Assembly: GCA_030145425.1 (NCBI GenBank)
Contig: JAQYVO010000306.1
Coordinates: 1 to 44,624 of the forward strand
DNA from: Chromatiales bacterium
GTDB lineage: Bacteria; Pseudomonadota; Gammaproteobacteria; Chromatiales; Chromatiaceae
Direction: 5' to 3'
DNA: 44,624 bases
Every line of letters starts with the position of its first letter. Within the stretch, counting starts at the first letter, position 1. A program made the translations under genes and the position numbers. The notes under the pieces are model-generated. The model searched no databases and was not told the origin of the DNA. It saw only the letters and a program-made list of their open reading frames with translations. Below are positions 1 to 44,624 of the stretch, piece after piece.

Positions 1-249
1 AAACATCGTGGTATCGCCGATGTACCCGCCTTGCTCGTAAACGCGACCCTTGCCGTAGGCCCCTCCGATCACGTAACCGCCCTTTCCGATGGTGGGGAAA
101 AGTGCGTAGCCGTGCGAATCCTGGAACATGTAGCCGATCCCGGCGCTATCGAACATTTTCCTGGTATCTGAGTACTGATCAGCCCAGGATGAGGCGAAGG
201 GGAGGGACAGCAGCAGAACGAACAGCGAGATACGTAATCTTAGTTTCAT
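1..249 (-). CDS. SYLF/YSC84-domain lipid-binding protein, 5' part only
   Basis: Partial gene: 83 codons are present from an ATG at 247-249 and the frame is open to the window edge. The first ~22 residues form a signal peptide (KLRLR, then a Leu/Val-rich stretch ending SSWA). The following residues include YALFPTIGKGGYVIGGAYGK, which is the typical start of the SYLF (DUF500, YSC84-like) domain. Bacterial members are small exported proteins thought to bind lipids; their cellular role is poorly known. The C-terminal half is not in the window, so length and integrity cannot be judged. It is transcribed away from the tRNA gene. Family call is from motif memory; confidence is good because FPTIGKGG..GGAYGKG is distinctive. 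Confidence 0.8.
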   Translation of the reverse strand, partial: MKLRLRISLFVLLLSLPFASSWADQYSDTRKMFDSAGIGYMFQDSHGYALFPTIGKGGYVIGGAYGKGRVYEQGGYIGDTTMF

Positions 250-483
250 GCCGGGATCGTTAACCTGATGCAATGGGTGAGGCTGTATTCTGTCCGGCGG
301 GGGAGTGGCATACAAGTTCACTTGTCACAAAATCATAAAAAGGGTTGGACCAGGACATCTGGCCGAAAGAAAAGTAAATATTTGTGTGAACTGCTAAATG
401 GTATTCCCTGGATTCCGCTTCGTTGCATCCAGGCTACGATACTGGCAATTCCCGCCGAGTCTGCCGATCGTAATTTCAAAAAT
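250..483. repeat. Intergenic region with a CCTGGAT...ATCCAGG palindromic repeat
   Basis: No convincing gene. At 407-433 lies CCTGGAT, a 13-nt loop and ATCCAGG, a copy of a short palindromic repeat that appears again at 28681-28707 with nearly the same loop (ttccgcttcgttgc against ttccactgcgttcc) and the same following bases GGCTAC. Two copies 28 kb apart in one window point to a dispersed repeat family of this genome. Confidence 0.55.
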
Positions 484-786
484 TGGTGGGCCCAGTAGGA
501 CTCGAACCTACGACCAAGGGATTCACTGGATCCCGATATTTTTACCGGGAGCGGACTATCTCATCATCCTGTGAAGGATGCGGGACGCTCTTGCCTGTTA
601 TTAAGAACACTGCAGTTCTCAGGTAGTCTCTGCACCTTCCAGCGGTGCACCGCTGGCTTGGCTCAGGGTTGCCATCAGCCTGGCTGTTAAGGGTTCCCTG
701 AATTCATCCCGTTCATTCCATACCTGTCGGTAGGGACGCACCATTATTGATGAGTCCCCTGCTCTAACCAACTGAGCTATGGGCCC
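484..786 (-). tRNA. ileX: tRNA-Ile(CAU), interrupted by a group I intron
   Basis: Exon 1 is 750-786 and exon 2 is 484-523 on the minus strand; joined they give a 77-nt cloverleaf with an encoded CCA. Acceptor stem GGGCCCA/TGGGCCC, D stem GCTC/GAGC, anticodon stem GGGGA/TCCCT, loop CTCATAA, T arm GTAGG-TTCGAGT-CCTAC. The anticodon is CAT. The anticodon stem and the variable segment TTGGTCG match tRNA-Ile2 (ileX), whose C34 is changed to lysidine by TilS so that it reads AUA, rather than elongator tRNA-Met. E. coli ileX also lies close to rpoD, as here. The gene is split directly after the third anticodon base. A TATAAT box with a GC-rich discriminator precedes it. Confidence 0.93.
524..749 (-). 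other. Group I intron (ORF-less, ~226 nt) in the tRNA-Ile(CAU) anticodon loop
   Basis: The sequence between the two tRNA halves has the hallmarks of a small self-splicing group I intron. The 5' exon ends in T (750), which can form the splice-site U.G wobble with an internal guide GTG at 739-741 that pairs with the exon CAT. The intron ends in G (524). By eye: P2-like hairpin with a GACA tetraloop (TACC/GGTA); P4 TCAGGG (696-701) with CCCTGA (663-668); conserved ATGGCAACCCTGAGCCAAGC; P6 extension CCAGCGGTGCACCGCTGG (639-656); GCAGAGACTA, with P7 GACTA (624-628) pairing TAGTC (554-558); P8 CATCCT-TCAC-AGGATG; a P9 hairpin near the 3' end. The core closely resembles the Azoarcus intron, which sits in the same tRNA. 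No homing endonuclease is encoded. The helix assignment is manual. Confidence 0.9.
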
Positions 787-795
787 AAGGGGCGC

Positions 796-801
796 ATTAT
801 A
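796..801 (-). promoter_or_regulatory. Candidate -10 box for the tRNA-Ile gene
   Basis: The minus strand reads TATAAT followed by GCGCCCC, a GC-rich discriminator typical of stable-RNA promoters, about 10 bases before the tRNA 5' end at 786. It lies in a perfect palindrome GCATTAT-AC-ATAATGC (794-809). No good -35 hexamer was found 16-18 bp upstream. Confidence 0.4.
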
Positions 802-865
802 CATAATGCAGCTGCATGCATTAAGTACGATTGCCACAAAACTGGATTATGTGAGCAGAAGGCGT

Positions 866-2707
<1,842 letters not shown>

Positions 2708-2779
2708 TTCCTACCTTAAGTGTGGGGAGGGAAAAACGTAGGGTTTGCGCGGATCAAACGGGCAATTATAGTGTACTGA

Positions 2780-4552
2780 CTAGATTTTATCTACCGAAGA
2801 TCCCGGGTTATCCCGTTTGGCCTTTTCCTCGGATAGCTGTAGGAGGCGCTGTTTTTCCTCCGGATCAAGCCCTCCTACCGCGGCCGCTTTGGCCACCAGG
2901 GCGTCCCATTCCATCATTAGCGCCTGTCGTTCGAGAGACTTCAGTGTGTCCTGAAACTCTCTCAGCTGTCCTTCCTCCTGAAGGGGCAGCATTTTGGCGG
3001 CGAGTTGATTGAGATACTTTCCCTCTTTTCTCTCACGCCAGCGCTCCAATATGGCTCCTGTAGTAAGGTTAGGCTCAGAACGCAGTATTTCAAGCAGTTC
3101 CCGCAAAACCGTTATACCGGGGAGGGAGAGATTTTTCCAGCCACCGGGGATGGGGGCGGCGTTGGCGAAGCCAGGGTTCGACACCAGCAAGGCGATAGCC
3201 CGTCTCACGGGGGGCATGGTGCCGAGAAACATTCCGGCCCGGGTGGTTCGCCTCGAACGGGCTCCCGCCGCTGTATTGATTGCGGATTGGGGCAGTTCCA
3301 CACCGACAAGTTCTTCCAGTTTCTTGAACATCATGCGCCGGAACACACCTGGCGGCAGCAGGGCCAGCAGCGGCGTTGCCAGTTCCGACAGCCTTGCGCG
3401 TCCCGCCAGCGATGCCATGTCCACCCTTTCGATGAGTTTGTCGAAAAGCAGGGTTGAAAGGGGAGGGGCTTCGTCGATCAGCCGTTTGAACGCCTCCGGA
3501 CCTAGTTTTCGTATCAGGGTGTCCGGGTCCTCTCCTTCCGGCAGAAACAGGAAGCGGGCTTCACGGCCGTCACGCATCTCAGGCAGGGTGATTTCCAACG
3601 CCTTCCAGGCGGCGTCACGGCCCGCCCGGTCACCGTCAAAGCAGAAAACGACCTCCGGTACCACCCGGAAAATGCGTACCAGATGGTGTTTCGTGGTCGC
3701 CGTGCCGAGGGTCGCGACAGCGTTGCGGATCCCGAATTGGGCCAGGGCCACCACATCCATATAGCCTTCGACCACCAGCAGCCTTTCCGTTTTCCTGTCG
3801 AAGCTGAGCGCTTCGTGGAGGCCGTAGAGTTCCTGGCCCTTGTGAAAAAGGGGGGTTTCCGGAGAATTCATATATTTTGGCACGCCGTCCCCCAGCAAGC
3901 GCCCACCGAAACCGATCACCTGACCCCGGGGGTTCCGAATGGGGAACATGATCCGGTCTCTGAAACGGTCGTAGCGTTTTCCCTCTTCGGGTTCCGCGAG
4001 CATTCCGCTCAGGCGCAGCTTTTCCACACCATCCTGGCCCCACTCCGGCCGGTCCAAAAGATTGGTCCATCCGGGCGGCGCGAAGCCAATGCCGAAATCG
4101 GCGGCTATCTGGCCGCTGAGACCGCGCTGGCGCAGGTAATCCACCGCCTTTGGGGCCTGAAGGTGATGCCGGAGCTGCTGTTGATAATATCGGGCGGCTT
4201 CGGCCAGGGTGTCATAGAGCGGCCGATAGTCCGGGCCGCTGCGGCCTCCTTCCTCCCGGGGCACCTCCATGCCCTCCCGCGCCGCGAGCTCTTCCACGGT
4301 CTCGACGAATCCCAGGTTGTCGTAGTCCATGAGAAAGCCGATGGCGGTGCCGTGGGCGCCGCAGCCGAAGCAATGATAGAACTGTTTTTCTCGGCTGACG
4401 GTGAAGGAAGGTGTTTTTTCGTCGTGAAACGGACAGCAGGCCTGGTAATCCTTTCCCGCCTTTTTCAGGGAAACCCTGCTGTCGATCAGATTGACGATAT
4501 CAACCCGGTTGAGCAGTTCGTCGATGAACGGAGAGGGGATTTTGCCGGCCAT
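2780..4552 (-). CDS. dnaG: DNA primase
   Basis: Synthesises RNA primers for the replication fork together with DnaB helicase. At 590 residues it has normal length. The N-terminal CHC2 zinc finger is intact (Cys40, His43, Cys61, Cys64 in CCPFHDEKTPSF...HCFGCG). The Toprim catalytic domain follows at about 255-340, with VVEGYMDVVAL and FCFDGDRAGRDA. The C-terminal part is the DnaB-interacting region and is less conserved. It is preceded in the operon by yqeY with a 112-bp gap. The gap holds an imperfect hairpin GGATTCTGC/GCAGAGTCC (4566-4592) that could be a processing or attenuation site like those known between rpsU and dnaG in E. coli; that function is inferred. Confidence 0.97.
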   Translation of the reverse strand: MAGKIPSPFIDELLNRVDIVNLIDSRVSLKKAGKDYQACCPFHDEKTPSFTVSREKQFYHCFGCGAHGTAIGFLMDYDNLGFVETVEELAAREGMEVPREEGGRSGPDYRPLYDTLAEAARYYQQQLRHHLQAPKAVDYLRQRGLSGQIAADFGIGFAPPGWTNLLDRPEWGQDGVEKLRLSGMLAEPEEGKRYDRFRDRIMFPIRNPRGQVIGFGGRLLGDGVPKYMNSPETPLFHKGQELYGLHEALSFDRKTERLLVVEGYMDVVALAQFGIRNAVATLGTATTKHHLVRIFRVVPEVVFCFDGDRAGRDAAWKALEITLPEMRDGREARFLFLPEGEDPDTLIRKLGPEAFKRLIDEAPPLSTLLFDKLIERVDMASLAGRARLSELATPLLALLPPGVFRRMMFKKLEELVGVELPQSAINTAAGARSRRTTRAGMFLGTMPPVRRAIALLVSNPGFANAAPIPGGWKNLSLPGITVLRELLEILRSEPNLTTGAILERWRERKEGKYLNQLAAKMLPLQEEGQLREFQDTLKSLERQALMMEWDALVAKAAAVGGLDPEEKQRLLQLSEEKAKRDNPGSSVDKI

Positions 4553-4664
4553 GATCAGGGAGAGTGGATTCTGCGTTCAAAAAGCAGAGTCCGATGGTGG
4601 CTAGGGCGTGTTCGCGGCGGCGGCTGCAATGGCCGTAGCCAGAAATGGCCTATATCGGACAGAA

Positions 4665-5108
4665 TCAGGCGCCGAGCCGTTGCTTTACCAGAGCACTTAC
4701 GGCACCCATGTCCGCCCGGCCTTGGATCTTGGGTTTGAGCTGGCCCATCACCTTGCCCATGTCACGCAGGGATACGGCACCCGTGCCGGCCATGGCCTCT
4801 GCAATCATGGCATCGATCTCGGCCTCACTCAGGGCCTCAGGCATATAGCCCTGCAGCACCTCTATCTCAAAGGACTCCTGTTCGGCGAGCTCGTTGCGTC
4901 CCGCCTTTTCGAACTGCTCGATGGAGTCCCGTCGTTGCTTGACCATCTTGTCCAGAACGGCCAGTACCTGGGTATCGTCCAGTTCAATGCGCTCATCGAC
5001 CTCGCGCTGCTTTATCGCGGCGAGAATCAGCCGGATGACCCCCAGGCGGCGCTTCTCGCCCGCCTTCATCGCGGTCTTCATGTCTTCCCGGATGCGCTGG
5101 CTCAACAT
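4665..5108 (-). CDS. yqeY: YqeY/GatB-tail-like protein
   Basis: A 147-residue protein of the YqeY family, related to the C-terminal tail domain of the amidotransferase subunit GatB, which contacts tRNA. Family features visible: an N-terminal helix LSQRIREDMKTAMKAGEKRR, the segment LRLILAAIKQREVDER-like (VIRLILAAIKQREVDE), KQRRDSIEQFEKAGR, and a C-terminal MGKVMGQLKPKIQGRADMG. Length is usual for the family. It lies between rpsU and dnaG, an arrangement common in non-enteric gammaproteobacteria and absent in E. coli. A role in tRNA-dependent amidation or translation is suggested by the domain but is not proven. Confidence 0.93.
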   Translation of the reverse strand: MLSQRIREDMKTAMKAGEKRRLGVIRLILAAIKQREVDERIELDDTQVLAVLDKMVKQRRDSIEQFEKAGRNELAEQESFEIEVLQGYMPEALSEAEIDAMIAEAMAGTGAVSLRDMGKVMGQLKPKIQGRADMGAVSALVKQRLGA

Positions 5109-5141
5109 GGAATCGGACTCCCGGTCAGGCGGCCTGACAAA

Positions 5142-5357
5142 TCAATACTGACGTTCCCAACGGCGATTTTCCCTGGAAAGCTTCTTCAGGTGGCGCTTCA
5201 CGGCCGCTGCGGCCTTGCGCTTACGCTCGGAGGTCGGTTTCTCGTAGAATTCACGACGACGCACTTCTGCCAGGATGCCGGCTTTTTCGCATCCACGCTT
5301 GAAGCGTCGCAGGGCTGTTTCGAAAGGTTCGTTTTCCTTGACACGTACGTTGGGCAT
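5142..5357 (-). CDS. rpsU: 30S ribosomal protein S21 (bS21)
   Basis: A 71-residue basic protein identical in length to E. coli S21, beginning [20 protein letters not shown] and ending in the Arg/Lys-rich tail. S21 sits on the 30S platform near the anti-Shine-Dalgarno end of 16S rRNA and is needed for translation initiation on natural mRNAs. It is the first gene of the macromolecular synthesis operon and lies 33 bp upstream of yqeY, divergent from tsaD. A sigma-70-like promoter lies about 55 bp upstream of its start. Confidence 0.98.
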
Positions 5358-5412
5358 TTACAACCTCGGAAAAATGGGTCCGATCAGGTTATCCTGACAT
5401 AAAAGAGCGGAA

Positions 5413-5441
5413 ATTCTACTGATTGTTCGGCCAGTTTGCAA
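5413..5441 (-). promoter_or_regulatory. Candidate sigma-70 promoter of rpsU-yqeY-dnaG-rpoD
   Basis: On the minus strand TTGCAA (5436-5441) and TAGAAT (5413-5418) are separated by exactly 17 bp. The -10 matches 5 of 6 consensus bases; the -35 matches 4 of 6. Downstream, before the rpsU start, is a small inverted repeat TCAGG-TTAT-CCTGA (plus strand, 5385-5398 region). Read by eye only. Confidence 0.5.
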
Positions 5442-5458
5442 AGGCCTGGAGAGAATGT

Positions 5459-6490
5459 ATGCGTGTTTTGGGTATCGAAACCTCCTGCGATGAGACGGGA
5501 GTTGCCATTTATGACAGCGAAAAGGGGCTGATGGCCCATGCCGTGCATAGCCAGACAGCCCTGCATGCAGAGTTCGGGGGGGTTGTGCCTGAGCTGGCGT
5601 CCCGCGATCATGTGAGGAAGACGCTGCCCATGATTCGGGGTGTCCTGGCACAGGCCGAACTGGGTGTCGACGGGATTGACGCTCTCGCCTACACCGCCGG
5701 TCCCGGACTGGTGGGCGCCCTGCTGGTGGGTACAGCCGTCGGGCGGAGCCTGGCCTGGGCCTGGGGAGTCCCGTCGATCGGGGTTCACCATATGGAAGGG
5801 CATCTGCTGGCACCCATGCTCGAAGAGGAAGGCCCCGATTTTCCCTTCGTGGCGTTGCTGGTCTCCGGCGGACATACCCAATTGGTGGAGGTGCAGGCAG
5901 TTGGCCACTACCGGATGCTGGGCGAATCGGTAGACGACGCCGCGGGGGAGGCCTTCGATAAGACCGCCAAGATGATGGGTCTGCCCTATCCGGGGGGGGC
6001 GGAGCTGGCCAGGCTGGCCATGGAGGGCGACCCGTCCCGGTTCCGGTTTCCCCGGCCGATGACAGATCGCCCCGGACTGGATTTCAGTTTCAGCGGCCTG
6101 AAGACCTTTGCCCTCAATACCTATCGAACCGAGTCCAAATCCGTATCCGATGCCAGCCAGCCGCAACTCAAGGCGGATATTGCCCGCGCCTTCGAGGATG
6201 CGGTGGTGGATACCCTGATGATCAAGTGCCGCAGGGCGGTGCGGGAGACCGGCTTCAAGACCCTGGTGTTGGCCGGGGGCGTGAGCGCGAACCGGCGTCT
6301 GAGGGCGCGCATCAAGGAGATTATGGAAAATGAGGGGGGAAAGGCGTTTTACCCCAGGGCGGAGTTTTGCACCGACAATGGTGCCATGATCGCTTATGCG
6401 GGCTGGCAGCGTCTCAGGGCGGGTCAGGCAGACGGGCTGACGTTCGGCGCCAGACCACGCTGGCCGATGGATTCACTGCCCCACATTTAG
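5459..6490 (+). CDS. tsaD: tRNA N6-adenosine threonylcarbamoyltransferase
   Basis: Transfers the threonylcarbamoyl group to A37 of ANN-decoding tRNAs (t6A), with TsaB and TsaE. The tRNA-Ile encoded at 484-786, with A37 following CAU, is a likely substrate. The ASKHA-type fold is evident: N-terminal [19 protein letters not shown], metal-binding HHMEGH (His111 and His115), [13 protein letters not shown], and [13 protein letters not shown] near residue 270. An upstream in-frame ATG at 5423 would add 12 residues. The start at 5459 is chosen because it gives the invariant family N-terminus and has a GGAGAGA ribosome binding site. Length 343 is usual. It is divergent from rpsU, as in E. coli. Confidence 0.97.
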
Positions 6491-6550
6491 GAACCTCTGA
6501 TTAATTCTGGGCTCATAGACGCCGACCATAAATTGATCAGAGGTTCCTAA
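6487..6550. repeat. Long inverted repeat between convergent tsaD and plsY
   Basis: Arms TTAGGAACCTCTGATTAATT (6487-6506) and AATTGATCAGAGGTTCCTAA (6531-6550) are complementary at 19 of 20 positions around a 24-nt loop. The left arm overlaps the tsaD stop codon and the right arm ends 5 bp before the plsY stop. It could serve both genes as a bidirectional stem-loop, but there is no T-tract, so a mobile or MITE-like origin is as likely. Confidence 0.75.
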
Positions 6551-6555
6551 AACTA

Positions 6556-7152
6556 TCACGGTCCCTGTTGGTCCCGGATACTGCCCTCGGAGCCTGTGAT
6601 CAGATTGCGGATGTTGCTGCGGTGGCGCCAGAACAGAATGATGCTTATCGCCACCTGCATGATCAACAGTTCCCGGGACCCCAGAAAGTACCAGATTATC
6701 AGCGGTGCCAATGCCATGGATGCGAGCGCGGCCATGGAAGAGATGTTGAGCACCTTGGCCACGAACAGCCAGATCAGTGCCACCGGTCCGCCGATTTGCC
6801 ACCCCAGCCCGAACTGCACGCCGAAGGCGGTGGCAACCCCCTTGCCGCCCTTGAAGCCGAAAAACAGCGGATAGAGGTGACCGAGGAAGGCCGCCAGCCC
6901 GGTGGCTGCCAGCACCAGAGCCGAAGTGTCCAGGAGATTTGCGGCCAGCACCGGCAGAAAACCTTTCAGGGAATCTCCGATAAGGGTCAACGCCGCAGCT
7001 TTTTTCCCCCCGATTCTCAGGACATTTGTGGCACCCGGATTATTCGACCCCTGGGTGCGTGGATCCGGCAGTCCCATCAGCCGACAGACGATGATCGCGC
7101 TGGAGATGGAACCAAGCAGGTAGGCGATGGGGATGAGAAGGAGATCCAACAT
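6556..7152 (-). CDS. plsY: Glycerol-3-phosphate acyltransferase PlsY
   Basis: Inner-membrane enzyme that transfers the acyl group from acyl-phosphate (made by PlsX) to glycerol-3-phosphate, giving lysophosphatidic acid. The 198-residue form starts MLDLLLIPIAYLLGSI; an ORF start 21 codons upstream is rejected because it adds a hydrophilic segment before the first membrane helix. Conserved PlsY loops are present: GSNNPGATNVLR near residue 36, FKGGKGVATAFG near 100, and HRSNIRNLITGSE near the C-terminus. Five hydrophobic segments are apparent. It is convergent with tsaD and divergent from folB, a usual gammaproteobacterial order (tsaD-plsY-folB). Confidence 0.95.
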   Translation of the reverse strand: MLDLLLIPIAYLLGSISSAIIVCRLMGLPDPRTQGSNNPGATNVLRIGGKKAAALTLIGDSLKGFLPVLAANLLDTSALVLAATGLAAFLGHLYPLFFGFKGGKGVATAFGVQFGLGWQIGGPVALIWLFVAKVLNISSMAALASMALAPLIIWYFLGSRELLIMQVAISIILFWRHRSNIRNLITGSEGSIRDQQGP

Positions 7153-7343
7153 GGCGGTTGCAGGCCTCAGCAGTATTGGTTGTCCGTATCGAGTCGTCTT
7201 CGCGGCCCGGTGCACCGGAAGTAACGGCAGTTGTCGGATTCTGGCTGCTGTCCCGGATAAAGGTCAAGGATGTTTGTTATTGTGCCGGCATGATTTAACA
7301 TGAACCCAGGCGTTTCCTGAAGAACCAAGATTGCATACACCAG

Positions 7344-7715
7344 ATGGACATTGTATTTGTACGGGGACTCAAGGCCGAGACCGTCATAGGCATCTATGAC
7401 TGGGAACGGGAGATCAGGCAGTCCGTTGTTCTCGACCTGGAGATGAGCACAGATGTGCGGCGTGCGGCCGCCTCCGAGGATATCGGCGATGCCGTCAACT
7501 ACAAGGCGGTTGCCAAGCGCCTTTTGGAGTTCATAGAGGCGAGCGAATTCCAGCTGGTGGAGACTCTGGCAGAGCGATGCGCCGGGATTATCCTTGACGA
7601 ATTCGGTGTGGAATGGCTGCGCCTCACTTTGAACAAGATCGGTGCCGTCAGCGCGGCCAGGGACGTGGGCGTCATTATCGAACGCGGAAACCCTGCACCC
7701 GGTCATACCTCCTGA
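7344..7715 (+). CDS. folB: Dihydroneopterin aldolase
   Basis: Cleaves 7,8-dihydroneopterin to 6-hydroxymethyl-7,8-dihydropterin in folate synthesis; some members also epimerise. The 123-residue protein starts MDIVFVRGLKAETVIGIYDWE, the family signature including the active-site Glu and Tyr. ETLAERCAGIILDEF and LRLTLNKIGAVSAARDVGV are conserved C-terminal elements. It is followed 30 bp later by folK, whose product uses its product, so the two are very likely one transcript. The ribosome binding site is weak. Confidence 0.95.
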   Translation: MDIVFVRGLKAETVIGIYDWEREIRQSVVLDLEMSTDVRRAAASEDIGDAVNYKAVAKRLLEFIEASEFQLVETLAERCAGIILDEFGVEWLRLTLNKIGAVSAARDVGVIIERGNPAPGHTS

Positions 7716-7745
7716 CGGGATCGGCGGGCGGAAGGGATGCGTCGG

Positions 7746-8237
7746 ATGAGGGTTTGGTTGAGTCTGGGCAGCAACATCGATCCGGAATTCAACATAAGGT
7801 TGGCGGTAGACACCCTGCGCCGGATATTTGGTTCTTTGGTGCTCTCCGGCGTCTACAAGAGTGAAGCCGTGGGCTTTGACGGCGCCTCGTTTCTAAACAT
7901 GATCGTGGGTCTGGACACCGACATGGCCGCACCCCAACTCATGGAGCGGCTGCGCGGCGTTGAAGATCAACAGGGCAGGATCAGGGACGACAGGGACAAG
8001 AATGCACCCAGGACCCTGGACATAGACCTGCTGACCTACGGCAATTTGCCTGTTCAGGTTGGCCGGGTGTTGCTCCCAAGGGACGAAATCACCCGTTACG
8101 CCTTTGTGCTCTTGCCGCTGGCCGAGGTGGCGGGGGACGAGGTACATCCCCTGACGGGACTTACCTATGGCGAACTTTGGGCCGCTTTCGATAAATCGGA
8201 ACAATCCCTGAATCCAGTGGAGCTGGATCTGAATTAG
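7746..8237 (+). CDS. folK: 6-hydroxymethyl-7,8-dihydropterin pyrophosphokinase
   Basis: Transfers pyrophosphate from ATP to hydroxymethyl-dihydropterin, the step after FolB. Family features: VWLSLGSNIDPEFNIRLAVDTL at the N-terminus, VGFDGASFLNMIVGLDT, and the catalytic motif DRDKNAPRTLDIDLLTYG with the metal-binding Asp pair. An ATG at 7737 would add three residues but sits only 2 nt after the GGAAG ribosome binding site; the ATG at 7746 has a better distance. Its TAG stop codon (8235-8237) forms part of the 7-bp direct repeat flanking the MITE-like element that follows. Confidence 0.94.
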   Translation: MRVWLSLGSNIDPEFNIRLAVDTLRRIFGSLVLSGVYKSEAVGFDGASFLNMIVGLDTDMAAPQLMERLRGVEDQQGRIRDDRDKNAPRTLDIDLLTYGNLPVQVGRVLLPRDEITRYAFVLLPLAEVAGDEVHPLTGLTYGELWAAFDKSEQSLNPVELDLN

Positions 8238-8381
8238 ACCTGGTGCTCGTCCAGAAACGGCATCTTCCGTCATTCCGGCGAAGGCCGGAATCCAGTAAGC
8301 CACTGAATCCCCTGGATCCCGGCCTTCGCCGGGATGACGTGTTTTCAGGAAAGTGTGTGTTTCTGGACGGACACTAGACCT
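8235..8381. mobile_element. MITE-like nested palindrome with 7-bp target site duplication
   Basis: The direct repeat TAGACCT occurs at 8235-8241 and 8375-8381. Just inside are terminal inverted repeats GTGCTCGTCCAGAAAC (8243-8258) and GTTTCTGGACGGACAC (8359-8374), 14 of 16 bases complementary. The interior (about 8268-8339) is a second palindrome, GTCATTCCGGCGAAGGCCGG against CCGGCCTTCGCCGGGATGAC, a repeat type widespread in proteobacteria. The whole is ~133 bp, encodes nothing and lies between the converging folK and folM stop codons. The 7-bp duplication supports transposition by a transposase acting in trans. No transposase is in the window. Confidence 0.7.
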
Positions 8382-9135
8382 ATTGCTGCACGGATCGTCC
8401 GCCGTCCACGGCTATGATCTGGCCGGTAATGTAATCAGCATTTCTTGCCAGGAACAGCACGGCGCGGGCGATGTCTGGGGGGGTGCCGGGGCGCCCCAGG
8501 GGGATGCGGGTCAGGATGTTTGTCCGAGCCTCTTCCGACAGACCCTCCTCGGGCCAGAGGATTGCCCCGGGGGCTACGCCGTTGACCCTGATCTCCGGTC
8601 CCAGCTCCCGCGCCAGGGATTTCACCATCATGGCGTTTCCTGCTTTGGCCATGGAGTAGATGGGATAGGATTTCAACGGGCGCTCCGAATGGATGTCCAC
8701 CAGATTGATGATGGCCCCTCCGCTGCTGCGCAGCAGGGGCGCGGCCGCCTGGGCGAGGAAAAAGGGCGCCTTCAGGTTGCCACCCATCAGCTCCTCCCAC
8801 TGCAGTTCGGTGGCCTCCGACATGGGAGTGGGATAAAAACTTGAGGCGTTGTTAATCAGCAGATCGAGGCGCCCCCGCCAGGCAGCCGCCTCCCGGACCA
8901 GACCCGGCAGTTCCGCTGTGTTCAGCAGGTCTGCCCGAACCAGTCTGACCGAGTCTGCGCGCCTGCCTTCCAGCTCCCCTTGCAGGGCCTCGGCCGCGGA
9001 CCCGGATGTTCGATAGTGCAGCAGCAGGTCCATGCCGTCTTCATGCAATACCCGTGCGATCTCCGCCCCTATCCGCTGCGCGGCACCCGTTATCAGGGCG
9101 GTTTTTCGGGTTGCGGTGTCAGTATCTTCCGTCAC
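8380..9135 (-). CDS. folM: Pteridine reductase-like SDR (FolM type)
   Basis: Short-chain dehydrogenase of 251 residues. TGAAQRIG (residues 16-23) is the TGxxxRIG form of the nucleotide motif that marks NADPH-dependent pteridine reductases (PTR1/FolM) rather than the usual TGxxxGIG. NNAS near 95, the catalytic YSMAK (Tyr-x3-Lys) and a C-terminal GQIIAVDGGRS complete the fold. FolM reduces dihydromonapterin or dihydrofolate; the neighbouring folB and folK support a pterin substrate. The start is GTG at 9133-9135; there is no nearer ATG before the nucleotide motif. Function is family-based; the exact pterin is not determined. Confidence 0.85.
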   Translation of the reverse strand: MTEDTDTATRKTALITGAAQRIGAEIARVLHEDGMDLLLHYRTSGSAAEALQGELEGRRADSVRLVRADLLNTAELPGLVREAAAWRGRLDLLINNASSFYPTPMSEATELQWEELMGGNLKAPFFLAQAAAPLLRSSGGAIINLVDIHSERPLKSYPIYSMAKAGNAMMVKSLARELGPEIRVNGVAPGAILWPEEGLSEEARTNILTRIPLGRPGTPPDIARAVLFLARNADYITGQIIAVDGGRSVQQ

Positions 9136-9223
9136 TTGATGACTCCTGCCTTGGTATGATGCAGTACTCGATGGGATTTGAACCTTTCCAATTTAACCTT
9201 AAAAAACGGTTTTTAGAAATTTC

Positions 9224-10435
9224 ATGCCAGGTCATACGAATTTGCCGGGGCAACAAAGGCTTCATGATTCACTGCCTGTACCCGATCAGGATTCACTCGC
9301 CCACAGCCTCAACCTGACAGAGCAGATCGCCCTGGAGATAAAGCAATCCGGCGGGCGGCTGCCTTTCGACCGGTATATGGAACTCTGCCTTTACGCGCCG
9401 GGGCTTGGCTACTACAGCGGGGGCCTCCGCAAGTTTGGTGAATCCGGAGACTTCGTCACCGCACCGGAGGTGTCCCCGGTATTTGCCCGTTGCCTGTCCA
9501 GGCAATGCGGGCAGGTCTTTGGGGAACTTGGGGGTGGCGACCTCCTGGAGTTTGGTGCAGGCTCCGGCAGGCTCGCGGTGGATATACTCAGGGAACTGGA
9601 TCGTCTTGGACAGTTGCCGGAGCGCTATTACATCCTGGAGGTGAGCGCTGAGCTCAGGGATCGGCAGAATCGGACGCTGCAGGCGGAATTGCCCCAACTT
9701 GCGGATCGGGTGATTTGGCTGGATCGAATGCCGGACGCCGGGTTTTGCGGTGTGGTCATCGCCAACGAACTACTGGATGCCATGCCGGTGAACCGTTTCA
9801 GGATCGAGGGCGACATGATTCTGGAACAGTATGTCCACCTCGGGGAGGGGCAGGGGATTGTGTCCTCCTGGGGACCATGCTCGGAACTCCTGGAATCATC
9901 GGTGCAAGGCCTGCTTGAAGGAGACGGGGGCGGACTCGACGACTACGAGTCGGAGATAAATCTGCGGGCCGCACCCTGGGTGCGGGCTTTGGCACAGCGG
10001 CTTCAGGCCGGCCTGATCCTACTGATTGATTACGGTTATTCCAGGGATGAGTATTATCACCCCCGGCGGTCCCGTGGCACCTTGATGTGCCACTATCGCC
10101 ATCGGGCCCATCCCGATCCGATGCTGATGCCGGGACTTCAGGACATCACTGCCCATGTGGACTTCACGCGCGTCGCGGGGGCAGCGCTGAACAGCGGCCT
10201 GAACGTCTGTGGCTATACCAGCCAGGCATTCTTCCTCATGGGCTGCGGCCTGGACGGGCTGATTTCCGAATCGAATCCCGAGGATGTCCGAAGCCACATG
10301 GAACTGGTACAGGGAGTCAAACGGCTGACGCTACCCACGGAAATGGGTGAGCGTTTCAAGGTGCTGGGACTTTCCCGGGGTCTCAACGAGGCGCCCGTGG
10401 GATTCAGTATCCGGGATCAGCGGGAGCGGTTGTAG
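9224..10435 (+). CDS. SAM-dependent methyltransferase, MidA/NDUFAF7 family (COG1565)
   Basis: A 403-residue protein of the family that in mitochondria (NDUFAF7/MidA) methylates an arginine of a complex I subunit. Family elements: GGRLPFDRYMELCLYAPGLGYYS near residue 45, FGESGDFVTAPEVSPVFARCL, LLEFGAGSGRLAVDIL (SAM-binding glycine loop near 108), VVIANELLDAMPV and LILLIDYGYSRDEYYHP. The bacterial substrate is not established. The ORF begins at ATG 9224 but with a weak ribosome binding site; an internal start after residue ~25 is possible, since the first 30 residues are not part of the domain. It often lies beside a pteridine reductase gene, as here. Confidence 0.88.
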   Translation: MPGHTNLPGQQRLHDSLPVPDQDSLAHSLNLTEQIALEIKQSGGRLPFDRYMELCLYAPGLGYYSGGLRKFGESGDFVTAPEVSPVFARCLSRQCGQVFGELGGGDLLEFGAGSGRLAVDILRELDRLGQLPERYYILEVSAELRDRQNRTLQAELPQLADRVIWLDRMPDAGFCGVVIANELLDAMPVNRFRIEGDMILEQYVHLGEGQGIVSSWGPCSELLESSVQGLLEGDGGGLDDYESEINLRAAPWVRALAQRLQAGLILLIDYGYSRDEYYHPRRSRGTLMCHYRHRAHPDPMLMPGLQDITAHVDFTRVAGAALNSGLNVCGYTSQAFFLMGCGLDGLISESNPEDVRSHMELVQGVKRLTLPTEMGERFKVLGLSRGLNEAPVGFSIRDQRERL

Positions 10436-10459
10436 GACAACCGTCCGTGGCAGTTGGTG

Positions 10460-11302
10460 CTACCGGAGGCTTGCCCTGGGATCGCTTGAATCGGATATCG
10501 TGCGGATGAAGGCTTCCAATGCCTGTTCGTATGCAGGCTGGCTCAACAGATACCCGCCGTTGTGGCCGCCCTGAAGTGTCACGAAGGTTTTCGGTTCCCG
10601 GGCCGCCTTGAAGATTTTTTCGCCCTGTCTGAAAGGGATAACCTCGTCCTGCGGGCCGTGCAACACCAACAACGGGCAACGGATCCGGTCGATTATGTTC
10701 AGTGTATTGAGATTGAAACGCAGAAACACAACCCGGGATATCAGAGGCATGATCGCATCGGCCATATCCCTTGCGGAACTGAAGCTGGATTCCAGTATCA
10801 GACCGGCGGGATGCACTTCCGAGGCCAGTTTCGAGGCCACGGCACCCCCGAGAGAACGCCCGAACAGGATGATGTCTTTCGAGTCGAAACCCTTTTCTTC
10901 CTGCAGAAAGCGCCAGGCGGCCCTGGCATCCTCATAAAGACCGGATTCATCGGGCTCGCCCTGGCTTGTTCCGAAACCCCGGTAATCGAATATGAGAACA
11001 TTCATTCCCAGCCGATGAAAGATTTCCACGGAGGAGCCGCGATGAGAAATATTGCCCGCATTACCGTGGAAGAAGAGCAAAGCCTTGCGGGATCCCGCAT
11101 CGGGCAGGTACCAGCCGTGCAGCTTAACGTTATCTGCCGTAAGCAGGGATATCTCTTCGTATTCCAGTCCCCAGGCGGCTGGGGTTTCATCGAGTTCCTT
11201 CTGCGGAAAAAAGATCATGGAAGGCTGTTGCAGGTACATCCAGCCGTTGAAAAGGGCCAGCAGCACTATGAGGATAAGGATCTGGCTTGCCATGGTTCGC
11301 AT
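10460..11302 (-). CDS. Membrane-anchored alpha/beta hydrolase (BEM46/ABHD13-like)
   Basis: Serine hydrolase of 280 residues. A single N-terminal hydrophobic helix (ILILIVLLALFNGWMYL) is a signal anchor, placing the catalytic domain probably in the periplasm. Motifs: oxyanion HGNAGN near residue 80, nucleophile elbow GRSLGG near 147, acid in LHGPQDEVIPF and the catalytic His in LQGGHNGG near the C-terminus. This pattern matches the BEM46/YfhR group, whose natural substrates are unknown. Two start codons (MRTMASQ) are 9 nt apart and cannot be told apart. It is convergent with the methyltransferase gene. Confidence 0.85.
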   Translation of the reverse strand: MRTMASQILILIVLLALFNGWMYLQQPSMIFFPQKELDETPAAWGLEYEEISLLTADNVKLHGWYLPDAGSRKALLFFHGNAGNISHRGSSVEIFHRLGMNVLIFDYRGFGTSQGEPDESGLYEDARAAWRFLQEEKGFDSKDIILFGRSLGGAVASKLASEVHPAGLILESSFSSARDMADAIMPLISRVVFLRFNLNTLNIIDRIRCPLLVLHGPQDEVIPFRQGEKIFKAAREPKTFVTLQGGHNGGYLLSQPAYEQALEAFIRTISDSSDPRASLR

Positions 11303-11633
11303 TCAGGTCAGGTTAAGCTGTGCACCGGTGAAATGCATTATATCCCGCGAAGGACATCGACATTCCGTACAAGCCCGCTTCTGCAATAGTTGGGGACATT
11401 CTGCAAAAAACGTTGGACACCATGCAGTGAGGGGAGATTATACTATGGCCCCTGATGCGGTTCGCAGGCTCACCACATCCTACTGTTATTGATGCTGTTC
11501 ACCGGCTCACCATGTCCCCTAACCGGTAAATTCGGTATGTAGGATGTGGCGAGGAACGAACCGCATCATTTCAGGACAGTTGGCCGCCCGCAAATACTGA
11601 TAGAGAATGTTCGGATAATTCCAGAGGCTATAA
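11303..11633. repeat. Intergenic region with an inverted repeat (GATGCGGTTCG...CCACATCCTAC)
   Basis: No gene is apparent in these 331 bp. Arms at 11454-11483 (GATGCGGTTCG, CACCACATCCTAC) and 11539-11567 (GTAGGATGTGG, CGAACCGCATC) are complementary over about 25 positions with a 55-nt loop. The paired GTAGGATGTGG/GAACCGCATC ends are typical of a repeat I remember as scattered through gammaproteobacterial genomes. It stands just before a small conserved gene. Confidence 0.6.
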
Positions 11634-11912
11634 ATGACAGAAGATTCCAAAGACGAAGGCGTAATAACGGTTCTACTGCAGCGGCTTGAGCAGCAACGGC
11701 TTCCAAGGGTGCTTGATCTGAAGAAGAAGGTCGAGAGTGGTGAACTGCTAAACGAATTCGACATAGAGTTCTTGTCGGAGGTGTTCGCAGACGCCGAAAA
11801 GGTAAAACCGCTGATAGACCGGCACCCGGAATATGCCGACATGGTGACCAAGATGGTTTCTCTCTACAAGGAGATCACCGAAAAAGCCCTGGAGAACGAG
11901 AAAAAGGCCTAG
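11634..11912 (+). CDS. Small conserved hypothetical protein, 92 aa
   Basis: Not recognised with certainty. The protein is acidic, rich in Glu, Lys and Leu, has no cysteine, no signal peptide and no membrane helix. It is probably all-helical (LQRLEQQRLPRVLDLKKKVE and ADMVTKMVSLYKEITEKAL) and cytoplasmic. Codon use resembles the flanking housekeeping genes, and the ORF is clean from ATG to stop. I have an impression of similar 90-residue proteins in other sulfur-oxidising gammaproteobacteria, but could not verify this. Convergent with the sugar kinase gene; a GC-rich dyad (GCGCCG.../...CGGCGC) after its stop may terminate both. Confidence 0.65.
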   Translation: MTEDSKDEGVITVLLQRLEQQRLPRVLDLKKKVESGELLNEFDIEFLSEVFADAEKVKPLIDRHPEYADMVTKMVSLYKEITEKALENEKKA

Positions 11913-11958
11913 GGAGAAAGCGCGCCGCCGGTCCTCCGGCGCTATTGCTCTATGTCTG

Positions 11959-12840
11959 TTACGCGATTTCCCAGCGTTCGGCCAGTGAACGGTAACTGGC
12001 GGCGTTATCCAGAATCGCCCCCCGCTGACCGACCAGCAACGAGGCGAAATCCTGTGCCCGCTCGAGGATCCGCGGCAGCGGCCATTCGCGCAGCAGGCCT
12101 GCGATGCAAACCGATGCAAAGGCGTCCCCCGCGCCTACCGTGTCCACCACTGGAACCTTGGCGGAGGGTTCGACTTCCAGGATTTCGGCGGAGCCATCAA
12201 GGGCGAAAGCGCCCTTGCTGCCCGCAGTGACGATCAACAACTCCAGGGCGTGGCGCGTCATCAGCGTTCTCGCCTTGGTGCGCAGCTCCTCATCTCCTTC
12301 CACCATGGTTTCCAGTTCTGCATCGTTGATCTTTACCCAGCGGCTGTGATCGAGTTGTTGCTCGACCAGCGCTCTCGACCACCAGGGTGGTCTCAGATTG
12401 ACATCCAGGAACACCGGTGCCTGGTGTCTTTTCAGCAGATCTTCGAATGCCGTGGCGGAGCCGAGTTGCCTTAGCCCCAGCGTTCCCTGGTAGATCAGGG
12501 CAGGCTCCATCGGAGGGATCGCATCGCCGTGAATATGGTCATATGCCCTGTCCGCCAGGATATCGAACGTCGGCTGGCCATCCTGGAGACTGACGCGCAC
12601 TTCACCCGTGGGGTGGGCAGAATCTTTCTGCAGACCTGCGGTTGTCATGCCCCAGTGGGACATGGTGTCGCGAATCTGCCTTCCCATAGGGTCATCCCCA
12701 ACCCGACTGATGAGGAGAGGTTCGTATCCGAACGCCTGCAGATGCCATGCAACATTGAAAGGGGCACCGCCGAGTACACGGCTGCCGTCATCGAAACAGT
12801 CGAACAGCACTTCTCCGAACAGAACAGGATTTTTTTCCAT
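11959..12840 (-). CDS. PfkB-family carbohydrate kinase, probable fructokinase
   Basis: Ribokinase-fold sugar kinase of 293 residues. The N-terminus FGEVLFDCFDDGSRVLGGAPFN has the GG sugar-binding motif of fructokinases. The C-terminal signature VDTVGAGDAFASV provides the catalytic Asp and anion hole. An ORF extension of 6 residues upstream (MRREDA) is disfavoured. It lies 85 bp after the sucrose-phosphate synthase gene on the same strand. This makes phosphorylation of fructose released from sucrose, or of a related sugar, the most likely role. The substrate is inferred from context, not from a diagnostic residue. Confidence 0.85.
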   Translation of the reverse strand: MEKNPVLFGEVLFDCFDDGSRVLGGAPFNVAWHLQAFGYEPLLISRVGDDPMGRQIRDTMSHWGMTTAGLQKDSAHPTGEVRVSLQDGQPTFDILADRAYDHIHGDAIPPMEPALIYQGTLGLRQLGSATAFEDLLKRHQAPVFLDVNLRPPWWSRALVEQQLDHSRWVKINDAELETMVEGDEELRTKARTLMTRHALELLIVTAGSKGAFALDGSAEILEVEPSAKVPVVDTVGAGDAFASVCIAGLLREWPLPRILERAQDFASLLVGQRGAILDNAASYRSLAERWEIA

Positions 12841-12925
12841 AGCATCTTCCCTTCTCAATGGCTCGACGATTCAGGGATGACAATGGATACCCCTCCGGTT
12901 CGGGGCGAGAGAGCTGGCCGGGACG

Positions 12926-15109
12926 TCACTCCTGCTCGGTTTCCACCGGCATCTGGCATTTGCCGTAGAAATCGTAATGTTCTATCGCCTCGATGATTCC
13001 ACCTGCACCCCGGGCCGTGGAGAAATAAATCCTTTCAACGTCTTCCAGTTGGGACAGTTCTTCGTGATGCCGGTTGCCAACCACCACGGCTAGCGTGTTG
13101 CCGCGCATCATATCCTCGTCCGCACCTGATCCTCCGGCCACCAATATCTGCTGCAAGGAGATCTCGAAGCGGGCGGCCATGTAACGCAGGGCCAGTCCCT
13201 TGGAGGCTCTGATCGGCAGGATATCCAGGAACTGACCGAACGAGAGTATGAGGTTGACCGACTGCTCTTCCTGGTACAACAGGCCATTCAACTCATCCAG
13301 GCTGGGAGCGTTTTCCGGATCGATGTAATAACTGATTTTGAATCGGCTCTGCTCCACTTTAGGTTGCAGTATCAGACCCGGCAACGGGTCCATCACACGC
13401 CTGACCACCTGGGGTGTCCACTGTTTCTCGATATGGCGGGTCCAACCTGTATCCTCGGTGAGTTTGGGCGCGTAGTGAATGGATGTGCCGCAACTGGTTA
13501 TCAACACATCGGGTTCCGGGATTCCATGCTGCTTCATCAGTCTGAGCGCGGAATCCAGGCGGCGCCCGGTGGCGATGCCGAAGGACGCACCTTTTCGATT
13601 GCCCCGTATGATACGGATCAATTCAGGCAGGGTATCCACGCAGTCCAGCAGATTCTTGTCTAGATCGGTAAAGATGGCCCGGTCGTGGTAGAGCATCGGC
13701 CGGCGGACGGCGGGCGGGCGCTCCAGAGGCTCGGAGGTTCTGTCGGCGATGGGGCGCACCATTTCCAGATAGCGCACGGCATGCGCTTCCCAGGAGTAGT
13801 GCTCTCTCACGCCCTTCAACCCCTGGGTGGATCGATGCTGCCAGCCCTCCCAATCCAGAAGCACCTCTTCGATGCCTTTGGCGATGTCATCGGGTTCGAG
13901 GGGATTCACCAGCACGCCGTTGCCGCAGTTCTGAATGATATCCTGGGGACCCCCGTCCTCGGTGGCAACGATGGGCAGACCACTTGCCGCGGCCTCTATC
14001 AATGTCAGTCCGAAGGGCTCGGTGAGGGCGGGATTGACGAATACGCCACCCGAGAATGCCGCCAGTCGATAGATCAGGGGGACGTCATCCGCGGCATGGT
14101 GCTTGGGGTATGCCACCTTTCCATACAGGTCGTAGCGGTCGATCTGCTGCATCATGTCGTTGAACACTTCCTGGGCACCGGCATCCAGGTCGTTTATGTC
14201 GTCACGGTTGCCGGCCACGATGACCAGGTTGGCCGATTCCTGCAGTTTCGGGCTCTCGCCGTATGCTGTAATCAAGGCACCGATATTCTTGCGGGTGTCA
14301 GGCCGGGAAAGGGCGAGAATAATGGGTTTTTCCGGCTCCCGCAGGAAACGGGTGATGGCACCGGTGATGCCGGAGTGCCACTCATTGCCTTCCGGGGGGT
14401 AAAAGCGCGTCATGTCGGTGCCGGGCGGTACGACGCGCATCTGTTCCGGCTGGTAGTAGTCGTAGAGTGCGTACTGTTCTTCGATCTCCTGGTTGGTGCT
14501 GGTGATAACCCTTTCCGCGGAGGCCAGCGTCATTTCTTCGGCCTCGATACGTCGGATCATGTTGTAGCGTTCTTCGATCTGCGGGGTATCCAGTCCGGAT
14601 GCCAACAGACGGCGGCGTTTGACCCGGCCCAGGGAGTGGCCGGTATGTATCAGGGGGATGCCGAGAACGTGCGACACCCGGCTGCCCACATAACCGGCGT
14701 CGGCATAGTGGCTGTGCAGCAGGTCCGGCAACCGGTTCTGGTCTCGAAAGAAAAGAATGCTGTTGTCCACGAAGGCATCGAGATGATCCCAGAGCGCTTC
14801 CTTGGGAATGTAGCCCTCCGGACCCGCATTGATCCGGACAATACGGGCGCCTTCACTCAGTATCTCGATCGGCTGGGCGTAGTCGGTGCTGACATCCGGA
14901 TCTTCGATCGACCGTGTCAGCAGATCCACCTGTGCCACCCCGGGCTGAGCAGCCAGGGCGCAAACCAGCTCAACCACATACTTGGTTTGTCCCCCGGTAT
15001 CGGCGTCCCGACCCAGTTCCAGGTCATGACCCCTGATCAGACCGTGTATACTGAACAGTCCCAGATAGAGCCCATCACTTTTTTGTTGTTCTGGCTTGTC
15101 TTCGGTCAA
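12926..15109 (-). CDS. sps: Sucrose-phosphate synthase with fused sucrose-phosphate phosphatase-like domain
   Basis: A 727-residue fusion. Residues ~1-450 form a GT-B glycosyltransferase of the sucrose-phosphate synthase type: SIHGLIRGHDLELGRDADTG (UDP-glucose side), HSHYADAGYVG, HTGHSLGRVKRRRL and the C-terminal EPFGLTLIEAAASGLPIVAT. It makes sucrose-6-phosphate from UDP-glucose and fructose-6-phosphate. Residues ~475-715 form a HAD-IIB domain like sucrose-phosphate phosphatase, with TDLDKNLLD, ITSCGTSI, and VAGGSGADEDMM. HAD motif I reads DLDKN instead of DxDxT. Sucrose is a compatible solute and reserve in many halophilic or marine proteobacteria. The start is TTG (15107-15109) after AAGGCGA; no in-frame ATG precedes the domain. 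A sugar kinase gene follows. Confidence 0.9.
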   Translation of the reverse strand: MTEDKPEQQKSDGLYLGLFSIHGLIRGHDLELGRDADTGGQTKYVVELVCALAAQPGVAQVDLLTRSIEDPDVSTDYAQPIEILSEGARIVRINAGPEGYIPKEALWDHLDAFVDNSILFFRDQNRLPDLLHSHYADAGYVGSRVSHVLGIPLIHTGHSLGRVKRRRLLASGLDTPQIEERYNMIRRIEAEEMTLASAERVITSTNQEIEEQYALYDYYQPEQMRVVPPGTDMTRFYPPEGNEWHSGITGAITRFLREPEKPIILALSRPDTRKNIGALITAYGESPKLQESANLVIVAGNRDDINDLDAGAQEVFNDMMQQIDRYDLYGKVAYPKHHAADDVPLIYRLAAFSGGVFVNPALTEPFGLTLIEAAASGLPIVATEDGGPQDIIQNCGNGVLVNPLEPDDIAKGIEEVLLDWEGWQHRSTQGLKGVREHYSWEAHAVRYLEMVRPIADRTSEPLERPPAVRRPMLYHDRAIFTDLDKNLLDCVDTLPELIRIIRGNRKGASFGIATGRRLDSALRLMKQHGIPEPDVLITSCGTSIHYAPKLTEDTGWTRHIEKQWTPQVVRRVMDPLPGLILQPKVEQSRFKISYYIDPENAPSLDELNGLLYQEEQSVNLILSFGQFLDILPIRASKGLALRYMAARFEISLQQILVAGGSGADEDMMRGNTLAVVVGNRHHEELSQLEDVERIYFSTARGAGGIIEAIEHYDFYGKCQMPVETEQE

Positions 15110-15189
15110 ATCGCCTTCTCTTTGAAAGTCTCACAACTTTTATCCATTATGAACTATAAGAGACGGGTTGTCTTCGGGGGTGAAACCGG

Positions 15190-15843
15190 ATGTTACAGGG
15201 AGATGTGAGCTCGATCATAGAAACCGCGGGTGTGGCGCTGGCAACCTTCTTTGCCACGATCGGGCCGATCGATGTAGCTGCCATGTTTGCCGGACTGACC
15301 TCTTCCGCTTCGATCAGGGAGAAGCGATCCATCGCACTGCGTGGAATCCTGATCGCCGCCGTGATCCTCATCATGTTCGCATTTCTCGGTGAGGTGTTGC
15401 TGGCCAGCCTGGGTATATCCCTGGCGGCGCTGCGGACGTCCGGGGGTATTCTGCTGCTGCTTATCGGTATCGAAATGGTTTTTGCCCGTCCGTCCGGCGC
15501 CACATCCGCAACGGAAGAGGAGGCCATGGAGGCTCAGGGCAAGGGCGATATCGCGGTGTTTCCTCTTGCCACCCCCCTGATTGCGGGTCCGGGGGCCATG
15601 GGGGCAGCCATTCTTTTGATGGCGGGTGCTGAAGGGGAGGTTCTGCATCAGCTGATCGTGCTGGGGTCGCTTGTCGCGATATTGATTTTGACCCTGCTGT
15701 GCCTGTTCATAGCCTCTCAACTGCAACGGATACTGGGTGTTACCGGAATGCATGTGGTCAGCCGTGTTTTCGGTGTCTTGCTTGCGGCCCTCGCTGTGCA
15801 GTTCATATTCGACGGCATTCTGCAGAGCGGGCTGCTGAATTGA
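15190..15843 (+). CDS. MarC-family integral membrane protein
   Basis: A 217-residue protein with six hydrophobic segments: around 10-30, 46-66, 72-92, 118-140, 146-168 and 184-205. MarC/SNARE-associated features include ATFFATIGPIDVAAMFAGLT at the start, RTSGGILLLLIGIEM, and FPLATPLIAGPGAMGAAILL. Despite the name, MarC is not a proven multidrug pump; its function is unknown. Divergent from the sucrose gene by ~80 bp. Start ATG at 15190 has only a weak ribosome binding site, and a GTG a few codons later is possible. Confidence 0.88.
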   Translation: MLQGDVSSIIETAGVALATFFATIGPIDVAAMFAGLTSSASIREKRSIALRGILIAAVILIMFAFLGEVLLASLGISLAALRTSGGILLLLIGIEMVFARPSGATSATEEEAMEAQGKGDIAVFPLATPLIAGPGAMGAAILLMAGAEGEVLHQLIVLGSLVAILILTLLCLFIASQLQRILGVTGMHVVSRVFGVLLAALAVQFIFDGILQSGLLN

Positions 15844-15930
15844 TACGCGACACACCACTGATACCCAATATTCCACCGAAAATCTCCTATCGACGCTGAA
15901 GTACTCGGATCGTTCCCTAAGAGCTTCTTT

Positions 15931-17172
15931 TTGGAAAAATTTAATTTGAACGGAAAGTTCGGTACTTCTTCCTTCAGTTGGCATAGCCCCCTGATCATCG
16001 TTACCGCCGGTTGCCTGATCGCCATGGTCGGGTTCGGCATCCGTTCGAGTTTCGGCCTGTTTCTCGAACCCATGACCCTAGAAAATGGGTGGGGCCGGGA
16101 GACGTTCGCGCTGGCCATGGCGATTCAGAATCTGTTGTGGGGCATCGGTGTCCCAGTGGCCGGGGCCATCGCGGACCGACGGGGTGCGGCACCCGTGCTG
16201 ATAGCAGGGACGCTGTTCTATGCCGTCGGTATCTACGGGATGGCGCAGGCAGAGTCCGGCCTGTCACTGCATCTGTTCGGTGGAATACTGACCGGTCTGG
16301 GTATTGCCTTTACGGGATTCGCCATCGCGCTTTCTGCCATCGCCAAGGTGGTTGGTCCGGAGAAACGATCTATGGCGCTGGGTTTGGGTACCGCGGCGGG
16401 ATCGCTGGGCCAAGTGGTGTTCTCGCCTCTGGGGCAGGGATTCATCGACCACTACGGCTGGCACAGTGCATTATTGATCCTGGCAAGTTTCACCGCATTA
16501 ATCGTGCCGTTGGCATTTTTAATTCCGCACCGGGATACAGCCGAGGGTGATGCGAAAACGAGCCAGACTCTCGCCGAGGCCCTGGGCGAGGCGGCGGCAC
16601 ACCGTGGCTATGTTTTGTTGACGCTGGGTTTTTTCGTCTGCGGCTTTCACGTCGCATTCATTACGGTGCATTTCCCGGCCTACGTGAAAGACCTGGGTAT
16701 GGCGGGATCGGTGGGTGCCATATCGCTTTCGCTGATCGGCCTTTTCAATATCATCGGTTCCTTTGGCTCGGGCGCAATTGGACAGCATTGGAGCAAAAAA
16801 CTGGGACTCAGTTGGATCTATCTGCTGCGGGCATGCGTCATTACCGCATTGATGTTAGCTCCCAAGACCGAATTTACTATCTACCTGTTTTCCGCTGGCA
16901 TGGGTATTCTCTGGCTTTCCACCGTGCCTCTGACCACCGGCATTGTCGGGCAGGTTTTTGGTTTACGCTATTTGGCAACGTTGTTCGGTATCGTATTCTT
17001 CAGCCATCAGGTGGGAAGTTTTCTCGGGGTCTGGCTGGGGGGCTATCTTTACGACACCAGTGGGTCCTACGATGCCGTATGGTGGGTGGGGGTGGCCCTC
17101 GGCTTGCTGGCTGCATTGATCCATTTGCTGATCGACGAGCGGCCCCTGAGGCGGCTGGCAGCCACCACATGA
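15931..17172 (+). CDS. MFS transporter
   Basis: Major facilitator of about 400 residues with twelve hydrophobic segments in two halves and the inter-helix motif AIADRRGAAPVL after helix 2. The opening WHSPLIIVTAGCLIAMVGFGIRS and SSFGLFLEPMTLENGWGRETFA resembles the monocarboxylate/oxalate-formate antiporter branch, so an organic anion is a reasonable guess, no more. The start is uncertain: TTG at 15931, TTG at 15946 (preceded by GGAAAAA) or an ATG at 16024 are in frame, and the last would truncate helix 1. Lies 87 bp after marC on the same strand. Confidence 0.85.
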   Translation: MEKFNLNGKFGTSSFSWHSPLIIVTAGCLIAMVGFGIRSSFGLFLEPMTLENGWGRETFALAMAIQNLLWGIGVPVAGAIADRRGAAPVLIAGTLFYAVGIYGMAQAESGLSLHLFGGILTGLGIAFTGFAIALSAIAKVVGPEKRSMALGLGTAAGSLGQVVFSPLGQGFIDHYGWHSALLILASFTALIVPLAFLIPHRDTAEGDAKTSQTLAEALGEAAAHRGYVLLTLGFFVCGFHVAFITVHFPAYVKDLGMAGSVGAISLSLIGLFNIIGSFGSGAIGQHWSKKLGLSWIYLLRACVITALMLAPKTEFTIYLFSAGMGILWLSTVPLTTGIVGQVFGLRYLATLFGIVFFSHQVGSFLGVWLGGYLYDTSGSYDAVWWVGVALGLLAALIHLLIDERPLRRLAATT

Positions 17173-17191
17173 ATAACAAAAAAAATCACGC

Positions 17192-17791
17192 TTATAGGTA
17201 TCCGCTCAACTCCTTGAGTGAACCCACTACAATATCTGCATATTGATTCCAGCAGTTTTCACTATCCGGGTCGAAGTAGACCGTCGTCACGCCGGCCCGG
17301 CGTCCGCACTGCATATCGAAAAGGTAGTCTCCCACCATTACCGTGTGGTCCGTAAGACCTTGCCACCGGTTCAGCAAGGTGAATACACCGTCGGGATTGG
17401 GCTTCGGGAGTGCACAGCCTCGGCTTACGATGTCCTTGTCAGTGAAAAAGTCCGTCAATCCACAGACGGTCAGTGTCAGTAAGGTGCTTGGCAGGTTGTT
17501 GCGCGTGACAATGCCTGTATTTACCCGTTTGGCCTGGAGCCTTTCCAGAAGTTCGACGACTCCCTCCTGGGATTGCGCGGTCGCGGCGATCTGAAGTTCA
17601 ATGGTATCCAGCTTCCGCATCCTGGCATCCGCTTCTGTCTCGGGCAGTCCGGCCAGGGCTTCAAGGATGGGTTGGTCGGGAGGCAGATCCAGTTCCCGTC
17701 GGATAGCATCGAAATCGTGCTGAGCAACAGTCAGAGTGCCGTCCATGTCGAATATCCAATGGCGGCTGTCTTTTAGCGGTCTTAAACTCAT
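17192..17791 (-). CDS. HAD-superfamily hydrolase (phosphoglycolate phosphatase-like)
   Basis: A 199-residue HAD subfamily IA phosphatase. Motif I is FDMDGTLT (nucleophile Asp and acid/base Asp at the N-terminus), the cap is an alpha-helical insert (residues ~25-85), motif II is IVTRNN (Thr), motif III the Lys in LPKPNPDG and motif IV MVGDYLFD. All catalytic residues are present, so it should be active. Substrate is not deducible; small phosphorylated metabolites such as phosphoglycolate are typical. Convergent with the MFS gene. Confidence 0.88.
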   Translation of the reverse strand: MSLRPLKDSRHWIFDMDGTLTVAQHDFDAIRRELDLPPDQPILEALAGLPETEADARMRKLDTIELQIAATAQSQEGVVELLERLQAKRVNTGIVTRNNLPSTLLTLTVCGLTDFFTDKDIVSRGCALPKPNPDGVFTLLNRWQGLTDHTVMVGDYLFDMQCGRRAGVTTVYFDPDSENCWNQYADIVVGSLKELSGYL

Positions 17792-17965
17792 CTATGCGGA
17801 TAGGGCAGTGGGATCCGAAAACAGGTGGTCAGACTATTGCGGAAAAATAAGGTCAGAGATTGGATTGGGGTAAATACTAGCTACAAACAAAGAGCTGGTC
17901 CAGTTATTGAGACTTACCTGCATGGTGTGACACACAAGACATGCTCAGAATCGAAATCTCATCCT

Positions 17966-18041
17966 AAAAAAACCCCACCAGGTCGCGCACCATGGTGGGG
18001 TCGTGGGTGGATGATTGCGCGTCTTGGTTGCGCAACCATCC
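17966..18041 (-). terminator. Terminator region of the 18466-18057 mini-operon
   Basis: On the minus strand a hairpin ACCCCACCA/TGGTGGGGT (17972-18001) is followed by a run of seven T (17966-17972): a canonical Rho-independent terminator. Just before it is a second 12-bp stem (18009-18020 with 18030-18041, GGATGGTTGCGC-like). It lies directly after the stop codon of the 18057 gene and supports transcription of that small locus on the minus strand. Confidence 0.75.
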
Positions 18042-18056
18042 GCTTTCCAGCAAATG

Positions 18057-18233
18057 CTACTGAAAAATTACCAGATCCTCTTCAATCCAATCGACCTCTA
18101 TATGGTCGGTGCGCCTATCCGGTACACGTCTGCGATCCGCTAAGACAAACATATTCTCAGAATCTTCCAATGGGAATTCTTTGTATTTCCTGTAGTTTCG
18201 TCGGTCGGGAGTTTGACTTCTCTTATCTTTCAT
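18057..18233 (-). CDS. Small charged protein with paired PDRR motifs, 58 aa
   Basis: Unknown function. Start at ATG 18231-18233 (MKDKRSQTPDRRNYRKY), preceded by AGGT at a suitable distance; a longer in-frame ORF (from 18269) would overlap the upstream gene. The protein has TPDRR near residue 8 and VPDRRTDHIEVDWIEE near residue 40, so two (P)DRR elements with an acidic tail. It is highly charged, lacks cysteine and membrane segments, and should be cytoplasmic. It starts 5 bp after the stop of the 75-residue gene, which suggests translational coupling, and is followed by a strong terminator. I recall short gammaproteobacterial proteins with repeated DRR motifs but no assigned role. Confidence 0.6.
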   Translation of the reverse strand: MKDKRSQTPDRRNYRKYKEFPLEDSENMFVLADRRRVPDRRTDHIEVDWIEEDLVIFQ

Positions 18234-18238
18234 AAGTT

Positions 18239-18466
18239 TTACCTGAGAAAAGTCAAACAGACGCCACATAAGCCGGTGGCAATAATGTCACCGGAGTCGA
18301 TTTGACCGGCTGCTGGCGTAGTTGAGGAACCAGCATCCGCAAAGCCTCTGGGATTAAAAGTAGTGTTTGACGAACATTCTGTGGGGGAAGCAGCCTGCGA
18401 TATCGAATCAAAGAACAACAGTCCAGGAATTGCAAACATGGGAGCATTATTTTTTGCTGACAGCAT
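18239..18466 (-). CDS. 75-aa orphan peptide, first gene of a mini-operon
   Basis: Not recognised. The ATG (18464-18466) has one of the strongest ribosome binding sites of the window, GGAAGGGGAG, with normal spacing. The N-terminus MLSAKNNAPMFAIPGLLFFD has a short hydrophobic stretch followed by Ser/Ala (SISQAASP), so a weak signal peptide or a leader is possible. The middle is Ser/Thr/Gly/Ala-rich and neutral, and the end is GLCGVCLTFLR with a CxxC pair. The stop TAA overlaps the ribosome binding site of the next gene. Possibilities include an exported small protein or a precursor peptide; no maturation enzyme is nearby, so the second is only a guess. It could also be chance, but signal, coupling and terminator argue against that. 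Confidence 0.45.
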   Translation of the reverse strand: MLSAKNNAPMFAIPGLLFFDSISQAASPTECSSNTTFNPRGFADAGSSTTPAAGQIDSGDIIATGLCGVCLTFLR

Positions 18467-18791
18467 CTTTTAACTCCCCTTCCAAAATCCTGGTCGTATG
18501 TTTGCAACCGTTACTACCGAGTCGTCGCGTCCAGATCGTTGGTCTATCAACCATTGGGGCAAACGTAGGCCTTATTGCCTGGCTTTTACTATAAAGCACG
18601 GTTTGTGCCAAGCTAATGAAGCATACAGAATATCAGACAGTTACTGCAGTTTGCCGGAATGAACACCACGGAACCTGTAAAGATTACTGACACTATTCCA
18701 CTGTGCTCATGGATACTTGCGCAGATTGAGTCTAAGGAACGGCAGTCTTATCCCCCCCTAAAAGGGAAGCCCGAATCTCTTCAGTTTCCCG
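18467..18791. other. Intergenic region without a recognisable gene
   Basis: 325 bp upstream of the mini-operon and downstream of the secreted orphan. It should hold the minus-strand promoter of the mini-operon, but I could not identify convincing hexamers. A 24-codon plus-strand ORF at 18617 has no ribosome binding site and is not called. No repeats seen. Confidence 0.4.
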
Positions 18792-19337
18792 TCATTTCTC
18801 CTTGAATACATTTACCACAGTGGATTCACTTATTCTGATACGTCTTAGACATTCAAGGCTCGTAGCGGTAGACCTGTTCAGCGACCCCATGCGACAGTTG
18901 TTGGCGCCATGAACCTTTAGCCCCAAAATTTTGCCGCAGGATATTCCTCGAAACCGGATGGTTCGTTCTTGTTCACTGCTCGGTCCGATCTCAAAAAACT
19001 CGGCGGAAATCGTTGCAAAGACCACGTTGTTCTGAATGGTCGCAGAAAATTGCGGAACCACGTTTCTAATACGAAAAGAAGTGGTATTGCGTAAACGCAG
19101 CGTAAAATTACAGGAGTTACCCCGCTCCATTTTCCTGTCTACAAAGAGAGTGGCCTGTTCGATGTTGCCCCCGACCGCGCTGCCTGTCCGATCGGAATTG
19201 TCAACGTGCCTGTTGGGCTGGTCGGTTTCGAGAGATATCTGTTGATCGTCTGGCAAGGTGACCGGGACTTCCCCGTGTACCGACAATGGGAGCAGGACTA
19301 CGAGAAAGTATAAGAAAAGGTTTGAAGTTCTGTTCAT
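18792..19337 (-). CDS. Secreted orphan protein, ~181 aa
   Basis: Function not recognised. Start chosen at ATG 19335-19337 (MNRTSNLFLYFLVVLLPLSVHG), which gives a good signal peptide with probable cleavage after VHG; the longer ORF adds a hydrophilic 19-residue lead. The mature part has an Asp/Gln-rich linker and then a probable beta-rich domain of about 110 residues with four cysteines (near GNSCNFTLRLRN, RGISCGKILG, GANNCRMG and LECLRRIR), suitable for two disulfides in the periplasm or outside. It stands alone on the minus strand in an AT-richer, repeat-bearing region, and may be recently acquired. Confidence 0.6.
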   Translation of the reverse strand: MNRTSNLFLYFLVVLLPLSVHGEVPVTLPDDQQISLETDQPNRHVDNSDRTGSAVGGNIEQATLFVDRKMERGNSCNFTLRLRNTTSFRIRNVVPQFSATIQNNVVFATISAEFFEIGPSSEQERTIRFRGISCGKILGLKVHGANNCRMGSLNRSTATSLECLRRIRISESTVVNVFKEK

Positions 19338-19599
19338 AATAATATGTCGCATGCTGTTGCAGTTTGATCCAATAATCCAGAATTGAATACCCATTTTTTC
19401 ATCCGGTTGGGAGCGGCTGCAGGCTATTGCATCTCACAGAACCTGGGTCAGCTTTCGAGAAGGAGATCACCTATAGACCTGTATCCCCTCCACACCCTTC
19501 CGCTATCGATCAAACGGACCATGGCCTTGGATTGCTGTCCGGCCAAATACCAACTATCTGGTTTTTAACTATAAAGGAAGTTGGTAACAGGATTCCACT

Positions 19600-19968
19600 T
19601 TGCCGAGAGCGATCGAGGGTGCCAGCCGACTCAATGCTTCACTCCATCAGAAACAGAAGCATCGGTACCGCTATCAGAAAAAGATCGAGGTATTCATTGA
19701 TCAGTTGCAGGAGCGTCTCGGTATAGAGGACGCAAAGGACGGAAACGACCCAAGCCTGTCACTTACAGACGCAGCCCTGCTGTCACTGGATGCCATGCAA
19801 GCCAGCATAGCAAGGTGCATGCTAGCCGCCTACCCGCCGGATCTCTTGATCGAGATTTCCATAAATACCTGTGGTGCACACGAGTTCTACCGTGCTGAGG
19901 AAGTTATCACTGCGGGAGAGTATTGGGCTGAGTGGGCCATTAAGCGATTCGAAAATGGAAATTCTTGA
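19600..19968 (+). CDS. Hypothetical protein with TTG start, 122 aa
   Basis: Not recognised. The frame is closed by a stop at 19585, and the only usable start is TTG at 19600, preceded by AGGA with 7-nt spacing. The N-terminal third is basic (RYRYQKKIEVFIDQLQERL), followed by an acidic linker and a C-terminal half with LLSLDAMQASIARCMLAAYP and AEEVITAGEYWAEWAIKRF. Likely cytoplasmic and helical. Codon usage looks like that of real genes. It is flanked by repeats and intergenic DNA with no operon partner. Confidence 0.5.
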   Translation: MPRAIEGASRLNASLHQKQKHRYRYQKKIEVFIDQLQERLGIEDAKDGNDPSLSLTDAALLSLDAMQASIARCMLAAYPPDLLIEISINTCGAHEFYRAEEVITAGEYWAEWAIKRFENGNS

Positions 19969-20501
19969 TTTACAGACTCCTCCCCTGATTGAGTGAATAA
20001 ATCAACATGTTAGAAAAAACGCATTCCACCTTTCGAACCGTAGGGTCGAATTCATTCGACCAATGCTTGAAGAGAGATATGGGGTCGAATTCATTCGACC
20101 AGTTCGACTTGATGATGCAGGAAATGACGCCCCCTGCGCAATGCATCGTAGGACAAGATGACCTCCTTGTTTCCAGATGGCCGTTGGCCGAATGAATTCG
20201 GCCCTATAACGCGAATCTACCCCCTTTATTCGGGGGAAGAGCCGATCTACAAATGGTGATTTTCCCGTTTTCGTTCAATTGGTAGTAAACCAATACCTGA
20301 ACAACAAACTCCCTTCATCCAAAAATATCTACTATATTTCAGGGACTGACCAGGTGCCTTCCGCCTTTCAGGCTAAGTTGAAGTATCAACAAAAAGACTG
20401 GTATTTGTGAGTGTGAAAATCAACTGATGCCCTTCTTGCGGCTACCCGTTGATTGCCGGTGAAAAATGATCCTTCCACCGTAACTGCAGAGGAAAAAGAA
20501 C
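19969..20501. repeat. Gene-free region with three GGTCGAAT/GGCCGAAT palindromes
   Basis: GGTCGAATTCATTCGACC occurs twice, at about 20043-20060 and 20083-20100, each an 8-bp perfect stem around TC. A related palindrome GGCCGAATGAATTCGGCC lies at about 20187-20204. These small hairpins resemble repeats I remember as common near genes in gammaproteobacteria. Further on is a weak dyad CCCCCTTTATTCGGGGG. A 62-codon ORF across this stretch is made of the repeats and is not called. No other gene seen in 533 bp. Confidence 0.65.
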
Positions 20502-20792
20502 ATGTATGCACGTTACTTTACTTTCAAATCGACGCCCGATAAGCGCAAAGCTGTAGAGGCGCTGGCCGATGCGGTTTCTACCTACGCCAAATCACTAAAT
20601 GGCTTCGTGAATATTACATTTTTCATTTCAGATGATGAATCGGAATATGGGTCTTTCAGCATCTGGGAAACAAAAGACGATGCGGAAAAAGCGGGGGCTT
20701 CACTGCGTGAGAAAGTGGCCACGACGCTTGAACGCATAGTTACTGCACCGCCGGAGGTGGTTGTTCTGGAAGTTTATGAACCCGGATCTTAG
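20502..20792 (+). CDS. ABM-like (dimeric alpha/beta barrel) small protein
   Basis: A 96-residue protein with a strong ribosome binding site (GAGGAAAAAG). The pattern YARYFTFKSTPDKRKAVEALADAV, a GFVNITFFISDDESEYGSFSIWE strand and ASLREKVATTL helix fit a one-module ferredoxin-like dimeric alpha/beta barrel of the antibiotic-biosynthesis-monooxygenase/YgiN type. Members range from quinol oxygenases to heme or sensor proteins, so the reaction cannot be stated. It precedes the wreck of an NAD(P)-binding protein gene (20882), with which it may once have formed an operon. Confidence 0.7.
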   Translation: MYARYFTFKSTPDKRKAVEALADAVSTYAKSLNGFVNITFFISDDESEYGSFSIWETKDDAEKAGASLREKVATTLERIVTAPPEVVVLEVYEPGS

Positions 20793-20881
20793 CGTAATGT
20801 AATGTATGGTGAAATTACACTGGCAGGGAGAGACCATTTGGTTCGTATCTATTCCTGTTTGGGCGGTACGGAGCGGGGGCG

Positions 20882-20988
20882 ATGAAAGTTTGTATCGTGG
20901 GAGCCTCCGGGAAAATGAGGCAGTACATGAACCACCTGCAATTGTTGGCTGCCAGACACCTACGGCGCTCACGCATACCGTGAAGTAA
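20882..20988 (+). pseudogene. Internally deleted NAD(P)-binding (SDR-like) protein gene
   Basis: An ATG at 20882 with a GAGCGGGGGC ribosome binding site encodes MKVCIVGASGK, the beginning of a Rossmann nucleotide-binding domain. From about 20914 another frame (ending TAA at 20986-20988) encodes ENEAVHEPPAIVGCQTPTAL and THTVK, which I recognise as the C-terminal end of the same family of NAD(P)H-binding proteins (typical N-terminus MKVCIVGASGKLG; typical end HEAPAIVGCQTPSALA). The start and end of a ~250-residue gene are thus joined with a frame change after loss of roughly 200 codons. Family recall is from memory. Confidence 0.6.
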
Positions 20989-21060
20989 TCATCCAAGGCC
21001 TTAAGGGTCGGTAAAAAAACTACTGCAGTGTACCAACCAAATGTCTTATTTCATTCGCAA

Positions 21061-21085
21061 ACCGGGCTGCCTCAGGCAGCCCGGT
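21061..21085 (-). terminator. Stem-loop terminator of sodB
   Basis: ACCGGGCTGC (21061-21070) pairs perfectly with GCAGCCCGGT (21076-21085), giving a very stable stem with a 3-5 nt loop 20 bp after the sodB stop. On the minus strand it is followed by TTTGCG, so the T-tract is short. Confidence 0.65.
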
Positions 21086-21104
21086 TCACAGTCGCTTGTG
21101 ACTA

Positions 21105-21683
21105 TCAGGCGAAGTTGCTGGCAACGAAATCCCAGTTGATCAGTTTCCAGATCTCCTCAAGATACTTGGGGCGGGCGTTGCGGTAGTCGATGTAGTAGGC
21201 GTGCTCCCAGACATCCACTGTAAGCAGCGGGGCCTTGCCGTCGGTCATGGGGTTTGCGGCGTTGGAGGTGTTGACGATCTCCACACCACCTTCACTGTTC
21301 TTTACCAGCCACGTCCAGCCGGAACCGAAGTTGGTGGCCGCCGAGGTGGACAGGGCCTTCTTAAATTCGTCGAATGACCCGAAGGCCTTATCGATGGCCG
21401 CTGCCAGGTCACCGGAGGGTGCACCGCCGCCGTTGGGGCTGAGGCAGTTCCAGTAAAAGGTGTGGTTCCAGATCTGGGCGGCGTTGTTGAAGACACCACC
21501 GGAAGACTTCATGACGATATCTTCCAGGGAGGCGTTCGCGAACTCGGTCCCGGGCACCAGGTTGTTCAGATTGGTGACATAGGTCTGATGATGCTTTCCG
21601 TAGTGGTATTCCAGGGTCTCCTGGGAAATGGTGGGTTCCAGGGCGTTCATCGCATAGGGCAGGGCGGGTAGTTCGTAGGCCAT
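21105..21683 (-). CDS. sodB: Superoxide dismutase [Fe]
   Basis: Cytoplasmic enzyme that converts superoxide to oxygen and hydrogen peroxide. The 192-residue protein has the four metal ligands in place: His27, His74, Asp157 and His161 ([12 protein letters not shown]). Gln70 next to the metal site ([13 protein letters not shown]) is the Fe-type position; Mn enzymes have Gly there. No signal peptide. Starts [17 protein letters not shown], preceded by AAGGAGAA. It is monocistronic with its own terminator hairpin. Confidence 0.97.
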
Positions 21684-22028
21684 GTGTTTAGTTCTCCTTA
21701 AGGGAATATTTGTAATAGATTCAGAGGATAGCCGTCATGCCCAAGTGCGGATGCCGGCAGCAAGTGACCCACACGGATGTGGGGCGTTTAGTGCAATTAC
21801 AGGCGTAATTGCCTGGATGCTGCCGCAAGCCTGCAAGGACGTGTTCACGGCGTCCCTCACTTGGGCATGCCGACTGTCCCGGGTACTCTTATCTGAAAAA
21901 CCTACCAGTTTGGTTGGTAAATTTGCCACGCATTCTAATTGCCGCGGTTTTGTAATGCAAGGATGGGACGGGCTACCCGCTGGGGTAGCCAGCCAACAGG
22001 GCAGTCCTGCATCGACAGCCGCTTGCCG
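21684..22028. repeat. Upstream region of sodB with a 144-bp complex palindromic repeat
   Basis: At 21731-21747 and 21858-21874 are inverted arms sharing CATGCCCAAGTG. Between them are smaller perfect hairpins, CCCACA-CGGA-TGTGGG (21768-21783) and GCAATTAC-AGGC-GTAATTGC (21793-21812). The organisation matches a composite palindromic repeat family I remember from many gammaproteobacteria. Just beyond, at about 21902-21920, is an imperfect dyad TACCAGTTTGGTTGGTA resembling a regulator operator, with no regulator gene near. Short ORFs here are by-products of the repeat. Confidence 0.6.
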
Positions 22029-22475
22029 TTACTTGGCCGCGGCGTCGGTCATGCCCATCAGCGCCTTCGTCACCTTGTCAACCGCCGGAACACCGGCAAC
22101 CCCATAGCTTTGCTTCAACGCCTGGGGATCGTGATAACTTATCCAGGTTTTTCCTTCCTTGTCCTGGTAGACGAGCACCCGCAACGGCAGGTCCAGCCCG
22201 GCGGCGGGATCCTGGGTCATGATGGCGGTGCCGATTTTTGGGCTGCCGAAGATGAGTACCTGGGCAGCCGGCTGTTCCAGTCCCGCCTTTCGGGCGTTCG
22301 CCTGATGGTCAATGCGATTGAATACGGTGAGTCCCTTTTTCGTGACCACCGCCTCCAGTTTGTCCATTGTTTCCTGAACACCCTTCTGGCTCGGCTTTTT
22401 CACCAGATCGGCGGCCTCGGCGAGGCATGTCATGGCAACCAGGGCGAGAATGAACAAAATCTTCCTATGGATCAT
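22029..22475 (-). CDS. Exported DUF302 protein
   Basis: A 148-residue protein with an N-terminal signal peptide (MIHRKILFILALVAMTCLAEA) and a DUF302 domain over the rest: VVTKKGLTVFNRIDHQANARKAGL, VLIFGSPKIGTAIM and LPLRVLVYQDKEGKTWISY are hallmark segments. The ATG at 22473-22475 is chosen over the ORF start 17 codons upstream because it has the ribosome binding site GGAAAGG and begins the signal peptide directly. DUF302 proteins are frequent in sulfur and thiosulfate oxidisers and occur in periplasmic or membrane contexts; the molecular function is unknown. Alone, followed by the sodB repeat region. Confidence 0.9.
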   Translation of the reverse strand: MIHRKILFILALVAMTCLAEAADLVKKPSQKGVQETMDKLEAVVTKKGLTVFNRIDHQANARKAGLEQPAAQVLIFGSPKIGTAIMTQDPAAGLDLPLRVLVYQDKEGKTWISYHDPQALKQSYGVAGVPAVDKVTKALMGMTDAAAK

Positions 22476-22539
22476 GGTTTTTTTACCTTTCCGGTAACCG
22501 TGTATTTGTGGACCCAACTGTAGCACAGGCTTGGGGGTG

Positions 22540-23244
22540 TTATTCCCGATGTTCTGTCTGATGATTTCCCCAGGCCGATCTGTCGATCAGGACCTCGGTA
22601 GTGCCTTGCCCCCTGATTCCCGCCGCCGGAATGTTTTCCCCTCGCTTCCAGCTTTGAACCGCAGTCCGTTTTCCGCTGCCGGTCACCAAAAACAGGAGCT
22701 GTCTGCAGGATTCCAGGGTGTTCCGGCTCAGGCTCACCCTGTCCGCCGGGGTCTTGGGTGCCTGGTGAATTGCCAGTACCGTGGGTCCGATAGGGTGCTC
22801 CTGCCCCGGAAACAGGCTTGCGGTGTGACCGTCCTCCCCGAGCCCGAGCAACACGAGATCGAAGGGAAGGGCATCGGTAATCTCTTCGGCGTAGCGCAGA
22901 GCCGCCGGTTCCGGGCCGAGTTCCGCCGGTATCGGATGGATCTGGTTTCGAGGAATGGGGACCTTGTCGGTCAATGCGCGGGCCGCCATCAGGCTGTTGC
23001 GCTGCGGATCTGTGACTGTCAGGCAGCGTTCGTCACCGAAATAGACATGCCAGCTGCCCCAATCGCTTTTCGAATCGGCCAGCAGCCTGTAAGTCCGCTC
23101 TGGCGTGCCGCCTCCTGCCAGGACGATACTGAATCGATCCCGTTCCCCGATGGCTTCTCGGGCCGCCCGCAGAATCCTTGAACAGGCCTCCAGCGCTACC
23201 GCATCCGCTGAATCCAGGGGGTGCCAGCTTATTGAAGAATGCAT
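22540..23244 (-). CDS. pgl: 6-phosphogluconolactonase
   Basis: Hydrolyses 6-phosphogluconolactone in the oxidative pentose phosphate pathway. The 234-residue protein belongs to the NagB-like DevB/Pgl family: LAGGGTPERTYRLLA (phosphate-binding), VYFGDERCLTVTDPQRNSLMA near residue 75, and LVLLGLGEDGHTASLFPG with the catalytic His. Its ATG overlaps the zwf stop by one base (TGATG), so the two are translationally coupled. Last gene of the gnd-zwf-pgl operon. Confidence 0.96.
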   Translation of the reverse strand: MHSSISWHPLDSADAVALEACSRILRAAREAIGERDRFSIVLAGGGTPERTYRLLADSKSDWGSWHVYFGDERCLTVTDPQRNSLMAARALTDKVPIPRNQIHPIPAELGPEPAALRYAEEITDALPFDLVLLGLGEDGHTASLFPGQEHPIGPTVLAIHQAPKTPADRVSLSRNTLESCRQLLFLVTGSGKRTAVQSWKRGENIPAAGIRGQGTTEVLIDRSAWGNHQTEHRE

Positions 23245-24722
23245 CAGTCCGGGGCCAGACTGTGGCGCCAGTGGTGTTCCTCGGTGTCGAACAACCGCTG
23301 GCTCTCCTCGGGTCCCCAGGTGCCGGCAGGATAAGTGTGGATGAAGTCCCGATTGGTGGACCAGGAGCGCAGGATGGGATCGACAACCCGCCAGGCCTGC
23401 TCCACCTCGTCGTAACGCAGGAACAGGGAGCGGTCACCGTCGATAACATCCAGCAGCAGTTCTTCGTAGGCATCGGTCTGGATTTCGTCGTCCTGACGCA
23501 GGCTGGCATCCAGGCTGGTCTGACGTGTGCGCATCTCCAGCCCCGGCTCCTTGACCGTCATCTCCATCCTCAGGCACTCGCAGGGCTGGATGCCAAGAAG
23601 TACCCAGTTCTGTTTGATCTGTTCGATTTGGGTGCCGCGAAAAAACTGCTGGGGCGGGTGACGAAAACAGATCGAGACCATGGACTGCTGTTGTGCCATC
23701 CGCTTACCTGTTCGAAGGTAGATGGGCACATCCCGCCAGCGCCAGTTGTCGATATAGAGTTTCAGGGCGGCATAGGTCTCGGTGACGCTGTCGGGCGGCA
23801 CCTTGTCCTCCTGGAGATAACCAGCCACCCGCTGGTTTTCCATGCTGCCCTCACGGTATTGGGCCCGGAAGGCGTGGGCATGCACCGCCCTGGGGGGAAT
23901 GGGACGCACCGACTTGAGCACTTTCACCTTCTCGTCGCGAAGGTCTTCCGCTTCCATGGAGACTGGTGGTTCCATCGTAACCAGGGTCAGCAGCTGCAGC
24001 AGGTGGCTCTGGATCATGTCACGCATGGCGCCGGTCCCATCATAGAAGGGTCCGCGGCTTCCCACGCCCAGGGTCTCGGAGTGGGTGATCTGGATATGGT
24101 CGATGTAGTTGCGGTTCCAGAGCGGCTCCATCATGGTGTTGGCAAAGCGGAACACCAGCACGTTCTGCACGGTCCCTTTGCCCAGGTAATGGTCGATTCG
24201 GTAGATCTGCTCCTCCCGAAGGTGACGCCCGATGGAACGCTGCAGGGATTGGGCGCTTTCCAGGTCGTAGCCGAAGGGCTTCTCTATGACGACACGCTTC
24301 CACCCAGCCCCTTCCTCGAACAGTTGCTCATTGCCCAGGCGGTCCACCACATCGTTGAACTGGGATGGGCTGATAGCCATGTAGTAGGCAACGTTCGAGG
24401 GGAATTCGGAGCTGTTCACCAAGTGCTCTCTGAGGCCGGCATACAGTGCAGGGTCTTCAAGGTCGCCCTGCAAATAGTCGATCCGCCGGGCAAACCCTTC
24501 GAAGACCTCATCATCCAGCCTGTTGCGGACCTTCTGCTTCAGCCATTCCCGAATCTCACGGATACACCGCTCGTTGTCCCAGTCTCTCCGGCCCAGTGCC
24601 AGGATGCGGGTGCCGGTGGGCAGTTTGCCCGCTGCCTCCAGGTGATAGAGCGCAGGCATCAGCTTGACCCGGGACAGGTTTCCGGTGGCGCCGAAGATGA
24701 CGTAGGTGCAGGGTTCAGTCAT
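23244..24722 (-). CDS. zwf: Glucose-6-phosphate 1-dehydrogenase
   Basis: Oxidises glucose-6-phosphate to 6-phosphogluconolactone with reduction of NADP. Length 492. The dinucleotide-binding IFGATGNLSRVKL lies near the N-terminus, the substrate and catalytic motif RIDHYLGKGTVQN near residue 185, and EKPFGYD shortly before. The ATG at 24720-24722 is chosen; an in-frame start 24 codons upstream would overlap the gnd coding end. It begins 4 bp after the gnd stop and ends overlapping pgl. Confidence 0.96.
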   Translation of the reverse strand: MTEPCTYVIFGATGNLSRVKLMPALYHLEAAGKLPTGTRILALGRRDWDNERCIREIREWLKQKVRNRLDDEVFEGFARRIDYLQGDLEDPALYAGLREHLVNSSEFPSNVAYYMAISPSQFNDVVDRLGNEQLFEEGAGWKRVVIEKPFGYDLESAQSLQRSIGRHLREEQIYRIDHYLGKGTVQNVLVFRFANTMMEPLWNRNYIDHIQITHSETLGVGSRGPFYDGTGAMRDMIQSHLLQLLTLVTMEPPVSMEAEDLRDEKVKVLKSVRPIPPRAVHAHAFRAQYREGSMENQRVAGYLQEDKVPPDSVTETYAALKLYIDNWRWRDVPIYLRTGKRMAQQQSMVSICFRHPPQQFFRGTQIEQIKQNWVLLGIQPCECLRMEMTVKEPGLEMRTRQTSLDASLRQDDEIQTDAYEELLLDVIDGDRSLFLRYDEVEQAWRVVDPILRSWSTNRDFIHTYPAGTWGPEESQRLFDTEEHHWRHSLAPD

Positions 24723-24726
24723 GGTC

Positions 24727-26175
<1,449 letters not shown>

Positions 26176-26304
26176 ATTATCCCCCTGTCTCCGTCGGATC
26201 CCGAGTATGGCATAATTCGACTTCTGCGAAACAACAGGATCAATCGGGTTTGAACGATACCCGTTTCCATATCCTGAGACTGCCGAATACCGGAGTGATA
26301 TTGG

Positions 26305-28089
26305 ATGTGCGGGTTGTGCGGGGAGTTGAGATTCGACGGTAAACCGGCCGATCTTGGGGCCATACAGCGCATGACCGCCCGTCTTGAACGCAGAGGCCCG
26401 GATCATGACGGCACCTACAGCGATGGTCCCCTTGGTTTCGGGCACCGGCGTCTGGCAGTCATCGACCTTTCCGAGCATGCCAATCAGCCGATGGTGGATC
26501 AGGAACTGGGGCTGGCGCTGGTCTTTAACGGGACCATCTATAATTACCCCGCCCTCCGGGAGGAGCTCAAGGAAAAGGGCTATCACTTCTACTCCAGCGG
26601 AGACACCGAGGTGATCCTCAAGGCATGGCACGCCTGGGGTGAGGCCTGTGTCGAGCGTCTGCACGGGATGTTCGCCTTCGTCGTTTGGGATCAGCACAGC
26701 CGGACCCTGTTTCTGGCGCGTGACCGGTTGGGGATCAAGCCGCTCTATTACGCCTCGGACAGGGAGCGGGTCCGATTCGCCTCTAATCCCCAGGCCCTGT
26801 TGGCCGGCGGGAATATTGATACCGCCATCGATCCGGTGGGCCTGCATCATCAGTTCACCCTTCATGCGGTGATTCCCGCGCCGAATACCATATTGCGGGG
26901 AATCAGGAAACTGGCCCCCGCACACTGCATGACCGTTAATCCTGACGGACAATCGAAGGAGCGAAGGTATTGGCGCCTGGAGGCATCCAGGCCGGAACAG
27001 CCGAAGACCGACGGTGAGTGGCTGGAGTCGATCCACGACATGCTGCGTTCGGCGGTGCAGAAGCGAAACGAGATCGCCGATGTGCCCGTGGGGGTGCTGT
27101 TGTCGGGTGGTCTCGATTCCAGTCTGCTGGTGGCGCTGCTGGCGGAGTCCGGGATCTCGGATCTGAGGACCTTTTCCGTGGGTTTCGAAGACCACCCATC
27201 GGAAAAAGGGAGCGAGTTCGAATTTTCGGACCAGGTGGTGGAGCGCTACCGCACCCGGCACCGCAAGTTCATGATCCCCAACGACCAGGTGCTGGAACGC
27301 CTGCCCGAGGCGGTCGACGCCATGGCCGAACCCATGTTCGGCCAGGATGCCGTCGCCTTCTACCTGCTGGGCGAGCAGGTTTCGAAGGAGATCAAGGTGG
27401 TGCAGTCAGGACAGGGCGCGGACGAGGTTTTCGGCGGCTACTTCTGGTACCCAAGAATGATGGCGGAAAGCACCGGTACGCCGGTGGAGCGGTTTGCCAG
27501 GCACTATTTCGACCGTGACCACGGGGAGTTTCTGCAAATGGTCTCGCGGGACTACCGGGGGGAAGATCACACCTCCGACAGGATAGCGCGATTACTGGCG
27601 GAACCGGGTGCCGACAGTTTTATGGATGCGGTTTTGAGGATGGATACCACAACCCTCATCGTGGACGATCCGGTGAAGCGGGTGGACAATATGACCATGG
27701 CCTGGGGGCTGGAGGCGCGGGTGCCATTCCTCGATCACCAGCTGGTGGAACTGGCCGCAAGCTGTCCGCCGGAGCTGAAACTGCGGGAGGGAGGGAAATA
27801 TCCGCTCAAGGCGATGGCCAGGGGGTTGTTGCCGGACGCGATTATTGACCGCCCCAAGGGCTATTTTCCCATGCCGGCCTTGAAATTCATCCGGGGAAGC
27901 TTCCTGGAGTTCATGCGGGATATTCTGAACTCCCGGGCCTGCATCGATAGGAATCTTTATTCCCGGGCTTATGTGGATCTGCTACTGGCGACGCCGGAGA
28001 TGCATCACACACGGCTGCTCGGGAGCAAACTCTGGCATCTGGCGCTTCTGGAACTCTGGTTGCAGAGAAATATCGACGGAATCCGTTAA
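26305..28089 (+). CDS. AsnB-family amidotransferase, N-acetylglutaminylglutamine amidotransferase-like
   Basis: A 594-residue two-domain enzyme. The N-terminal class II glutaminase begins with Cys2 (MCGLCGELRFDG), has RRGPDHDGTY and the segment SSGDTEVILKAWHAWGE. The C-terminal synthetase domain has the ATP-binding PP-loop SGGLDSS (residues 267-273) and VVQSGQGADEVFGGYFWYP. Length and internal sequence fit the AsnO-like branch that makes the osmolyte N-acetylglutaminylglutamine amide better than true asparagine synthetase B (EAGEVFGGY..WYP and HHQFTLHAVIPAPNTIL regions). In NAGGN loci the gene is followed by a GNAT/ATP-grasp synthase and a peptidase; here neither is present. Asparagine synthesis therefore remains an alternative. 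Confidence 0.8.
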   Translation: MCGLCGELRFDGKPADLGAIQRMTARLERRGPDHDGTYSDGPLGFGHRRLAVIDLSEHANQPMVDQELGLALVFNGTIYNYPALREELKEKGYHFYSSGDTEVILKAWHAWGEACVERLHGMFAFVVWDQHSRTLFLARDRLGIKPLYYASDRERVRFASNPQALLAGGNIDTAIDPVGLHHQFTLHAVIPAPNTILRGIRKLAPAHCMTVNPDGQSKERRYWRLEASRPEQPKTDGEWLESIHDMLRSAVQKRNEIADVPVGVLLSGGLDSSLLVALLAESGISDLRTFSVGFEDHPSEKGSEFEFSDQVVERYRTRHRKFMIPNDQVLERLPEAVDAMAEPMFGQDAVAFYLLGEQVSKEIKVVQSGQGADEVFGGYFWYPRMMAESTGTPVERFARHYFDRDHGEFLQMVSRDYRGEDHTSDRIARLLAEPGADSFMDAVLRMDTTTLIVDDPVKRVDNMTMAWGLEARVPFLDHQLVELAASCPPELKLREGGKYPLKAMARGLLPDAIIDRPKGYFPMPALKFIRGSFLEFMRDILNSRACIDRNLYSRAYVDLLLATPEMHHTRLLGSKLWHLALLELWLQRNIDGIR

Positions 28090-28128
28090 CCTGCATTTAA
28101 TACCGGATTCTCATCGGAGAGTGAATCA

Positions 28129-28587
28129 ATGATCACAATCATCACAATCGCCCTTACGCTGCACCTGATCGGGGTCATTATCTGGGTCGGGGGTATGTTT
28201 TTCGCACACATGGCGTTACGGCCGGCGGTCAACGGACAACTGCAACCTCCGGTTCGTCTGCCCCTGATGCATCAGGTGTTAAAAATTTTTTTCCGCTGGG
28301 TCTGGCTTTCCGTGCTGCTGATTCTGGTTACCGGTCTCTGGGTGTTTCTAGGGGTCATGAAAGGGCAGGCTGCCATGTATATCCATCTGATGGCGGGATT
28401 CGGACTGCTGATGGCGGGGATCTTTACATATATCTATTTTGTACCGTTCAGGTTGATGGGGCAGGCACTCGATGCAGGTAACCTGCCCGAAGCCGGGGTC
28501 AGGATGGCGCTGATCAGGCGCCTTATCGGGGTCAATCTGATTCTGGGCCTCGCACTTTCTCTGCTGGGCGGGCTCAAACTTTTCTGA
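28129..28587 (+). CDS. CopD-like integral membrane protein
   Basis: A 152-residue protein with four membrane segments (about 5-27, 52-76, 84-106, 128-150). HLIGVIIWVGGMFFAHMALRP at the start, with the His and the Trp-Val-Gly-Gly turn, is the opening of the CopD (PF05425) fold. Members take part in copper handling or are putative electron-transfer membrane proteins; small stand-alone versions are not characterised. It starts 39 bp after the asnB-like gene on the same strand. The downstream region contains repeats and a stem followed by T7 that may terminate it. Confidence 0.75.
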   Translation: MITIITIALTLHLIGVIIWVGGMFFAHMALRPAVNGQLQPPVRLPLMHQVLKIFFRWVWLSVLLILVTGLWVFLGVMKGQAAMYIHLMAGFGLLMAGIFTYIYFVPFRLMGQALDAGNLPEAGVRMALIRRLIGVNLILGLALSLLGGLKLF

Positions 28588-28628
28588 GATCTTTTAAGCT
28601 TTTCACGCAGCAAATGCAGCAAATGCAG

Positions 28629-28737
28629 CCCGGATGAAGCGCAAGCGTAATCCGGGGGCGTTTCACCCGAGGTGCGGGATCCTGGATTCCACTGCGTTCC
28701 ATCCAGGCTACATCCAGGCTACATCCAGGATTTTTTT
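28629..28737. repeat. Palindromic repeats, 11-bp tandem and T-tract after the CopD-like gene
   Basis: CCCGGAT...ATCCGGG (28629-28656) and CCTGGAT...ATCCAGG (28681-28707) are two successive stems. The second is the same family as 407-433. Its 3' arm is tandemly repeated as ATCCAGGCTAC at 28701-28711 and 28712-28722, plus a partial third copy ATCCAGG, followed by TTTTTTT (28731-28737). The last arm plus T-run could act as a Rho-independent terminator. Confidence 0.7.
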
Positions 28738-28843
28738 ATAACGGCGGTGCCGCGGAACTTTAAATTGCCTGTAGGTGCCCATATTAAATAGCTACAGTCT
28801 TGTATCAGATGGCATATACCTGCCAATTTTTGAGGTTAAAGAG

Positions 28844-29182
28844 ATGGATGTGTTGGATCGAATCAAGGGCCAGGTGGAAGGAAATCCGGTCGTGCTCTAC
28901 ATGAAAGGGACTCCCCAGTTTCCCCAGTGCGGTTTTTCCTCGCGAGCGGCGGCGGCTTTAAACGACTGCGGTGTGAAGTTCGCTTACGTGAATGTTCTGG
29001 CCGATCCTGAGATTTTCGAGAATCTCCCCCGTTATGCGGATTGGCCCACTTTTCCTCAACTCTACATCAACGGTGAGTTGGTCGGGGGCTGCGATATCAC
29101 CCTTGAAATGCACCAAAGCGGAGACCTGAAGAAAATGACTGCGGAGGCGGCCGGGAACAGGCCGGCAGAAGAACAAGGCTGA
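28844..29182 (+). CDS. grxD: Monothiol glutaredoxin, Grx4 type
   Basis: A 112-residue glutaredoxin with the monothiol active site CGFS (QFPQCGFSSRAAAAL), the glutathione contacts WPTFPQLYINGELVGGCDI, and the Lys in MKGTP. Such proteins bind a [2Fe-2S] cluster with glutathione and BolA partners and deliver clusters in the cytoplasm. The start at 28844 is chosen over an ORF start 23 codons earlier, since the family begins MDVLDRIKGQVEGNPVVLYM. Convergent with rnt, as in E. coli where grxD and rnt are neighbours. Confidence 0.95.
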   Translation: MDVLDRIKGQVEGNPVVLYMKGTPQFPQCGFSSRAAAALNDCGVKFAYVNVLADPEIFENLPRYADWPTFPQLYINGELVGGCDITLEMHQSGDLKKMTAEAAGNRPAEEQG

Positions 29183-29239
29183 GGCGATGACCCGTGCAAC
29201 GGGTCTTCCCGCCGACACGCTGTAATCCTCGAGGCAAGA

Positions 29240-29875
29240 TCAAATCCAGGGTGCATCAGGGGTTTTCCGGCCCCACAGGTTCACAATTTTGCAGAAAAGA
29301 TCCGCGGTCCTTTCGGTGTCGTAGACCGCGCCGTGGGCCTGACTGCTGTCCCATTCCAGCCCAGCCGCCTGAACAGAGCGCGCCAGGACAGTCTGCCCGT
29401 AAGCCAGAGCTGCCAGGGAGACCGTGTCCAGGGTGCTGAAGGGATGAAGGGGGTTGCGTTTGTATCCGGTCCTTTCCACCGCGGCATTGATAAAGCCCAG
29501 ATCGAAGAAGGCGTTGTGACCCACCAAAATGCCGCGAGTGCAATCGCTGGCCTTGATCGCATTGCGTATGGGTTTGAATATCTTTTCCAAGGCTGATTTT
29601 TCATCAAGGGCCATGCGAAAGGGGTGGTCTGGATCGATGCCATTGAAAGCGAGGGCCTTGGGGTCAAGGTTGGCACCGGGAAAAGGCTGCACATGGCAGG
29701 AATGGGTCTCCAGGGGGATCAGTTGCCCCTGTTCGTCCATCCCGACAATCACGGCTGCCATCTCCAGCAGGGCATCTGTACGGGAATCGAAACCGGCGGT
29801 TTCTATATCGACCACAACCGGCAGGAAACCGCGAAAACGCCGGGCGATGGCCTTGTTGTATTGGATCTCGCTCAT
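29240..29875 (-). CDS. rnt: Ribonuclease T
   Basis: 3'-5' exoribonuclease of the DnaQ/DEDD family that trims tRNA and other stable RNA 3' ends. About 211 residues. Exonuclease motifs: [11 protein letters not shown] (Exo I, two acids), HNAFFDLGF (Exo II), and the HxxxxD motif [15 protein letters not shown] (Exo III). [12 protein letters not shown] and conserved [12 protein letters not shown] are specific to RNase T. The ATG at 29873-29875 is preferred over a GTG two codons upstream. Plausibly involved in maturing the tRNA-Ile of this window. Confidence 0.95.
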
Positions 29876-30134
29876 GCGCACAGCTTAATGGATATAGGTC
29901 CGATAGAGAACGATCGCTAAACTATCCGCCGTTCGGGCCGAGTTAAATTGAAGTCATGCATCCCGGGGAATACCCGATGTTTTGCTCTGTTTCCATTGCT
30001 ATTGCGGCTTGGGAGCGAATATTGTGTAATTCCGGCCACGAGATTTTTATTGCCGGACCGGTTATCCTGCGGTCGTCTGTAGTATGAGTTGAAGGCTGCT
30101 TTAGTCGGCTTAAAATTAAAAAAGGTTAAGGACA

Positions 30135-30968
30135 ATGGCCGTCTACGGGGTGTGGGCTCGGTTTACAATCACGCTTATTGCGCTTATACCGCTTTTTCTG
30201 TCTGGTTGTGCGACTACGTCCGATTTTGCCGATCCCCGGGACCCTTGGGAAGGCTTCAATCGGGGGATGTTCACATTCAACGACGATGTTGACGCTGCCT
30301 TTGTTCGGCCGATTGCCAAGGGATACAAGGCAATCACACCAGCCCCTATTGACCAGGGAATCACCAATTTTTTCCTCAATCTCGCCGATTTCAACTCTGC
30401 GGTTAACAACCTTTTGCAATTTAAACTGGAGCGTTCAGCCAACGACTTCGGGCGTCTGGCAATCAATTCAACGATCGGCATACTTGGATTCATAGATGTT
30501 GCAAGTAACATGAATCTGCCCAAACACAGTGAGGATTTTGGCCAGACCCTCGGGGTTTGGGGGTTCCAGCCGGGCCCGTATGTGGTACTTCCTTTCCTCG
30601 GCCCGAGTTCCGTGAGGGACACCATTGGCCTAGTTCCGGACTGGTATATGGCACCGATTCGATGGATACCCACCAGTACCGCTGTCACTTGGGGAACGCT
30701 GGGGTTGTGGTTCATCGACCGGCGGGCCGATCTGCTGGGTGCAAGCAGGGTACTGGAGATGGCCGCGTTGGATCCTTACGAATTTATACGTGACGCCTAT
30801 CTTCAGAAGCGCGAGTACGATGTATTTGACGGCAATCTACCTCCCGAGTCTTTCGATGAATTTGAAGATGAATTTGAAGATGGATTCGAAGACATGACGG
30901 AACCCGATGATTTGGAATCTTCCGGGACGGAGATTCCCGGCCTCCTCCAGCCTTCCAACGAACCTTAG
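30135..30968 (+). CDS. mlaA: MlaA (VacJ) outer-membrane lipoprotein
   Basis: Outer-membrane lipoprotein that removes phospholipids from the outer leaflet and passes them to MlaC for return to the inner membrane. Lipobox LSGC with Cys25; then DPWEGFNRGMFTFNDDVD, RPIAKGYKAITP and GLVPDWYMAPIRW-like conserved parts of the MlaA ring. At 277 residues it is longer than E. coli MlaA (251) because of an acidic C-terminal tail made of DEFEDEFEDGFED, which is low complexity and unusual. Start supported by AAGGTTAAGGA. Other mla genes are not adjacent. Confidence 0.94.
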   Translation: MAVYGVWARFTITLIALIPLFLSGCATTSDFADPRDPWEGFNRGMFTFNDDVDAAFVRPIAKGYKAITPAPIDQGITNFFLNLADFNSAVNNLLQFKLERSANDFGRLAINSTIGILGFIDVASNMNLPKHSEDFGQTLGVWGFQPGPYVVLPFLGPSSVRDTIGLVPDWYMAPIRWIPTSTAVTWGTLGLWFIDRRADLLGASRVLEMAALDPYEFIRDAYLQKREYDVFDGNLPPESFDEFEDEFEDGFEDMTEPDDLESSGTEIPGLLQPSNEP

Positions 30969-31017
30969 ACGCTCCCGCAGTAATAAATAATATTTATCCG
31001 GTATAAAATAATTGTAT

Positions 31018-31046
31018 TTGTTAATTTAAGAAAATGCTTATATTCT
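31018..31046 (+). promoter_or_regulatory. Candidate promoter of the sulfur globule pair
   Basis: TTGTTA (31018-31023) and TATTCT (31041-31046) are separated by 17 bp, about 85 bp upstream of the start at 31130, in an AT-rich stretch (30985-31050) that contrasts with the GC-rich surroundings. Both hexamers match 4 of 6 consensus bases. Read by eye. Confidence 0.4.
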
Positions 31047-31129
31047 GTTTCTCCATGAGGGCAAGGCAGTACCAGCTTTCAAAACTTTACAGACTACTTG
31101 ATTAACACATCAGAATTTGGAGATTAGAT

Positions 31130-31501
31130 ATGAGAACTATCGTTAAAGTTGCTGCGATTGCCGCGTTGATTGGTGCCTCTGCTTCCGCTTCCGCATGGTG
31201 GGGCGGCGGGCCTTGGGGTGGACCCGGATATGGTAATGGTAACGGATACAACGACTGGATGGGCGACGGTTTCGGCGACATGTTCGGTGACATGAACTTC
31301 AACATGAACACCAGTGCCCGTGGATCCGGATACGGTCGTGGAAACGGATACGGTCGCGGATACGGTTACGGCAATCAGTATGGCGGCTATGGCGCACCTT
31401 ACGGCTACGGCGCACCTTACGGCTACGGCGCTCCTTACACTGCCCCGTACGGCGCACCTGGCATGGTTGCCCCTCAGGCAGCGGCTGCCCCAACCAAGTA
31501 A
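31130..31501 (+). CDS. Sulfur globule family protein, Gly/Tyr/Asn-rich
   Basis: A 123-residue exported structural protein. Signal peptide of ~22 residues ending SASASA, then a mature start [18 protein letters not shown]. The composition is dominated by Gly, Tyr, Asn and Pro, with a [15 protein letters not shown] segment, Gly-Arg-Tyr repeats ([15 protein letters not shown]) and three copies of GAPYGYG at the C-terminus. This matches the SgpA/B/C type proteins that form the envelope around periplasmic sulfur globules in Allochromatium and related bacteria. Ribosome binding site GGAG. Followed by a second exported gene with a very similar signal and mature end. Family assignment by composition and motif memory. 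Confidence 0.82.
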
Positions 31502-31575
31502 GTATCCCATGGTACAAAATCCCCACCCTTCATGGATGACGATACGGCACAAGGTGGTGCCGTCGGGATAAACAT

Positions 31576-31601
31576 CGACAGGCCCTTCCAAGGGCCTGTC
31601 G
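31576..31601 (+). promoter_or_regulatory. Stem-loop between the two sulfur globule genes
   Basis: Perfect 12-bp arms CGACAGGCCCTT (31576-31587) and AAGGGCCTGTCG (31590-31601) with almost no loop, 18 bp before the next start codon and without a following T-run. It may act as a partial terminator or as an mRNA-stabilising hairpin that keeps the first product more abundant than the second; that role is inferred. Confidence 0.6.
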
Positions 31602-31618
31602 CATAATTCGAGGTCATA

Positions 31619-32392
31619 ATGATGAAAAAATTAACCACAGTGATTGCCGTTGCCGCATTGGCAACCGTTTCCATGACAGCCAGCGCCTGGTGGAGCGGCC
31701 CCACAGGGCAACAGTTTTGCAATGACGGCACGGCAGATGCCAACGCCGGTGCTGGAATGGGCTCAAGCGTGAACAGTCGGATGGCGGGCAGAGGACATGG
31801 CTTTGGCCGTGATTTCCATGGACACCCTTTCGGTGCCCAGCCCTATGGTGTCATGCCGCCGGTTGCCATGACTGAAGCTCAGCAGCAGCAGTTTGCGGAG
31901 CAGCAGAAAGCTTTTGCAGAACAGCAGGCCAAGGCATACGAGCAGATGATGGCTACCCGTAACCAGCGCGCCCAGCAGTTTGCCGCAGGTCCGGATCAGA
32001 TGCCCGCTCCTTTCACCGCCGATCCCATGGCGTTCGATCGTCCTTTCGGAATGGGAATGGAAGACAGAGATGCACGCAGGGAAGAAGTCCGCAAGATGAT
32101 GGAAGAGCGACAGAAGGCCTTTGCCGCACAGCGCCCCGCCAGCTTTGATGCCGCGGAACGGGATGCGCGTTTCGAGCAAATGCGCAGTCAGATGGAAGAG
32201 CGCCGCAACCAGTTTGCGACCCGGATGCCCTCTGAGCGTGCAGCAGCTCCCCGTGAAGCCCGTCATGACGAAGTTGTCAGGCAGATGGAAGAACGTCGTG
32301 CAGAGATGATGAAGCGTGTGGAAGAACAGCACGCCACGATGCGCAGGGATTTCGACCAACGCAGAGCGGCTCCGCGGCCCCGCGACATCTGA
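31619..32392 (+). CDS. Exported coiled-coil protein, probable second sulfur globule protein
   Basis: A 257-residue protein with signal peptide MMKKLTTVIAVAALATVSMTASA and mature start WWSGPTGQQF, the same WW(G/S)G opening as the preceding globule protein. The rest is Gln, Glu, Arg, Met and Ala-rich with repeating QQQQFAEQQKAFAEQQ, REEVRKMMEERQKAFAAQR, FEQMRSQMEERRNQFATR and EVVRQMEERRAEMMKR units, so long coiled coils are expected. One cysteine. In Allochromatium the abundant globule protein SgpD is a coiled-coil protein; this is a plausible counterpart, but the equivalence is inferred. An alternative is a CpxP/Spy-like periplasmic helical protein. Confidence 0.75.
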   Translation: MMKKLTTVIAVAALATVSMTASAWWSGPTGQQFCNDGTADANAGAGMGSSVNSRMAGRGHGFGRDFHGHPFGAQPYGVMPPVAMTEAQQQQFAEQQKAFAEQQAKAYEQMMATRNQRAQQFAAGPDQMPAPFTADPMAFDRPFGMGMEDRDARREEVRKMMEERQKAFAAQRPASFDAAERDARFEQMRSQMEERRNQFATRMPSERAAAPREARHDEVVRQMEERRAEMMKRVEEQHATMRRDFDQRRAAPRPRDI

Positions 32393-32447
32393 TCGGCAAT
32401 CCAACCAGCCCCTGTCGTTTTTGCGGCGGCGGCCGGTAAGCGGTACC

Positions 32448-32482
32448 AAAAGCCTGCAGGTTTATCACCTGCAGGCTTTTTT
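32448..32482 (+). terminator. Rho-independent terminator after the sulfur globule genes
   Basis: AAAAGCCTGCAGGT (32448-32461) and ACCTGCAGGCTTTT (32467-32480) are perfect complements around TTATC, ending in six T. A textbook terminator 55 bp after the stop codon, closing the two-gene unit; the A-rich left side makes it potentially active in both directions. Confidence 0.85.
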
Positions 32483-32936
32483 CTTTCCATACCGGGCTTT
32501 CCAACTTTATTACCCTATTACCCTGCTTCGCAGACCCAATGCTTCATCGCCCGCCATCGCTTGTCTTTCGGATTTTATTGCAGAGCATTTCAAACAGTTT
32601 CAGGCGTGGGTGGCTTGAATAACGGCAATTTCCGCCGGAGTTCGGCCCGATTGCCCTACTTTTTCCCGAGCTTCGGACTACACTCCTCCAGGAGAATCGA
32701 TACACCCCGCGTGTACCAATCCGAAAACGCCGCTGTAGATACTCAGCCCGCAGCCCGTTAGCTGGTATCGCTGTTGTAACTTATGTATATTAATTTGATC
32801 AATATAAAGAATTGTAAATACCAATATTCAAAAGGGTAATCATTGAAGGTGGCCGAACCCGAGATGAAACGAGCACCCGGGAATTGCGGAAACCTGTACA
32901 AATATTCAAGGGCAGCCTTGTGAGAGTGACATTGAA
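32483..32936. promoter_or_regulatory. Upstream region of the pyruvate dehydrogenase operon
   Basis: 454 bp without a believable gene. The part from about 32760 to 32830 is AT-rich (TATGTATATTAATTTGATCAATATAAAG) and is the likely promoter zone of aceE, with TTGATCAATA as one palindromic feature, but no hexamer pair with correct spacing and good match was found. No repeat or RNA structure noticed. Confidence 0.35.
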
Positions 32937-35581
<2,645 letters not shown>

Positions 35582-35585
<4 letters not shown>

Positions 35586-37267
35586 CCGGAGAACCACAAG
35601 TGACTACCGAAACAAAAGTCTTAGTGCCTGACATAGGCGATTTCGAGGGGGTCGAGGTGATCGAGGTCCTGGTCGCTCCGGGAGATCAGGTGGCCGTGGA
35701 GGATTCCCTGATCACCCTGGAGAGCGACAAGGCCACCATGGAGATACCGTCGCCTTATGCGGGTGAGATCAAAGAGGTGATCATCAAGGTTGGTGACAAC
35801 GTGACGGTGGGGGATCTGATCCTGATCATTGAGGAGAAAGCCTCCGCCGGGGTACTGGAGGAGCCGCAGAGTAGTGTGGACGAACCGCCGGAACCGCCGG
35901 AACCGCCGAAGCATCAGGAGGAGCCTCCGGCATCAGTTGAGACGAATGTCCTGGTGCCGGACATCGGCGACTTCTCGGGTGTCGAGGTGCTCGAGGTGCT
36001 CGTGAACCCCGGGGACAGGGTGGAAGTGGAAGACTCACTGATTACCCTGGAGAGTGACAAGGCCACCATGGAGATCCCATCGCCGTCGGCCGGTGAGGTC
36101 AGGCAGGTGAACACCAAGGTGGGTGACAAGGTTACGGAGGGAGACTTGCTCCTGACCCTGCTGATGGATGGCGCCGCCAAACCTCAGGCTGCCCAGTCGG
36201 GGGGGGCGACAGAGTCATCGTTGCCGCAGCCTGCGTCTGAAGAGGTGGGGACGGTACAGGCGCCGGCGCCGGTGGAATTCCAGTCTGCCAGGAGACTGCC
36301 GGGGGAAAAGGAGTCCTCGCCACCGCCATTGCCGATCCGCCCGGCAGACACCAAGTCACTGACGGCCCATGCCAGCCCCTCGGTGCGGCGTTTTGCCCGG
36401 GAACTGGGTGCTGACCTGCTGCAGATACGAGGCAGCGGTCCGAAGGGGCGCATCACCCGGGAAGACGTGCAGGCATTTATCAAGAAGACGCTCCGCAGCG
36501 GGGGGGCAGTCGTACCAACCGCCGGCCCCCTTCAACTGCCGGGGATTCGGGCCGTGGATTTTTCAGCATTCGGGGAGGTGGAGGAAAAGCCTCTTGTACG
36601 GATCCAGAAAATCAGCGGAGCCCACCTTACTGCCAGCTGGCTGAACATCCCCCATGTCACCCAGTTCGACGAAGCAGACATAACGGACCTGGAGGCCTTT
36701 CGTCAGGCTCAGAAGGCAGATGCGGCCCGGCAGGAAATCCGCCTGACCATGCTGCCGCTGCTGATGAAGGCGTGCATTGGTGCCCTGAAGGCGATGCCCG
36801 CGTTCAACAGTTCCCTGAGTGCTGATGGGGAGTGTCTGGTATACAAGAAGTACTTCCATATAGGCGTTGCAGTGGACACGCCCAATGGCCTTGTGGTGCC
36901 GGTGGTCAGAAACGTGGATGCCAAAGGCGTTTTGGAATTGGCGGCCGAATTGATGGAAACGAGCGCCCGGGCGAGGGCGGGGAAACTGCTGCCTGCGGAT
37001 ATGCAGGGCGGCTGTTTTACCATTTCGAGTCTCGGCGGTATCGGCGGGACCAGCTTCACGCCCATCATCAATGCACCCGAGGTAGCCATACTCGGGGTTT
37101 CCCGGTCATTCAACAAACCGGTGTGGGACGGAAAGACGTTCCAGCCGAGACTGATGCTGCCGCTCTCGCTCTCTTACGACCATCGTGTGATCGATGGGGC
37201 ACAGGCCGCCAGATTTTCCAGCCTTTTGGTGGGGCTGCTGTCTGATATGCGGAGACTGCTGCTATAA
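35582..37267 (+). CDS. aceF: Dihydrolipoamide acetyltransferase (E2) with two lipoyl domains
   Basis: Core subunit of the pyruvate dehydrogenase complex, 561 residues. Two lipoyl domains with lipoylated Lys50 and Lys160, both in ITLESDKATMEIPSP, are separated by a short Pro/Glu linker (EPPEPPEPPKHQEEPP). A peripheral subunit-binding domain follows at ~262-302 (ASPSVRRFARELGADL...GPKGRITREDVQAF). The catalytic domain ends with SYDHRVIDGAQAARF, active His534. The two lipoyl domains are nearly identical over their central part, a recent duplication or gene conversion. E. coli has three, many relatives one or two. Coupled to aceE by an ATGA overlap. Confidence 0.97.
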
Positions 37268-37330
37268 ATAATTTCGTTTTATCCATGGATTAAGATAATC
37301 TTAGCGGTGCGCTAAGACACGAACTGATCC

Positions 37331-37378
37331 CGTACAGAGCCCTACACACCAAGGTGATGTCTATCAGGCTCTGTACGC
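37331..37378. promoter_or_regulatory. Inverted repeat between aceF and lpdA
   Basis: CGTACAGAGCC (37331-37341) and GGCTCTGTACG (37368-37378) are perfect 11-bp complements; the loop contains a further CACC/GGTG pairing. No T-tract follows. In a 158-bp gap inside an otherwise tight operon it could uncouple lpdA from aceEF, which suits an E3 shared with other dehydrogenases. The function is inferred. Confidence 0.6.
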
Positions 37379-37425
37379 ATTCCAATAGAAAAAATACTCA
37401 TACCCTTAATGGATAAGGATGACGC

Positions 37426-38886
37426 ATGAACAATATCGCTGGTGAAACCGCTGACAATAAAGAGGCTTCGAATATCCGGGCCGAGGTGGTGGTTCTGGGT
37501 GCAGGTCCCGGTGGCTACACTGCCGCTTTCCGGGCTGCAGATCTGGGAAAGAAAACGGTTTTGATCGAGCGTTATCCTGATTTGGGCGGAGTCTGTCTCA
37601 ATGTCGGCTGCATACCATCCAAAGCTTTGCTTCATGCGGCGGCGATCATCAACGAAACTGCCGAGATGGCACACATGGGCGTCAGTTTCGGCAAGCCTGA
37701 GATCAACTTGGACGCGATGCGTGCCGGCAAGGAAAAGGTGGTCAAGCGTCTTACGCAGGGACTTGCGGGTATGGCCAAGCAGCGCGGTGTGCAGATCGTG
37801 CACGGATGGGGAAAGTTCCAGTCTCCCAACCGGATAGAAGTGGATACCGCTGAAGGAACTGTGTCCGTTGAGTTCGACAATGCGATCATTGCCTGCGGCT
37901 CCCGTTCGGTGCAGATACCCGGATTCCCGAATGACGATACCCGTCTGATCGATTCGACAGGTGCTCTTGAACTGGAAGACATTCCGAAGAAAATGCTGGT
38001 TGTCGGCGGTGGGATCATCGGTCTGGAGATGTGCACCGTCTACAGTGCGCTGGGTTCGCAGATCGATGTGGTGGAAATGATGCCCAGCCTGATTCCCGGC
38101 TGCGATCCGGATCTGGTGCGCCCCCTGAAAAAGCGTTTGGACAAGGTCACTGGTCAGATCATGCTCCAGACCAAGGTCACCGAGATCAAGGCCCAGAAGA
38201 ACGGCCTCAAGGTATTTTTCGAAGGCAAGAATGCGCCTGAAAAGCCGCAGATATATGACAAGGTTCTGGTTTCCGTGGGCCGAGTGCCCAACGGTGGGTT
38301 GATCGGTGCGGAAGCCGCTGGGGTGCAGGTGGACGAACGCGGATTTATTCCCGTGGACCAGCACATGCGTACCAACGTGCCCAATATCCATGCCATCGGC
38401 GACGTGGTGGGCAATCCGATGCTGGCCCACAAGGCCACCCACGAGGCCAAGGTGGCCGCCGAGGTTATTGCCGGTCAGCCCTCGCTCTTCGATCCCCTGA
38501 CCATACCTTCCGTGGCCTATACCGATCCCGAAGTAGCTTGGATGGGCCTGACGGAAACGGAAGCCAAGGAGAAGGGCGTGGCCTACGAAAAGGGTGTTTT
38601 CCCATGGGCCGCTTCCGGGCGGGCATTGGGGATCGGCCGTGACGAAGGCATGACCAAGCTGCTGTTCGATCCGGAAACCAAGCGCATCCTCGGTGCGGGG
38701 ATCGTCGGCGTGAACGCGGGGGAATTGATCGGAGAGGCAGTGCTGGCCCTGGAGATGGGTGCCGATGCGGAGGATATCGGGCTGACAATTCATCCCCATC
38801 CGACACTCAGCGAGACCGTCGGGATGGCTGCTGAGATGGCCGAAGGTACCATTACTGATCTGATACCACCGAAGAAGAGAAAATAG
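37426..38886 (+). CDS. lpdA: Dihydrolipoyl dehydrogenase (E3)
   Basis: FAD enzyme that reoxidises the E2 dihydrolipoyl groups with NAD. 486 residues. FAD-binding VVLGAGPGGYTAAFRAADLG, redox-active disulfide Cys57/Cys62 in GGVCLNVGCIPSKALL, NAD-binding VVGGGIIGLEMCTVYSALG, and the C-terminal catalytic His-Glu in TIHPHPTLSETVGMAAE are all present. Most similar to the E3 encoded with aceEF. Separated from aceF by a hairpin-containing 158-bp gap, so an own promoter is possible. Confidence 0.97.
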   Translation: MNNIAGETADNKEASNIRAEVVVLGAGPGGYTAAFRAADLGKKTVLIERYPDLGGVCLNVGCIPSKALLHAAAIINETAEMAHMGVSFGKPEINLDAMRAGKEKVVKRLTQGLAGMAKQRGVQIVHGWGKFQSPNRIEVDTAEGTVSVEFDNAIIACGSRSVQIPGFPNDDTRLIDSTGALELEDIPKKMLVVGGGIIGLEMCTVYSALGSQIDVVEMMPSLIPGCDPDLVRPLKKRLDKVTGQIMLQTKVTEIKAQKNGLKVFFEGKNAPEKPQIYDKVLVSVGRVPNGGLIGAEAAGVQVDERGFIPVDQHMRTNVPNIHAIGDVVGNPMLAHKATHEAKVAAEVIAGQPSLFDPLTIPSVAYTDPEVAWMGLTETEAKEKGVAYEKGVFPWAASGRALGIGRDEGMTKLLFDPETKRILGAGIVGVNAGELIGEAVLALEMGADAEDIGLTIHPHPTLSETVGMAAEMAEGTITDLIPPKKRK

Positions 38887-38929
38887 CGGTTCATAGGACA
38901 GAAGAAAGGGGCAGACAACAGGTCGCATA

Positions 38930-39715
38930 TTGAATCTGTATTACCGCGAGTACGGCAGCTATTCGGAGGAGCGGCCGAGCATTGTCATGCTGCACGGGCT
39001 TTTCGGATCCTCGGTAAACTGGCATACCATCGCCCGGGGGCTGTCCGCCGATTACCACGTAATTGTGCCGGATCTGCGCAATCACGGACGTTCACCCCAT
39101 AGCGACGAGATGAACTATCCGGTGATGGTGGATGATCTCGAGCACCTGCTTGAGGAACACGGCCTGGATTCGGTGCTTCTCATCGGGCACAGCATGGGGG
39201 GGAAGGTTGCCATGCTGTTCGCCCTCAATCACCCGCATCGGGTCACCGGTCTGGTGGTGGTGGATATCGCACCGGTGTCTTATCTGCACCGCTTCGACAC
39301 TATCTTCGAGACGCTCCACGAAGTAAATTTGGATAGCCTTTCCAGGCGCTCGGAGGCGGATAATGTGCTGGCCCGCCGTTTGGAGCCCCATGGGCTGAGG
39401 CAATACCTGTTGCAGAGCCTCTTCAAGGAAGACGGCCGATGGCAATGGCGCATGAATCTGGATGCCTTGTACCATGCCATAGACGATATAACCGCGTTTC
39501 CTGTATCTTCTGCGCTGACCGCGTATCCGGGTTCCACGCTCTTCATTTATGGCAGTGAGTCCGACTACCTGACAAAGCAGCACTACAAGAGGATCATGAT
39601 GCTGTTTCCCCATGCACGATTGCGCACAATTTCGGGTGCGGGGCACTGGGTATACTCGGAACAACCAGAGGCCTTTGCCTCGGCACTTTGGGGTTTTCTG
39701 GGAGGAAGTTCTTAG
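38930..39715 (+). CDS. Alpha/beta-hydrolase, YbfF-like esterase
   Basis: A 261-residue cytoplasmic hydrolase. MLHGLFGSSVNWHTIARGLSADYHV gives the oxyanion loop, DLRNHGRSPH follows, the nucleophile elbow is GHSMGGKVAM (Ser near 88), and the catalytic His is in SGAGHWVYSEQP. This series is typical of E. coli YbfF and the ABHD11 group (thioesterase/esterase with broad acyl substrates). The start is TTG at 38930 with a weak AGG; no ATG exists in frame before the conserved first strand. Begins 43 bp after lpdA; cotranscription is possible. Confidence 0.85.
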   Translation: MNLYYREYGSYSEERPSIVMLHGLFGSSVNWHTIARGLSADYHVIVPDLRNHGRSPHSDEMNYPVMVDDLEHLLEEHGLDSVLLIGHSMGGKVAMLFALNHPHRVTGLVVVDIAPVSYLHRFDTIFETLHEVNLDSLSRRSEADNVLARRLEPHGLRQYLLQSLFKEDGRWQWRMNLDALYHAIDDITAFPVSSALTAYPGSTLFIYGSESDYLTKQHYKRIMMLFPHARLRTISGAGHWVYSEQPEAFASALWGFLGGSS

Positions 39716-39738
39716 GGCCTGTTAACAGGTCCACTAAG
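39711..39738. repeat. Small palindrome between the esterase and HerA genes
   Basis: CTTAGGGCCTGTTAACAGGTCCACTAAG is read as arms CTTAG...CTAAG with the inner perfect CCTGTTAACAGG at 39718-39729. It overlaps the esterase stop codon. No T-run, so terminator function is doubtful. Confidence 0.45.
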
Positions 39739-39761
39739 GGGCGCGGGTTTAGGAGTTCATC

Positions 39762-41447
39762 ATGGCAAAATCAGGCAAGACCCTCATCGGCAAAATCATC
39801 GAGGTCCAGGAGGGACAGATGAAGGTGATGTTGACGCTGGATGATACAGAGCCCTTTTCGGTAATCCAGGTTGATGGGAAGCGGGTGCATATCGGCCGCA
39901 TCGGTTCTTATGTCATGGTCCGCCAGACTGGGGTACAGGTGGTTGCCATGGTGGCCCGGGCCAGTCAGGAAGAGCAGTCCGTACGTGTTTCCCTCGGCCT
40001 GAAGGCCACCGAAACGGTGCGCCGTCAGGTAAACAAGGGGTTTCTGTCCATCGTGCCGCTCGGTGAACTGGATGAAGATGGGCATTTCAGCCGGGGCATT
40101 GTCAACTATCCGACCCCCGGTGCCACGGTGCATGTAGTGAGGCCGTCCGAGATTGATGCCCTTTTCGAAATGCACCGCTCCATGGATTTTTGTCTGGGCT
40201 ACCTCCCTTCTCTGCCTTCGGTGGATGTGTGCCTGGATCCCTCACAACTTTTCAGTCGGCATCTGGCGATCCTGGGTCAGTCGGGGTCGGGGAAGTCCTG
40301 GGGTGTCGCCAGCATGCTGCAGCGCGCCGTGGAAATCATGCCCAACGCCCACATTATCCTGCTCGATCTCCATGGGGAGTATGTCTGGACGGACCCGGAC
40401 GGACAACGCCATGCGGCGTTCCCGGAAGAGACGTACCGTGCCCTGGATGCGCGTGAACTGGAGATCCCCTACTGGCTTCTGACCTATGCCGAACTGGTGG
40501 ATCTTCTGATCGACCGCGGCGACGAAAATGCACCCACCCATGTGGCTTTCCTGCGGGAGGTGTTGTTGAATCTTCGTAAAAAGTCTAACAGCGGGATGAA
40601 GGGCGTAGCCATCTCCATTGATTCACCGGTCTATTTCTCCATGGATGACCTGTTTCAGCAGTTCAGACTGGCCAATGAACAGGTAACCAATTTTGGTAAA
40701 GTCAGGGGGCCGCTCTATGGTCAGTTCGATGAGTTTCTGATCAAGCTGCAGGCACGTCTCAACGATGTGCGTTATGACTTCCTGTTCAGGCCGAAGCTTC
40801 GTGATTCGTCGGAGACACTGGCGGATCTCCTGCGTGACTTCGTGGGTTTGCAGAAACCCGAACGGCAGATCACCGTTATCGATTTCAGCGGAGTACCGTT
40901 CGATGTCAGGCCCACTGTATCGGCCCAGGTGGGCAGGCTGGCATTTGAGTTCAATTACTGGAATCCCAGGTCCCGGGAGTTTCCCATCCTGCTCGTCTGT
41001 GAGGAGGCCCATGCCTATATTCCAAGGGCTTCAGGCACAGAGTACGAAGGTACCAGGCGCTCCATGGAGAGGATCGCGAAGGAGGGGCGGAAATACGGTG
41101 TCGGGCTCGCCGTGGTCAGTCAGCGTCCTCATGAGTTGTCGGAGACGGTGCTTGCCCAGTGCGGTAATTTCATTTGTCTGCGGGTGACCAACCCGGATGA
41201 TCAGAAATACATTCGGGATCTGGTACCGGGCGCCGAGGCGAGCTTGGTTACCACGCTCTCCTCTATGGGGAGGGGTGAAGCCATGGCGATGGGCGATGCG
41301 GTGCCTGTGCCCACCCGCTTCCAGTTTTACCCGCCCGACCCGATCCCCAACAGTACGGATATCGATTTCTACGATCACTGGAAAAAGGGTACGGATGATC
41401 TGGATGTCGACGCCATTGTGGACTCCTGGCGCCGGCAGCGCCGGTGA
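39762..41447 (+). CDS. HerA/DUF87-type ATPase
   Basis: A 561-residue FtsK/HerA-superfamily ATPase. The N-terminal ~110 residues form a small beta-barrel (HAS-barrel-like: KIIEVQEGQMKVML...VMVRQTGVQVVAMV). Walker A GQSGSGKS is at 172-179, Walker B ILLVCEEAH near 409-417, and an arginine-containing GRKYGVGLAVVSQRPHELSETV motif follows, typical of HerA. HerA enzymes are hexameric DNA translocases; in archaea they work with the NurA nuclease in end resection, in bacteria many pair with SIR2, NurA or DUF4297 effectors for phage defence. No such partner is next to this gene, so a housekeeping or unknown role is as likely. Start supported by AGGAG. Confidence 0.88.
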   Translation: MAKSGKTLIGKIIEVQEGQMKVMLTLDDTEPFSVIQVDGKRVHIGRIGSYVMVRQTGVQVVAMVARASQEEQSVRVSLGLKATETVRRQVNKGFLSIVPLGELDEDGHFSRGIVNYPTPGATVHVVRPSEIDALFEMHRSMDFCLGYLPSLPSVDVCLDPSQLFSRHLAILGQSGSGKSWGVASMLQRAVEIMPNAHIILLDLHGEYVWTDPDGQRHAAFPEETYRALDARELEIPYWLLTYAELVDLLIDRGDENAPTHVAFLREVLLNLRKKSNSGMKGVAISIDSPVYFSMDDLFQQFRLANEQVTNFGKVRGPLYGQFDEFLIKLQARLNDVRYDFLFRPKLRDSSETLADLLRDFVGLQKPERQITVIDFSGVPFDVRPTVSAQVGRLAFEFNYWNPRSREFPILLVCEEAHAYIPRASGTEYEGTRRSMERIAKEGRKYGVGLAVVSQRPHELSETVLAQCGNFICLRVTNPDDQKYIRDLVPGAEASLVTTLSSMGRGEAMAMGDAVPVPTRFQFYPPDPIPNSTDIDFYDHWKKGTDDLDVDAIVDSWRRQRR

Positions 41448-41488
41448 GGTGCGGGGTCCGTACAAAACGATTACATTCTCAACAAACA

Positions 41489-41504
41489 ACCCGCTTGAGC
41501 GGGT
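41489..41504 (+). promoter_or_regulatory. Hairpin in the argG leader
   Basis: ACCCGC-TTGA-GCGGGT, a perfect 6-bp stem with a 4-nt loop, 21 bp before the argG start, just upstream of its TGGAG ribosome binding site. Could modulate translation or be the end of the upstream transcript. No ArgR box was identified by eye. Confidence 0.4.
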
Positions 41505-41525
41505 AGCTATTCTGGAGTAATTTTC

Positions 41526-42749
41526 ATGTCTTCGCCTGATGTAAAAAAAGTGGTGCTCGCCTATTCCGGCGGCCTGGATACTTCCATAATTCTCAAATGG
41601 CTTGAGGAGCAGTATGGATGCGAGATCGTAACCTTCACCGCCGATATCGGCCAGGGAGGCGAGGTGGAGCCTGCCAGGGCCAAAGCGCAGCAGGCGGGGA
41701 TAAAGGAAATCTACATCGAGAACCTGTGCGAGGAGTTCGTCCGTGACTATGTTTTTCCGATGTTTCGGGCCAATGCCGTTTATGAAGGCGAATACCTGCT
41801 TGGCACCTCCATCGCACGTCCCCTGATTGCCAAACGCCTGGTCGAGATTGCCGACGAAACGGGCGCGGATGCGATTTCCCACGGTGCTACCGGCAAGGGC
41901 AACGACCAGGTCCGCTTCGAACTGGGTGCCTATGCACTCAAGCCCGATGTCAGGATTATTTCCCCCTGGCGGGAGTGGGACCTGCTTTCCCGGGAAAAGC
42001 TCATGACCTATGCTGAACAACACGGTATTCCAGTGGAGCTTAAGCGGGAGGGAAAGAAGACACCCTATTCCATGGACGCCAACCTCCTGCACATCTCTTA
42101 CGAGGGCTACGATCTGGAAGATCCCTGGGTGGAACCCGGAGAAGAGATGTGGCGCTGGACGGTTTCCCCGGAACAGGCCCCGGACAAGCCGCTCTATCTG
42201 GAACTGAGCTACCGCGGCGGTGACATCATTGCCATCGACGGGGAGGAGATGACACCGGCAATGGTGCTGGAGACCCTCAATCGGCTTGGTGGCGAGAACG
42301 GCATCGGCCGCGCCGATATCGTGGAAAATCGGTATGTCGGCATGAAATCCCGCGGGTGTTACGAGACCCCGGGTGGAACCGTTATGCTCAAGGCGCATCG
42401 GGCCATGGAGTCCCTGACCCTGGACCGTGAAGTGGCGCATCTGAAGGATGAACTGATGCCCCGCTACGCCGAGCTGGTCTACAACGGCTATTGGTGGAGC
42501 CCGGAACGGGACATGCTGCAGGCCGCCATCGACCAGACCCAGTCTGTCGTGAACGGCGTGGTGCGGCTCAAGCTTTACAAGGGCAACCTTATGGTGGTGG
42601 GGCGAAAATCCGATTCGGACAGCCTGTTCGATGAGGAAATTGCAACCTTTGAGGATGACGCGGGTGCCTATGACCAGAAAGATGCTGGCGGATTCATCAA
42701 ACTCAATGCGCTCCGCCTCCGGTTGGCCGCAAAGCGAAATCGGGACTGA
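41526..42749 (+). CDS. argG: Argininosuccinate synthase
   Basis: Joins citrulline and aspartate with ATP in arginine synthesis. At 407 residues it is the type I form common outside enterics (E. coli ArgG is longer and divergent). The N-terminal PP-loop is [54 protein letters not shown] and [17 protein letters not shown] are conserved substrate-binding segments. Monocistronic as far as seen. Confidence 0.98.
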
Positions 42750-42858
42750 TACGTCTATACCGGATCCGTTTCATTATTATCGGTCTGATGTGGGAAGGTG
42801 CGCACGGGCCCGGTCAAATCCACTTGGAATTTATGGGATATGAGCTAGTGTTTGGTTC

Positions 42859-43437
42859 ATGTCACCGGAAAACGAGGATCGTCTCTGCCAACAAAAGCCG
42901 CTTATCGGGGTCAGCCGGTGTCTCATGGGCGAAGCCGTCAGATACGACGGAGGGTCGAAACCGGTTCCCTGGATAAGGGATATTCTATCGGAGCATTGCG
43001 AGCTGCTGGCCCTGTGCCCGGAAGTCGAGGCCGGACTGGGCGTACCCCGGCCACCGGTGCGGCTGGTGGGCTCAATGGATAGCCCTCGGGCGCTGGGTGT
43101 GGAGGATCCCGCACTCGACGTCACGGAGCTTCTTTTGAAAATCGGGGCCGACAAGAGAGAGGCCATTGCCGCTATGGATGGATTGATTCTGAAAGCGGGA
43201 TCACCCAGCTGTGGGATTTTCGACACACCGGTTTTCGACGACGAGGGTATGGAAACCGGGCGGGGTGGCGGTCTTTTTTCTCGTACCTGCAGGGAGAACT
43301 TCCCTGGTCTGCCCCTTATCGACGAGTCGTTTCTCGAAAACGAGGCAGGGCGGGTAGGGTTTCTGATACAGGTGTTTCGCTATCGCTGCCAACGGCTCCG
43401 GGGGCAGGGGTTTCTGTCCGATGATCGCACTGTCTGA
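42859..43437 (+). CDS. DUF523 protein, TudS thiouracil desulfurase-like
   Basis: A 192-residue DUF523 protein. Family marks: IGVSRCLMGEAVRYDGG (Cys21), LLALCPEVEAGLGVPRPPVRL (Cys53) and LKAGSPSCGIFDTPVF (Cys118); three cysteines that in the characterised TudS hold a [4Fe-4S] cluster used to desulfurate 2-thiouracil. A free iron site binding the sulfur was shown there; whether this protein has the same substrate is inferred. The start has a poor ribosome binding site, but no better one exists. Its last ~120 bp run antisense to the 3' end of the next gene. Confidence 0.85.
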   Translation: MSPENEDRLCQQKPLIGVSRCLMGEAVRYDGGSKPVPWIRDILSEHCELLALCPEVEAGLGVPRPPVRLVGSMDSPRALGVEDPALDVTELLLKIGADKREAIAAMDGLILKAGSPSCGIFDTPVFDDEGMETGRGGGLFSRTCRENFPGLPLIDESFLENEAGRVGFLIQVFRYRCQRLRGQGFLSDDRTV

Positions 43438-44152
43438 AGAAATCTGAGCCTTTCAGCGCCTCCTCACATTTGCCGGACGTGTAGGTCGCCCTGTCGGCCT
43501 TGCGGCTTGCCAGTCTTTCCTGGGTCTCCATCGCGAGCAGCTGTCTGGCGGGAGGGCAGCCGGGCGCCCCACTGCATTTCGCATCATCTCCGCAGACCCG
43601 GGATACCAGCTTCTCGCACGAGGTTGGTGCGTCGGAAACCTGCTGGTTTTCACAGCGGGCGAAATAGTTTTCGTTGGACAGGGCCTTGCGGCATTCGGCC
43701 GATGTTTGATTGGGTCCCTGACTGCGTGTCTGCCAGGCTTCTTCCTTCTCCAGCTGCATGAGTTGGCGCGCGGGGGAGCAGGCCTTGGTGTCCCGGCACT
43801 CACCGTTGAACCCGCAAACCTTAATAACCAGTTCTACGCAGGTGGAACTGCCGGCCTGGGAGATGCCTGGTTCGGAGGTAACCGGCAAACTGCTGCTCGG
43901 GCCTTCCCCTCCGCCACTTCTGACAATGCCGTCCTCGACAATGATCACCGAGCCGTTTTCAAGCCTGTGGGTACCGTCCCACAGCTGCGCGGAACCCCGA
44001 TCGTCGTAGATCGTGGCCTTGTTTGTGGTGGGGTCAATCTTCACTACACCGCCACGCTCAAGGCCCTTGGTCCAGCTTTGGCCCGGTGCCTGGGTCGGGG
44101 CCAGAACAGCCAGGCACACCAGCGTGGTGATCAGGCGTGTCGCCGTTTTCAT
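43316..44152 (-). CDS. Secreted protein with two cysteine-rich repeats
   Basis: A 278-residue exported protein, not recognised. MKTATRLITTLVCLAVLAPTQA is a signal peptide; the ATG at 44150-44152 is preferred to one four codons earlier. Residues ~28-75 contain VVKIDPTTNKATIYDDRGSA, possibly a small beta domain. Then come two similar modules of about 65 residues: CVELVIKVCGFNGECRDTKAC-SPARQLMQLE...CRKALSNENYFARC and CEKLVSRVCGDDAKCSGAPGC-PPARQLLAME...CEEALKGSDFFRQC, each with six cysteines in matching positions, so three disulfides per module are likely. A Pro/Ser/Thr tail follows. The 3' end overlaps DUF523 antisense by 122 bp. Periplasmic or surface location inferred. Confidence 0.75.
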   Translation of the reverse strand: MKTATRLITTLVCLAVLAPTQAPGQSWTKGLERGGVVKIDPTTNKATIYDDRGSAQLWDGTHRLENGSVIIVEDGIVRSGGGEGPSSSLPVTSEPGISQAGSSTCVELVIKVCGFNGECRDTKACSPARQLMQLEKEEAWQTRSQGPNQTSAECRKALSNENYFARCENQQVSDAPTSCEKLVSRVCGDDAKCSGAPGCPPARQLLAMETQERLASRKADRATYTSGKCEEALKGSDFFRQCDHRTETPAPGAVGSDSETPVSETLPALPRFRETTRR

Positions 44153-44298
44153 GGTGCTCAGCATGATTAATATATTAGCTAAAGCTAATCAAAAAAGACA
44201 AGCGAATATGTGTCAAAATCTGGATCGAGATCCCAAAAACAGAGACGGAGGGATGGGCACTTATTCCCGCTGTCCCCTCCGTTTCTTTAGTCGAATCT

Positions 44299-44499
44299 TC
44301 AGGTAATAGGCTCGAACAGGGCTTTTTTCTTTTTTCCCGGTGAAGCGAGATATGTGACATCCGTCGCCAGGTGATGAGGTGTATAGAGCGTGGTACGGAT
44401 CAGCCAGCCACCCCCTGGTACCGGTGCCTGCTCGGTTAACGTCCGTATGTGTGTGGTGTCGTCAAAAACGTCTTCAATTACGTCGTATTCCAGTTTCAT
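44299..44499 (-). CDS. Small hypothetical protein, 66 aa
   Basis: Not recognised. The ATG (44497-44499) has a good ribosome binding site, GGGAGA, at normal spacing. The sequence KLEYDVIEDVFDDTTHIRTLTE...GGGWLIRTTLYTPHHLATDVTYLASP looks like a small all-beta cytoplasmic protein ending in a basic cluster (GKKKK). I have an impression of similar short proteins with GGWLIRT in other gammaproteobacteria, unverified. Lies 135 bp upstream of the secreted cysteine-repeat gene on the same strand, separated by an AT-rich gap. Confidence 0.6.
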   Translation of the reverse strand: MKLEYDVIEDVFDDTTHIRTLTEQAPVPGGGWLIRTTLYTPHHLATDVTYLASPGKKKKALFEPIT

Positions 44500-44624
44500 T
44501 CTTATCTCCCGTTCGTTCTTGTTTCATGCGTACCTAATAGGAGCATAGAGAAGGGATAGTATTTTTACCAGAAAGGGAGAACCTGGCTTATTTCCCTGCG
44601 TCTCGTGATTAACTCACCACAGGC

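Follow-up and report, generated by a model that had tools for sequence, protein, structure and literature searches.

A group I intron with a P7.1/P7.2 extension in the tRNA-Ile2(CAU) gene of a Chromatiales bacterium

The split tRNA gene and its ribozyme core

The window analyzed here, a stretch of 44,624 nt from a Chromatiales bacterium, carries on its minus strand, at 786-484, a tRNA-Ile2(CAU) gene that is interrupted after U36 of the anticodon by a group I intron of 226 nt. The strand reads GGGCCCATAGCTCAGTTGGTTAGAGCAGGGGACTCAT, then the insert, then AATCCCTTGGTCGTAGGTTCGAGTCCTACTGGGCCCACCA (Table 1). The initial annotation, made from the sequence alone, had described a group I intron in tRNA-Ile(CAU) and proposed a search with the Rfam group I model as a check. 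That search aligned the full length of RF00028 (model positions 1-253) to 762-532 with 72.2 bits, against a gathering score of 50 (E 1.6e-16), which bears the description out, and in a search of the whole window with Rfam this was the only match. The folding energy of the pre-tRNA lies 4.2 sd below that of dinucleotide shuffles. A search for a sigma-70 promoter near the split gene gave no match, and no endonuclease ORF was found in the 226 nt, so the intron lacks the encoded homing endonuclease of a mobile intron; its aligned relatives are likewise short.

Table 1. Features of the split tRNA-Ile2(CAU) locus, in window coordinates (G002, genome of the same genus)
Feature	Position	Strand	Remarks
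rpoD	866-2707	minus	directly upstream of the split tRNA gene; linkage also at the G002 empty site
5' exon of tRNA-Ile2(CAU)	786-750	minus	37 nt, ends ...GACTCAT at anticodon U36; equals nt 1-37 of the G002 intronless tRNA
Group I intron	749-524	minus	226 nt, last base G; RF00028 match, 45-member alignment and covariation
Internal guide GUG	739-741	minus	pairs with exon CAU (P1, U.G at splice site); invariant in 45 sequences
P2 hairpin	717-736	minus	8 pairs changed on both sides; loop GACA instead of family GNRA
P3 5' strand (705-711), P4-P5 (663-701), P6 (635-661)	635-711	minus	Rfam match and alignment
P7 5' strand (guanosine-binding helix)	624-630	minus	3' strand at 553-558; invariant in 45 sequences
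P7.1/P7.2 extension between P7 and P3	594-623	minus	P7.2 covaries in family; P7.1 across phage and bacterial hosts
P3 3' strand (581-587), P8 (565-580), P7 3' strand (553-558), P9 (531-550)	531-587	minus	alignment; P9 loop AAAA instead of GAAA
3' exon of tRNA-Ile2(CAU)	523-484	minus	CCA encoded; equals nt 38-77 of the G002 intronless tRNA

An alignment of 45 tRNA-Ile introns, the window copy included, reveals an intact guide, P3, P4, P6, and P7. Overall, 96.4% of the cells are paired, the figure being 100% in P3, P4, P6, and P7 and 91.7%, with covariation, in P8, while the U36.G pair and the terminal G are invariant (45/45). Cells changed on both sides number 369, as compared with 105 in shuffles, which ignore relatedness, and no more than 81 in slid controls, which preserve it. 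The locus thus displays the features that define group I introns: a P3/P7 pseudoknot core with P4-P6 and P8, a U.G pair at the splice site, and a terminal G. The pairing of a GTG guide with CAT, as originally suggested, holds in 45 of 45 aligned relatives, and the core segments quoted alongside it prove to be real in the same alignment.

An empty site in a congener and the need for splicing

In a genome of the same genus, G002, an intronless tRNA-Ile(CAU) gene lies directly downstream of rpoD and is identical to the joined window exons at 77 of 77 positions. This identity fixes the exon boundaries and upholds the original placement of a 226-nt insertion that begins after the third anticodon base and ends in G. 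It also refutes the notion that the locus is an artefact, with chance hairpins between unrelated tRNA-like fragments, for which nothing was found in favor and to which we accord a negligible probability; the RF00028 match, the covariation, and a folding energy below that of shuffles argue against it as well. Because the empty site shares the linkage to rpoD, the same locus contains the intron in one species of the genus and lacks it in the other. The simpler reading is that the intron was probably gained in the window lineage after its split from the congener; formally, the congener could instead have lost it. Several more genomes of the taxonomic family have full-length intronless copies of the gene, with 95-97% identity. 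In G002, a tyrosine-recombinase-like gene, recognized by eye (L210:1501-2704), follows the intronless tRNA-Ile(CAU), which suggests an integrated element with the tRNA as its attachment site.

The window's own genome is a draft of 338 contigs that is 91% complete, and within it neither a tRNA scan nor a sequence search detected a second tRNA-Ile(CAU); the spliced sequence matched the two window halves and a tRNA-Lys gene at 88%. A second intact copy could still lie in the missing ~9%. The genome encodes TilS, with the TIGR02432 and TIGR02433 domains scoring over their cut-offs, and this enzyme converts tRNA-Ile2(CAU) into a reader of AUA. The presence of TilS and the identity of the exons to the congener gene together identify the split gene as tRNA-Ile2(CAU). 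In the long ORFs of the window, 15% of the Ile codons are AUA, and both rpoD and dnaG contain it; from what is established about AUA decoding, this cell would require the spliced tRNA. Since a single tRNA-Ile(CAU) was detected, TilS is encoded, and AUA is used, splicing is very probably needed by the cell. The initial claim that the AUA-decoding tRNA depends on splicing is thus backed as likely, and the search for an intact second gene, named at the outset as a test of that claim, yielded none in the 91% complete draft.

Two peripheral loops set the window copy apart. L9 is GAAA in 44 of the 45 aligned introns and AAAA in this copy only, and L2, a GNRA tetraloop in the other 44, is GACA here, which makes the window copy the sole member of the alignment without GNRA at both positions. 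In compact tRNA introns the L2 and L9 loops dock into receptors, and in the intron of Azoarcus pre-tRNA-Ile both are GNRA. With these loops altered, the window copy may fold less stably, or the departures may stem from an error in the draft assembly. Together with the incompleteness of the genome, they lend something to the alternative that this is a true group I intron of which the window copy is impaired or dead, the cell relying on another, unassembled tRNA-Ile(CAU). However, the P1 guide, P3, P4, P6, P7, and the terminal G are all preserved and agree with the family, the exons are intact, the congener orthologue is the split locus's own gene, and no second copy was detected; we therefore judge this alternative to be very unlikely. 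Activity of the window intron as a self-splicing ribozyme is plausible, on the basis of its core elements and of experiments on a broadly similar bacterial intron, that of Bartonella tRNA-Arg(CCU), which self-splices in vitro and is spliced in vivo (PMC7717549).

The P7.1/P7.2 extension and its distribution in bacteria and phages

An extra hairpin between P7 and P3 (AGAAC/GTTCT), described at first as lacking from the Azoarcus intron, is real: it corresponds to P7.2 (604-619), within a larger P7.1/P7.2 domain that is present in all 45 aligned tRNA-Ile introns and absent from Azoarcus (PMC4498298). Inside the family P7.2 covaries and P7.1 is invariant. When phage introns and those of other tRNAs are compared, 8 of 9 distinct P7.1 5' strands meet their complement at the right place, versus 1.1 in shuffles, and none of 20,000 shuffles reaches 8; this count is conservative, as it undercounts sequences with a long P7.2. 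It is by the P7.1/P7.2 domain that the T4 td intron of phage (IA2) differs from the IC3 introns of Azoarcus and Synechococcus, the latter having no such extension between P7 and P3 (PMC4498298). By this criterion, as applied to the sequence, the window intron is not of the Azoarcus-type IC3; it does possess the extension of IA2-like introns of the T4 td type, the sole IA2 signature examined.

Among 369 genomes of the class, which identical introns in named records indicate to be Gammaproteobacteria, 50 contain group I introns, and at 24 loci, including the window and one locus from a separate search, a tRNA-Ile(CAU) gene is interrupted after U36. The pattern TTAGAGCAGNNGACTCATN{4,24}GGTGC gave 120 matches in genome contigs, most of them intronless betaproteobacterial tRNAs with GGTGC in their own 3' half; named records thus account for ~36 intron-bearing tRNA-Ile genes, including those of Lysobacter, Rhodanobacter, Dyella, and Woeseiaceae. 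The closest relative of the window intron in the 45-member alignment, at 86.6%, is from an Acidiferrobacterales MAG (L146). A family of tRNA-Ile introns without endonuclease genes is therefore widespread.

Several further loci were observed. One genome, G034, has both a complete split gene and a decayed second copy of the intron 3' part and 3' exon (L011, C149:6973-7247). An Opitutia-labelled MAG (L159, PLOH01000082.1) carries a tRNA-Ile(CAU) intron with P7.1 GCGG/CCGC, attributable to horizontal transfer or misbinning, and in another genome of the class (L069) a tRNA-Ile(CAU) intron sits elsewhere in the gene, between U33 and C34. In the window's own genome, a group I intron splits tRNA-Arg(UCU) between U34 and C35 (L012:309-1043, C147) and encodes a PD-(D/E)XK endonuclease (PF11645, E 2e-38); because of this endonuclease-bearing insert it was missed by the Rfam scan of that genome, and it was located via a gap in a tRNA cluster and a pattern search. 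The three genomes of the genus (own genome L002:1469-1765, C282; also L007 and L009) each have tRNA-Arg(CCU) interrupted by a group I intron that lacks P7.1/P7.2. In G002, tRNA-Leu(CAA) is split between positions 32 and 33 (L004:1562-1878), and the intron at this site falls with cyanophage psbA introns in a tree. Introns in tRNA-Thr(UGU) and tRNA-Lys(CUU) (L039, L040, L042, L045; L006) occur in further genomes of the class. At L082, L084, and L085, tmRNA genes carry a group I intron in their T-loop, a type already described (PMC11915505).

The window intron also matches phage records, and in the plasmid sequences searched no similar intron was found. In the Klebsiella jumbo phage Muenster (L242:1422-1734), a tRNA cluster includes an unannotated tRNA-Ile(CAU) that is split at the same position by an intron of the P7.1/P7.2 type (104 bits), 74% identical to the window intron over about 160 nt; an HNH endonuclease gene lies ~240 bases downstream of this gene. 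The same arrangement of tRNA-Ile(CAU) and P7.1/P7.2 intron recurs in four metagenomic viral contigs, the P7.1/P7.2 of the cyanophage S-SRM01 psbA intron is nearly identical in sequence to that of the window intron, and the P7-P7.1 signature is common to at least 120 viral stretches. The phage introns (T4 td, S-SRM01 psbA, and Muenster tRNA-Ile) thus resemble the window intron in having P7.1/P7.2 between P7 and P3. The Muenster intron also shares its tRNA site, whereas the T4 td and cyanophage psbA introns reside in protein genes. In a tree of 232 columns with moderate support, rooted on extension-less introns and built without Azoarcus, td, or GISSD references, the extension-bearing bacterial and phage introns group apart from tRNA-Arg(CCU), Arg(UCU), and Leu(UAA) introns, and all but one of the bacterial tRNA-Ile introns fall into a clade together with a tRNA-Lys intron.

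These data bear on the origin of the intron. The intron of Azoarcus sp. BH72 pre-tRNA-Ile(CAU), an IC3 intron, resembles that of the window in its host tRNA, its guide pairing with the anticodon, its compactness, and its lack of an endonuclease gene (PMC3984707). The shared host and the similar guide and core motifs would fit vertical descent from an Azoarcus-type IC3 intron. However, all members of the family have the P7.1/P7.2 extension that the Azoarcus intron lacks (PMC4498298), the family groups with phage introns (in a tree without Azoarcus), and intronless orthologues exist in the genus and the family; such descent is accordingly very unlikely. For the same reasons, namely an extension that is constant in the family and common to phage introns and the grouping in the tree, the Azoarcus intron does not stand as the close model that the initial annotation had made of it.

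Collectively, the evidence gives us high confidence in a joint reading: a tRNA-Ile2(CAU) gene that a small group I ribozyme, with P7.1/P7.2 and no endonuclease gene, interrupts after U36; the ribozyme is predicted to splice and was probably acquired in this lineage from the gammaproteobacterial and phage pool. In the precursor RNA, the guide GUG would pair with the anticodon CAU. By analogy with the family, a guanosine bound in P7 would attack after U36, and the freed 5' exon would then attack after the terminal G, joining the exons, after which TilS would convert the tRNA into the AUA reader. The likely source is a pool of such introns common to gammaproteobacteria and phages. Since some phages carry the same intron type at the same tRNA-Ile(CAU) site, the sequences suggest phages as a vehicle. 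More tentatively, it is possible that the gammaproteobacterial tRNA-Ile(CAU) introns represent a phage-connected P7.1/P7.2 lineage, distinct from an Azoarcus lineage that would have invaded the same tRNA independently, and that phage tRNA clusters with split genes are the vehicle for tRNA introns without endonucleases.

Detection by tRNA finders and implications

In its default mode ARAGORN found no tRNA in the window, in keeping with the expectation that standard tRNA finders would miss the gene. With introns allowed, it found the locus but called it tRNA-Gln(CUG), with splice sites displaced by two bases from the true ones, and nearly all of the related tRNA-Ile introns examined receive the same mis-call. 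That tRNA-Ile2 can contain group I introns, as in Azoarcus, and that tRNA finders overlook such genes is already known: the tRNAscan-SE 2.0 paper lists 36 genomes missing fMet or Ile2 tRNA due to group I introns, names Acidovorax and Burkholderia for Ile2, and states that such introns fall outside what the program was built to detect (PMC8450103). As described there, the Acidovorax and Burkholderia introns lie in the same tRNA and account in the same way for its apparent absence from annotations. The tRNA-Arg(CCU) introns of Agrobacterium and Bartonella are likewise group I introns beside the anticodon that annotation missed (PMC7717549), but they occupy another tRNA, and the gammaproteobacterial Arg(CCU) introns examined have no P7.1/P7.2. 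The P7.1/P7.2 type in tRNA-Ile2 and in phage tRNA-Ile genes was not found in the searchable literature, to which most subscription papers do not belong.

The split tRNA-Ile2(CAU) described at the outset is thus confirmed as an observation, and the interpretation first given to it is supported in part. Because the intron family is common and ARAGORN misses or mis-calls its host genes, apparent absences of tRNA-Ile2 in annotations are worth re-reading. The window's genome and G002 constitute a natural plus/minus pair for studying the gain of an intron in a required tRNA. Finally, split tRNA-Ile(CAU) genes in phages point to a route, open to testing, by which introns without an endonuclease could spread.
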